64,000 bases of DNA from Cyanidiococcus yangmingshanensis (Eukaryota > Rhodophyta > Bangiophyceae > Cyanidiales > Cyanidiaceae), in NCBI GenBank assembly GCA_013995675.1, contig VWRR01000003.1, forward strand, positions 558,001-622,000, read 5' to 3'. The notes under the pieces are model-generated. The model was given only the letters and a program-made list of their open reading frames with translations. It made no database searches and was not told the origin of the DNA. Position 1 is the stretch's first letter. Every line of letters starts with the position of its first letter. The position numbers and the translations under genes are program-made. Shown here piece by piece: positions 1 to 64,000 of this stretch.

Positions 1-1
1 T

Positions 2-820
2 GGTGGTAAGATGTACATGGTGGATGGTCGTTTCGCCGACGCAGCGAGAGAGTTTTTCGAGGCTTTTCGCCACTATGAAGAGGTGGGTGCGCCTCAGCGC
101 GTCGCTGCTCTGCGCTATGTGGTTTTTGCGAACTTGCTCTCCGGTAACACGGTCAATCTCTTCGCTGCACCCGAGCTGCAGGCGTATCGCACAGAGCCTT
201 GCGTTCGAGCGATGACAGACTTGATCGATGCCTATCAACGGAACGATTTGGCCAAGTTCGAAAACAGTCTCGAGCGGGATGAAGGCATTTTGGAGGATGC
301 CTTTCTGCGCCCATATGTGGAGATGCTCTCGAATCGACTCTGGCAAAGAGCAGTCCAACGCGCAATTCAGCCATATCGAACCATATCTTTGGCCAGTCTT
401 GCAGAGCGCCTAGGCTCTAGAGGCAGCCTCAAAGCCATCGAGCAGGTCGAACAAGCACTGATCCAGCTGATGATCGACGGTTACATTCTCGGTCGCATTG
501 ATCAAAAGCGGGGTATTTTGGAGCTCTCCTGGAAACGAGCCACTTTCGAGACGCCTTCCTCAGTCCAGTTGGAAGCCATCTCGAGTAACGAGCAGACTGG
601 AGCGAGATCAGTCGTGTCGAGTGCTCGAATGATCGATGAGAGCTTCGTAAATCCGACTCGCTACGCAATACCGAGCTATCCAGCGCATGCTGTAGAGTTA
701 CAAGGATGGCAGAGTGCTGACCCCGATGCCGACCGAGTCGATGCGCTGCTGACGCTGTGGGCTCAACGCCTAGGGCGCGTGCGCTCCCAGCTGACTCGAC
801 TCGCACGTGACGTGTACTGA
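2..820 (+). CDS. CSN2: COP9 signalosome subunit 2, 3' part
   Basis: This is the C-terminal 272 residues of CSN2, a scaffold subunit of the COP9 signalosome, which removes NEDD8/RUB from cullin-RING ubiquitin ligases. The frame is open to the window edge, and the residues GGK just before the first ATG (position 11) match the family, so the gene starts upstream of the window. Visible matches are the helical-repeat segment FFEAFRHYEEVG, the segment MTDLIDAYQRNDLAKFE, and a PCI winged-helix part around residues 100 to 170, including the typical ILGRIDQKRGILEL. About 90 residues beyond the PCI core end in a basic helical tail. The related proteasome subunit RPN6 is the main alternative, but the order of motifs fits CSN2 better. 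It converges on the SOD gene downstream. Confidence 0.88.
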   Translation, partial: GGKMYMVDGRFADAAREFFEAFRHYEEVGAPQRVAALRYVVFANLLSGNTVNLFAAPELQAYRTEPCVRAMTDLIDAYQRNDLAKFENSLERDEGILEDAFLRPYVEMLSNRLWQRAVQRAIQPYRTISLASLAERLGSRGSLKAIEQVEQALIQLMIDGYILGRIDQKRGILELSWKRATFETPSSVQLEAISSNEQTGARSVVSSARMIDESFVNPTRYAIPSYPAHAVELQGWQSADPDADRVDALLTLWAQRLGRVRSQLTRLARDVY

Positions 821-1482
821 ACTGTCTGGTGAAGTGCTCTGGCCGAGTTCATGAACGAGGCGGGCAGAGTCTCTCGTCTTCGTCTCAGTGGTGTGAGCGG
901 GAGCGATCCAAAACGAGTTGTTCGCCTCTTTATATAGGGATGTGAATATGTTCAGCGCTCAGTTCTGCAAAGCGATTCTCCAGGAGATGCATTGGACAGC
1001 ACCCAGCGAATGTTACCGGACTGTGCAGTCTTCCGTTCCCCGAGGTTGAGCACCTCACTGGAACGTGACCGATTCCTGGGGCAATGACCTGCTGCCCAAG
1101 ATGCTCTGCACGACCATGAGACCCGTTGCCGCGATCGCCGCAGCAGTGGAGAACACAACACATTGGAGTTGCTGATGTAGCTCGAGTCCAAACTACCTGA
1201 ATGTTGAACTGGAGACATTCCGCCGTAGCAGTGCATCATCTACCTGCCTGCCCACCTTCCCATCGATTCGACAGAGGCATCACCGAGCCGACGAATCCCT
1301 TTTTTTGGCTTCCATGACTTTCCGTAAAGTACATTTTCAGGGAGTTGGCAGCGTGTCGTGCCCTTGATGAGGCCATGCGCATCGTGCGGCCACAGCAAGC
1401 ATTCACTTGAGGAAACGATCCATTTAGACGTCTACACTGTGTCGCGAACGAGCCGTAGCGCAAACGACGAGACTGGTACCGC
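821..1482. other. Intergenic, convergent 3' ends
   Basis: This stretch of about 660 bp lies between the convergent CSN2 and superoxide dismutase genes. It holds only short open frames with no recognisable protein and no convincing RNA gene. It presumably carries the two 3' untranslated regions. Confidence 0.5.
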
Positions 1483-2283
1483 TCAAGCGAGTGCAGCCTC
1501 GTAGCGATTTGCCACATCCTTCCAGTGAACGATCTGCCAAATATTTTTCAGATACGCCGCGCGATCATTCTTGTACTGTATATAGTACGCGTGCTCCCAG
1601 ACGTCGAGACCGAGAAGTGGTGTGTACGCCCCAACCACAGGATCCTGATTGGGACGAGTCACGATCTCCAAACGCCGAAGGTTTCGATTCAGTGCCAGCC
1701 AGGCCCAACCACTACCCTGGATACCAGCTGCAGCGGTGTTCATCAAGCTCATGAGGGTGCTCAAGTCACCGAAATTGTTCTCTATTGCTTTCATGAGAGC
1801 AGTATCTTTACTGGGCAATTCACCACCTCCTTTTCCGACGGGAGCCAAGTTCGTCCATAGGATCGAATGGTTCAAATGACCACCACCGTTGAAAATGAGC
1901 GCCGATTGTAAGGAAACAAGGGTCGGTACATGGTCAGTGCTGTGTATCGTATTCAGTGCGTTGTTCAGGTTGTTCACGTAGCCTTGATGATGCTTGGTAT
2001 GGTGCAAACGCATGATTTCGGAACTGATCACTGGCTCGAGGGCGTCGTAATCGTAGGGCAGGTCCGGTAACTGGATGTTCACGTTCGCTGAAGCCGATGC
2101 AGTCGCGCTGACACTGAGCGCACGCAGCGTCTCGTCGACAGTACCGCTTCCTGCTGCCTCTCCGGTCCGAAGGCTATGAACGCAACGGACCTGTTCCAGG
2201 CTGGACGCCGATCGGCCTTGGTGGAAGTGTTGGAAACCACTCTGCTTCCAACCGTTCACCAACAAGCGCAAACCTAATTGCAT
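1483..2283 (-). CDS. SOD2: Manganese superoxide dismutase, probably mitochondrial
   Basis: The enzyme dismutates superoxide to hydrogen peroxide and oxygen. The 266-residue protein has a basic, acid-poor leader of about 65 to 70 residues, in keeping with an organellar presequence, and then a complete Fe/Mn-SOD fold. Metal ligands are visible as the His in LHHTKHHQGYV, the His in GGGHLNHS, and the Asp and His in LDVWEHAYY. The Gln of GIQGSGWAWL sits at the position typical of manganese rather than iron enzymes. The start is the ATG at 2283, and the leader length agrees with it. A plastid location cannot be excluded from the leader alone. No frame defect is seen. Confidence 0.93.
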   Translation of the reverse strand: MQLGLRLLVNGWKQSGFQHFHQGRSASSLEQVRCVHSLRTGEAAGSGTVDETLRALSVSATASASANVNIQLPDLPYDYDALEPVISSEIMRLHHTKHHQGYVNNLNNALNTIHSTDHVPTLVSLQSALIFNGGGHLNHSILWTNLAPVGKGGGELPSKDTALMKAIENNFGDLSTLMSLMNTAAAGIQGSGWAWLALNRNLRRLEIVTRPNQDPVVGAYTPLLGLDVWEHAYYIQYKNDRAAYLKNIWQIVHWKDVANRYEAALA

Positions 2284-3194
2284 GTGGGTTGTTGCGTTCG
2301 TTCTGAAGGCTGCTTGCCCAAGAAACTCAAAGCCTGCACCCTAGAGCGCCTTTCACACCACACGAACACAAAAGGTGTTGCGTTTTCCAGAACTCCAGTA
2401 CGACAAAGAGAATCCGCAACCTTATCGGTTTCCGATATTTCCGGTCAACACTATGCTATGTGCTGTCGTTCGGCTTTGCAAGCGTAGGCCCCGGACAAGC
2501 TGCCGCACGATCAACAAGGCGTTTTTGATAAAGGATCGCCGCCTTGGGACTCGAGGCGCCAGCAGCAGCATCACCACCATCCAAGCGCTCGTCGCGGTCC
2601 CGTTCTTTATGGATGTGGCGTTCGTTTCCGGCCTGAGTGCGACATCGCAGCGCTTTCGATGATATCATCCTTGTATATGCATTTACCGACTTGGTTAAAG
2701 ATGATAGACTTGTGCTCCGGGGGAGATAACGGTTCAGTCGATTGATTCGTGTAAAAACGTTTCCTATTCCATGAGTAGCCACTCGAAAGATCAGAAAGTT
2801 TCCTTCTTTGTCGGTAGCAGTAGAATCTATCTATACTCTTTTCGTGGTGCATCCAACAGACACTCTGAGGGTAATATCGAGGACGCTGATGAGGTGTTCG
2901 TGTTCCGGATACAGATCGGTCTCTGCCGACGGTTCCTGGTGTTGTGTGCCGTGGATGCAACGTCCACCGACATCATCATCGCCAGCCCGTCTCCAGCCAT
3001 GCAAGTTGTTTCTAAGATGCGTTTCTGGTTTTGAAAGCTCCAAGTCGAAGATTCTCCTCACTCTTGAGTAGCGCCTCCGCGTCTATGCTCCGGAGTGACC
3101 CAAGCGGGTTCTCGTAACGTTGGCAGACCACGCCGCTGCGAACGCGGACGCTAGCAGGGTTACGGTTCCTGTTGGGTTGTCGTGCCGCCAGCTC
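2284..3194. other. Divergent intergenic region SOD/TMF
   Basis: About 910 bp separate the divergent starts of the SOD and TMF-type golgin genes, so both promoters should lie here. Short open frames on both strands show no family resemblance. I see no tRNA, repeat or other distinct element. Confidence 0.45.
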
Positions 3195-5121
3195 ATGCGG
3201 CAATCGCTAGATGAAGAAGAAGAATGGGAAGACGTGACTGTGCCCATAGCAACAAGAGTGCACCAGGAGAACAAGATCGAGTCTTCGGCGGTGACACAAA
3301 CGCCATCGAAGCGAGAACGGAGCTCTGAACCAGGCGCTGGCCCCGTGGTTGAGCAAGCAGAACACGAGAGCCGACCACCAAAGGGTGCTTCGCCGTCCTC
3401 GCTCACTGAGAACAAGGAAGCGGTGTTGCCAGAAGAAAAGGCTCCAAAAACAAGCCTGGCCGGGTCTGGTTCCAGCCCCAGACCCGGCCCCGCTTCTCCG
3501 AGGTACAGCGCTTCAGGTGCCACATCTGAATGTGCAAACTTTGTATCAAGAGGCCGAGCGTCTCTCCAAAACTGTTTACGAGAGAGACCAACAAATTCGA
3601 GATCAGCGTAAGCGCATTCGTGAGCTGGAGCGTGCTTTAGAAGAGGAACACAGTCGCGCCGAGGCCCTTTCAAAGAAGCTGCTTGAACACGAAGAACGAA
3701 CACGCGAAGAGGAAGCTCGCTCGCTAGCACAACAGGTGCACCGGCTGCAGCTGGAAGAGCAACGAAGGCAATGTGAGCAGGAACATGTGCATCGCTCAGC
3801 GCTGCATACACTGGAGGCTACGCTCAAGGAGCGCGACGAGCGGCATCAGGTTGAGCAACAAGCACTGACAAAACGTCTCACCAGCAAGGCACAGACTCAA
3901 CTCGAGGAGCTCAAAAATGAGTATATGGATAAATTGAGGGTTCTGCAGGCGCAGCTGCATCATATGCGGGATGTCATCGAGCGTACCCGCAATGACGCCG
4001 AACAGCGGGAGCTGTATCTGCGAGAGGAACTGGTCCAGGCTCGAAATCGCATTGCAGAACTGGAGCAACAGAATCAGGAGCTGTCTGGAGGTGTCTCCGA
4101 GGCGACCCGGCCGCTTCTTCGACAAATTCAACTGTTGCAGGTACAGATTCGAGAGCGACGAGAGACGGAGGTCAGCACCAGAGAGCAGATAGAGCGGCAA
4201 CTCGTCCAGGCTGAGGCGGCTGTGGCGGAGGCCAACGAGGCACGAGCGCGCCTCGCGGAAGAGATCACGCGGCTCCGCGCCCGGGTACATGAGCTTGAGT
4301 CGGCAACGCACTCGTTCATATCAGAATGCGAAGGTTTGCGCAAGGAAAAAGCCGCTGCTGAGGAAGCGCTGAGTGAGTTTCGCGCACGTTGTGCACAGCT
4401 TGAAGACGTCGCCACCAAGGCCAGTGCGGAATGGACACGAAAGCTTACAGCGTTAGAAACGGACGCTGATCGGAAGCAAAAGGCATTCGAATGTACCCTA
4501 GAAGGCCTTCAACGCGAACGAGACGAGGCGCGCCAACAGTTAGAACAACGCGAAAGGGAGTTGTCGCGGATCGGTGACCTCCTGGGCGCCTCGGCGAGCG
4601 CAACCGCGTCTGTTTCGCCAGCCCCGATACAGAGTCCCGCAAATGAGTGTGCGAACACGGTTGAGGCCAGAGAAGAATTGATGTCTTCAGGAGCAGCAGC
4701 GAATGAGCCGGCCATGGCTCACGAGGAATCCTTGCTTACGAGTCCATTTCCGAACCCCATTCTCTGGACGCAAATGCAGTCGCTGTTACGTCGTCGTGCC
4801 AATCAAATGCGCACTCTCCAAGCCGAGCTCACGGAACGTGAAGCGAGTATCGCGAATCTTACACAGGAAATCTCGATGCTCACAGAACGCCTTGACGCCG
4901 ATGCCGTTCACCGTCGACAACTCGAAGAACGGATCGGGCAAATGGAGGAACGCGAGCAGGCGCTTCTAGAGCTGCTTGGAGAAAGGGAGGAACGTCTCCA
5001 AGAGCTCAACAATGATATCGCAGACATGAAAGCCATCTACCGGGAGCAGCTGCAAGAGCTCGTAGATCAGTTAGAGGAGGCTCGCACCGCAACCCAGACG
5101 TCGACGTTATCTAGACCCTGA
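3195..5121 (+). CDS. TMF-type golgin (TATA element modulatory factor homologue), one frame change
   Basis: This is a coiled-coil protein of about 641 residues. An acidic, tryptophan-containing N-terminus (LDEEEEWEDVTV) and a Ser/Pro/Glu-rich linker precede some 500 residues of almost unbroken heptad-like coiled coil rich in Glu, Gln, Arg and Leu. The last 100 residues match the conserved C-terminal domain of TMF1/Sgm1, with LLELLGEREERLQELNNDI followed by ADMKAIYREQ. TMF golgins tether vesicles at the Golgi and bind Rab6-type GTPases. The N-terminal part is in one frame from the ATG at 3195, and the coiled coil is in the +1 frame. The change probably lies near 3540, where removing one T of a TTT run joins the frames smoothly. 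The only ATGs of the second frame are deep inside the coiled coil, so the two parts belong together. Confidence 0.75.
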
Positions 5122-5961
5122 ATGCCCCGGTTTGGGCAGCCATAGCGCGCCCTCATCAGCCTGTTTATTTTCCATGACCGGTATTGGCTTCGCTAGCAAG
5201 GGAGCCCGAGCGACATACTACACATTCGACTCGTCATCGTAACCAGGAAAAGGTCACAGAGATGGTCACGGACCTTTCAGACAATCCATACACGCTTGCA
5301 CTCCGGCGTTTTGCATCTCGGGGGACGTTGCGCTTCCCAGGACATCCTGTCCATTCCAGACGATAATGAATGCTCATAAATCGGTTTGAACAATTCCCTC
5401 GACACGCATGTATAAGAATCGGTTCTTTTTCATTTCCTCTGCAGAGACGTGTCCACAACCACACATTTCCTCTCATAAATTGGTTTGAACAATTCTCTCG
5501 ACACGCATGTATAAGAATCGATTCTCGACACGGATCCGTCGCCTTCTCACTGCGTGCCGAATTCGACGGCGCCGATCGCGACCGCTGGTTGACCGACGGC
5601 CACGATCGGACGCGAATCGCTGCCAATCTTTTGGGCGCACACCGGTCGTCGAGCGCAAACGCTTTAGGGCCGCGTCCATGGGCATGCGCACGTGCCGGAT
5701 AGAATGTGTGCGGTTTCAATAACGGCCCTTGGGTGAAGCGCAATGACTACATCAAGGGGTGTGATGAGTACCCAAGTGCGTGCATCTCGTTGGTGAAGCG
5801 ATGGTGGAATGGCCAGTGCTCATGAGTGAATATCCGATCGGTGTGGGCATGACGTTGGCACAACCGCGAACGAGCGTCGCGGTCAATGCTGTTGCAAACC
5901 CGATGCGTGTAGTTTTATTGACAACGCTGGTCAAACTGTGGTCAAGTTGAGTGTAGTCATC
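5122..5961. other. Intergenic region upstream of the TALE homeobox gene
   Basis: About 840 bp lie between the golgin gene and the TALE homeobox gene. They contain a pair of 54-bp direct repeats, annotated separately, and no convincing gene. The stretch is the presumptive promoter region of the homeobox gene. Confidence 0.5.
5373..5525. repeat. 54-bp direct repeat pair
   Basis: Two near-identical 54-bp copies occur at 5373-5426 and 5472-5525, 99 bp apart start to start. Both contain GGTTTGAACAATTC or its one-base variant followed by CGACACGCATGTATAAGAATC. There are only three or four mismatches. They lie 440 to 590 bp upstream of the TALE homeobox ATG. They may be duplicated regulatory sequence or a simple recent duplication. 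Confidence 0.85.
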
Positions 5962-6951
5962 ATGACTTACAACAGGGTAACCACCGGAATGTTGTCAGGG
6001 ACATCGACGTGCCACACGCCATCGGCTACCGCGACGAGTGCGGATGGCGAACAGGCGCCAGTTTTACCGGTGAATCCTGCTGAAGAGGATGTTTGGTTGT
6101 CACCGACGAGCGAGCAACTGGCTGTTCGGTTGGGTGCCGATGACATTGAACCGGTGCTTTTTGCAGACTCAGTGCCACTGGTGGCGGCGAGTGCAGCAGC
6201 TCCAGGTCACTGTTCGCGTAGCCGTCGACAACCGCCAAATGAGGCCTTGCCTGTTGGGCCAGACGGCATCGTTGCCACCGACTGCAGCGATGCGATTCCA
6301 GAAACGGAGCCTATGTGCATTCAGCGAGGTCAGGTGCGTCCATGTTTCTCGACGGCCTCTGCTGCAACCACCCAAAGGCGACGAGCCGCTGTCTCCGCAT
6401 CTACGGCGAGCTCGACAAGGAACATGCATGGACTGCCTTCGGGACGCTTCAGAGCGAGCAATGCTGCTGCTGCAACAAACGAGTCTATCATGAGCAGATC
6501 ACAGCGCTTATCACGTCCGGGTTTCGTATCCGAGACCGCGACATGGCAGCCGATTCGGACGAGTACCGCAGAGAGCTCGACTCGAGAGCGACTTTGTTCC
6601 GGGTCGTTTGGGCCACCACCGTCCTGGGCAGAAAGACCGACGCGAGTGTACTCAAGGACCGGAGGAGAGCGCGCCTGGAATGCAGTTGCCTTTTCCGACG
6701 CCCAGTCCATACGAGCTCATCCGCAAAAGGCGTCACGAAAACGGACCCCGCTACCAAAACACGCCGTGGCTCTCTTTGAGGCCTGGGCTCGGGCACACTG
6801 GGACCATCCATATCCAAGCGATGCCGTGAAAATTCAACTCAGTGAGCAGACTGGTGTTGCCGTGAAACAGGTGTCCAACTGGTTTATCAACTTTCGCAAA
6901 CGCTCCTGGAACGGCAGACAACCCGTCCACCGGCACCCCGCGCTGCCGTGA
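5962..6951 (+). CDS. TALE-class homeodomain protein
   Basis: The protein has 329 residues from the first ATG of the frame. The first 250 or so residues are low in predicted structure, rich in Ala, Ser, Thr and Arg, and match no family I can name. Residues about 262 to 322 are a TALE homeodomain. It shows the three-residue loop extension with HPYPSD between helices 1 and 2, then LSEQTGVAVKQVSNWFINF as helix 2 and recognition helix 3, with Trp48, Phe49, Ile50, Asn51 and Arg53 in place. Ile50 with Asn51 is the hallmark of KNOX, BELL, PBX and fungal HD1 relatives. No KNOX, BELL or PBC domain was recognised upstream. Between 6315 and 6779 another frame also looks protein-like, so the middle of the product is uncertain. 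The next gene is a second homeobox gene on the same strand. Confidence 0.85.
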   Translation: MTYNRVTTGMLSGTSTCHTPSATATSADGEQAPVLPVNPAEEDVWLSPTSEQLAVRLGADDIEPVLFADSVPLVAASAAAPGHCSRSRRQPPNEALPVGPDGIVATDCSDAIPETEPMCIQRGQVRPCFSTASAATTQRRRAAVSASTASSTRNMHGLPSGRFRASNAAAATNESIMSRSQRLSRPGFVSETATWQPIRTSTAESSTRERLCSGSFGPPPSWAERPTRVYSRTGGERAWNAVAFSDAQSIRAHPQKASRKRTPLPKHAVALFEAWARAHWDHPYPSDAVKIQLSEQTGVAVKQVSNWFINFRKRSWNGRQPVHRHPALP

Positions 6952-7603
6952 GCGACGCTTAACAAGTGCAAAACCCGTTCCGTTTTCCGAGAGATCATGC
7001 AAGAATATGCAGAACCGTCGTTGCTGCTTGATCAGATCAAGACGTCAAAAGCGCCCTGGCCTTTATGATTGAGTGATGTTCGTGCAGCTCAGTCTCTGGC
7101 AGCGGCGTCGTTTCGCAGGGTTCAGCTCGCCTCGCAGCACTGATGAGCGGTCCCCTCGCTTCCCTCTTTGCCTGGAGTGATAAAACAAGTTTAATCCTAA
7201 AATTGTAACAGAGAATGCCAGTCGATTGAGCGCCTCTGGCTGTGGGTATCGACGAGACCGCTCGGCCTTTCGAAGTGAACCATCTGTGTTGGACAGGGTC
7301 AGCGAGGACAACAGCCGTGTCTGGTCACCGGCCCCAAAGCATATGGTTCCGTATCATCATCAGCAGTCCGTATTCAATAGTCCATTGAAACGAATCATCG
7401 GCAGAGCGCGGGTTTCCACCTGGGTCAGACTCTGACCTGCCGTCCGGATGACCGTGGTCATATCGGCTCAGGTGAACGCAAAACCGAAACCTCCCAGCGA
7501 TGCTACTCATCGGCAAGAAATTGAGGCTTCTTAGAACGTCCACAATTCGTTTCTTTGGGATACATAGAGTCGGTTTGGTGTCTAACGTTTGCTCCGCTCT
7601 GGA
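6952..7603. other. Intergenic region between the two homeobox genes
   Basis: About 650 bp separate the TALE and the non-TALE homeobox genes. Only short unsupported open frames are present, and no distinct repeat was seen. It should contain the promoter of the second homeobox gene. Confidence 0.45.
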
Positions 7604-9163
7604 ATGACCTTTCCACGAGCGCATTTGGGTCGGATCCGGACTTGCACGCGGCAGCGAAGAGCGTGGACGAGTCGAGTTTCACCGACCAGTTCGCCAGAGC
7701 CACCAGCAGACGCTGCTCGTTGGGTTGAACAGCTATGCCAAATGGCTAGCGCATGGTTTTGTGCTGACCCAGGGGCAGCGCACGACGTCCAGTCTAGGAC
7801 GTTTCTCTGGTACTCGTCACCATGCAGATCGTATGCAACGGATCGATCACGGACTTGGTCGGTAGAGGCTGATGGCGTGTGTACCGCAACGATGGTATTG
7901 TCAGCACTCGTTGAAGAAGCTATCTATAGCGGCGCTTTGTTAGGCGTACACCTGGTCGGCGGTGCCGCACAGGGAGAGCAGAGCGTCCAGGGCGACAGCG
8001 CCGGTGCGTTATGGTGTCCTCGACCAGTCGATTCGACAGAGTTCACTCCTATATCAGCGACGCTGTCTTCGATGCTGCAATATGATGCGCTGCTGGTCAC
8101 TCGTTGGCTTCTCGCTGAGATCCAACAGCGCATGGGAATGCAGCCAATGATTCATATCTCCGACAAGGACCGTGAGCTCGTCGCGGCGTTACAAAAACTG
8201 GTGCGTTTCCGGCTCGTTTTCGATTCGTGCTGGCAGCGAGCGCGCCAGTACAGTCGGTGGATGCGGCGAACGGGCTGCGAAAGAGGACAACCCGCTTGCA
8301 CGACCCCTTCCGCCATTTCATCGCCAACCGCTCAAGCTATTCAACCAGAGAGGATGCTGGCCGAGGTCAGCGTCTCGACGGCGTGGATTCAAGATACGCT
8401 CCGCTTGGACGATGTGCATCGTCAAAGTCACGATATAATTGGATCTGCAGCAGTCGATTTCCTGAACCCGGTCCAGCCTTCCAATGAATGCAACGCGAGC
8501 GTACTACCAGAGGCACAAAGCCGGCTGCGCCAACCTCAGAGTATGTCACCAACTGCAAGTCAGTGTGAGGCCTATCCCCCGGTGACTACACCGGAGCCAA
8601 CTCGATATCCCGGGAATTTAGCGGATGCGACGTGCTCAGCTTCTGACGAGCGACTGTCATTGATTCCAGAAACTCGCGTCGCAGCATCTTCGCCGCAGGA
8701 CTCCAAGGCGACAAACCCGTTCCCGTCAGTGGAGTTGTGTACACCGCGCGAAGTTGAAGAGTTGGAAAGTCACTTGACAGCAATCCAGTCGCCAGCATCG
8801 GCAGGTAGCCCCGTCCGGAGCACCTCTGCCGAAACGATACCTAGAGAGTCGCCTCAATCCGCCAGAGCGTTCTTTGCGGCTGTGCTTGCGCGTTATGGCG
8901 AAGCGTTCCTCATGGAACAGCTGTGCACGGGATCCGGAACTGGTATGGTCGGAAGTGAACGTCACAAACTCTCTCGCCACGCGGAGGCAGTACTCACTGA
9001 TCATTACAAACGCGTTAGCGTTTATCCGTCGGCGTCGGAACGTGAGCAGCTCGCGAGGAAAACTGGGCTGAATCGTAAGCAGATCTGTTGGTGGTTCTCT
9101 AATCGTCGCATGCGAGAGAAAAGAGGTCGACTTGGACGCCGACGCTCACCCAAACATTTCTAA
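7604..9163 (+). CDS. Non-TALE homeodomain protein
   Basis: The 519-residue protein starts at the ATG at 7604. The long N-terminal part is of unknown family: it contains a helical, hydrophobic region around residues 120 to 215 and then a Ser/Pro/Gln-rich linker. A homeodomain occupies roughly residues 450 to 510. It shows RHAEAVLTDHYKR, then a loop with VYPSASEREQLARKTGLNR, and recognition helix QICWWFSNRRMREKR, in which Trp48, Phe49, Asn51 and Arg53 are conserved and position 50 is Ser. The loop before the YPS motif seems one residue longer than in standard 60-residue homeodomains, but the TALE signature is absent. A basic tail follows. It is a DNA-binding transcription factor by family. The adjacent TALE gene makes heterodimerisation a reasonable but untested idea. 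Confidence 0.85.
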   Translation: MTFPRAHLGRIRTCTRQRRAWTSRVSPTSSPEPPADAARWVEQLCQMASAWFCADPGAAHDVQSRTFLWYSSPCRSYATDRSRTWSVEADGVCTATMVLSALVEEAIYSGALLGVHLVGGAAQGEQSVQGDSAGALWCPRPVDSTEFTPISATLSSMLQYDALLVTRWLLAEIQQRMGMQPMIHISDKDRELVAALQKLVRFRLVFDSCWQRARQYSRWMRRTGCERGQPACTTPSAISSPTAQAIQPERMLAEVSVSTAWIQDTLRLDDVHRQSHDIIGSAAVDFLNPVQPSNECNASVLPEAQSRLRQPQSMSPTASQCEAYPPVTTPEPTRYPGNLADATCSASDERLSLIPETRVAASSPQDSKATNPFPSVELCTPREVEELESHLTAIQSPASAGSPVRSTSAETIPRESPQSARAFFAAVLARYGEAFLMEQLCTGSGTGMVGSERHKLSRHAEAVLTDHYKRVSVYPSASEREQLARKTGLNRKQICWWFSNRRMREKRGRLGRRRSPKHF

Positions 9164-9657
9164 AACCACCTGGGCGTCCATGAAGGCGCCCTCTGTAGAC
9201 CTGGCGAGAGAGCGCTGTCTGCATCGGCACTTGGAAGCAGCGACTCGTCGTATGTCGCTTTCGATGGGCATATTTTGCAAGCCCTCCAACCTGCCTCTGC
9301 ATCGCCGCCAGCTTCATGAGACCGAGAGCACCTATTCGAGCCAGCGTCATGTTTCCTGTGCACACTATCGCGTCGAATAGCGATACCTTGTGAACACCCG
9401 TCATGAGGATCCGGGCAGAGCGACTACCCCCCGAATCAACCCAAGTAAGAGGCGAACAACTTCACGTTCATCGATTGCATCTTCTTGGAGTTCCACCGAG
9501 CAGCTCATTTTCGTTTGGCTGCAAACGCTGGAAGACGCAGACGAACACCTGCGTCGTTTCGTTCCATGTTGAGACAATCGGCGACTTGGACGGACACTGC
9601 CGAACTCGTTCCAGGGAACAAGTCCATTTCATCATTTGCTTTGCTCGCTGTCACTTA
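9164..9657. other. Intergenic, convergent
   Basis: This stretch of about 490 bp lies between the second homeobox gene and the cytochrome b5-like gene, which converge. No feature is recognisable apart from short unsupported frames. Confidence 0.4.
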
Positions 9658-10092
9658 TCAGGTTCCTGTCTGGTTCGCCAGCTCACCGATGTAAAAATCA
9701 GGAAGTATCTCGTTCACTTTCTCGGGATGTTGGTCGCCATGAAATCCTGCAGAAGAGTCCCGTCCCGCGTTGCGAAAGATGGCGTCACCACCGGGGTGAT
9801 GATCGATATAGCTGGTCACGTCGTAGACACGACCGTCAATGATGAGCCATAGAGAGTCGCGTGTATAGTGCTGACTTACCTCGGCTGCAGTAAAGTACTT
9901 CTGAGTAGCGGCTGTGCTCCTCCTCAACGCTTGAGTTGAAGGTTGCTCTACAAGTGCAGAAGCGACAGGGCGCTTACCCCCGGCGAGTCTATTCGTGCGC
10001 TGGCTCTGAACACGGCTTCGCAACACGCGTTGGAACACGAACCAGAGCAGCGTCAAGGCGACAAGTCCCCTCAGTAGAACAGCGATCGACAT
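9658..10092 (-). CDS. Cytochrome b5-like membrane-anchored heme protein
   Basis: The protein has 144 residues from the ATG at 10092; the longer open frame upstream lacks an ATG. An N-terminal hydrophobic segment (about residues 4 to 20, AVLLRGLVALTLLWFVF) is followed by a basic linker and a cytochrome b5 fold at about residues 65 to 140. The first heme ligand lies in DHHPGG. The second should be in GFHGDQHPEKV, followed by the family-typical DFYIGEL close to the C-terminus. N-terminal anchoring with a C-terminal heme domain resembles the plant cytochrome b5-like CB5LP group rather than classical tail-anchored b5. It probably transfers electrons to a membrane oxygenase or desaturase, but the partner is unknown. 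Confidence 0.85.
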   Translation of the reverse strand: MSIAVLLRGLVALTLLWFVFQRVLRSRVQSQRTNRLAGGKRPVASALVEQPSTQALRRSTAATQKYFTAAEVSQHYTRDSLWLIIDGRVYDVTSYIDHHPGGDAIFRNAGRDSSAGFHGDQHPEKVNEILPDFYIGELANQTGT

Positions 10093-10766
10093 GTTTTCTG
10101 CTCGTCCGAGCTGGTCTCCCGCAGTTGCCAATGAACTGAAAGCGTGCAAAGCTGGATCCTGCCTTGCGTGAACAAGCAAAAGAAAGAGGTCGTCTGAAAG
10201 CTGGTCGACAGCAACGCTCAGTGCCTCGTGCTCCGCTCAGAGCCAAGGTCGGCGGCTCCACGAATGCGACGGCCGTTCGGAAACATAGACATACAAGCAA
10301 GTGCCGTGGCCACAACTGAAGACCAGCACGGGTCCAAAACGAGAATTGCAGGCAGTCCCCACGCGGTAAGAAACAGATCGTGAACAAAAGCCAGCTCCCT
10401 GGTTTCGTCATCGGCGAGGTTTACACGACTAGATGGGATCTATCTTGCTCGCAAAGTATTGGAAAAGCACATAACAGCAGTCGGGTTTCGCCCAGGATGT
10501 CAATGCTGCTTGTCTCACTTGGGTTCACACGACGAGCGAGCCTGTGGAGCGCGCCATTGATGCTACCTCTCGTCGAGCCATTTCCATACCAAGCCTGCCC
10601 GAGCGCAATGTCATCAGCGCTTGAGGGAGCAGAGCAGGCGTTCCACGACCAAGTCATGGACGGTCCACGCGATCACTCTGTACGAGCTCCAGAGCAATCC
10701 AGGTAGCTCTCCAACATGATTCCGTTAGACCCGTGTCGATGGACGGCACTCGTTACACCAACCGGT
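10093..10766. other. Intergenic region upstream of the cytochrome b5-like gene
   Basis: About 670 bp lie between the 3' end of the eL21 gene and the start of the cytochrome b5-like gene, which share a strand. No gene, RNA or repeat was recognised. Confidence 0.4.
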
Positions 10767-11255
10767 TCAGCAGATGAACTCGTACGGCTTGGGCTCCAAG
10801 TGCACCAAACCGCCTGTACCAGCCTCAACGATATGAGCCGGCAACGGACCCGCTGGTTGACGCTTTTCATGGATCAGTTTTGGTTCGCCGGCAGCCCGAG
10901 CAGCGCGTCGAGCAGCGTCTCGAGCCCGAACCATTTCCTTAAACGCCTGCTGGCAACGCGAAGGTCGAACATGTTCCGTGCGTACGTGAATTCGCTTCAC
11001 CATGATCCGACCGTTTACCTCTTTATTCACTTCCACACCGACTGATCGCGGGGTAACATCAAAAACACGCCCAGTGCGTCCATGATAGAACTTGTGCGGC
11101 ATGCCTTTGTGGATAGCCGAGTCTGCAACAACGTCGACGTACTCCCCGACGCGGTACGTGGCAAGGTACTTGCACGGCAGTGGCATGCCATGCCTCCGAA
11201 AAGGTTTCGCGAACTTGTCGCGCGTGTTGCTACGCTTACCGTGTGAGCGACCCAT
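10767..11255 (-). CDS. RPL21: 60S ribosomal protein eL21
   Basis: The 162-residue protein is eL21 of the cytosolic large ribosomal subunit. It starts with MGRSHGKRSNTRDKFAK. It contains the core YRVGEYVDVVADSAIHKGMP, then PHKFYHGRTGRVFDV and the downstream VEVNKEV segment. The length agrees with eukaryotic eL21 (about 160 residues) and exceeds the archaeal form. The C-terminal half carries the usual Arg/Ala-rich helix. It is transcribed divergently from the eS19 gene about 700 bp away, which suggests, but does not show, joint regulation. Confidence 0.96.
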   Translation of the reverse strand: MGRSHGKRSNTRDKFAKPFRRHGMPLPCKYLATYRVGEYVDVVADSAIHKGMPHKFYHGRTGRVFDVTPRSVGVEVNKEVNGRIMVKRIHVRTEHVRPSRCQQAFKEMVRARDAARRAARAAGEPKLIHEKRQPAGPLPAHIVEAGTGGLVHLEPKPYEFIC

Positions 11256-11949
11256 GGGTGTGCCTAGCCGAAGCTGCAGATGCCGTTGTATCGGTCAGAG
11301 ACGCCACGCAGAACACAGGGAGCAGCGTTGGAAGAGACGAGAGCGCCGATGGGCCGCGGCCTTCGCCTTGGCCATCAAGATCAAAGCTGCACATTTATAG
11401 ATGTGAATGGCACCTATGAAACAAATCTGTACGCATCTGGACCGAGGTCCTCAAATCCAAACGAAGCACCAAAACCGAAACAGACTGGATACACTGTGCA
11501 CGAAGCGCTTTCGGCGGCTCTTCGGAAGAGACACCGTTGCCGTGCGTCACCCCATCTGTACCAAAAATGGGAAAGTTCGCAAGCGACTCAATGCGCTGAA
11601 GCATCTCTCCGCTGAACACACACGATCAGCGAATGCGACTACTGGAGGTAGGCGCTCCCCACCACGCACGGAGCCTCGGGGCGGACACACGCTTGACGGT
11701 CTGAACTTGTTGGCGTACACACTGCAGCTGGGAGGAGGCCGTACGGGTCGCTGGTCGGTTGCCCCGAGGGCTGGCCGAGGATGGGGCGGTCAGCAGCCCC
11801 CCAGACGGATGGTCCTTATTATCCACTCTATTACAGTTAAGTACAAGATTTCTGCAATGCTGGTCGGCGTCGGCTGTCGCGGGCGCGTCTGGCTCGACCG
11901 CGCGCAACCTTTCTCTGATACGACTCCTGTGGTTTTGTGGCTCGTGACC
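11256..11949. other. Divergent promoter region of eL21 and eS19
   Basis: About 690 bp lie between the start codons of two ribosomal protein genes that point away from each other. An open frame in phase with eS19 runs upstream of its ATG, but its residues do not resemble any ribosomal protein extension. The region is presumably a bidirectional promoter. Confidence 0.5.
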
Positions 11950-12405
11950 ATGGCGCCTAGATCAGGCATCACGCTGAAAGATGTGCCCGCAGACCAACTG
12001 ATTCGGGCGTATGCTGCGCACTTGAAGAAACAAGGCCAGATTCGTGAACCGGACTGGATGGAGATCGTCAAAACGGGGTCACTACGGGAGATGCCGCCAC
12101 AGGACCGCGACTGGCTCTATGTGCGCATGGCCGCGCTCGCACGCCAGGTCTATCTTCGACAGAACTTGGGCGTGGGTGCCTACAGTCGTAAGTATGGTGG
12201 ACGGAAACGAAATGGTCCTCGTCCGGCACACTTTGCCACTGGCTCGCGTGCGATCATTCGTTACTGTTTACAGGAGCTCGAACGACTGGGCCTCGTTGCT
12301 CGAGACGATGAAGTTGGCGGTCGAGTCATCACGCGTAAAGGGAGGCAGGAACTCGACACACAGGCTGCGCGGGTACACGCGGAACGACTGGCTGCCGCGA
12401 CTTGA
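11950..12405 (+). CDS. RPS19: 40S ribosomal protein eS19
   Basis: The 151-residue protein is eS19 of the cytosolic small ribosomal subunit, which is needed for late 18S rRNA maturation. The ATG at 11950 was chosen over the upstream open frame because the eS19 family begins here, with ITLKDVPADQLIRAYAAHLKK. Family landmarks are WLYVRMAALARQVYLRQNLGV, YGGRKRNGPRPAHF and LERLGLV, followed by the usual charged C-terminal helix. The reading frame is intact. Confidence 0.96.
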   Translation: MAPRSGITLKDVPADQLIRAYAAHLKKQGQIREPDWMEIVKTGSLREMPPQDRDWLYVRMAALARQVYLRQNLGVGAYSRKYGGRKRNGPRPAHFATGSRAIIRYCLQELERLGLVARDDEVGGRVITRKGRQELDTQAARVHAERLAAAT

Positions 12406-13327
12406 TATCGTAAGCGCATACACGCATCATTCGCTGCAAGAGAAAGTTTCCCTGTTCTGCGAGCTTGCGTGAAGACAGAGTTGGCGTGCACTTTTTTGGA
12501 TCTATGTCGGTAACACCAAGTGCAAGATGGTCTGTCGCGTGAAGTAAAGGCCGAGCACGGTTGACCGTCTTCGAATGCGAGGCAACGGACGAACTGCGAA
12601 TAAGTCGCGCAGCTTGAGAAATGTTGTCTAAGCGAGGCTCGTGTGTGCCCGTTCATGGTGTTCAGCATCAACGATGCGCTGCTCGAGGAATTCCGCACTA
12701 TCGGTATATTTTGTGCTGACGAACAAGAAGCAGGATGATGAACGTCCGTGTTATGCTTTGGTGGTGAGCCCTCCACACATACCCTATGGGGTTCGGTCCA
12801 GTGGGCGAAATGAACCATGGCCAGAACTGCATATGTTCCAGCCGAGTAACGATCAGCTGGTCATCTTGCTTCAACACATTGGGTACAGCACTACCTGCCT
12901 TTCACAGGAAACACCAGTCAGAGCAAAGCACGCTTCCGGAAAGTATGTGAAACCAAAACGACATGAACCTAGGACCAGACCACAGAGCATACGCTCTCTA
13001 GTTTCTGCGCTCTACAGATAAACAAAGTTGCATTCTGAGAGTGTTCATGATTCCTTTTGTTCGGCGGTGTAAGAAGCTTCGACTTGGAGCCGTACATGCG
13101 TTCAACGAGGTAACAAGCTCTGGTCGTGGCGGGTAACGAGTCCAGAAACTTGCCACCAACGCCATGTATCCGTCGAGAGCATGCGCAAACGAGCCACAAA
13201 CCGCTAGCTCAGGGGCTTGATATGGGTCGCCTATCCACGGCCTGTGTCGTACGCTTCACGGTCCAGAGAAAGTCTTTGTCAGCAGAAACTATCTCGTCTG
13301 CCGTAAAGAGAACTTTTTCGTTTTTTC
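12406..13327. other. Intergenic region
   Basis: About 920 bp lie between eS19 and the EgtB-like gene, both on the plus strand. Short frames, such as one of 126 codons from 12641, show no family resemblance. It should hold the EgtB-like promoter. Confidence 0.4.
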
Positions 13328-15115
13328 ATGCTCAACTCTAGTTATGGAGAACTGGAAAGGGCTTGTCGTTCGAGACTGTCCACTGAGAACGATTCGGAGC
13401 TGCTGCGAGGCTGGTTGCCGCCTTCCCAGGCATCGATCGAGTTGATCTCGACAGGCTCGGACGCGGAAGCGTCGTTGAAAGATGCAGGACCGATAGAGGC
13501 ACGTGCCGCGATAGCGAGCGCGTTCGAAGCCGTTCGCAAGGCCTGGGAACAACTGGACGCCGTCTTCAGAGCGTTTTTCGGGCCACCTCTTTCACAGACG
13601 TTGCTGCTGAAACCAATAAGTCTGCGCCATCCGTTTCTCTTCTATTTGGGACACTTGCCTGCCTTTGCCTGGAACCGATACCAATCGCTCCTTCAGCCGC
13701 AGCATTCGTTGGTAGTATCGTCGTCGCTCACGATGGACGAGTTGCTATCGTTCGGCAAACTCTTCGAGCGGGGCATGGACCCGGATGTCGACGACCCATC
13801 CCAATGTCACTGGCATTCTCAAGTGCCAGAGGCGGTAGAAGACTGGCCATCGGTATCCAAGGTGGCAGCCTATCGGGACTATATTCGACAGGATCTCTTT
13901 CATCGTGTGCAACAGTGGTGCTACGCTCCCCGTAGCAGCAGCCCGCCTGCAAACGAATGCTTTACGCTCCTGAGGACCATCGCTGAACACGAGTGGATGC
14001 ACACTGAGACACTGCTGTACATGGTGCACCAGTTGGATGCGCTCTCCAAGGCACCGCTCCAGGCGCAGACGCATCCATGGAAAAGACAAAGCGCTGCGGA
14101 CTCGTCTCCGAATGATTGTGAGCAGAGAGGTTTCATGCCATTGATTGGGACCTTCGTTTCTATTGAAACTGAGGAGAATGCTTCTCTTGGTAAGAATCCA
14201 GAGGAGAAGTCTCCACATGCGTTTCAGTTTGCTTGGGACAATGAAATGCCCCAAGTGCAGCGGACGATTCCTCGACGGCTTCTGGTCCAAGAGTACCCGG
14301 TCACAAACTCTCAATTTTTGAACTTTGTCAAAGATGGTGGCTACCGAGATCTTCATCGGTACTGGTTGGATGAGAGCGACCGACTCTGGTGTGCAAAAAA
14401 CAGTCGGCAGTGTCCGCAATTCTGGCGAGCAATCCATCGTCCAGATAGAGCCAATGACACGCTCGCTTTCCATGTTGTGCACCTGGACGGACGACTCAGC
14501 AAGCATTCTATCGGGGATCCTGCATGTACGGAGAACAACTGGCCGGTGTATATCAGTCTTGCCGAGGCTCGTGCCTATGCAAACTGGGTATGCGTCAATG
14601 CAAGACATGCCCAGAGCCGAGAGATCGGTTGGCGTCTGCCGACCGAAGCCGAGTGGCAGTACATCGCTGACGGAGCGTACCCGAAAACATCGACTGGAGA
14701 CGGGAACTCGGACTCCGCGATGGATGGCAATCATGGCTTTCGTCATTGGGGGCCTATAGATACCTATCAGTCACCGAATTCCTCTCGATGGAATGTTCGT
14801 GATCTCGTGGGAAACGGCTGGGAGTGGACCGATACTCCGTTCCAGCCCCTAGATCCGGATCGATTTCAACCAACACCGTTGTATCCAGAGTATTCGGCGG
14901 ACTTTTTCGATCAGAAACACTTTGTTCTGAAAGGAGCATCCTGGGCCACAGGAGCGCCACTCATTCGACCGACTTTCCGCAACTGGTACCAGGCTCACTA
15001 TCCCTATGTTTTTGCCAAGTTCCGACTCGTATGCGACGTTTCTCCTGTCGAACTGAGTGATCGTTCAGCAGCAGTGCGCAACGAAGCACCATGTTCTCAT
15101 GACGCATCTGGGTAA
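13328..15115 (+). CDS. EgtB-like non-heme iron protein (DinB plus formylglycine-generating-like domains)
   Basis: The 595-residue protein has the two-domain plan of the EgtB/OvoA sulfoxide-synthase family, which forms a C-S bond between a histidine derivative and a thiol using Fe(II) and oxygen. The N-terminal DinB-like part contains LRHPFLFYLGHLPAF, whose His fits an iron ligand, and EHEWMHTETL, which gives the HxxxHxE ligand pattern. The segment FERGMDPDVDDPSQCHWHS is shared with fungal and algal members. The C-terminal domain carries WRLPTEAEWQYIADG, LVGNGWEWTDTPF and a conserved RNWYQAHYPYVFAKFRLV end. No SAM-dependent histidine methyltransferase domain is present, so if it serves ergothioneine synthesis the methylation step must be encoded elsewhere. 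The exact substrate is not predictable from sequence. Confidence 0.82.
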   Translation: MLNSSYGELERACRSRLSTENDSELLRGWLPPSQASIELISTGSDAEASLKDAGPIEARAAIASAFEAVRKAWEQLDAVFRAFFGPPLSQTLLLKPISLRHPFLFYLGHLPAFAWNRYQSLLQPQHSLVVSSSLTMDELLSFGKLFERGMDPDVDDPSQCHWHSQVPEAVEDWPSVSKVAAYRDYIRQDLFHRVQQWCYAPRSSSPPANECFTLLRTIAEHEWMHTETLLYMVHQLDALSKAPLQAQTHPWKRQSAADSSPNDCEQRGFMPLIGTFVSIETEENASLGKNPEEKSPHAFQFAWDNEMPQVQRTIPRRLLVQEYPVTNSQFLNFVKDGGYRDLHRYWLDESDRLWCAKNSRQCPQFWRAIHRPDRANDTLAFHVVHLDGRLSKHSIGDPACTENNWPVYISLAEARAYANWVCVNARHAQSREIGWRLPTEAEWQYIADGAYPKTSTGDGNSDSAMDGNHGFRHWGPIDTYQSPNSSRWNVRDLVGNGWEWTDTPFQPLDPDRFQPTPLYPEYSADFFDQKHFVLKGASWATGAPLIRPTFRNWYQAHYPYVFAKFRLVCDVSPVELSDRSAAVRNEAPCSHDASG

Positions 15116-18100
15116 AGCTCGTAGGTATTTTCTGAATACCCAAGAGAGCGTAACCAAGATCGTTACGGATCACGTTTGTGACGGATAGTTGGTTCGAGCG
15201 TCACCGCTCCATGGGTCGTGTATCCGTGTCATCCTACTGGTCGTCCACAATATTCATACTCTTGTCGACGCAGACGCAGGCGACCCATATACTCGCTCTC
15301 GGAAGCGGCGTACCAACCGCAACGCGCGACCAGCGTCGGTTCTGATACGCTCCCACAGGGACTGAATGCTCGTTGGCCTGAACGGAATGCCGTGGAATGC
15401 GACTCGCTTTCAGCTCGAAAAGGCAACGAGTCGGTTTTTCTTTCGCTTCATCGGCTCGCTTTATGGAACATTCGAGACCATGATGCCTTGTTGGCGACAA
15501 GCAAAAAGTGCACGAGTTATTGAGCATGTTTCTTGATGGCTGCTCCGTGTCCATTCTTCGAAGCCCACCCATTGGTCAAGACTTCGAGCAGTGAATCGCC
15601 ACTCAGTCAGGGTGTCGGTACCGGGGGATGCTCCAATCATCCAGGGCGCGAACATGGAACTCAGGAAGGCAGAATGGTGCCTCCCACACGATGAAGGATG
15701 CAAACGCAAGCTGCAAGTCATTGGTCATGTACATCTCCGTCGCAGGACCATGACGTCCTTGGATCGTTTGTTTCGGCATCTCTGACGATCGCGGCTCAAG
15801 CATTCTCGTCGATATCGTTAAGGTGCTCGTGCCGAGTGGCAAGTGCAGCGGGCAGTAGCGGATCGGTAGACGTTCAAGATTGGGTCGATACGTCATGGTC
15901 TGTAATGGATGGCCCCAGCAAGTTGAAGCGACTCCGACTAGAGCGTCGATGGCCATGAGGTAGTCGACCGAGGCAGAGGAGGGCTATATTCAACGAGTCC
16001 CGCTTTCATCGCTGGGCCAAAAGCTTTCGTGTTCGATGTGACCCCCTGATTCAGCCGCATTGAAAACTGAATTCTCCTTACTGGACGCGCCCATGGGTCC
16101 CTGAGCGTCTTGCTTCAGCAACAGAGACCAACGAGACCCTCAGTTCGGTCTCGAGGATCAATGGCTCGCATCGCTGGACAAGCGTTTCCCTTCTTCGATC
16201 GAGGCCTCGAAAAAAATTGGATCGTTTCGTGTCGCTCTCCCCAGTGTTCTGTTCGAGATACCGTTCGCATGATCCGTCAGCATTGGTGAGGGATGCACCT
16301 TTGGCCGCTCGGTTTCTCCTTCGAAACAACGCCCTATAGCCGTTTGACACGAGTGCCTCTTGACCACGAAGCACTTCCGATTTCGTTTGCATTTGTAGCT
16401 CTGTAACTAAAAATTAGCGCGAACGTCGTCATAACAAAGTATCACGGCACCATCGAGAGTGACTTCACCTGGGTTCTGGATGCTCCGGCTATACGACCCG
16501 CAAAGCGCCTCTGCGTGCTCATCGGGCGTCATCAACCAAGAACAGCTGCTCATTCATCAAGGGGCGTTCACTTGTTGTCCCTTGGCAGCAGGGTGTAAAC
16601 ACAGTAGACAGCAGCTCCTCTTACCCTTGTCATGCTGCAATCCAACGCGCGGGTGCTCCAACATATCTCGACCGACTGCAGCGGTGGCAGCAAATTGCAA
16701 CGCTTCGGCAGACGCGTTTCCCTCAGTCCGTCGCATCGTCTCGGTTCGCCTCGACAAAGACTGCGATGACCGCTGTACATTCGCCCTAAAACGTGCTCCA
16801 CGAGTGGCCGCTACCGCGGGCTGAACCCGAACACCACCACTGTTCGCTGCAACCAAGCGCTCTGCCTGACCACCGGTCTCGGGCCCCGAACCCGAAGCGT
16901 CAAGAGATGCCTCCGAGTTCGCGTCACTCCAGTCGATGAGTGGAATATAGCGTGCTTGTCGTCGCTGCAACGCGTCTGACGCCTGATCAGGTGCGCTCAC
17001 GCGACGCTCCCGCACCGACATGCCGCTCAAGCACCCTTCCCGAGTCCGACGTACCTTCGCCAACACCAACAGCCGTCAAGGACGCTTTGTTCTGTCCCAA
17101 TGAACACGAAAAGATAAAAAGAACGTCCCAAACAGCTTGCGGCTTCCGCAAGACGTCTTTGAGCTTCGCCCTTGTCGCTAGAAAACACTCCGCACAACCA
17201 CCAGTAGCATAACCAGCGATATTCACTGATACGAAACCGGTCACCCGTACCGTCAACCAAGTCGAGAATGTTTCTGCCAGATATGAGTCCACTCAGCACA
17301 TCCAGTACAGTTTTCACCCAGTTCAAAGTGAGTGAAGCGTCTGTTGTTCAGGTTACGCGCTGGGCGTTCCGCCAGACGAACGGAACGAAAGTAGAGGTCG
17401 TCTTCCGTTCCTCGACCGCGGCGGTTCTGCTCGCGGTTTTGGCACTGGCGGACGCTGTCATCGTAACGATTCGAACGTTTATGATCACAAGTAATATGAT
17501 GACCAGGAGAATGGCGTTGCAGAAGAACTGTTTTGCTCTGATCAGGTGACGACCTGGATAGGCATCGAGGCGTATCAACGAACGTTATCTTCGAGTGATC
17601 ACTGGGATTTTCGATACTTTCCTAGGCTAAGAGGCAGGAGTGTTGCGCAGCGAGTGACGACATAAGTGCTTTTCAAAAACACGACTTGGTTCAAGAACTT
17701 GATCGCATCGTTAGAGAGCGTGCACACAAGAGTGAACTAGACGCTTGGACAGTTTGGGTCGCGCTCCTGCAGGACCTGGAGCTCTCTACGAATGACCAGC
17801 TCCAACGAAAAGTTCGTTGCAGCTGATGCTCGTCATTGAGTGAAGCACGTTGATGCTTGCTCTGATCAATGACAGGATCTGGCCAGAACAACTTGTACGA
17901 TAGCCTACCGCTGCCTCGAGCTCCCCAAGGAGGCGAGCCAGCGAAGCACCGCATTCAAAACTTGCATGGTGGTGGTGGTGGTGGAGCGTCCCCGTAGCGT
18001 ACGCTGACGGTGGCTGCGTAAGCGCTCAAACGTTTTGTGTCGAGGAAGGAGCATTTGGAAACCTATTTACTTTTCCTAAGTGACGCTGGATCAGGAGTCT

Positions 18101-18404
18101 CACTGACGGACCTATCTCTGACCCTGTTCGTCGGGGTGCTGTCGAACGTAGAAGTTTGCGGGCTCGCTTGATCACTTCATCCCTGGGTGGAACTCCCTGG
18201 CCGTATAGCGCGTTGCAGCCTAGACCTGTTGACGCTCTCGTACAACTGTTTGTACTCGACAATAGGGCGACCCGACTGGGCGCTTGATCAACGGTAAACC
18301 AACGTGAGTGTGCTAAAAAGCCCCGATCCTGTTGTAGTTGTTGGTTGTTCAACGTTGGTCGCGCTGGCTGAACGCTGGACAGCACACCCCTGGGTGCTGG
18401 CAGC
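15116..18404. other. 3.3-kb stretch without an identifiable gene
   Basis: This is the longest unassigned stretch. Several short open frames occur on both strands. Among them are a plus-strand frame from 17268 with one hydrophobic segment (about 20 residues near VLLAVLALADAVIV) and an ATG-less plus-strand frame at about 17626-17826 with helical character (LVQELDRIVRERAHKSELDAW). A minus-strand frame at 15603-15956 and another at 16557-17069 are also open. None matches a family I know. Because neighbouring genes carry frame changes, one or two real genes may be hidden here. A short GGT run occurs near 17968. Confidence 0.35.
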
Positions 18405-18980
18405 ATGACGTTCCGTTTTTTGCTCATGATGAGCCGGCACGGTAAAGTGCGTCTGGCAAAGTGGTTCGAGTCCTTCACCCAATCGGAAAAACAACGAATC
18501 GTTCGTGATATGATGAACCTGGTACTTTTGAGAGACCTCTCCTGGTCGAACTCGGTTGATTACGTGGACGCTCCGGCGGGGCAACGCGTCACCGCCCTTG
18601 GGAGCTCTGACGCAAAGAGCTCGTCTCAGGACGCAACTCGCTTCCACACCCTTGCACAACGTGAAGATCGTCTGGTCTATCGCCGCTATGCGGCCCTGTA
18701 TATCATTCTGTGCATAGACGGAACGTCGTTGGCTACGGGACAAACGAACGAGCTGCTCGCCCTCGATATGATCCATTTGCTTGTGGAGTCTCTAGATCGT
18801 TACTTTGGCAACGTCTGTGAGCTCGATCTTATTTTCAACTTCCCCAATGTTTACTATATTGTGGATGATTTGTTCATGGCGGGGGAGTTCCAAGAGAGCA
18901 GTCGAGAGGTCGTCTTGCGCAGCATCCACGCAAGTGATAGCATGGCTGGCCAGGAGCGCGACGATAAACACAAGTCCTAG
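18405..18980 (+). CDS. AP1S: Clathrin adaptor complex sigma subunit, AP-1 sigma type
   Basis: The 191-residue protein is the small sigma subunit of an adaptor complex that sorts cargo into clathrin-coated vesicles at the trans-Golgi or endosomes. It starts with FRFLLMMSRHGKVRLAKWF and carries the longin-fold landmarks YRRYAALYIILCIDG, then LDMIHLLVESLDRYFGNVCE and LDLIFNFPNVYYIVDD. The last of these favours sigma 1 (AP-1) over sigma 2, but sigma 3 and 4 are not formally excluded. The family is usually about 155 residues. The extra length is an insertion of roughly 40 residues (about 50 to 88, rich in Ser, Ala and Asp) between the second helix and the YRRYA strand. The frame is intact. Confidence 0.92.
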   Translation: MTFRFLLMMSRHGKVRLAKWFESFTQSEKQRIVRDMMNLVLLRDLSWSNSVDYVDAPAGQRVTALGSSDAKSSSQDATRFHTLAQREDRLVYRRYAALYIILCIDGTSLATGQTNELLALDMIHLLVESLDRYFGNVCELDLIFNFPNVYYIVDDLFMAGEFQESSREVVLRSIHASDSMAGQERDDKHKS

Positions 18981-19034
18981 CGGTCAAGTCCGCAGTTGCT
19001 GAGACCATCTCGCTTGAGCCGAACTAAATTCGTT

Positions 19035-21707
19035 TCAGGGATGGTCGTCAAGAACCGGCTCGAGTCGGACCTCTCGGTAGACAAGCGATGTTACATCGCG
19101 TACGAGAGCTGGTCGTTGCAGATTCCAAGTGGGCGAGTCTCGGCCAACTCTCATGCGGCCGCATATGGCGTCCGCCAAGACGAAGCCGTACGCTCGAATG
19201 CAACCATCGCTCCAGGAGTAGTGACTAGATGTGACTCGTCCAATGACTGGTCTGGTCGGCTGATGATCGTGCACGTTGCCACGAGGCTCTTCTAGCGGTG
19301 TCACCGGCTGGTGATGCTCAGCGGCTGTCTGGTCGCTCGTTCCTCCGAGATATTCTTCGGGGACATCTGCTGAACAGATAAGCGCATTCGAGTCGAGGGA
19401 TGCTCGTCCGCAGGGGTGCAGGCGCACTCGAACAAGGTAACGAACAGAGGAAAGGAATGAGAGGCTATGTTGCAAGTTGGCTCGTTGGGCACTATATTCA
19501 GTGAGATCTTTGCACGAGCGGATAATCACCAGCTTGGTTACGCTAGCCTCCTCTGTGCTCGTTGAATGCTTCTGAAGAGATAACGCTGTTTCGAGCCAGT
19601 CCGCGACGCCAAAGGGTTCCGGTGCCCTGTAGATGACAAAATTCACCCGTTTGCTTGGCGGTCGTCGACTCCAGCGCTCGGAAGCGATCTGAATCTCGAA
19701 CTGCGCCCAGCATCGGTATGCGTCTCGGCATTCGGGAAAGTCCTCAGGAAAGTGGCAGCGCCCCGATTCATGATAGAGGAAGCGACGCTCGCGTAGACCG
19801 ACTCCACGAGCGCCGGCATAACAGAACGAGTTCCAAAACGCCATAGCCCAACGTCGCGGGAGAAGCACATCCCAGCCGCAGTCCCATCTTCGGCGCGAAT
19901 GTGCTGGACGATGCAGTAAAATCAAGGGATACGTATCTTTGACGAATTTCCGATACCGTTTGTGGGCAGGTCGCGAGTCGAATCGTCTTGATCTTGGAGG
20001 CCAAGCTGCTCTGGAAACGCTCCATCAACAGCACTTGTGGCGTTGTTCTGCTTGCGTCGCTTTCTCGGAGGCCCCCTCGAAAGGATCGATGCTCCATCTG
20101 GACTAGTCTGGTTTCCGGTTCCCCGAAAATCATGCCGAATCTGTTGCAATGCAGCTTGTGTGTGCCGAAGATGCCGTCTCCAACGCTGTATTCGCGCAGA
20201 GGCGATGCCGACCGGATGGCGACCAATCGCAGAGACGGTCTGTCGAAGCTCGGGATCAAAGAGCGTCTTCTTCGAAGCACTGGGCCGAGACCGATGATCA
20301 GTACTTGCTGGGCTCAGACCACGAGCTGGTGATTGCCAGCAGGCGGCAAAGGCACTATAATTGTAGTCGACTTGTGTTTGGCTTTGTCGTCGACCGGGCG
20401 CGCGTGTCCTCGGCGGGTAGAACAGCCGCGGATCCGCACAATCGAGATGAAAAGCCCGTTGACTGGGCACCGCATCTGTCGATGTTGTCTGCATGGCTAT
20501 GGACAAGAACTCAGGCCCAGTCTCGACCAGCTGCCCTCGCATTGCGTAGGACTCGATAGAGGGTCTCTGTCGAGCGCACCCCATAAAACTCAAAGCGAAC
20601 GAGTCCATCAGTCAGCATTCGTGGCGCATCTATTGGTCTTGTACCCGAGGCCCTATCCGCAGACATCGATAGCGATGCAGCGGAACACTCCTCATCGCCT
20701 ATCCCTACGTTCTGGTGCGCTTCAACCGCCGATGAATCTGGCACCAATCCAATCTTCTCTGAGTGCGTCAGGTTAGGACTCTTGCTGACCTCTGCGCTCC
20801 TAATCATCAGAGCTAGGACAGCCTCTCTGGATAGTGGGTGAACGAATGCCCATAACCGACGTCGTTTGAACGACTGTGCGACCTCTCTGTCGCCCTTGCC
20901 GCTTTCCTCTGTTCCGTGCATCAAGTCCTCTGTCGTTGCTAGAGGCAGCGGCTCCCAGAGCCACTCCACTTGTGCTGCCACCAGGTTTCCTGCTTCATCC
21001 CGGATACGTGTGCCCACTAGTCGTTTCAGACCACGAAATACAGGTTCACTGCAGAGACGTGCCCAAGCCTCGTCACCGATGAGTGGCGGCAGGATGTGCG
21101 GAGCGAGGTCTCCGGGAACCTCAATGACGCGGTACCATGAGGCATCATAGAGTGCACAGACGTCGCTAGCAAGTCTCCAAGCGATCGATGACCGCCCACG
21201 GCAAGCACAGCGCCAGAAACTTCCCAGACCGCGGTCGCAGGGTGCCCAAGCGAGTCGTCCTCCCCAGCAGGGCTCGAACATATGCATTCGCTTTGCATGC
21301 CAGATATGCGTTTCGAGCCAACCGTGCGGGCTCTCAAGTTCGGAACGATCCGCCAACAACCATGAGCTCTGTCGATAATATCGTCGGGTTCGGCGACGAT
21401 GTTTACTGGGTGCTCGACAGCGGTTTGCCTGCGGTTGGCGGGCCAACTCCGCTTCCGCTCGGAGTCGCCAGCGTCGCGGCACTCGACGAGCAGTAAAGGA
21501 CATGGTGCGACGACGAACATGCCAAGGGAGCAGCTGGAAAATTCTCCTACTCGAACGACCATTCCCAGACGTGGAACCGATCGAGTCGGGCCGTCGGTTG
21601 GCACCCACGAGGTGTTGCAAGTGCCACAACTCTCGAAGCCGGGCTGCTGCATATGCGGAGACATCTAAAGCGCGAGGAACGCTACCGTGCCTCTCCAACT
21701 CAGTCAT
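19035..21707 (-). CDS. POP1: RNase P/MRP subunit POP1, two frame changes
   Basis: POP1 is the largest protein of nuclear RNase P and RNase MRP, needed for tRNA 5'-end and rRNA processing. The N-terminal part (ATG at 21707) has the POP1 domain: VPRALDVSAYAAARLRELW, an Arg-rich stretch, then WLETHIWHAKRMHMFEPCWG. The central part has LDCADPRLF and LFDPELRQTVSAI. The C-terminal POPLD domain has GWDVLLPRRWAMAFWNSF and GLRERRFLYHESGRCHFP, and the end has VIGRVTSSHYSWSDGCIRA. These three parts lie in three frames. The first change (+1) is near 20510-20560, and the second (formally -1) lies shortly upstream of 19930. Conservation is continuous across the breaks, so a decayed pseudogene is unlikely. 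Total length is about 890 residues, in the normal range. Confidence 0.85.
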
Positions 21708-22519
21708 ACTCTTCCAAAAGTCAAAGACGATAACAAACAGTGTCCGAAACTGAACATAGAATCGCTGAGTGTTCTTTCGCGTTGCAGCTTGGAGAGGCAA
21801 CAATGAGGACGCAGCGCCTGTCCCCCGACCTACCCAGATGGATGCGTACTCTGTCCTGGAACAACGCGCTCTACGAAACTATTTCTTCAAGAGGATCGGC
21901 TGCATTCGCCTGATACATTAAACCTACGAAAGTACGCGATCGATGCCTGGTTCAATCAGAAGTATGAGTGCTTTTAGGGTAGGAGTTGCTCGGTGGCAAC
22001 CGGTTTAGGAGACTGGTTGTGACTCGTGGTCGGAACGTTGCCCTCCGTCTCATGACGTGGCGCTGGAGTAGGACCACGTTTTGATCGAACAACAATTCGA
22101 AAGCGTATGCCTGGATTCTGCCGATCAAGTTATGATGGTTCGTTGATGAACGGTGAAAGTTGCGGTTTGATTTCACCGTGCTTGAGAACGTCGTCGGGGT
22201 AGCGCTCATGCCGCGCTGGGTTTTTTGCTCTCGGACGACAGTTTCGAAACCGACCTGAAAACCATATCACGTGAAACTCAAAATTGGAGTTTCTAAAGTA
22301 GGCGGATTATGAGGGATCTGTCTTTGAGCTCTTTTGAGGAACGAGCTTTTCCGGATCGGGAAGACTGCATCGTTGGTCGAGAACGTCCAAAACTTTTTGA
22401 GGTGATTGCTTGGGCGTGCCGAAGCACAGCTCAATTTGCATACCATGAAGAAGATGTTCAACGTTTTCAGGTTTGATCATGTCGCAGCCCTGTTCAAGGG
22501 AGCTATAATACGCGACGTA
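21708..22519. other. Divergent/intergenic region upstream of POP1
   Basis: About 810 bp lie between the POP1 start and a tandem repeat block. No gene was recognised; open frames here are short. The POP1 promoter should lie at the left end. Confidence 0.4.
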
Positions 22520-22908
22520 TCCCAAGCAATGTCGACCTGTAGGTGTTCATCGAGGATGATGGATTCAGCAGACTATCGAGAAACGCTTGTGGGCATTTCT
22601 ATACCAGGAGATGCTTTCGATCCCAAGCAATGTCGACCTGTAGGTGTTCATCGAGGATGATGGATTCAGCAGACTATCGAGAAACGCTTGTGGGCATTTC
22701 TATACCAGGAGATGCTTTCGATCCCAAGCAATGTCGGCCTGTAGGTGTTCATCGAGGATGATGGATTCAGCAGACTATCGAGAAACGCTTGTGGGCATTT
22801 CTATACCAGGAGATGCTTTCGATCCCAAGCAATGTCGACCTGTAGGTGTTCATCGAGGATGATGGATTCAGCAGACTATCGAGAAACGCTTGTGGGCATT
22901 TCTATACC
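22520..22908. repeat. 101-bp tandem repeat, about 3.85 copies
   Basis: The copies begin at 22520, 22621, 22722 and 22823, each with TCCCAAGCAATGTCG. The fourth copy is cut short at 22908. The copies are identical except for one A/G difference in the third (GTCGGCC for GTCGACC). The unit length is not a multiple of three, so the look-alike 72-codon frames inside it are artefacts. It sits just beyond the 3' end of the metallophosphoesterase gene. Such homogeneity points to recent expansion or ongoing homogenisation. Confidence 0.95.
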
Positions 22909-22926
22909 GCGATATAGCGGGAACAG

Positions 22927-24480
22927 TCAGGTGGTTTTTTTGGCAACTTGTGTCGGTGCTCGTTCGTAGAGACACGTCTCATAACTGAACGCATGAGGTG
23001 CATCCGCTGGGATCCACATCTGGCACACTCGGCTTACTTGATAGACGGACACATATTCGGAGTTCCGGACAAGGTCGGCTGCGACTGTCGCCGAAACTCG
23101 CCCTTGCTCCAAGTCAATGATTGTAAAACAATGATATCGCCTATCTCGTTCCACGGAGGAGACAGCGCCTGAAAGCTCTTCCATTGCGGCTGCTGGACGG
23201 ATCCGAGGCACAACTGCTGCATTCACATAGACAGTGCCGTTCTGCTCCACGACCATCTGACGCAGGCCATAACCCTGCGGATCGCACTGTAGACGTTCGT
23301 GCATATGACCGAACACACACAGCGGAATGTCTACGTGAACTGTCGCGCCCAGGCACTGAAGTGGTATCTTGGGCGCATCTTTCAGGGCCTGAATGGCTGC
23401 AGCAAGGTCAGGGCATCCAAAGTCCCCGCTCGGCATGAAGTCTGAGCCAGGGCCTGCTCGAAAATCCCGTCCGCAGATACTGTGTGGCTCATCTCCTAAA
23501 CCGAGCGGTCCATTATGAGCCAGGAACAGCACCTGGTGAACGCCAAGGCATGGTCTTTCGTCCATGAACGTCGCCTTTGGATGATCCATAGGCGACCAAC
23601 TTCGCGCCTTCGTCTGCCAGACTCGCTCTATTTCGTCGTGTACACAAGTCCGAATCCGCGACGCGGACTCCTCCATGCTATGTACCTGAAAGTAGTCCTC
23701 GTAGAAACGGGGATAACACCATTGCGGACCTCCCCAACTGAATGGTCGACCACCAACAATAGTCAAGAGTGGTTCCTCTGTGGTTCTGCCCAGGTTCAGC
23801 GAACGTGCTCGATAACCGACATCGATATCACGAAGCAGGGCCAGTTGTTGCCCAACGCTATCTTCCGACTCCAGCTGCTCCAAAAATGAACCAAAAGCGC
23901 CTGATGCGTGCTTTTGTCTCAGGAATCGTCGTGGTGATGCAGTGTACCAGGCGTCGTGATTTCCAAACATGCTCGCAATGAAACGAGGCGAACCGCGACG
24001 ACTGGTACGCTCGGCTGCATAGTCGGCGATCGCTCGAACGAGGCGAACGTTCTCATTGCCATAGTCTCCAGTGAATAGCACGATATCAGGCTTCACAACT
24101 GCATCCAGAAGCAAAACATCCTGGTTCGACCACTGGTCGTGGACGTCACCTACGCAAGCAATTCGTAGCACCGTGTTCGGTGCTCTCGTCGCTCCCGAGA
24201 GCTCGCTAACTTGAGCTCGGCACCACGGTCGAGCACTGCGTTCTCTCCGGAGACTGCCCCCTGGATGCTTTGTGAAAGCAACTCCTTTCACTTGCCTCTC
24301 AAGATAAAGAGGGGAATTCGTGAACCCCAGGCCTGCACTTGGTCTGGAAGGACGCTCTCGAAGGGGCATACCTTTCGGTGAAGAGGCCCAAACACGCCTG
24401 GCGAACTTACGCGTGGCTTCGTCTACCGGAGTAACTCGAGTGCGCACTTTCGCTCCGTGTGCAGGAGTCGTGAGCATCAT
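22927..24480 (-). CDS. Calcineurin-like metallophosphoesterase, probably plastid-targeted
   Basis: The 517-residue protein is a binuclear-metal phosphoesterase of the calcineurin-like fold. Metal and catalytic motifs are visible in order: GDVHDQW (D-x-H), LFTGDYGNENV (GDxxN-type block), FGNHDAWY (GNHD), LAHNGPLGLG and FGHMHERLQ (GHxH). About 100 basic, Ser/Arg-rich residues precede the domain, in keeping with a transit peptide. Family relatives of this arrangement are typical of cyanobacteria and chloroplasts, from which I infer a plastid location; the substrate is not known. The start is the ATG at 24480 (the protein begins Met-Met). The frame is intact and ends directly before the 101-bp repeat block. 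Confidence 0.85.
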   Translation of the reverse strand: MMLTTPAHGAKVRTRVTPVDEATRKFARRVWASSPKGMPLRERPSRPSAGLGFTNSPLYLERQVKGVAFTKHPGGSLRRERSARPWCRAQVSELSGATRAPNTVLRIACVGDVHDQWSNQDVLLLDAVVKPDIVLFTGDYGNENVRLVRAIADYAAERTSRRGSPRFIASMFGNHDAWYTASPRRFLRQKHASGAFGSFLEQLESEDSVGQQLALLRDIDVGYRARSLNLGRTTEEPLLTIVGGRPFSWGGPQWCYPRFYEDYFQVHSMEESASRIRTCVHDEIERVWQTKARSWSPMDHPKATFMDERPCLGVHQVLFLAHNGPLGLGDEPHSICGRDFRAGPGSDFMPSGDFGCPDLAAAIQALKDAPKIPLQCLGATVHVDIPLCVFGHMHERLQCDPQGYGLRQMVVEQNGTVYVNAAVVPRIRPAAAMEELSGAVSSVERDRRYHCFTIIDLEQGRVSATVAADLVRNSEYVSVYQVSRVCQMWIPADAPHAFSYETCLYERAPTQVAKKTT

Positions 24481-24760
24481 TAGCGCGGAATCACTGCATC
24501 AACACTCTTGAGATCATTGGCGTTGCAGCGCTAGCGCTACTTTCGCTAATTGAGTTGCGCCTGATGCTTTGGAAATGAAAAGGTCCACGAGGAGTGCTCG
24601 CTGACTTGACTGGGCGTTGACAGGCTTCCGAGACCGTTTGCGAACTCGGGGGCGAGTCTATGATTAACAGACTGATTTGATCGATGCAAACTCGATCACA
24701 TATTGAGAGTGGTAACCCAACGTTGATCAAGAGCCCTTCGGTTGCGTTCACAGACTTTTC

Positions 24761-26961
24761 ATGACTGGACGAGACGCTGAGGAGGAGGCCCGTCTGAAGC
24801 TGCCTACGGCGCTGTGTGAAGAGGCACAGCTGCGGCCAAGGACAGCAGCCCGTTACCTGAACATTAACGTGGCGGTTATGGGACATGTTGATGCCGGCAA
24901 GACGAGTCTGGTACGTTTACTTAGCCAGAAACTATCGACAGCGGCACTGGATAAACACCCCGCGAGTCGTGAACGGGGTCGCACGATCGACCTCGGCATT
25001 TCTTGCACTCGCCTGGATGGAGGACTTGTTCTACCCAGGAACGATGGTGATTCGGGAACAGGAGCTGAGGAGCGCTTCCATGGAATGCAACTAACCTGGA
25101 TCGACTGCCCTGGCCACGCTTCTCTCTTGAGGACCGTTCTCCTTGGTGCAAGTGTCATGGACCTGATGTTGCTCGTCATCGATGTGACTGCAGGAGTTCA
25201 ACTTCAGACACTGGAGTGTCTCGCTCTAGGCACGATCTTTGCCCAAGGAGTTGTCGTCGCCCTGCATAAATGTGATCGGTTGCTCGATAGAGAGTCTTTG
25301 TTGGCAGCGCGTACGCAACAAGTTCAAGATGTCCTCAAGACGACTAGGCTACCGTTAGAGTCAGTGTTGGTCGTCCCGACCTGGATTGGTCCAAAGGCGA
25401 GGCAATCACAGCCTTTTTCAAACATTCCGCCCGTGACGGTCCCCTCGAGACGATTGTGGAGGAATCACTGAGCTTCTAGAGGCGGTTAGGACTGTGGCTG
25501 AGCGCGCCCTTCATCGGCAGCTATGGGCTCAACGCCAAATATCCCTGCAGAGGCCGTACGCCTTGCTCGCTGTTGATCATCGCTTTGAAGTGACCGGACA
25601 GGGAACAGTACTGACAGGCATCCTGCTAACGGGGCGACTTGGCCCTGGTATGGCGGTGCAGTCGGCACTAACGACATGGACAGCGACGCGAAACGGTACT
25701 CTGCAAGGTTCTGCTCGTAAGGGGACTCTGAGAATACGGAGTTTACAGATCTATCGTGAACCCGTACATGAAGCAGTTGCGGGAGACCGTGTTGCCATCG
25801 GACTGTCGCTTGAACGCCGAATTGGAAGACCTGGCCAGCATCGAACGCAACAACAGGGATGGTTCCACAACCAGCGGCAAGCAAGCGGCATCACCGTGCG
25901 CTTTGGAGAGCACATGGGAACGCGGTCTAATCTATGCACCGCCAGAGGCGCTTTCTTGCTGCTCAGTGGACTGCTTGCTGATTCGGATCGAGCAACAGGT
26001 CATCGAGCCCTGTTTGGTTGGTAGCTGGAACGTATGTTCGCTGGAACCGCCCAGCGATATTCGAGCACCCTTTCCCAACGCGATGCCGTCCTTCTCAACG
26101 CAGTGGCAGGTGACACTCGCACTGGACACAGTCCCTGGACGAGTGACGCACTGGTTAAGGCCACCGGACCAGCACGGTGAGTATGAATGCGTCGCGAGGA
26201 TGGGCGACGAGCGCGTCCTATCAGTAGGAGAAGAGCAGCGATCGCTCCTGGCGGTGTTGCATCTGCATCGACCGGTCCATCTGCTGTTCGAGTCAGCCAG
26301 TGTGCGACTAGGCGATCCCAAACCGATACCGCCAGTACCCTTTCGCTACGCGCTCCTCTCTGATGCACACTGGAAGGCATCCTTCTCGAGCAAGCGTGCG
26401 ACGCTGCATTGTGAGGGAGCACTTGAATCAGAGCCATCAAAGTCCAGGTTGCAGTATGTCGCTGCTGTCGAAGCCGTTCTGGCCACGAAAGAACTGGTAA
26501 TGGGCGAGACGCAAACACCTCCTGTCCAGCATCTTCGGGCGTTTCGTTCCAAAGAGCGAACAGGTCGTGTTGAGCGCATACTGGATGATGGCCAGTCGTG
26601 TCTCGTTCGTGATCTTTTCGGAAAAGATATGCAGCATCCGGAGCGCATGTTTGGTCTGCGCGTGCGACTTGAGCGAATCATGGAAACGCCATTGTCTGAA
26701 CACCAAACCAAAGGCGTTGAACGGAAAAGCCCATCCGCGATAACTCGACTCGGTGGACGTATTGTACGAACCTTTGGCCAGAGGGGCAAAATCGTGGTGC
26801 AACTCGATCGACCGCTTCCTGAGGCATCTCGGAAGTTGGATTGGCTCGTTCGACTGCGCTTCCGGAGGCCAGTATCGCTCGGCATCCAAGTCGAGGAATC
26901 CGCTGCCAGTCGTCATGCCATTTACCAGGTAGCAGACGAGCTAGAAGATCATGATTCGTAG
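24761..26961 (+). CDS. EFSEC: Selenocysteine-specific elongation factor, two frame changes
   Basis: EFSEC/SelB is the GTPase that delivers selenocysteinyl-tRNA to UGA codons. The G domain has GHVDAGKTSLVRLLS (P-loop), REQ-like RERGRTIDLG, DCPGHASLLRTVLLGASVMD (G3) and, at the G4 position, HKCDRL where NKxD is usual. Domain 2 has LLAVDHRFEVTGQGTVLTG. Domain 3 begins near WERGLIYAPPEAL, and the long C-terminal part, with FRSKERTGRVERI and GLRVRLERI, is typical of eukaryotic EFSEC. The three segments lie in successive +1 frames; the changes lie near 25437-25468 and near 25805-25811. Translation initiation factor eIF2-gamma-like GTPases are excluded by the domain order. The total is about 732 residues. 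The gene implies that the organism makes selenoproteins. Confidence 0.85.
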
Positions 26962-27653
26962 GCATCTGAGCAGAAGCTCGCGAACGGAATTGGGCATTTC
27001 ACAATGAACAGCATGGGTATGGAATCCGATCTGGATACTTGAGCGGTTTCGGATGATGATATTTGTTTCGATCCTAGGGTGGCTCGTTTTCTCGAATGAC
27101 GTCACCGCGATCGCTCATGAAACGTGTCGACGTGAAGGAAGATATACTGCACTGCATTTTTTGGTGGATATTCCCGATGGTCAGCATCAGCGGGAACCGC
27201 GAGATAGGGAAAGGTTTCCCCAGATGAATCGTTTCGCAATCGCAGACCATGACGACGTATCGAGCCGTGATTGTCTCTATGTTTTCAGATAGATATCGCC
27301 TGATTATTTAGACTGTGAAAGGGTGTTGCAAACTGCAGAAAAGACAAGCGCGCGTTCGGTAATCGTAAATGGTGGAGTCTCGCTACCGACTCTTCTGCGC
27401 CGAGGCCCAACGGACCAGCGTCTCCATGTTGCATCACTTCCGGCAGAATTTCGAGTAGCCGAATATGCAGCATAGCGCTTGGCCGAATGCACGATCCATC
27501 GATAAAACGTGATGAGTGCTGGACCGAAACAACAGTGTTACGTAACCGTGTTCGAATATCTGTGAACCGTCCCTAGCGACAGAGCGGTCCTTTCAGCGAT
27601 CGATGGCTCGTGATGAAACAAAGTCTCTGGTGTTTGGTCGCCACTCAGCAGCG
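26962..27653. other. Intergenic, convergent 3' ends
   Basis: About 690 bp lie between the convergent EFSEC and MED1-like genes. No gene, RNA or repeat was recognised. Confidence 0.4.
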
Positions 27654-29576
27654 TTACTCACCCGATTGGCTCCCAAGTCGACTTGTCTCGAGTGCAGCCA
27701 GCGATGCAACCAAATCGCGGGACGTTTGCAACATAGTAGCCAAGAGGCAATTCTCGATGCCATCAGTACGAACTTGGATGCGTCCCTCATTCGATAGCTC
27801 TATTTCAATGCGCTTGTAATCCGAAAAGGACTCGTTGAACGCCCGTGGATGTTCGGCTGGAGCGTGAACCGTCTCTGCCAGTTCTTCGGAACCTGACGAT
27901 GGTCCACGGGCCCCATCCTGTTCAAGAATGAGCACCGATGCCCCATCGAGATCGTGTTGATGGACCTTCCAACATGACGATGCCGTCTTGGGCATCAACA
28001 CGACTGACTGCGTCTCCTTCACTGATTGTAACACTGTCGAGGAAAGCAGTGCAGATGGCTCAACAGCAGTTTCCTGTACCATCGATCCGTGAGCGCTTGC
28101 ATTCTCGTTTGGTTCATCCGTTGCTGGATGAATGATGTGCGGCAACAGACTCTTCATGAGATCCAGAAGGATACAGCGACTGCGTAGAACTGCGGCGATA
28201 CGGAACACCTCCTCGGGATCGCGAAGAGGAATGCGTTGTATCCAGAGAGCAGGAGCGCTCTCCCCACTGATGCACGGTGGCAGTCGCGCTTGATGTACCA
28301 GAACTTGTCGCTCCAGCATGCTTGACAGAGATGGTTGGGACGCATCAGATGAGGTCGCGTGTCGGACAGCTTTGTTGAAACCTTTTTCCACAAAACCTTT
28401 GCGCTCTGTATCGGTCGTTGAGCGTTGCCACCTATGACAAACTAGGCTCCACAAGGTTGCTGACGGTGCATCGACCATTGCGTTATTCGTCGCTCGCCCT
28501 CCTTTCGCAGCGCGCTTGCTTTCTTTCGCTTCCAGAGGTCGCACACGCGACCAGTCCGAAGCAGTTAGGGGCATCGCCTCTGCTAGATGCAAAACCGGCC
28601 GCAATCGAGTTGCGGTGCTGTCGCCTTGTTCCTCGACGACCTCCTCCAGACGGAGGAAGGCTTTGCGCACGACACGAGCGTGCCATACTTGCTCGAGCGT
28701 TGCTTCACTCCATTCGGGAACGAAGTAAGCCAGCGGCTGCACATCGTAGATGAACGAGAGCCCATCTGTGAGCCTCACAAAGGCCAGTGGCGGTGAGCAT
28801 TGTTCAAACTCGACCAGCGTCACTGTTGCTGCACTGGTCACTTTTGCGCTCAATGCATCGTTCCAGTGGATGAGGCAACTCCGTGGATGCACATGCGCTT
28901 GCAGTGTCGGTTCATTGGCCAATTGCTCTAGCTGTAAGAGTACCTGCAGCCGACTCGTCAGGCCTTCAATATCCCCACGGGCGAGACAGTCGCAGATATC
29001 CCGCTCAGCGTATGGGTCATCGAGTTCGGCACCATGCTCATTGACGTACCGCACATGAACCTGACCTGTCGCCACAACGACATCAATGAGAATGGTTGTA
29101 CTGCTCAGTGTGAGAACGAGCCCTTGTTCGTTCTGGTCGGTGTAGAGGTCCAAGCCAGGAAGGCGTTTGCTCAAGGCTCGAACCTGTTGGACAAGCCTTT
29201 CACTCGGAGGTGCAAAAGAATCTGCCAGATAAAGCTGCTGCACTGCGTCCTGTAAAAGGTGCTGCACTTGGTTGACTTGACTTTGACGGCACCGGTACTC
29301 ATTCAGAGCGTGTAACTCGGTAGCGGTCGCCAGGTGCTGTTGTGCGGCACTTGTCGTGGCGACAAGTTGAGCACTCTCAGCGATACGTTGTAGTGCCGCA
29401 GGCACGAGGCGTCTCCAGACACTCACATTATGGCAAGTACTAAGAGCATGCGCTCGTCCTCCGTTGTCTGCGGGTGCTTCGAGACCCAGCTCTTCGCCGA
29501 GGACCTTATCGAGGAGAGTCTCGAGCCACTCGAGCGGCTCGGCCGACACAGACTTGGATCCCTCTGCAGATGACAT
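27654..29576 (-). CDS. MED1: MED1-like Mediator subunit
   Basis: The 640-residue protein carries features of the Mediator subunit 1 family, a component of the middle module that links activators to RNA polymerase II. After a helical N-terminus it has a stretch at about residues 150 to 225 with LILS-like strands (LSSTTILIDVVVATGQVHV), then CDCLARGDIEGLTSRLQVLL, matching the MED1 pattern in which a strand pair is followed by a helix ending in a line of leucines. Further on it has LEEV and RPVLHLAEAMPLTASDW, which fit the MED1 segment around the proline-containing strand. The remaining C-terminus is of low complexity. The start is the ATG at 29576 and the frame is intact. The match is by pattern only, so an unrelated helical protein remains possible. 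Confidence 0.55.
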   Translation of the reverse strand: MSSAEGSKSVSAEPLEWLETLLDKVLGEELGLEAPADNGGRAHALSTCHNVSVWRRLVPAALQRIAESAQLVATTSAAQQHLATATELHALNEYRCRQSQVNQVQHLLQDAVQQLYLADSFAPPSERLVQQVRALSKRLPGLDLYTDQNEQGLVLTLSSTTILIDVVVATGQVHVRYVNEHGAELDDPYAERDICDCLARGDIEGLTSRLQVLLQLEQLANEPTLQAHVHPRSCLIHWNDALSAKVTSAATVTLVEFEQCSPPLAFVRLTDGLSFIYDVQPLAYFVPEWSEATLEQVWHARVVRKAFLRLEEVVEEQGDSTATRLRPVLHLAEAMPLTASDWSRVRPLEAKESKRAAKGGRATNNAMVDAPSATLWSLVCHRWQRSTTDTERKGFVEKGFNKAVRHATSSDASQPSLSSMLERQVLVHQARLPPCISGESAPALWIQRIPLRDPEEVFRIAAVLRSRCILLDLMKSLLPHIIHPATDEPNENASAHGSMVQETAVEPSALLSSTVLQSVKETQSVVLMPKTASSCWKVHQHDLDGASVLILEQDGARGPSSGSEELAETVHAPAEHPRAFNESFSDYKRIEIELSNEGRIQVRTDGIENCLLATMLQTSRDLVASLAALETSRLGSQSGE

Positions 29577-30341
29577 GAACCTTCATACGACCTCAAATCC
29601 TCTTGAGTCGTCCGAGAACTGTTCGTAATCTGTTACGTTGCTTTCATTAGAGTCCAGTCCTCAACACGTGTTGCAGCGACGTCAAAGTCGCTCGAAGCAA
29701 GACGTTGAAGAGTCGACTCCATACCGTGGCGGCCAGTCCCAGTGGCGTCTCTGTAAACAGCATCTGGGCTTGTGTGCAGGTTTTCATGAAGCACAGCAAT
29801 GCCCAGCGGTACTCATACCGTCGGTTTATGGAGCTTTTCGAGATCATGATGGACGTATTTGGATAGAGAGGATTTCGTGCTGAGGTGAGCAAAAAGTTCG
29901 GGTTTCGAGCGACATTCCCACGGTACGCACAGTCATTCTGGCTTGAGTCAGGCGGATACTTTACGAGCGTCCTAGCTTGCGAAGCAGTAGTTTTACACAA
30001 CACCTCGCTTGACCCGGGCTCAATCCGACAGATCTTTCGGTTCGCAAAGTTGTTATTCTCTATGATCCCAACAGGCTATATACGCCATCGGGGTCGATTC
30101 CGAATAGTATCTTCGTTCGCGGATGTAGGAGGTATCGATGCCTGGTGCCGAAGGACGCAGTGAGTCCTGCATCAAACGATTCTTTCGCAGGTGTGTGTTT
30201 CGTTGCGTCCAAAGCCGACCATATTTTGGATAGAAAAGTCGGCGGGTATAGGGTCAGCTACGCGAACCAACGTTCATGCAGCAGTACTGCGGATCTTGAG
30301 GTATTTATGATCCCTTCCAGGCGGTGCAACCACGATGAGGA
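29577..30341. other. Intergenic region upstream of the MED1-like gene
   Basis: About 765 bp lie between the MED1-like start and the La 3' end. Nothing beyond short unsupported frames is recognised. Confidence 0.4.
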
Positions 30342-31920
30342 CTAATGGCGTTTCCTTCCGTACTTGCGACGTTTGCTCTGGAACTTGCGACGCTTTTCAT
30401 CTCGTTTGCGCTTTCGTTTTTCCGTCTCTCGAATCATTTTCTGTGCTTCCCAGATCCGCGACCAGTAGGCCTGCTCTGAGGAGCCTTCGAGTACCTGGAG
30501 CTGCACTGTTTGTCCGCCTAGTGTTGGTGCAGGCTCGGCTGTACGTGGCCCGAGCAGCTGCACCGCGCTCTAGAAAGCGCACGTGAGCAACGTCTCCTCC
30601 TCGACTATGGTCGATCCAACCAATTTCCCCAAAATCGGAGAGCAGACTGCGGATCTCATCCCGATCGACGGCAGGCCCGATACCTTCCAAACGAAGGATT
30701 AGACCCGGCTCGAACGTGTTCTCCTCAGCATCCTCCGATGCATCGACGTCAGACGGGGCCGAGTCCTCAACCTCATCGCCACTGGTACTAGAGGCGTCTG
30801 CTGAACCGTCGACGCTGCCATCGACTTTCCCAGCTGCAGACTTCTTTTCCTTGGCGTCAGCTGCGGCAGTCGCGGCCGATAAGCTTGTTGCCTCTTGATC
30901 AGACGTCTTGGATTTGGAGAAAACCGATGCCGATCTCGGAGACAATGCATCCCCGTTGGACCTTGTCTGTTGTTGTTGACGCTTTCGCGCCCGTCGTGCT
31001 TCTTTCGTTTCAGCATTCTTTCGCTTCAAGTAAACATCCTTACGCTCTATGATGAAGCAGCGATCCGCCCCTGGAACCCGAAAAGGCTCTTCGGCATGAC
31101 GTTGTAGGACCTTGGCGACCGCATCTGCGGAATCAAATTCAACAAATACACTGCCCTTGAAGATGGTGCGGGCTTGCTCTTCATCTTGGATGTCCCCAGA
31201 TCTTCCCTCTTGTGCCCTTTGGAAATTCTCAGAAGCAGCTGCAACGTCCCTGTCACCGACAACATGTTCCAGACTCGTTGTTGGCTTGGGATCGCTATGC
31301 AGTCTGATGGACGCTTCGTGCGCTGATGACTCGCTGGTAGGGTCGCCTCGGATCTCTGGACCCAGTCCGCTCACCGACAACTGATCACCATCGACGGGAT
31401 GATTCATCTCCTCAGAGGATGAGTCTGTTTCGTGTCCAGGGTTCTCCGTCCGAGGCGCTTGGCCCGACTCACGCCATCGATGAACTTTCTTTCGCCGCAT
31501 ACGCACGGAGAGGACTTTACCAAAAGGTTCAAAGAGAGCGACAACTTCCTCAATACGCGGCTCTGCTGACGGCGACTCACCAGGTTTATACCCTTTCACG
31601 TAGATAGAGCGCTGCTTGCTCGTATCCTCAAGAGGAAGCGGCTTCTTACGACGGACACGGAGCTTGTCTGCGCTCAGCTCGACGAGCTCAGAGCCTGCCA
31701 CCGCCTCTGCAACCGTCGCAACCGTCGCATTTGCTTCGCGCATTCGCTTGAAAGTCACGATCAGTTGGAGGTCAACGTATCCTCCGGGATCAGCCTCCAC
31801 ACGTGAACGCAGAAACTTGTCTCGCGGCAGGTTCGAGTCAGAAAAGTAGAACTCCACCTGCGTCCGCAGTTTCTCTTCCAGCGTCGCATCAGCGCGAGCC
31901 GTCGCTTTGTACGCACCCAT
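30342..31920 (-). CDS. SSB: La ribonucleoprotein (SSB/LHP1 type), one frame change
   Basis: La binds the UUU-OH 3' ends of RNA polymerase III transcripts and assists tRNA maturation. From the ATG at 31920, the La motif (residues about 14 to 95) shows LRTQVEFYFSDSNLPRDKFL and VTFKRMREANATVA. RRM1 follows with RSIYVKGY and, after a long acidic and Ser-rich insertion, GSVFVEFDSADAVAKVLQ. A second RRM shows LILRLEGIGPAVDRDEIRSL and FGEIGWIDHSRGGDVAHVRF. The xRRM-type end, VLEGSSEQAYWSRIWEAQK plus a Lys/Arg tail, lies in the next frame (30342-30563), so a +1 change occurs near 30555-30572. The total is about 525 residues, long for La because of the insertion. A LARP7-like role is the alternative. 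Confidence 0.82.
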
Positions 31921-32882
31921 TCCGTTCGATCTTCGATAAACAAGTGGAGGCAGTAACCTAGAGGGGCTCGAACGCTCTTGCGAGACACTGAGCGCACAGC
32001 CTCTAGCTTTAGAACGTCCCGGGTACGGACGAGCTTTCGTGGTTGCTGGTCCAGCCAAATGCCAGCCGACGCCGGCGACCGTGTCCCGTTGCCTGCTGGC
32101 GAGACGGGTCGCTGGTACCCAGAACCAAACACGCTTTTTGATCAGATGCAATCACGATGATGGGAATCCTGGCATCTGTAAATCTGGTACCCAGAACCAG
32201 ACACGTTTTTCGATCAGATACACGATCCGTGAATAGATGCCCTGTTCATCAACACAGTCAATGGATTGATGCTGCCGGTGATGGCCTCAACTCGAATGCG
32301 CGCACTGTTGATGACCTCTATGAATCGACGTTCCCCGGATTGTACTTTGTCGGAGATTCAGTTTGTTGAGAGTAGGACATGATGTCGCTGCATACCTTCG
32401 ACGCGCATCAGGCCCAATGACTCGCACAGAAAAGTGTCGCAGTCGACAGCATTCTGAATGCTTGAATCTATTCAATCGACGGACCCAAGTTTCGGCGAAA
32501 CGAGCAACGTGAACAGCCATGGAACCCGCTTCGAGACGCTTTCGGGTGTGGATCTCGCGTTGGCACCCTTCATCGAATGCGATCTCCCGATAACCATGGA
32601 GCGCATACCTCTCGGCTTGATCAGCACTTTACAGCCATTCCATGCACTCTCCATAGCGTTCATAATTCAGGAACTTGAAACCATAGCAGCAATGACCTGG
32701 AGATGGGACGTTACGGAACCGAACGAGTTCGGCGCCATCAACAGCAGCAACCGCCGCTGGGCTGCCCGCCAGAGCCAAATCGTGCACGGGACGTGCCCGT
32801 CGACGATCGGTGGACGCGTTGGCGCGAACGGGAGGACTTGTGTGGCCTCAACGCGCCGTGTTCGGGCAACGTAGCCAGTACG
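31921..32882. other. Divergent intergenic region La/PSF1
   Basis: About 960 bp lie between the divergent La and PSF1 genes. They contain a short direct duplication, annotated separately, and otherwise no recognisable gene. Confidence 0.45.
32112..32222. repeat. 39-bp direct duplication
   Basis: Two copies beginning CTGGTACCCAGAACCA occur at 32112-32150 and 32184-32222, 72 bp apart, with a few mismatches (for example CGCTTTTTGATCAGATGCA versus CGTTTTTCGATCAGATACA). They lie about 200 to 300 bp upstream of the La start codon and may be duplicated promoter sequence. Confidence 0.75.
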
Positions 32883-33519
32883 ATGGCATCGGGTGCTGCA
32901 ATCACACTGGTCTCGGAACTTCGGAACGCCCAACACTTACCTCCATATCGATGTGATTTATTACAACGTGTAGTGGACGAGATTCTCGGAGAGTATGCGC
33001 AGCTCGAAAGGGGTGTGGCGTTATGGCGTGGCGGGGCTGCTCAGGGACCTTCGTCGGAGGAGCGGGCGCTTCAGGGCAACCTGCTTGTTCGTCGGGCGCG
33101 TCCTCTTACGGAACAAGCGTTGTGCGTTGGCGTACTTGATGAACCGTGTCTGGAGAATAGAGCAAGCGTGTTGGAAGAGGGATCCAACGATATTTATCGG
33201 TGAAACAGAGGAGGTTGGCACTACGGCATCATTCCTGTCGGAGGCGGAGCGCGCCTATGTCAACCAGTACGAGGCGCTCATCACCTGGTACGGCAGTGTG
33301 TTCAGCTTGGACTTGCGCTCGGCCCTATTCGTGCCACCCAAGGAAGAGTTCATTGAGGTACGTGTGTTGGAGGACTGTGGCGACATCGTGATGGCCAGTA
33401 GCGGCAAGAGCGTGAGACTGGCTGTAGGCACCCTGCATTACTTGAACCGGATCGATGTTGAGGCTCTTATCCAGCAAGGCAAGTTGGAGCATGTGATTCA
33501 TACAAGCAGTTCACGGTGA
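32883..33519 (+). CDS. PSF1: GINS complex subunit PSF1, one frame change
   Basis: PSF1 is part of the GINS tetramer, which joins CDC45 and MCM2-7 in the replicative CMG helicase. The N-terminal part, from the ATG at 32883, has ITLVSELRNAQHLPPYRCD and LLQRVVDEILGEY. The following frame has the strongly conserved LLRNKRCALAYLMNRVWRIE, then LSEAERAYVNQYEALITWY, KEEFIEVRVLEDCGDIV and the C-terminal VEALIQQGKLEHVI. These belong to a single family protein of about 211 residues, close to the usual size. The frames are joined by a +1 change somewhere between about 33000 and 33110. No intron with standard borders was found at the join. Confidence 0.88.
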
Positions 33520-34295
33520 ACGACATGTGTATGCGGCCTCTGTTTGAGCCCCTGTGGTCAGTGTGTGCAGAAATCAATGTTCGCTTGAATTCCCTTTATG
33601 GCAGGGTTCGCACGACGCGAATAAAGTGTGCATCTCGAGGCCAGCGAATCATGGGCACCTCGAGCGAGGTATGCACGGACCGCATCGATGGTTCGTTTCC
33701 TGCCCCGGTCACGAAACTGTTTTGGGTCATGCAGCGTCGCATCGACCAACCAAGTGAACTCTCGGGACGATGCAGACCTCTTGTGACGACTGCCCAAGTG
33801 ACGCGCACGTTTGGGCGATGTTCAAGTGCCCTCAGCAGACTTGGAACTAAGAAATCGCCAAGAGGATTCGAATATTTTCCCCACAGAATCCCAAGTGCCG
33901 ACCCCAGTCTTTCTCTCCATGCTTTTTTATCCATGATGTGGCCGAGTAGATGGCTCTAACGTCAAAGACTTCGATCGAGCTGACTGAAAGGGTGCGGCGT
34001 CTCCTAGTCGGTGGATTGGCCTGCCCCCTCTTTGGGACCGATCGTGCACCTGGGGTATCGAACGACGTTTCTAATGAATTCATTCGCTCCCGGCATGCAG
34101 TGATAGGGACATGGCTGTTGCGGATCCACCTCGCATTGCGGAGCGGGAGGTATATCTCATATGGATAGCGCGGAAGAAACATTCGGATTTGGACCAGTTC
34201 CTCCAGTCTTTTCGGGCTACATGTATGCTGAACACCCAATACACGTGTGCAAACAAGCAATTTATGCCGAGACCGATTGATTCCGCTGGACTTTC
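33520..34295. other. Intergenic, convergent 3' ends
   Basis: About 780 bp lie between PSF1 and the RING-type gene, which converge. Short frames overlap on both strands and none resembles a known protein. Confidence 0.4.
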
Positions 34296-36257
34296 CTATT
34301 CTGACTGGGTGCCAGGATGCGGGACCATGATCAGTCCGTAATCGGGTTCCTGACGCGGTATATCGCCCGCGCTCGCTTGGAGCTGCACAAGAGCACGCGG
34401 CGGTGGCGATGGCGCTTCCGGTGCTGTATTCGGTTGCGGTGTTCTTTCGGTGACCGCGTTCGTTGACGTTGCGCTTCGCCGCCATCTGCCGAGATGTGTC
34501 AGGGACTGAAACAAGCGACTGGCTCGAGCGAAGCGCCGTCGATGTGGGTGCGTCGCAGGTCTTGAAGGGGAATGTATATTCGGAGTTGTCCTCGAGTCCT
34601 CGAGTCGGTTACTCGGTTCCTCTGATACGTCTGGGTGCGGGCGCGACGCTGCGAGATAGTCCCGGGCAATGTTTCGATTACAGATGGGACAAGTCACGCC
34701 ACCTTCACAAAGGAAGTGTTTCATGCACGAGAAGTGAAATACATGTCCACATTTGAGCAATACAATACGGCGAGATGCGGAGCCGGCGCTCTCGCTCGCC
34801 TGGTCAGCGAGCGCTGTTCGGCTCTCGGTCCGATCACCCGATGGTGAGCTCACCTGATGTGACTCCGACGCCAAGTTTCGGAGTGCAGGATCCCTCGCTG
34901 CCTCAATGTCTGACTCCCGTGGTTCATTGATACCCGTCAAAGTTGCAGTCGATGTTCGAGCTGGATTCAACAGGAAGAGACGACCGAATATGCGCGATGC
35001 GCTGTTCTCTTGACTGGGTTGTTCTGCCGATGCACCCGGCACTACGACCTCGCCGAACGAGGTGACGTCATTCGCTGCAGGTTGAGTTGTTGCGGATCCA
35101 GCCTCCGCCAATGACAAACGCTCCTCAAGCGATCGCGTCCGCGGAGTCGTGAGTCGCCTCGGAGCTTGCGGGGAAAGGCGGCCGACGCCGCGGCGCAGTT
35201 GTGAAGTGCGAACTTGGTCGTCCTCCCAGGCGCTGTCCTCGAGGACGGGCGGCGCAACGAGCTCATCGAGACAGATCCCACAATCGGCTAAATCGCCGAC
35301 CGCTGCTGGTTGCGTCGATATCGCTCTCGGAGCGCTCACCTCCGTGGATCCGGCTGCGGTTTCAGCTGCGGTTTCGGCGGCCGCAATGTTGTATGGATCC
35401 ATCTCTCTAGCCGGTTGCAACTGCCTGTCTGCCTCCAACGGTGCATCCACAGAGGAATCGCCCCGTTCCTCTAGGCCTGATTCGGCTCGTTTCTTTAAAT
35501 CTTCCAGTTCTTGATGACTGATCTCTGCCTTTTGCAGGATTTCACGGATCTCTTCTGGGAGCAATCCAGCCGCTCGCGCGCGTAACATATAGCCAAGAAG
35601 TCCACCATGGTTGGTCCCGTACGCTCGCGTATGTTGCCAGAGTTGGCGACGACGGCGCAGCTCCCATTCGTCATAGCGGCCACAGCAGAGGAACCGCAGC
35701 ACAGCCTCCAGTACCCTACAGTCCAGATCAAAGGCATGCAACACGGCCCAGATGAGCAGCACCGAGCCTAGTGACAGAAGCACGAGGCCGACTGTTGAGA
35801 TACTGTAAGTGAAACCCTGGTTCACGAGAATGACAGCATTCCCGCTTCCGTTGTACCAGCACGAAATCGTCTCATTCACGGTGAAGCCAAGGGTCTCGAG
35901 GCTCGCTTTGGCCGCACCCCGAGACCCATATAAGCAGGCACAATCAACGTCATCACAGCCAACAAACAGCTTTGGCATAGCATGCCCACTGCTTCCCGAA
36001 GAGTTCACATAGAGCTCGACCTGAGCTACCTGGATGCGGTATCCGATCGGAGAGCAGGTCGGCGCCGGTGACGGAATTGGCGTCGGTGACGGTGAGCAAC
36101 ATGCCTCTACAGTCGGCGAACTCAACAGCCTACAAGTATACGATCGATAACCAGGATAGCTCACCAGCAGCGCGCCACCGAAAAAAGTCCAATAAACAGC
36201 GATGCCAACCCACACTGTTGTAAAAAAGACGGGCACCAGCCGAACGTACCGAGGCAT
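34296..36257 (-). CDS. Membrane RING-H2-type ubiquitin ligase with a split RING
   Basis: The 653-residue protein has a hydrophobic N-terminal segment (about residues 8 to 33), a Cys- and Pro-rich presumably luminal region with several N-glycosylation sequons, and a second hydrophobic segment at about residues 155 to 178 (VGLVLLSLGSVLLIWAVLHAF). A Cys-rich juxtamembrane part and a helical charged region follow. The first zinc-ligand pair of a RING appears as CGICLDEL near residue 328. The remaining ligands appear only some 160 residues later, as LKCGHVFHFSCMKHF and CPICNRN. Together they complete the C-x2-C, C-x-H-x2-H-x2-C, C-x2-C pattern. The intervening region is Ser, Ala and Arg rich. The tail is disordered. 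A membrane-bound E3 ubiquitin ligase is the likely function; the target is unknown. Confidence 0.75.
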   Translation of the reverse strand: MPRYVRLVPVFFTTVWVGIAVYWTFFGGALLVSYPGYRSYTCRLLSSPTVEACCSPSPTPIPSPAPTCSPIGYRIQVAQVELYVNSSGSSGHAMPKLFVGCDDVDCACLYGSRGAAKASLETLGFTVNETISCWYNGSGNAVILVNQGFTYSISTVGLVLLSLGSVLLIWAVLHAFDLDCRVLEAVLRFLCCGRYDEWELRRRRQLWQHTRAYGTNHGGLLGYMLRARAAGLLPEEIREILQKAEISHQELEDLKKRAESGLEERGDSSVDAPLEADRQLQPAREMDPYNIAAAETAAETAAGSTEVSAPRAISTQPAAVGDLADCGICLDELVAPPVLEDSAWEDDQVRTSQLRRGVGRLSPQAPRRLTTPRTRSLEERLSLAEAGSATTQPAANDVTSFGEVVVPGASAEQPSQENSASRIFGRLFLLNPARTSTATLTGINEPRESDIEAARDPALRNLASESHQVSSPSGDRTESRTALADQASESAGSASRRIVLLKCGHVFHFSCMKHFLCEGGVTCPICNRNIARDYLAASRPHPDVSEEPSNRLEDSRTTPNIHSPSRPATHPHRRRFARASRLFQSLTHLGRWRRSATSTNAVTERTPQPNTAPEAPSPPPRALVQLQASAGDIPRQEPDYGLIMVPHPGTQSE

Positions 36258-37739
36258 GCACCCAGTCGTACCAGCTCTTTGACGTCGACCCAGAGCAGGA
36301 CCTCAGTACGTCAGTGCGCCTAGCACAGGCTGCGTGACAGCACGAACCAAACAGTGCACGTTGCGCAGCGGAGCTGCTTCGCCAAATGCCGCTACGCGAT
36401 CCAGCGCGCCTGCGGATCGTTGCTGCGCGGGCGGCCAGCACAGCCAGCCGCTGACAGGCGAACGTACGACACGTTGCGGCGTACGACACGGCCGTTGCCA
36501 CCGATGCGATGAACAGAGATGCGATTCGCCGCTGTCACCGATGCGGCCCGCATGGCGTGATCGGCACTGACGAGATCGCTGCGTGTCCGCCAACGGTGTT
36601 GGAGAGGACTGGCTGGCGAGTGCGCACGCATTCCCGTCGTCGTCACAATGTCGATCCGCGAATCGCCGTGCGTGCGTGCGTGCGTGCAGTCTATCCGTTG
36701 GATGCGCGTGCGGTGTGCGCCCATGATCCAGGTTCGATGGCAACGACGCACGGCAGGCGTGTCGGATGCATCGACACGCAGGGGTGGCCTCAGACGATTT
36801 CGGGTCATCACCAGGACGGCCCTGGGCAGGCATATTCGTTCCCGGGGGGATAGATTTGGTTCATGCCATCGGATTGGGGGTACTGTCCGATGCACGGTTT
36901 CGATCGGCACCCCTGCATGGCATAGGAGTAGTTGAGCCTCGCTGATGGATTTCAGAGAAAACAATGGGATCGCTTGATGACCCGGTACGGATATTGATCA
37001 GCGCAGGCATCTGAACTCGTGATCGATAGTGTTTGGGTGGGGCGACCCAGGACGTCCGCACTGGGTTAAGTCCTAGGCTGCGTTCTCGCTGTATTGGTGC
37101 TCGTTGTCGGTGGCGGTGCGTCTCTGCTCGAGAGATGGCCCTGCATCTGCCTGCGATTGGACGGAGGACCATGCGGAGCTGCGTTCGATCGGATTCATCG
37201 CTACTTGGATGGCGCTATCGACCGCTTTGAGAGTGTCGGCGAATCTCGCCGCATTTCGTGGGAGACGCGCCCAATCACTGACGAAGCTGCGGTCCCAGCA
37301 GTGGCGTTCGAGTTCGCGGCGCATCGCTCTCGCTTCCCGATTCGGAGGCTGTTGCGCGAAACGCGCTAGTGACAGATTTTTGGATTGATCCGATTGCCGC
37401 TTTTATGATCTTGGGGTTTGGCAAAAGCGCATCTGGATGGTATTGTGCCTAGGGTACCGTTGTACCTCAAAAAAGCAGATGGTCAATGAGATCTACCAAG
37501 AACCGTCAAATGCCAACAGATGCATGCTGAGTCACCGGTTTTCATCGCGCATCGCGGTGCTCTAGTTTCCAAACTGCTCTCGAGATGATGACTCCACATG
37601 GCGTTCCGTCCATGACTCGGTTCCTATGCAAACCAAGAACGACGAGCAGATGAAAAAAACAACATCAGCCGCGAGTCAGCACCAACGTTACGTGGACGTT
37701 TGCTCGCCACGCGCCGACATCATCGTTGCACCTCGATAC
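36258..37739. other. 1.5-kb intergenic region
   Basis: No supported gene is seen. Overlapping open frames on the minus strand at 36303-36964 are Arg- and Cys-rich in every phase and look like chance frames in GC-rich DNA. A CGTG microsatellite lies inside. The right half shows nothing. Confidence 0.4.
36667..36687. repeat. CGTG microsatellite
   Basis: About five tandem copies of CGTG occur here. No gene overlaps them with confidence. Confidence 0.85.
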
Positions 37740-38471
37740 TCAGAAGCTCTCATCGTCATTGCGCCGCCGTTTCCGCAACTCCCGTCGCTGATACCGGTTC
37801 AAGCTGCCAGGAGGTGGATTTGTTGTCGGCTTGGGGCGACGCTTCCTGCCCGGCAGCTGGTCCTCATCGGTGAGATTGAATTTCTTCTCAATCTCTCTAA
37901 TTTGGTTACGGATTCGCCATTCGCGTGCGGTTACAATAATCGTTAAAACGGTTGCACTAATCAGAAGTACGGCATCGATCGTAGCCAACCAGTTGGTCAG
38001 TTGCTCAGTCCAGCTGGCACCATTCGTAGATGCAGCCGTCGCAGCGGCATTCGATGCGCTCTCCGTCGCATCGGGTATGGGTGCAGTGGCTGTCGCTTCG
38101 GGCTCTGCCGCCCAGGTCGCGGCAGGCACCACAGCTGACCAGAACGCTTTTGAGACTGCCCAGAACGGGAGTATCTTACTCAGACGAACAGAGAAGCAAG
38201 CGAAAGGTCTCCGAGCTCGTGCGCCGATATGCTGCTTCGTCGACCATGCGTATACGGTTTCGCGTTTCTGTCTGCAGCTTGATATAAGAAATGTTGAGCG
38301 CTTTGAGGTCGACCCAGTGCCTCCAATCGCACTCGTATACGAACGCAGTGAGGCTGCCCACTGGGTGTTTGCAAAGGCAACCGATCCAAGCAGGCAGGGG
38401 CGCTGGTGTGCCAACTCCGTCACAGGCGCCAGCTCCTTTACGCGCAGCGAGCAAGACCCGCTCCTGTTCAT
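37740..38471 (-). CDS. Hypothetical small membrane protein, possibly plastid
   Basis: The 243-residue protein starts at the ATG at 38471. I do not recognise its family. About 90 residues rich in Ser, Arg and hydroxylated residues and poor in acidic ones resemble an organellar targeting leader. Then come an Ala/Thr/Pro-rich part, one transmembrane helix near residues 162 to 182 (TIDAVLLISATVLTIIV) and a charged segment with NQIREIEKKFNLTDED. The C-terminus is a basic, Pro-rich tail ending RRELRKRRRNDDESF. The order leader, membrane helix, charged tail and the intact frame make a real gene likely. A thylakoid or envelope protein is a guess only. Confidence 0.55.
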   Translation of the reverse strand: MNRSGSCSLRVKELAPVTELAHQRPCLLGSVAFANTQWAASLRSYTSAIGGTGSTSKRSTFLISSCRQKRETVYAWSTKQHIGARARRPFACFSVRLSKILPFWAVSKAFWSAVVPAATWAAEPEATATAPIPDATESASNAAATAASTNGASWTEQLTNWLATIDAVLLISATVLTIIVTAREWRIRNQIREIEKKFNLTDEDQLPGRKRRPKPTTNPPPGSLNRYQRRELRKRRRNDDESF

Positions 38472-40073
38472 GCGCAGCTCGCTGGTGCTGAAAAGTAGAA
38501 CGACGAAGAGATGAAAGAGCCAGAACTATCGCAAAGTCTACAGTCGTTTGGGCGATACCTTCGCGAACCTCGTGCGAGTCGGGCAAGCGGTGTCCGAACC
38601 CGGCCACCTTGGAGTCGTTCCAAGCTGCACGCGACGTCCACCTCCTAGAATTTATGACTTGATTTCCAGCACCCGGTCTTCGTGCACGATTATCTAGAAA
38701 TCGAGTGTGTTGCAGAGCCTGACCAGCCGAGATATAGGGAAGCGTTTGCTCGTTGGAGCCCTCGATAGCCACAACTGCGATCGGGTTTGGAAAGACGACG
38801 GGGAGCGGCGGCCGCTAGTCCTACGTGCAAACTGCACGGCGGCCGCTTCTTCGGAGACGCTTTCTATGACTTGGTTCGTATCGCAAAAGCGCCATCAACG
38901 AATTCTTCTGAGAATAGGCTGAATGTCCTGAATCAGGATGTCGCATCGCTCCCGCAGATATGCCCGTCTATACTAGGATAGGCATCGGGCGTCAAGCGAG
39001 TCTAGGGCTCGTCATCAACGACGGCTCTGTCCCGCTGTCCCGGTTTCCCAGGTTCGTCTCCTCAGCTCGAGAATGCTGGTTAGGAACATGTATATTGATG
39101 AACATGAACGGCTCTAGTTTCCTTTCATGGCCGCCGAAGTTTCCATCGAAACATCCCTGCATCCGAGTCTCCGTTTCCGGCACATGTCTCCCGCTCGAGA
39201 TCGCCAATGGATAACGAACACATCGGTGTCCACCAAGAGCGTTGCTTTCACGGCCGCCAAAGCTTTCACCGAAACATTCTGGTACGTCGTCGTACTCATT
39301 TCATTGGTTGACCTCCTGTGGCGATGCGAAACCAGGACCATCATTCGGTAGCCGCCCGAATCTGCTCTGCACCCTCGAATCAGCACTCGAAAGAGATTTC
39401 GATTCCCACGAGCATGACATAAAAGCACCGCGCTTGTCGCTCGTGACAGCGCCCATGAAAGACAGCACAGAGGAAGCACGGTATTCTCCCAGATCACCGA
39501 TGCACGCCGCGATAGACTCGGACACGATCCAGCAGTCACGGATTCCCTCTACGCACAGAGACGCTTCAGCTCGTCGCTGCTGCATGGCGAGCTCTGGCAC
39601 CGTATCAACGACGGATTCTATCTCCGACAGCAATGAATGGAAGAATGTGAATACCTAGTCTTCGGAGAAGGTCCGCGAATCGCCTCAGCGGTACACGAAC
39701 CTTGATGATTCCATCGGGCGAAAGGAAAACATTGCAGATTGGGTCGCTCGTTCCGGGTTCCCTCGAATGGGCTCAAAAGTCCATATATATCCCATATCGT
39801 TGGGTTGGCGTCTCATCGCTCGATGGCCATGCACGTCGCATTCGTCCCTGAAAATCTGGAGCGAAACGCGAACCCTAATTGGCTGCGACATTCACAGTGA
39901 GGTGACGCTGCTCAAGCGTTTGCCTCGACAGCAGTTCTTCTGGCCTGAAGTTTGCGGTGAAGCCCTGCTGCGTTCGTGGAGCTGAGTCAGCGAACTAGGA
40001 CGGTCTTACAAGTTCCAGACGCGCCACGTAGTGCTGGCGCGCCGCTGCAAGGACCTTGTCGCAGGAGGAGCCT
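38472..40073. other. 1.6-kb divergent intergenic region
   Basis: This stretch lies between the hypothetical membrane protein and the IMP2-like gene. No supported gene was found. A diverged pair of about 30 bp beginning GGCCGCC occurs near 39128 and 39251. Frames of up to about 140 codons exist on both strands but overlap each other. Confidence 0.4.
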
Positions 40074-40952
40074 ATGGCGTCGCTCTTTCGCCGGGCGTTA
40101 TACTGGGGCTTTCGGTTTCGGGATGCAATTGAAGTATCCCTTGGTGGTGTTCAGTCATCAACCGCGCCTCCTGGGGCTAGCTCTCTCCTGGGTGCGCTAG
40201 TTCAGGTTTGGCGCGGGACACCTGCTCAACGGAAAGCGTTTGTGGAAACAGTGCTGGACGAAATGTCGAAACCTGCCTCATATGTTGCGACGTTGACTGG
40301 CAACTCTATGGCGCCGACGCTGAACGCACACGTCGCGTCACCGTTTCGCCCCGGTGAGCGCCTGGTCATTCGACGCTTATCGCGTTGGACGGGTAGCACC
40401 GACAACGTTCGGGGCGAGGTCACTTACTATCGCCGACCGCTAGCGTACCGTGGCGACATCGTGGTCGTGAAAGATCCGGAGGACATTTCTCGTCGTTTTG
40501 TGAGACGAGTTGTCGCGCTTGAAGGTGACGAGCTTGTCCAAGAAGGTGACCTGAGTGGCACGGCACTGCTGCGCCTCGAACGCAATCAGTACTGGGTGCT
40601 GCGCGACAACGATCATCCCATTGAGGAAGATATTCAGTGGCTGCGTGATCATGTTCGCAAAACCGAGGGCGACACACTAGAACAGAATCTTGAGGAGGCG
40701 GCCGCACCAAGGAACACAAGTGCAACGGTACCCGCCGAACAGCTTCCGCTGCCACAACAAATCAAACTTTTACGCATTCTGCGTCGCGATAGCCGCGATT
40801 TCGGGCCTGTGACCGGAGACCATATTATCGGTCGGGTGATCTACGCGATCCGCAATGAGGTCGATCACGGTCGGGTCCGCAATAGTGGCCCGTCTATGAT
40901 GCGCGATGACGTCATTCTGGCAGTGGAATTGCAGCAACTTGGCATGTGTTGA
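40074..40952 (+). CDS. IMP2: IMP2-like inner membrane type I signal peptidase
   Basis: The 292-residue protein belongs to the S26 family, whose mitochondrial IMP1/IMP2 members remove presequences after inner-membrane sorting. The ATG at 40074 follows a stretch without one. The catalytic serine block reads LTGNSMAPTL, which fits the family. GERLVIRRLS and YRGDIVVVKDPED follow, then FVRRVVALEGDEL, and near the end the GDHIIGRVIYAI segment. In the family the block equivalent to FVRRVV holds the general-base lysine (K-R-V), and here that position is Arg. An insertion of about 50 residues, rich in Glu and Ala, separates the dyad region from the last block. It may be an active variant using another base, an inactive subunit, or a base-call error. 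Confidence 0.82.
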   Translation: MASLFRRALYWGFRFRDAIEVSLGGVQSSTAPPGASSLLGALVQVWRGTPAQRKAFVETVLDEMSKPASYVATLTGNSMAPTLNAHVASPFRPGERLVIRRLSRWTGSTDNVRGEVTYYRRPLAYRGDIVVVKDPEDISRRFVRRVVALEGDELVQEGDLSGTALLRLERNQYWVLRDNDHPIEEDIQWLRDHVRKTEGDTLEQNLEEAAAPRNTSATVPAEQLPLPQQIKLLRILRRDSRDFGPVTGDHIIGRVIYAIRNEVDHGRVRNSGPSMMRDDVILAVELQQLGMC

Positions 40953-41294
40953 TCCATCTCCGCGCCTGATTCGATCTTCACATAGCGAAGCATGGGCTGA
41001 GTGCCGCTTGTTCAACGACGAAACATTTACGGCAACCAGCTAGTACCAAACGGGGTCACCTGCGTGGCTGCGCTGTGACCAGCACTCGCCATACATAGAA
41101 CGAGCCATGACGCGATCCCGATCCGTATGGAAAGAGCGGCCAGGATTGGTCTATGCTGACCGAAGAGAGAGTGCAAGGCCACGGTCTCTGTGGATGACGA
41201 AGCAGCTCTTGTCCTGGCCAAAGTCTTTTTCAGTGTTTTGGAGAACGCCTGTTTCAGTGCGGCTTCTGGCCGTCGCGAGAAGAGAATGAGCGCC
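40953..41294. other. Intergenic, convergent
   Basis: About 340 bp lie between the convergent IMP2-like and LPEAT genes. Nothing is recognised. Confidence 0.4.
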
Positions 41295-42384
41295 TTATTC
41301 GGTGTGCACATGATCGGTCGTCGTGACCGGGTCGATAGGCACGTATTCTCCCCAGCTCTTACGCAACCTTGTATGGTAAGCAAGCTTGTCCGCATACGAA
41401 CTGTCGCTTAGCAGCGTGCCAAACTGCGCCTGCATCACCTTGAACATCTGCAGACGGACATTGTTCGCGAAAAGGTGTGGATCTGCCTTCTCCTCTTCGT
41501 TTGGAATATACAGAGGCATGTAAATGACGTTGAGCTGGTTCGCGAACTGTCGAAACACACCCAAAATATACTTCCAACCGCGAATCGTCTCGTACGCTAA
41601 CGAAAAACACCGCTGCTCGTAGGCCAGGATCACTGGCTGCACCGGCAGTCCCGCGACAAAAGCCCCGGTTTTGAATGCCAACAAGTATTTGCCATTCGTG
41701 GTGGTGCCCTCCGGAAACAGCACCAACGGAGGAGGCGGCTGCGTTGCAGTGCGATGTGCGGAAGCCACCCCCGCCCACATCTCCTGCTGACGTTCGCACG
41801 ACAAGACTTGTGGCGCGCCCACCACTATGACGTGCCCTGTTCACAAAAATGCACCCAATGGTAGCAGCAATGCGCCCAATCAGTGGCACCTGCAGCATCG
41901 TGTGCTTGCTAACGAATGAGCGCCCATCATCCGCCATGAAGAATAAAATATCAAATAGTGAGACATGGTTGCTCACGACAAGCGCCTCGGAGTGGCGAGC
42001 TCGATCGTATCCTTGAAGGTAGGTCCGCCGAATGCGGTAGAAACCGAGCACAAAAAGCGCTGTACGGGCACAAATCCTGGTGAGCCCACGAAGCACTCGA
42101 GCGCGCCAGCGAGGCAAACTCCAAATAAAACCGTCCCGAGCAGCGTTTTTATCCACTTGTGGACCAAAAATTATACATGCAACGTAAAAGAGGACCGCAA
42201 TCGTCAGACAGAGGAGCAGCCGCAGCGGCAAGAGAAGCGGTGCCGCAAGCCACTGCAGCAGACACCGAACGCCGCCCTCTCCAGTCTGCCGTTCGAATGG
42301 CAAAAACCGCTCGTCTAAAGACGACCTCTCTGACTTGAGTACCTGCTCAGAGTCTGGTGCACGATTTCCTCCAACGCCATCCAT
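41295..42384 (-). CDS. Lysophospholipid acyltransferase, LPEAT/LPCAT type, one frame change
   Basis: The enzyme acylates lysophosphatidylethanolamine or lysophosphatidylcholine in the endomembranes. From the ATG at 42384 an N-terminal membrane segment (LLLPLRLLLCLTIAVLFYVA) precedes a basic patch and the acyltransferase motif SNHVSLFDILFFM, where His and Asp form HX4D, followed by SKHTMLQVPLIGRIAATIGC. The second part, in the next frame, has LVLFPEGTTTNG with the EGTT motif, FKTGAFVAGLPVQPVILAY and a C-terminal part with NEEEKADPHLFANNVR. These follow plant LPEAT1 closely. The two parts join by a +1 change near 41815-41830. There is no EF-hand extension. The length is about 362 residues. Confidence 0.85.
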
Positions 42385-43155
42385 GACGTTTGGGAACGAG
42401 AGTCTTGCGTGGTTAGGTGGGTTCTGTTGGAGGCGCTCACTTCCATGCGGACGTTAGGGGTGACGCGACGGTGGCGACTCGACTGAGGACGAGCGAGCTG
42501 TGCTTGCGGTTGACTCGAACGAGTGCTTCTGCCGCAGCGGCAACGACAGACTTTGCCTAAATCAGACTCCGTCAAAGTGGGCCACAACCTGATATACACG
42601 CTGATAAGAAAGGATAGGTTCGGGAGGCACGACGTTTGATTCAGACGAGCTCTAGTTCTAGTTAGGCGCTGGGTTCTGGTGCCGCCTCGGTCAACGTCTC
42701 CCTACCCTGGTTTTGTTTTCTCATTCGGTCTGGGATCACTCAAACTGTGCTGTGCAAGTGACGACCCGATCATTGTCGCTAAAGGCTGGTTATAAACCAT
42801 GGTTTTACGTGTCTCTATCGATGAGACAAACCAGGTATACTACACTATCTCGCGATAGCACTGGGCAGAAGTGAAGCATTCGTTCAAAGCAACGACCTGG
42901 GCAGAGACACGCCCAAGTTCGGGCATATGCGTTGCGGGGATCAACGGCCTCAGCCACGGTTTTAGCTGACGCTGCGGGCCAAGTGCTTTTCTCGAGCGTG
43001 ACCTCTCCATGCCTCGGCCGGGTGGTGGGACGCTAGCACCCGGAGCTTGCTATCGTCTGAGTTCTCAGTTTGAATTTCGCTGACTCATATTGAGTCACTC
43101 ATGAGCACTTTTTTGGACCAGACTATCGTTCTGGTCAGCTAGCATGCCGACTATG
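42385..43155. other. Intergenic region
   Basis: About 770 bp lie between LPEAT and the rRNA dimethylase gene, both on the minus strand. No gene, RNA or repeat was recognised. Confidence 0.4.
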
Positions 43156-44322
43156 TCATGCTGGCGAGCGCAGCTCATTCAGCGGCATTTGAGCTCCCTC
43201 TCGGAGAAGAGAAAGAGTCAACTCGAGAAAATCGGAAGGTTGAAGCTCCTCCGGTCGACAATGACGCCACCGAGTCGGCACTGTATCGCCAAGGGTATTG
43301 CGAAGAGTTTTCCGCCGCTGCTGGAATGCTTGTCGAACTATCTGTCGCAGAGCGACGCTCAAATCGGATTGGTACGCTTGATCCGACAAAGAGTCTGCCT
43401 GCGGTAAACTGCGAAAATCAAATCGGATAACAACAGAGTCTACTTTGGGTACAGGACAGAAAGCTGTTCGGGGCACCTGGAAAAGCGTTTGCATTTCAGC
43501 ATGCAACTGGGCGAGTACGGAGAGCACACCATAGTCTTTGCAACGAGTCGGCGCTGCGAGACGTTCCGCAAACTCCCGTTGGACCATGAAAACTGCCTGG
43601 TGGTATCGATGTACATGTTCAAAGCAGTGAAAAAGAATAGGCGATACGATATAGTATGGCAGGTTTCCCACGAGAGTGATCTGAGGCGCTGACTCAGTCC
43701 GTGGACCGTACATCGACATCCATTCCAGACGGAGAAAATCAGCCTTTTGGATACGGGCCTGCAGTTCTGAAAGTTGTTTTCGCGGAAAGTGGCCACTTTC
43801 AGCGAGACGAGCTCGTGTATACTGAACTGCCCGTTCGTCGATATCGAGCGACAAGAGCTGAGGAAAAAACTCCAGCAATGGTTCCGTGAGCACTCCTGTC
43901 CCCGTTCCGATTTCCACCAGCTCTGTAGGCTCGCACGCGCGAACAGCAGCCACGATAGCGTCCGCAACCGCTCTGTCCTGCAGAAAGTTCTGACCAAGGC
44001 TCTGTTTCGGTCGCCAAGGCAGCCGCTCTCCTAGACGGCTCGTCAAGAACGCAAAACTGCTCGTGTTGGGCCTCCTCGGCTGTCCTTCGAAGCTGTTTCT
44101 TCGAGGACTCGTGCTGGCTCTGTTTCGGCTGCAACATAGGTCGCGCTCGGGCTCGATCAGGCCGGTTGAGGTCACACCTGAACCACCAATACCGCTTCGA
44201 AACAGGTGACGAACAGAGCGTCGTTCCGCGTTCTGGCTCCGCACCAACGAGTGCGCTGCTCGAACGGGCACGCTGATAAAAGCTTGGGCATCGAAAGCGC
44301 GCCCTGTCCTCGCACCAAGCAT
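43156..44322 (-). CDS. rRNA adenine N6-dimethyltransferase, KsgA/PFC1 type, organellar
   Basis: The 388-residue enzyme dimethylates the two adjacent adenines in the small-subunit rRNA 3'-terminal hairpin using S-adenosylmethionine. A leader of about 105 residues, rich in Arg and Ser, precedes the catalytic domain, which suggests plastid or mitochondrial import. The catalytic domain shows KQSLGQNFLQD, the SAM-binding VEIGTGTGVLTEPLL, the LDIDE acidic loop, and the target-base motif NLPYY inside LVGNLPYYIVSPIL. The C-terminal part has FCPVPKVDSVVIRF and QAFQQRRKTLRNTL, as in the bacterial and plastid (PFC1) family. The cytosolic DIM1 type would lack this leader. The frame is intact. Confidence 0.9.
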   Translation of the reverse strand: MLGARTGRAFDAQAFISVPVRAAHSLVRSQNAERRSVRHLFRSGIGGSGVTSTGLIEPERDLCCSRNRASTSPRRNSFEGQPRRPNTSSFAFLTSRLGERLPWRPKQSLGQNFLQDRAVADAIVAAVRACEPTELVEIGTGTGVLTEPLLEFFPQLLSLDIDERAVQYTRARLAESGHFPRKQLSELQARIQKADFLRLEWMSMYGPRTESAPQITLVGNLPYYIVSPILFHCFEHVHRYHQAVFMVQREFAERLAAPTRCKDYGVLSVLAQLHAEMQTLFQVPRTAFCPVPKVDSVVIRFDFRSLPQADSLSDQAYQSDLSVALRQIVRQAFQQRRKTLRNTLGDTVPTRWRHCRPEELQPSDFLELTLSLLREGAQMPLNELRSPA

Positions 44323-44924
44323 GTTTTAGCCGAACGATTCCAAGCAGGCCCGGATTCAAGACCGAACACGCACGAAACAAGTCGTGTCGCGGTCGTTCCG
44401 ACGCTCGTTCAACCCCCAAACCAGGAGGTTCCCTGGGATGACAGGCGGACTCAGGGCCCCTGGTGTGACGCTCCACGAACCTGTATCGTTCTTTTCCGGG
44501 TCCTTCTCTGGGAAAATCTGAATGGAAGCGAGTCTCATTGATTGAGATTGCTTTTCTCTTGACATACTCTAGTTATTTAGGTCTATGCCTTGGACGTACC
44601 AATATCCAGATGGCTGGAAACGCTCTCTATCATCCGACCGAATACGGAGGTACCAGCCCGAAACCCTGTCTTCCAGGGCTAGCATACTCATGCTCAGATA
44701 GGAACGAGCGACACAGTTCTAAAACAGTCTTCGGCTCCAGTCCCGGTTCGTCTACGACGCTATCGATCAAATAGGAACCTTGACGGTTTTCTGGTCTGGT
44801 GGTATGAACCAAGAGACGTTCCGCCTCGATCGTATTCGTCACTCGAGCTAACGATGTTGTTGAACGGTTCGACTCGGAGCGTTCACGAGACTTGGTGCGT
44901 TCTCCACTGGCATCAGAACAAGGC
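44323..44924. other. Divergent promoter region rRNA dimethylase/DDI1
   Basis: About 600 bp lie between the divergent rRNA dimethylase and DDI1 start codons. An open frame runs into DDI1 from upstream but lacks an ATG. Nothing else was recognised. Confidence 0.4.
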
Positions 44925-45900
44925 ATGCCCAGCCGACGGTTATGTTTTGTCTCGGCTGACGGTGAGCGCACGACAACGTTGGAGGCTGACGACGATGCGA
45001 CCATCGCTGATCTGCTCGAAGCAGTACTGATCGAGCTGCAGGAAGACCCTGCTCTGGACGACGCTCCGCAACGATATGAAGCGCGGTACCAAGGTGAAGT
45101 GCTCCCCCCGACCAGTACTGTTCGGGAGCTGAATCTTCTTTCCACGGAGCTGATTCACGTTCGGCCGCGAACCGCAGGTGATTCAGGGCGTAAGAGCACT
45201 GGAGGCCAGGTATTTACCGGGACTGCTGTGGCTCGGGAGACCACTCCAGTCGCGTTTGGACCAACATCGACAGCGACTACGACCGCAAGAGCCCCGACAG
45301 AGGCAACGTGGCCGCTCTCGCTTCACGAAGACGATCTGATGGACCCGACCGTCCAACGTCAAATCGAAGCGGCTATTCAACAACGTAATATACAGGAGAA
45401 CTTGGAGGCTGCCCTGGAGCACAACGTTGAGGCGTTCATCTCGATCACGCCTTTGTATGTTCGGGTTCTTGTCACGGCAGACTGGGTGCGTAATGCCCAG
45501 CCCGTCGTGGCACTTGTCGACAGCGGTGCTCAACGCACGGTCATGAGCTTGGCCTGCGCAGAGCGTTGCGGTCTGAGTCGCCTCATTGACCGCCGCTTTC
45601 ATGGTACAGCAATCGGTCTTGGGCAAACTCGTGTGGTTGGACGTGTCCACATGGCACTCATGGAGATTGACGGAGAGTGGTTTGAATGTTCCTTTACCAT
45701 TGTGGAGAGCCAGACGTTGGACCTCCTTCTGGGCCTAGGACATGCTCCGCAAACACGGGATGTGCATCGATCTGAGAGCCAATCTCCTGCGAGTGCGAGA
45801 GCATGCTGTTTGTTTTCTCACTGAACGACAAGTCGCCGAACAGCAAGGCCAAACTAAACCTCCAATAGATGCTGACCTTGAAGCAAAAGTACAGCGTTGA
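44925..45900 (+). CDS. DDI1: DDI1-type ubiquitin-like/aspartic protease protein, one frame change
   Basis: DDI1 is a proteasome shuttle with an aspartic protease domain that clips ubiquitinated proteins. The ATG at 44925 starts a ubiquitin-like domain (residues about 1 to 85: SRRLCFVSADGERTTTLEA to ELIHVRP). After a linker comes the helical segment DPTVQRQIEAAIQQRN, then the protease domain with VALVDSGAQRTVMS, the conserved DSGAQ signature, and ECSFTIVESQTLDLLLGL. Straight reading then leaves the family pattern, but the next frame continues with DMLRKHGMCIDLRANLLRV, exactly as in DDI1, and runs to a TGA at 45898-45900. A single extra G at 45738-45739 explains this +1 change. The protein is a host gene of about 324 residues and only resembles viral proteases. 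Confidence 0.9.
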
Positions 45901-46793
45901 GTTAGGTGTCGATTCGGGGACAGCGAGAATGGCTCTGGAAGCCGCAAATGGCAACGCGGAGCTCGCCGCCTCGTTTCTGTTTCGATCCTGAGCATTGACG
46001 TTGACTGTTGCGGCCTCTACACAAGGACAGAAACAGCCTATTTCGGCGACGGACCTGAAACAGCTGCGAATTCGGTGCGCGTTTCAGCCTTGTGGCTCGT
46101 CAGCTTTCGAGCATCGAGCTGACTGGACCCGCAGGGTGACCCAACTCTCTGTGATTTTCTTCACCCTACGCGAGAAAGGCTCGTCTTCGATAGAGGCTCG
46201 CGTTATGAGGTTGCCAACGATTCCCGCTCTGTAGAAAATCGCCTCGAAGAGGTGCATATCGTTGTCAAACTCGCGTTGGCCTGAAAGAGATCACTCTGAA
46301 GGCGATGCATTGCCGGTATCCGGACAAGGTCATCGACTTGTCGCGTTGCTTCGAGCGATCGCACCACGAGTCGAGCGAAGATGATAATGCCTTGGGGTTG
46401 AAAATATCCGGTGTCGTGCTAACATGCAGTCTCAAGTCTGTTCGCTCGAGTCCAGCATCATCCTTCTGTCGCTTGGAGAGAGGGCAGACGATCCAGATCA
46501 ACTTGCAGAGCGCAGGCACTCAGCTCGAGCGCCCAAGCTGAGCATACGAACGCACCGTCAAGTCCGATTTATGCCAATGACCTACAACAGGATGGAATCG
46601 TTGGAGCGTCGAGGCAGAGTTTGTCGCACTGCAGTTGTTCTCGTCAGTGGTCCTTTTCCGGATTCCAAGTTGGATCGACCGCGAGGCATGCCTCTGTCGC
46701 TTTGCGGCCCTCTGGTTCTTTCGTTGAATCGATTCGCCCGGCACCCGCTTACAACATTGTCGCTACGACTGCAAAACCTTTCCAAGTACTCAT
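45901..46793. other. Intergenic, convergent 3' ends
   Basis: About 890 bp lie between DDI1 and sulfite oxidase, whose 3' ends face each other. Short open frames show no family resemblance. Confidence 0.4.
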
Positions 46794-48472
46794 TCAGAGA
46801 CGCGCCTGTGGACCGTCAGAAACATCTACCTGAATCCGATAGGTCGAGTTGTGGGCCACACCGCGAAAATTCCAACACCCTCGAACATCGTCCGGTTGAG
46901 TGTTCGCAGCCTCGTCTACAGCCCGACACCAGATCTCGCACGGTGGCCGAATACTCAACGCTGCGTACCAGCGACACCAAGCGTAACCATTCACGGTTGC
47001 CAGATGCAGAGCCATGTTGTTGTCGGCATTGCCTGTGGGCCGTTCTAGCCCTGGTGTGTAGCAATCGGATTCTGCTGTCCGGGTAGGAGACGATATCGGT
47101 TGTAGCCCATGCTCGTCCACGTTTTTCGAATGAAAGATGAGACGAGCCACTGTCCAACTCGCTCCGCTGTCGCCACTAACATCGACACGAATGATGCGTC
47201 GACCGCCGCCACTATATGCATAACCCCAGACCGGCACCAACATGGACGCTTGATCCGCCCGACGATACACCTGACGCTGCTGTTGCTGCCTCCATAACTT
47301 CCAGATCCGCCCTGATGGCACACATGCTGCACACTGCACATTGACCTCCATCAGTGGAGGAGCCGCATTCCAATTTACATACGCTGCCTCAGTTACTGGC
47401 GAAAACACCTTGTAGTCCCGCTCAACGAAAAATCCATCGGAGTGTCCGCGACGGAGACTGAGGCGCCATAACCACTTGACTGATCGAGCCCCGTAGACGC
47501 CAGGAACAACACATCTTAGCGGATATCCGTGGTCTGCTGTCAAGGGAGCACCATTCATGTGCGTAGCGAGGAGCACCGGCGGTACCGCGCCAGCCTTTGA
47601 GGCGGAGCCCATGACCATCGACCATGACAAGGAAGCCATGTAGCCTGGCGGTGGCCGTCCAGTCGCTTTGCGTCTCCATTCTTCCTCGGGCACCCAGTCT
47701 GCACCCTCTAATTCAATGAAGACGTCGGAAGGCATGGCCTCCAGTTGCCGTTCGTCGACACCTGCTCGCTGCAAAGTCGCTCGCAGCACATCCTGCCAAC
47801 AGAAAACCACCCCAGAGTGCGTTACCAATCGCAGCTTGGTGCCAACCGACCCCCTTCACTGGACGTTTCGTCCTTTCCACGAGCTCTGTCCGTCGATTGC
47901 CAGCACACTGAAGACAGGCTTCCACCTCCGTGAACTGGAACTGTTGTTGCAGCGCTATCAGACTCCACTGGTGTACGCCCCGACCCTGTGCACCTTCATT
48001 GCGGCCGGTGCCCTCTAGGCCGAGTGCAAGACCAACATCAACCTGTAAACGAAAGCTAGTCGCATCTGGGCAAGCAGGCACAGAACCATGACTCCGCACG
48101 TAAAAGAGCGCTGTCGGTGTACGATGCTCGCGAATGAGTAGGTGCGGTTTCGGTTCAGCGTTGAACTGGTTGCTCTTTCTGAACGTTCAACATATCATAG
48201 CGCCGGTCTCCCACCGGCTCATGACTGTAATCATCGATAAACTGAATATATCCCTGGAATGAGCGTTGCATTCCGTCGTAGTTACCAAAACATCCAACCC
48301 GACTGCGTCGAGAGACGTTGGCGTCACGAGCATCCGAGTCCGACTGTTCTGACCGGCCCGAACGCGTCTCCGCAACAAGGGAGCCGACGCTCCTCGACAC
48401 AGTATCGAGTTGCATCTCTTCAAGTGCTGAATAAGAACTCCTGGCATTCGAGCGTCCGAAAGCAACGATCAT
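46794..48472 (-). CDS. SOX: Plant-type sulfite oxidase, two frame changes
   Basis: The molybdopterin enzyme oxidises sulfite to sulfate. A 100-residue leader from the ATG at 48472 precedes YDMLNVQKEQP. The next frame starts with FNAEPKPHLL and contains FYVRSHGSVP and the Mo-cofactor cysteine motif LQCAGNRRTE. The third frame contains FCWQDVLRATL, the dimerisation-domain patterns and WNFRGVAHNSTYRIQV. Two +1 changes lie near 48163-48169 and at the AAAA run 47803-47806 (TTTT on the coding strand). No cytochrome b5 heme domain is present, so this is the plant rather than the animal type. The last three residues, ARL, fit the peroxisomal PTS1 consensus, as expected for plant sulfite oxidases, although the long leader is unexplained. 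The length is about 558 residues. Confidence 0.85.
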
Positions 48473-48560
48473 GGTCTCGGATAGGGTGAGCAAACGCGTC
48501 TAGGGTTTACGGCATCACATTGATGATCCGCAGGCTCTCTTTCTAAACCTGGATACGAGC

Positions 48561-51500
48561 TCAGGTGAGCATCATCTCTAGGCGCACGAGTTCTGCAGTG
48601 TCCGAGGGTGCCATGAACGTGAGCATTCCGCTAAAGGTCACCATGGTATGTGCGAGTTCCCTCAGTTCATGGAGCCGCTGTTCCAAACCGAACCGCCATT
48701 CTGCTGCAACCGTGTCGGTTGCTGGAGACGTGCGATCGGGGCTTTGTACTTGATGTTCAAGAGTCCGCAGCGTTCGTCTTGTCTTTTCGTACAGCGCATG
48801 GACCACGTGCATGAATGCGAGGAGCACGACTGGCACGCGTTCCAAAATGACATCTTCATAGTTTTCTCCGGGTCGAAGGGCTTCGGCCTTGGACGCCAGG
48901 TCGGAACGAGAGAGCGGTATCAGGCCGAGATGCTTTTGGAGCTCGAAGGCTGCTTCGTATCGCTCATCGGATCGGAGAGTCGTATCCCTGGGATCTGAGT
49001 CGGTGCTGTTCGTTCGAGTTTCCTCATCGTAAACGAGCTTGAAAAATCGGGTTAGCTCGAGCGCCACTTCAAGGGAACGTTTCAAGCGGCGGATGGTATG
49101 GTTGTCTGCATGCCCCCAAGTGCTCACGTTCAAGCGATCGAAAATACCCTCACGATCGTATTTTTCGTAACAGGCTCGCGCTTGCTTGGCCAGTTCGAGT
49201 TGGTTATTGTCCACTTCAGTTGTCCGCGGTATCCGACCCTGATAGAAACGAATGTCCAACTGTGTGGCACAGAGCGCCCGAACAAGCAATGATATCACTC
49301 GGGCTATGTCACCAGCCAGTTCGAAAAGCATTGCAGCATGAACGACATCTCCTGCGATTTCGCACGACTCGGCACAAGCATAGGCGACTCGAGTCCATTC
49401 GGCGCCACTCGACAGCGTTCTTGTAGTGTATGCGGTGCGCTCAAAGCGCTCGATAAGCCCTGGACGATGGGTCAGCGTGTCTGGTATCATCGCCCCGAGC
49501 AGTAGGGAGAATTCGCGCGTGTCCATGACCAGCTTGCAGAGATACGTGAAGCGCTGCTCAGCGTCTCGAATGGTCATGATATACGCTGTGGCAGCTGTCG
49601 GATCGGATTTGGCAATACCGACCTCGAGTCGCTCTCGCTGCAAGTAGCGCCACAGCACCGCAGCGTAATCGTAGAGGACAACGTCGGGGCTCCGATGCAC
49701 AACCTCCTCGATGGCGCCGTAGTAGTTGAGTATCAGCCCCAAGTGGACTGCGTCCACCAGCGAATCGGGGTGACGACCATCGCCACTGGCCCGCATGATG
49801 CCACATTGAACGAGATAGGCTAGCGCAGAATCGAACTGACTCGTCAGGAGCAAAACCATGGCGTAGAAATGTGGTCGAGTGCCATGTGGATCGAAATGCC
49901 CAGGGTCCGAACTGTTGCATCTCCTCTTGAATGTCCTCGAGTCGAAGCTCAAGAGCATGTATTGCTCCAGGCAAACATTCGTCCATCAAAGACTCGTCAT
50001 CGCTAACTTGTCCATCGTGAACGGTAACCTTTGTCTCCGCTTCGCATTCCTCTGCGGTCAAGCGACAGGTCCACAGACGCATCCACAGATAGTCTTCAAT
50101 CGCTGCGAAGAGGACATCGTAGTCCATGTCGAGCAACTCCATTCCGTCCGGGGCGGCAGAGTTCAAGCGGCCAATGAGGACGTAGCACACTCGCTTGAAG
50201 ATATCTCGTTCGACCGATCGACGATGTGCTTCCTGTGCATCCGGATTCAACGAGAAGCTCAAGTCTCGGTAACTTTGCCACGGATGTGCTCGGTGCGCAA
50301 ACAACGCATAATCCTGGATCATTTGCGATACCATGGATGGATTGAGTGTTCCTCGTAGACCACCAAAATCGTTCTCGGGAACGCACTCAGATCCTGTGAG
50401 CTCCGCAGCACCAGACTGACGCTTTAATACCGAGTAGCGTCGCCGAGCGTTCCGTTCAAAAGCTTCCAAATAGGACAAAAAACGGGGTAGATCATCACCA
50501 TGAATAGTTTTTGCCATCGGGGGAGAGCCATTCTCTCGCAGCCTCGACTGCGGCGGTAATGTCTCCACAGCGAAGACAGAAGTAAATCTCTGCAAAAGGG
50601 TCCTCGGTCAGCCATCCCGCTCGACGTGACGTCATTGCAGCTGTGAGCTCCATCACGCGAAGGTAGGCGCGAACTTCAGCCAAAGTGCCTTGTTTTCCTC
50701 CCAATGCAGCGATTTCTGGTTCACGTTCTAGTGCTGGCCGCAGCTTACACAGGTGGAATTGTTTCTGTAGCCAGTCTAGCGCACCACACACAAAGCGCAG
50801 ACGGTGGCCGCGCGTTGGCCGAAACAATCCCTCTGTTGGCAACTTAAATGGACCTCGTTGTTTGGACCATCTGCGAGAGCTGGCCGGTGACTCCAGCCTC
50901 AGCTCGTTCAACGTCAAAGCACCTGCACCAAGCACGGCACATAGAACATCGTAGCATGCTTCGGCATAGGATGCGTACGGCCAGCGGGATGCTGAGCGAG
51001 CACGGGACCACTTGTGGGCTGCTCGGGCGAAACCAAGCGCCAGGGGCTCGTCCTGAGCGTCTCCGGGAGCTCTCGCCGAGACTGCACCGGAGCCAGCTAG
51101 GCTGGCATCGGAACCGAGCCAACTCGAATGCCTCGCAGCGCTCGTCTCTGACAATGATGCGCTTCCGGGAGCCTGTCGCACCAGAGCCGTGACCAAGGCT
51201 GCGCAATCCTTTTCAAAAATCGAGCGAGGCTCTACACGTTCGAAGTTGATCTTCGCGCTCCCTGCCGGAACGCGAGTTATGTCCAGATAGCCGATAAACC
51301 GTTTCATCGCCGGGTCGACTGGGCGACCCTGCCCTAGTTCCCGTCCGGTCGCGTCGGACCCGTGACTCTACCATCGAACCAGGGGTGCTCAAGCGCACTC
51401 CGAAGGTTGAAGGTCTCCACACCACCTCCCAGAAAGCTCAAAAGCTGACTTCTTCGCTGATCCCACGAAGCAGCCGCATGCTGCTCCCAGAGGGCTTCGG

Positions 51501-52033
51501 AACTAGCATCCGAAGCGCTGCCGAGCGCTCTCACAGAGCTCCAGGATTGCCCACTCGTGCTGCAGTCGAAGCCAGGTATCCAAGTCGGTTTCCGCGAACG
51601 GCTCCAAGAACTCCACGTCCTCAACGAGACGCACTTGTGCTGCCTGTCGCTCTAGACGATCGGGGTCGAAGCCACGCTGCCCAAGCAGCGCGTGCGCTCG
51701 GGCGTGCTCCGCACTCGGTCGAGAGAGCGTTCCGCCAGCATCGGCTCCATCACGAGAGGTGCGTTGCAGAAGGCGAAGTGACTCACTTTCTAACTGACTC
51801 AAGTTGCGGTACAGTGGCGAGAAACGCGGTCGTATGAAAGGCTCTGGTTTCGAGTCCGCTGTTGTGGCTTCGGTGGGAGCCGGCTCGTCGGCAGCCGGGC
51901 GCTCCGAGCGCCCGCCGTAGAGCTGCGCTTCCAGGGCCACAGCGCGTTCGACAAGTCGTTTCCACTCTACGTTTCTTCCATTCGTTTCAACAACAGATGA
52001 CTGGGGTTGTTGATCTAGCGTGTTAGAAGTCAT
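48561..52033 (-). CDS. NUP93: Nucleoporin NUP93/NIC96, four frame changes
   Basis: NUP93 is an inner-ring scaffold of the nuclear pore. From the ATG at 52033, a basic, Pro-rich N-terminus leads to LGQRGFDPDRLERQAAQV and TDLDTWLRLQHEWAILEL. Then come SSEALWEQHAAASWDQRR, FAEIYFCLRCGDITAAVEA, FLSYLEAFERNARRRYSVL, LDMDYDVLFAAIEDYLWMRL and RPHFYAMVLLLTSQFDSAL, in the order of the family. They lie in successive frames. Changes are near 51503-51530 (+1), near 51358 (one missing base), at the TTTTT run 50508-50512 (+1) and at GGG 49903-49905 (+1). At the last two, dropping one base of the run restores perfect continuity. The total is about 1157 residues, somewhat longer than usual. A decayed copy is unlikely, because conservation is uniform across all segments. 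Confidence 0.82.
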
Positions 52034-53461
52034 ACGTTCGAATCCAAGTGCCGTCAACGTTCGAGCCGGTCAACGTTCGAGCCGGTCAACGTCGGCCAGC
52101 GTGTACGAACCCGCCACATGGCCGTTTCAATGAATCGCTGCTGGCGCCCGTCCGCAGCAGGCGAGCGCCCGCGAGTGGCAAAAGCACCCGCAGCACGATG
52201 AAAGGTTCTCTTTGTTCCACGATGTCCTCTCTCAGGAAGACGGTTTTCTGGAAATCCTACTCATAAAGGAAATCCTTTATGGAAGCGCTTCGGGATCGCG
52301 ATGCGTGGCTCGGCCGAAACGGAATCGGCGAAGCGTCGCGTAACAACGCTCGGGTCGCCGCCAGTTGTGCACGACCGCTGGCTCGTTGCGGATGCAAATC
52401 AGTCTGTATGCCCTTGCCGAACACTCCGAGTAGAGGTATCAGGCTTTAGCAGTGATCGACTGCCGATGAAGTGCTCAGAGGCAGCGACTGTCGCAGAGAC
52501 GGATCGACTTGTGCGTATCGAAAAGCAAAAGCGCCAAGGATCCATCTCCGTTGTGCAAGGCGACGATGCAACAGGAGGACGCGCCCTCCGTCTCCATGCT
52601 ACACGAGCGATGCGTATACCGGCGGCGCGCACCTGATTGCTCGATCAAACGAGATCGAACTGTCCTTGCTGGCGGCCTCGCTCAGCCTTCAGTACCCGCA
52701 TACGACACGCCAATTCATGCCTACTACGCTCTCGGATTCAACCGATGCCTCATACCTGATTTTCATATTCAATCATCATCAAAGCGATGCAAGTGTTCCC
52801 GTGATCGAATCGCCCCTCGCAACGACCATGAATGCGCGTTGCGATGTTCGGTGGCGTCCCCGCAGCGGTGCACGCAGCCGGTCCATCGATCGTTGCGCCC
52901 GCCGCGACCCACGAAGATCCCTTAAGCAGTAGAGGGAATCATCGCGATGCTCGCGATCTTCTGCCCGCCAGGGAACAGCGCCCTGGCCGCCACGGCGTTG
53001 GATCGTCATCGCCACAAGCCAAATCCCGTTGTCTGTTGCGGCTTCAGAAGGATACGGTTGAACGAGGCCAGGGTATTTGCTGGCGGAACCAGTGTTTTTT
53101 GCGGTTTCTAGCGTACTCATAAGTCAGGTTTGTAGGTGGCAGCGTCCTGAAAAGGCCACTAAGAGTTTGCTTAGACGCGTCTGGGTGCTGCTGTTGGTTG
53201 AATCGTTTGGCTGTACTGCTGGACTTGTAGCTTATCGTGCGCACTCGTAGCGTCCGGTCTGGTGGCGAGTCTGAGAGCCGTGTCCACAGCATACCGCGCA
53301 CGAAAGCATTGTGTATTGTATAGTTTGGGTTCGGAAGAATTGTTCTGGAAAACGAATAGTTGGTAGAACGGGCAAGTCGCGTTTCTTGCGAGACACGAGA
53401 CCTGTTCGCGTTCAGGAGACGAGCTCGCTGTCTAGTGACGCGGGCGAGGCCTGGACTCGTT
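52034..53461. other. 1.4-kb divergent intergenic region
   Basis: This stretch lies between NUP93 and the MYB-type gene, which diverge. It contains a 16-bp tandem repeat directly upstream of NUP93. Frames of 110 to 150 codons near 52300-52930 overlap each other on both strands, and I do not support any of them. Confidence 0.4.
52053..52092. repeat. 16-bp tandem repeat upstream of NUP93
   Basis: Two perfect copies of GTCAACGTTCGAGCCG plus half of a third occur 20 to 60 bp upstream of the NUP93 ATG, in its presumptive 5' untranslated region or core promoter. Confidence 0.85.
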
Positions 53462-55745
53462 ATGAACGAGATATGCCCTGTTCAGGCAGCCACAGTTATG
53501 CCACAACAAGCGCCTTATAGCGGTGTGGCGTCCCAGTTTCCGGTGGACTTTGACAAGTCACTGCAAACAGAGTCAAAAACAGGTATGAAACCAACCAACA
53601 GGGCGGGCACAGCCACACTAGCAACGCAGCCGCGATACTGGTCAGAGCAGGAGCACTCGCGTTTTCTGGAAGCGCTTGAGCTGTACGGCTTTCGAGATGT
53701 ACGTGCGATTGCGGAACATGTAGCGACTCGCACAGCAACGCAGGTGCGCACTCATGCCCAGAAGTATTATTTGCGTCTGGCTCGCGAGGCGGCAAAACTC
53801 GTTCTCAGCTTTGTTAATGGGGATGTTCAGCTCAACAACGACCAAATATGGGAGTACTTTATCCTGTCCCAGCAGGTCGACTCCCAGACGGGGATGCGAA
53901 TTCCCTTGGCGGCGATTGATGCCGCTCGGGATCAATTTCGAGCACAAAGCCTGCTCGATGTTCTGCAGCGAAACCTTGGTGACTCGGGAAGCAGCCTAGA
54001 TGGAAGACCAGCCGCAACCGCAGACCATACGAGTGGCCCGAGAGAGTTCGAGAGGGCCACCACCAGAGAAAATGCGGTGGTTTCACGGAAAAAAGGTCGA
54101 CGCCGCCGTTCGATGGATGATAATCTGAGTCCATCCGGAACGGAACTGTATTTGGTCGGAGAACAAGGCGTTTCGGGGGGTGACGGCCCCGACTCGACCT
54201 CGATGCCATTCAAAGCGCCGGATGAGATGGACGGCCCGGATGAGCTCGCAGCGCTGCTGGAGACTGAATCATATGATATTCTGGAGCTGGTGAACAGTGA
54301 AGGAGCCACGCCTCGTCGCGACAGTGGCTGGAACCGTCGAACGCGTTCCAACTCCCGCGGTCGCTCCGGCTCTCGTCGAAAACATCCAGATGAGAGCGCT
54401 GTCGAGCGCCGTGCTCGAAGCCTCGAAATTCAAGCGGAAGAGCCCCAGTTGGCCCAGCTCAAGCAGCCATCACCAAAAGAGGCGAATCGAGCGCTGGAGA
54501 AGATTCTAAGCGAAGACACCCTTCAAATGAAAGTGGACACGAACGGATGGGACCCCGAGCGCACACCCGGGCAGTGCGCACCTTCAGTGCAAAATACGAC
54601 GGGTCTGAGCTTTGGTGACTCTTCCGCAAAACTAGCATCAGATGAAGAAGACCTGAACGAATCGAACGCTTATGGAGAAGATCGAGGGCGCCCGAATGCA
54701 TCGAATCATCGATTTGGCGTACACCCTGGATCCGAAATGTTTCGCCCTGCAGACTCTGATATTGACCTGCTGCAGCGAGGTCTGGAGGCATTCGCTCAAG
54801 ATCCCCAATGTGAATCACGAGCGAAGCAGCTACGCGGATGTGCTGCATTTACCGCTACATCTCGGTGGAACGCGAGCAACGTCCAGCGCCGACGGCTTTG
54901 GTGCAGACATCGATTCAGACTTGAACCGCGAAGCAGCAGCAGCGTGGTTTCGCCGACCTCAGTCCTCGTCGCCCATGTACCTTCAAGCACTCATGCATGA
55001 TCGCCATATGATTAGTTTCTCGCCGACACCAGAAACAGCTTCACCGCTAATGTCGGCATCTCCACCTATTATGACGCCGGTCGATGATCTCGAGTTGGCG
55101 GCGAACGTCAGCGGAGCGAACGGAACCGGGTCCACTTCCAATGCACCCATTGCTTCATCGCAATCTACTTTGAACAGTTTGCTGCAGGATCGTAACAGTG
55201 CACTGTCGCCGCTTGTACGCACCCTGACCCCGCGCACGCTTGCGATGCAACGCACCGCCTCAACGCAGAGTATCATGCAACTCCTGACTGGAAAGCCTAC
55301 GGACGAACTTCCTCAGACAGCGTGGATGTTTCTCAACTCCATTGGCGATGGACAGGAGGATCGTTTTCTGCAAATGTTGCAGCAAATCGATAACGCAACG
55401 ACGCGCGCATCGAGCGTGCACATGAACAGTGACGGCGCTGGCCATTTGAACCTCGTTTCGACGACGAATGCTGTTGCTAGTGGCGTCGGTGGCGGTGGTG
55501 GTGCTGGTGGTGGCGGTCCTCGTGGTCTATCGAGCCAGATGACTGGTACAGAAGCGAAATTGCAGGAGGGGATGACGCGCGCCTGGAACCGAGGTGGCGC
55601 GGGGCAGGCTTCGCTTCTGTCGACGCGTGCGTCACGGTTGACGAATTGTACAAGCTGGGGATCGCTTGCTCGTCTGCCGAGTAATACCAGCTTTCCCAAC
55701 CTGGGCGACCCGAATGCAGTCGCAGAGGATCTAGATAGAATGTAA
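53462..55745 (+). CDS. SHAQKYF-class single-repeat MYB protein, one frame change
   Basis: A MYB-type DNA-binding domain at about residues 55 to 110 shows YWSEQEHSRFLEALELYG, then the regular Trp spacing ending in VRTHAQKYYLRLARE, a variant of the SHAQKYF signature of CCA1/LHY/REVEILLE and related plant factors. The start is the ATG at 53462. A long, Ser/Glu/Asp-rich region without known domains follows, with a basic patch SRKKGRRRRS. From about 54830-54900 the plausible frame changes by +1 and continues to 55745, with a helical LQALMHDRHMISFSP and a poly-Gly stretch (GVGGGGGAGGGG). The total is about 760 residues. It is likely a nuclear regulator. A clock role is not shown by the sequence. 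That the second frame belongs to the same gene is inferred from the tight overlap. Confidence 0.7.
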
Positions 55746-56360
55746 AAGGAAAGAAATGCCGTGATGCTTTGATGATCCAAATCGGAACTGGATCAGTATC
55801 CTTCATTGACAGCGGAATATGAAAAGGAGCTTCTTCGCCGCTCTGCATCCGAAAGGAGCAAGCTGTACCATGCACGTCGTCTACTGCGAGCGTGAACTGC
55901 CTGTGTTGCCAGCGCGTCAACGCTTACCGATCACCTGAACCGGCGACGGCAGAGCGTAGCTGGACTCGTGCAGCCTCGCCTCCATGCACGGTACCGGTTC
56001 TCGTGGCCGTCGACACTGGTGGCGAATCCAGTCCGGGTCGATGGCTGAAGCTACGATCTCGAGGATATCGATATGAAAAGATTCTCGTTTACAGATTGGT
56101 ATCCCTCCACACAGCTCCTTGAACGGGATCCCATCTGAGCCCCGATCACCATCGAATGACGAGAAAACCCACCCAAGGTCATACGAAAGCGGAGGCGATC
56201 ATGGGCTCGGCAGCACCCTGAGCGGATGAAACAGTCCATATCGAGATCCGCGGACCCAAAGTATAAAGATCTTGTTCTGAAACGTACTCTTTATCGTGTT
56301 CGGAGAAGCGTGCGCCGCGCTTGATAATGATCTAGCGCCCTTCTTCGAAGCGTCCCTGGT
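55746..56360. other. Intergenic, convergent
   Basis: About 615 bp lie between the MYB-type and aminotransferase genes, which converge. Nothing is recognised. Confidence 0.4.
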
Positions 56361-57527
56361 TCAACGCAATTCATCCACTCCATCCGATGCAAACTCCATC
56401 CGGAGTGCACTCATCAAGGCATCCTGCTTCTCTGGGGCGCGCACACCGAGTCGCAGGCAACAGGGTCGCCCAAAGGAGGCACACCATCGAACGGGACATC
56501 CCGCCCGAAACGCACAGGCAGTCGCTCGTTGTGCAATCTCTTCACTGCCGCAGTTCACGTAGATCCACGGAATCCATATTGGACTGTTCTCGTTCACATG
56601 CCAACGTAGCGGAAACGCTTTTAAGAGTTGCTCTTGACGCTCACGCCATTTAGGCAACAGTTGCCACGTCGACTGCATGTAGGCAGCGTCGCGTGCTGCT
56701 GCCACGCAGAATGCCTGCGCCACGGTGTTGCAGCTCCAGGGCGTCTGCAGTCGCTTGAATATTCGAATCCACTCTTTCGATGCAGCGACTGATCCTAGAC
56801 GCAAACCTGGACAGCACCATAGCTTGGTCCAAGACTGAATAACGAGCACTCGTGAGGGATAGCGCTCGACGAGCTGCAAGGCCGAGTGCTCTCTCCAGTT
56901 CGGGCCCTGAAAAGGCATGAACGACTCGTCAACGACAACGATGGCATCCGACGCCTCCATGGGACTCGGGTTTCTTATCCAGTCCTCAAGTTGCTGAAGC
57001 GAAGCAAAGTCACCTGTGGGCGAGTTCGGGCGCACGATCACGGTTACGCCGACCCGCTCGGCTGAACCAACCGAACGGCCGTCCTCTACCTCAGCCCAGG
57101 TGCAGACTCGACGTTCTGCAGCTCGGGCAGCTCGATCATACTCGCGATACGCGGCCTCGTAGGGGCCAGTGCGACAGATCCCACCGCCAACTCGAGTTGC
57201 CACCCGCATGACCAGATCGATGAACTCGCTAGCGCCGTTCCCCAGAAGGAGCTGCTCTGTTGGCCAGTCACCAAGAAACGCGGACAAAGCCACCAAAGCA
57301 CGAGCACAGTCTGCTGGTGGATAGTGGTGGACCAGCCCAAGCGCTTCCTGGGCTGCTTGGAGTGCAGCAGCCGGAGCCCCAAGCGCATTGGTCGTTACCG
57401 AAAAGTCTTCAACAAACGCGTCACCACATAGTTGCCAGGTCTGACCACCGTGGACCTCTTGGGTTTCTGGGTCCCAGACTTGCGTTCCTGTAGCGTCTTC
57501 ATCTGCATGTGTACCTCTGGTTGTCAT
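56361..57527 (-). CDS. PLP-dependent class I/II aminotransferase, HisC/CobC-like
   Basis: The 388-residue enzyme has fold type I aminotransferase landmarks: LLLGNGASEFIDLVMRVA, the NPTG-like RPNSPTGDF, the cofactor Asp in VVVDESFMPF, and SWTKLWCCPGLRLG, whose Lys should bind pyridoxal phosphate and whose Arg is the phosphate-binding residue. The C-terminus has CLRLGVR, where the Arg binds the substrate carboxylate in this family. This set resembles histidinol-phosphate aminotransferase and threonine-phosphate decarboxylase (CobC). Specificity cannot be read from the sequence. There is no transit peptide of obvious length. The start is the ATG at 57527. The frame is intact. Confidence 0.8.
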   Translation of the reverse strand: MTTRGTHADEDATGTQVWDPETQEVHGGQTWQLCGDAFVEDFSVTTNALGAPAAALQAAQEALGLVHHYPPADCARALVALSAFLGDWPTEQLLLGNGASEFIDLVMRVATRVGGGICRTGPYEAAYREYDRAARAAERRVCTWAEVEDGRSVGSAERVGVTVIVRPNSPTGDFASLQQLEDWIRNPSPMEASDAIVVVDESFMPFQGPNWREHSALQLVERYPSRVLVIQSWTKLWCCPGLRLGSVAASKEWIRIFKRLQTPWSCNTVAQAFCVAAARDAAYMQSTWQLLPKWRERQEQLLKAFPLRWHVNENSPIWIPWIYVNCGSEEIAQRATACAFRAGCPVRWCASFGRPCCLRLGVRAPEKQDALMSALRMEFASDGVDELR

Positions 57528-59230
57528 CGTTAACCGATGGATGTGAACTCCTCCCAGTGCACGCGAAGGAATAGGATTCCCAGAAGTATACCTAGTTCGA
57601 GCGATAGAATGCGTGGGCGTTGTATATGAGACGGCGCGTCGGTTGTCGTCGACGATGGCCGGTACAGCGACTTGGGGAATCCCCGCTAGGCATCACGGCA
57701 AGTTCGTATCGGCAAATGTCGGCAGGCCAGAGACGTGGACAATGAATCGATTGGGATATATGTTTGAGGCATGCGAGCCGGATGGAAGAAATGTGCTGTA
57801 GGCTCGAGTCGCGAACGAGTCGTTCGCCTCAAAGAGACTGGCGAGCGCTCAGCGCATCGGTGATCGAGGCCGCGGTGCCATGCTGCATGGGAACCTGTTT
57901 TGAACGCGTTCTATGTATTAGGGGTAGCGCTTATGGAATCAGCATGGTATCGAGTCCATGGAGGAGTAGCCACGAGTTCCCTGATGCAATGAGCGTCATA
58001 AACTCCGAGATATTGGGCACAACCCCGCATCCGAACGGGGAGCTGCCAGGTGCTTGAATCGGCGCTCAAGATACGGCACTGTCACATGTATTCGGCCGCC
58101 CCCCCGTCGAAATCTAGCCGAAATGGCATCTGTCAGACAGGGTCGTTGGGGCAGTTCGCTTGGGATAGGAGTTCGGAAGCCAACGGGGCACTTGGTTCGA
58201 CGACGCTCGATTTGATGACATCGGCGCTGGGTAGCGAACGCATCAGCGCCCAGTGCCTAAAGAGTTCCTATTTCCATTCGAGATCGAATGGATCTCGGCG
58301 ACAAACCAGTCACCTTGATGCTTTGAGTGCGGATCGAGGAAAACATGAAGCATCCCTTGGATATAGGCAGAGCGCGGGAAATCCGGGTCAGCGGGCTCCT
58401 TAGAGCGGTGCGACCCAACCGAGAGATGTCTTGAGAGGAAACACCGCCAGGGACACCATTCCTCGACGATCCCCGGACACGCCATGTCTCCGGCACGGAT
58501 ATTGGAGGACTTGGACAGCGCTTGTCCGCATCGGATCAAGTCACTTTTACAGCGCTGAACCACTTCATGCATCCCAATAGGGAATGCAGCAATTTGCGGG
58601 CCATAGATGCCTCTTTGATGCAACAGCGGTAGAGATCTCGGTCGTGCGGGCCAGCTGGCAAGCGCACATGAAACCAGACTGATCTAGCCACGGTTCATTC
58701 ACCAGCGTCGATGATTTTAATGTGCGCATGAAACGAGACCGCGTGTGTGAACGGCAAGAGTGTCTGGATACACGAGTCAACGTCGCATGCTCGCTCTTCA
58801 TCACAGGACGAATCAAGGGTCTCAGAAACCGAAGCACAGATACCCTAATGCTCGAAAGAGCAGCCCGACACCAAGCGTGCCTGGAATGAGCCTGCGCTGA
58901 CCCCGGGTTTCTGGCCCGGCACTCCATGGGCGTCTTGCCTACCGTGCGCGTCCCTGCACGAGCATTTCGGTGCGCCCCGGGACGAGTCGAGGGCGTGCAT
59001 GCCGCGCGCTGAAAACGGCGTGTTGGGATCGCGGCGTTCCCGATCGTCGTTGAAAACCGGAATCGTGATGACAAGGTAGCATGAAATTGGAATGTGACAA
59101 GGCCGCGCGTGACACTGACGTCGACGCCCCGTCGAACGCATGGGTGTGCACGCGCACACGCGTCCATTGATCAGCCTTTGCCTGTACGTGTGCAGCAGCG
59201 CGTGCTTCGGTGCTCGTAGGGATAGTAGCC
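57528..59230. other. 1.7-kb intergenic region
   Basis: This divergent stretch lies between the aminotransferase and uL13 genes. Overlapping open frames of 100 to 200 codons are present near 57760-58400 and 58565-59167, but none resembles a known family. No RNA gene was recognised. Confidence 0.35.
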
Positions 59231-59843
59231 ATGTTCGAGGCTCCAATCGTCATTGATGGTCGTGGCCACTTGATGGGCCGATTGGCGTCAGTAGTGGCAA
59301 AAGAGCTTTTGAGCGGACAGCGGATCATCGTGGTGCGATGTGAGGAACTCGTCATCTCGGGGCAGTTCATTCGCAACAAGAACAAATATCTTTTGTTCCT
59401 GCAGAAACGTCACTCCTCGAACCCGACGCGTTGTGGGCCATGGCACTACCGAGCGCCTTCAAAAATTTTCTGGCGTACAGTTCGAGGTATGTTGCCACAC
59501 AAGACGGCTCGTGGGGCGCAAGCCCTCAGTCGTTTGGAGACGTTCGAGGGCGTCCCGCCGCCGTACGATAAGGCCAAGCGGCGCGTCGTGCCTTGTGCGT
59601 TGCGAACCCTGCGGTTGCGTCCGGACCGCAAGTGGACGCGACTTGGGCGTCTGAGTGCTGAGGTCGGCTGGAAGCGCGCAAGCGTCGTTGAGAGACTCGA
59701 GGAGAAGCGGAAAACGATCACCTAAGGCGTACTATGAACGAAAGAAGCGGGAGGAGAAGTTGCGTGAAGAGGCAAAGGTCCGTGCCGATGCCCAGTTACC
59801 GGCCGACCTGAGACAGATCCTGGTCTCATGCGGCTATGCCTAA
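59231..59843 (+). CDS. RPL13A: 60S ribosomal protein uL13, one frame change
   Basis: uL13 is a cytosolic large-subunit ribosomal protein. The ATG at 59231 gives [20 protein letters not shown], then [40 protein letters not shown] and [16 protein letters not shown]. The family then continues with a basic tail. Straight reading ends three codons later, whereas the +1 frame carries on with [19 protein letters not shown] and ends at 59843 with [11 protein letters not shown]. Dropping one A from the AAAA run at 59711-59714 joins both parts perfectly, giving about 203 residues, the usual size. An expressed uL13 must include this tail, so a sequence error is the simplest reading. Confidence 0.93.
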
Positions 59844-61076
59844 ACCGAACTTGACGTGGTACGTTTGAAGGCTGTGTCCTATGTCTCTGCGACAGTCATT
59901 GTCCCAGTCACGATAATTGATCGTTCGATGTTCGTATATTCGCACGGTGCGACGTTTCGTTGGCTTGCGCCTATGCGTGGTCAATTCCTGTGCCGTCGCT
60001 GGATCTGTTCGTGTTCGTTGACGCGATGACGTTCAATCGAAGTTTGGTTTCACCGGAAGCGAACCCGACCAGAAACCGCGTCGAAGCAGGCAACGAGGTT
60101 TCCGAAATTGTTCATTCAACTGAACGTTGACCACACGACATCGTGTATGGATCACGAGTCATGACCCACTGTAAACGAGCCTCAGAGCCTTGGTTTCTCG
60201 TTGGACGCTGGTTTCAAGTCGAATCGGAGTCGACGTTTAAGAACCATACCGCGTTCGCTTCGCGACGAGACGCTGCCACCGACGGGGACACGCGGCGCCA
60301 TACTCCTGGCCCGCTAGGCAAACGATGTCGCCAAACAGTGTATTTGGAATGGGGAGATCGGGAAAACTGAAAAGAATGCACCATCGGGCCGACAGAGACT
60401 TGGTTGAAGCGCCCTATCGATCCGAGAACCAGACCGATTTTTTAAAGCGCGCTGGTTGTTTGTAGACAAATGAGTCCCCGCTGCGGATGGACCAACGCAC
60501 CAGATCGATTGCGGCGAACATCCAGCACCGAGAGGTATATCGTTCTCGTCTTGACTACTGGGCCCGCACCTTGACCTACACGCGGTCCTCGGAGACTCGT
60601 CCGGGCGATTGACTTTAGGAGAGCGCCGGCGTGGCTCACAATTCGGGACTCGCGACCGTGGACGTCGACTCGAGCGGTGTGACTGCCGGACGTCTACTCC
60701 ATTGCGCTTTATTCAATCGGAATGAGGTCGAGTCATAGGACCAAAGTGGAGCGCCCTTTGCCGTAACGCCTCAGCATCACGCGGCTGGTTGCGACTTGCT
60801 TATGTGGCGGCGTTAACGGACCGTTCTGCAAACATGATACTTCGGGTGTGATCATCGATTCGGTGGCCGGATCAGGGTGTGATGATATCGCCCGCCATCG
60901 CAAGGCATTCTTGGACTGCACGCGCGCGCATTCGTCTCCATCATCGTATCTTTTATTCAAACATACCCGCACGAGCCGCATCCGCACTCCCAGACCCCGT
61001 CAGGGAGATATCGACGCTGGGACGCAGTTTCGCACATTCGACCACTGCTCCATGAATAGGGTGCTTCAGGAATGCT
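59844..61076. other. 1.2-kb intergenic, convergent region
   Basis: This stretch lies between uL13 and KARI, which converge. No gene, RNA or repeat was recognised. Confidence 0.4.

Positions 61077-64000
<2,924 letters not shown>

Follow-up and report, generated by a model that had tools for sequence, protein, structure and literature searches.

The window analysed here (a stretch of 64,000 nucleotides, G000:C14:558001-622000, in a genome of 20 contigs and 12.07 Mb) carries two adjacent homeobox genes on the plus strand, the first encoding an apparently KNOX-like TALE protein and the second a homeodomain protein whose loop is intermediate between ordinary and TALE lengths. The gene structures, the homeodomain spacing, the linkage of the pair to a further TALE gene that carries a BELL-like motif, and the location of HAP2 and a receptor at a distinct locus on another contig were all directly observed. 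With a probability of roughly 0.6, the best explanation is that the product of gene 1 would act as the KNOX partner in a KNOX-BELL dimer switch with the product of this BELL-like gene, that gene 2 is a separate regulator, and that the pair is not a mating-type locus. The features of the locus are as follows.

5373-5426, plus strand: first copy of a 54-bp direct repeat located 5' of gene 1
5472-5525, plus strand: second copy of this repeat, 94% identical to the first
5962-6951, plus strand: gene 1, KNOX-like TALE homeodomain protein of 329 aa, with the homeodomain close to the C-terminus
6736-6915, plus strand: gene 1 TALE homeodomain (approximately aa 259-318; coordinates computed from residues), with HPYPSD loop and WFINFRKRSW in helix 3
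6952-7603: intergenic gap of 652 bp without a supported gene
7604-9163, plus strand: gene 2, homeodomain protein of 519 aa (61-residue homeodomain; orthologue CCYA_CCYA02G0544)
7709-8269, plus strand: gene 2 N-terminal helical region (aa 36-222), partly conserved, with uneven model confidence, low in parts
8954-9133, plus strand: gene 2 homeodomain (approximately aa 451-510; coordinates computed from residues)

Both genes are uninterrupted frames, and the stop codon of gene 1 is separated by 652 bp from the ATG of gene 2. A scan for ATG-started ORFs of at least 40 aa revealed no ORF with gene support between 6952 and 7603; the gap is touched by two minus-strand ORFs, one of 54 aa at 6834-6998 that runs largely antisense to gene 1 and one of 99 aa at 7325-7624. 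The original prediction of a TALE gene and a second homeobox gene lying about 650 bp apart on the same strand was thus confirmed. Its description of them as two unrelated classes was too strong, since the two homeodomains align with identity at 25 of 72 positions.

The gene 1 frame is open from 5830 to 6951, and the ATG at 5962 (MTYNR) is backed by the homologue P0005 (48%), which has MTY at the same place; the homologue P0006 (35%) also has MTY there, yet its own listed start lies 31 residues further upstream. More distant TALE proteins (P0007-P0009) were also recovered. Pfam assigned gene 1 to Homeobox_KN (1e-16) and Homeodomain (2.5e-5), and the 35 residues from homeodomain position 16 to 48 correspond to TALE spacing, in agreement with the predicted TALE identity, which had been read from the HPYPSD loop and the WFIN helix. 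In two trees the homeodomain grouped with three plant KNOX references (support 86/73 and 78/70, both below the starred level), while its nearest references by path length in both were MEIS1 and PKNOX1; PKNOX1 and MEIS were also the best matches among solved structures (3.1e-12 and below). These proteins are animal kin of KNOX. The third helix is itself KNOX-like (NWFINFRKRSW), and a KNOX-like assignment of gene 1 has moderate support from these comparisons. In red algae two KNOX classes have been distinguished, KNOX-Red1, which is without KN-A, and KNOX-Red2, and the highly conserved W19, H23 and K31 have been used to tell false members of KNOX-Red1 (Joo et al., 2018; PMC6219170, partial text). 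Gene 1 keeps W19, H23 and K31 (residues checked by eye), and by its homeodomain it probably belongs to KNOX-Red1, which it also resembles in the TALE loop, the WFIN helix and the presence of other TALE genes in the genome. It differs in that KN-B and ELK, expected if KN-A alone were missing, were not found in it by Pfam: the domain listing up to E 10, from which program filters remove most matches above ~0.1, contained no KNOX1, KNOX2, ELK or PBC domain, and a MEIS N-terminal probe gave nothing above reversed controls. Red-algal KN-B may be too diverged for Pfam detection.

The gene 2 frame is open from 7586 to 9163, with the ATG at 7604, and its product is 97% identical over the full span to CCYA_CCYA02G0544 of the hot-spring, cyanidialean red alga Cyanidiococcus yangmingshanensis, the match on which the species assignment of the window rests. 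Homologues at E 0.001 were P0001, P0002 (46%) and P0003 (36%), and a further one, P0010, came from a search with the homeodomain region alone; the MTFP start is common to P0001 and P0003, and P0002 and P0010 start otherwise. Pfam matches were to Homeodomain (4.8e-13) and Homeobox_KN (4.7e-10). The homeodomain has 61 residues, compared with 63 in TALE and 60 in ordinary homeodomains: between helices 1 and 2 it carries a single additional residue where TALE has three, and the distance from position 16 to 48 is 33 in all four proteins measured (gene 2, P0002, P0003 and P0010). With a domain of 61 residues, gene 2 is not the clean non-TALE protein of the original prediction. It is probably a DNA-binding homeodomain regulator of intermediate loop length.

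The descent of this domain was approached in several ways. As a single sequence, gene 2 matched the solved structures of DUX4 (8.8e-7) and Extradenticle (1.0e-6) alike; with a family profile, Extradenticle was best (2.9e-9), followed by DUX4 (6.3e-8) and PBX1 (1.4e-7), and in the structure comparison ordinary homeodomains and PBX1 were tied. In the trees gene 2 took no firm place, falling on the TALE and SIX1 side, to which one tree added MATa1 and MATalpha2, and TALE and non-TALE descent fitted equally in the tree test. Likeness to the PBC class (Extradenticle/PBX) consists of the top solved match to the profile, of YPS at the loop and of WFGN in the homologue P0010, whereas the gene 2 loop is two residues shorter, tree support is weak, and Pfam searches up to E 10 found no PBC domain, nor KNOX1, KNOX2 or ELK. 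The AlphaFold model is fairly confident for the homeodomain and uneven for the helical N-terminal residues 36-222, which fold poorly when modelled alone; this region gave no detectable KNOX, MEIS or PBC homology and no informative fold match.

The longest contig listed for the gene 2 homologue P0002 and for the gene 1 homologue P0005 measures 78,271 bases in each case, so the adjacency is probably conserved in at least one further lineage, the same contig being suggested by the shared size; for P0003 and P0006 the contigs are different ones, of 73,633 and 8,442 bases, respectively. In a comparison covering gene 2 alone, in two strains of unspecified mating type, 17 of 519 residues differed from P0001, one of them in the homeodomain, with no deep divergence of the fungal HD-locus kind seen. 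The homeodomain difference is K469 (window positions 9008-9010), which is E in P0001, P0002, P0003 and P0010 (4/4) and may be a strain variant or a sequence error.

A profile search of the genome, which works on one exon at a time and could overlook split genes, found six places passing the Homeodomain cut-off, namely gene 1, gene 2 and four others.

C14:533875-534957, same contig and strand as gene 1, ~29 kb upstream: TALE gene with BELL-like motif (C14:534730)
C6:91523: TALE gene with YFANKRM
C5:292035: gene with ordinary homeodomain spacing
C14:167778: gene with ordinary homeodomain spacing

The C14:534730 gene carries WFINARVRLWKP, which we take to be a BELL-like motif, and it would on this ground be BELL-like. 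In the trees it shares an unresolved fork with BEL1, a BEL1 clade being neither shown nor rejected (p 0.451), and neither it nor the C6 gene has a KNOX1, KNOX2, ELK or PBC domain by Pfam up to E 10. Each of four cyanidiophycean genomes is reported to have two KNOX genes and one BELL-related gene (Hirooka et al., 2026; PMC13353863, partial text), a total equal to the three TALE genes found here. In Cz. merolae, CmKNOX, CmBELL2 and CmBELL1 are CMR153C, CMR176C and CMH049C, respectively (PMC6685973, partial text), and the class counts differ between the two papers (2 KNOX and 1 BELL in PMC13353863 versus 1 KNOX and 2 BELL in PMC6685973). In the present genome the BELL-like gene, gene 1 and gene 2 all lie within 33 kb, with about a dozen long open frames between the first two. 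Presumably the letter in the CMR names denotes the chromosome of Cyanidioschyzon; if so, CMR153C and CMR176C, which share the letter R, are on one chromosome, and one KNOX and one BELL gene seem to be linked in Cz. merolae too, as putative counterparts of the genes described here.

A role of gene 1 in ploidy control, as originally proposed for the pair, is plausible by analogy with Galdieria, where KNOX and BELL deletions are reported to inhibit the haploid-to-diploid transition (PMC13353863, partial text); that gene 2 might share in it is suggested by its proximity. According to the same source, one KNOX mRNA is haploid-dominant in Cyanidiococcus, as is the KNOX gene in Cz. merolae and BELL in neither, KNOX and BELL proteins were both undetected in the Cyanidiococcus proteome, and the cultures were suggested by the authors to be vegetative haploids. 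The KNOX-BELL genes of Galdieria and Cyanidioschyzon come from the same algal class and likewise include three TALE genes; there they are tied to the haploid-diploid switch, whereas gene 1 and gene 2 are known here from sequence alone, and no adjoining homeobox gene is mentioned in the accessible part of that report (Hirooka et al., 2026). By this analogy, gene 1 would encode a KNOX-type transcription factor, probably KNOX-Red1, which after mating would pair with the BELL-like TALE protein encoded ~29 kb upstream, and the resulting dimer would turn on the diploid programme. Gene 1 is thus probably one half of a ploidy switch and the BELL-like gene the other; both class labels, like the switch itself, are carried over from literature on relatives. 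Gene 2 would be a separate DNA-binding regulator with its own targets, probably kept beside gene 1 elsewhere.

Several other readings of the pair deserve consideration. That the adjacency is incidental, two independent regulators being held together only by general synteny, is possible but rather doubtful. Chance placement of 82 transcription factors, whatever their type, would put ~1.3 pairs side by side, and order shared with Cz. merolae may carry little information because that species has 99.4% of its genes in common with Cyanidiococcus (PMC13353863, partial text). Against this, random placement of six homeobox genes among 4,884 (gene total from PMC13353863; contig ends ignored; locus and both tests picked post hoc) put two of them next to each other in 0.6% of runs and three of the six inside 32.2 kb in 0.04%. 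Less likely again is a heterodimer of gene 1 with gene 2, in which the latter would be a diverged PBC-like KNOX partner, adjacent for joint inheritance and regulation as a ploidy switch; the Extradenticle match of the family profile (2.9e-9), the probable adjacency in another lineage (P0002, P0005) and the predicted helical N-terminal region all fit this reading. More speculative still, and distinctly improbable in our judgement, is a three-part ploidy switch in Cyanidiales formed by the whole cluster of less than 33 kb, with gene 2 as an unrecognised, loop-contracted TALE descendant competing for, or replacing, one of the two partners in the KNOX-BELL dimer.

The proposed sex or mating locus is the reading to which we give almost no credence. 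In basidiomycetes the HD1/HD2 mating locus is a divergently transcribed pair with deeply divergent alleles. The two homeobox genes lie side by side here as well, but both are on the plus strand, so that the fungal-type divergent transcription is absent; the single allelic comparison, of gene 2, shows no sign of deep divergence (17/519), and the BELL-like TALE gene is 29 kb off. Red algae do offer precedents, namely a pair of TALE genes in the Bostrychia sex region (as told in PMC13353863, partial text) and, in Gracilaria, a conserved homeobox gene specific to males (PMC12502185, partial text). The Cyanidioschyzon candidate mating-type region, however, defined by comparing two mating types of Cz. 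merolae, is flanked by HAP2 (CMK076C) on one side and an LRR/TNFR receptor (CMK078C) on the other and spans ~1 kb (10D) or 2.6 kb (MS1 Ha3) (PMC13353863, partial text). In the present genome HAP2 is at C2:445973-447661, and two overlapping frames for LRR and for ephrin-receptor/TNFR-like repeats lie ~3 kb away on the other strand, all within C2:438001-448000. The equivalent gene pair is therefore on C2 and not on C14, and this HAP2/receptor locus is likely the counterpart of the published candidate region, leaving the mating-locus reading of gene 1 and gene 2 unsupported. Gene 1 and gene 2, tried as the cyanidiophycean candidate mating-type region, were rejected on the same positions.

Control of ploidy by genes of the KNOX/BELL type is considered an ancient trait of plants and algae. 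The class and likely role of gene 1 are already known, and the new details are the 61-residue homeodomain of gene 2 and its probably conserved place; the neighbouring pair was not found in the partial texts searched, which is weak evidence of novelty. A small linked set, three of the six detected homeobox genes lying within 33 kb, allows the origin of TALE pairing to be put to the test, and the gene 2 loop, between ordinary and TALE lengths, offers a modest but real case for TALE loop gain or loss. Haploids of these algae are now transformable (PMC13353863, partial text).

Around the pair, Pfam identified on the 5' side a TMF-like coiled-coil gene (TMF_TATA_bd 8.2e-20, plus strand) and a superoxide dismutase (minus strand), and on the 3' side, on the minus strand, a cytochrome b5-like protein and ribosomal L21e. 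At 13307-15115 a protein with an FGE-sulfatase domain (Pfam 1.2e-31) resembles, by eye, an EgtB-type ergothioneine enzyme. The copies of the 54-bp repeat are 99 bp apart start to start and lie ~440-590 bp 5' of gene 1; a search of the genome gave two copies only, both at the gene 1 locus, and the repeat is possibly a promoter element or a recent duplication.
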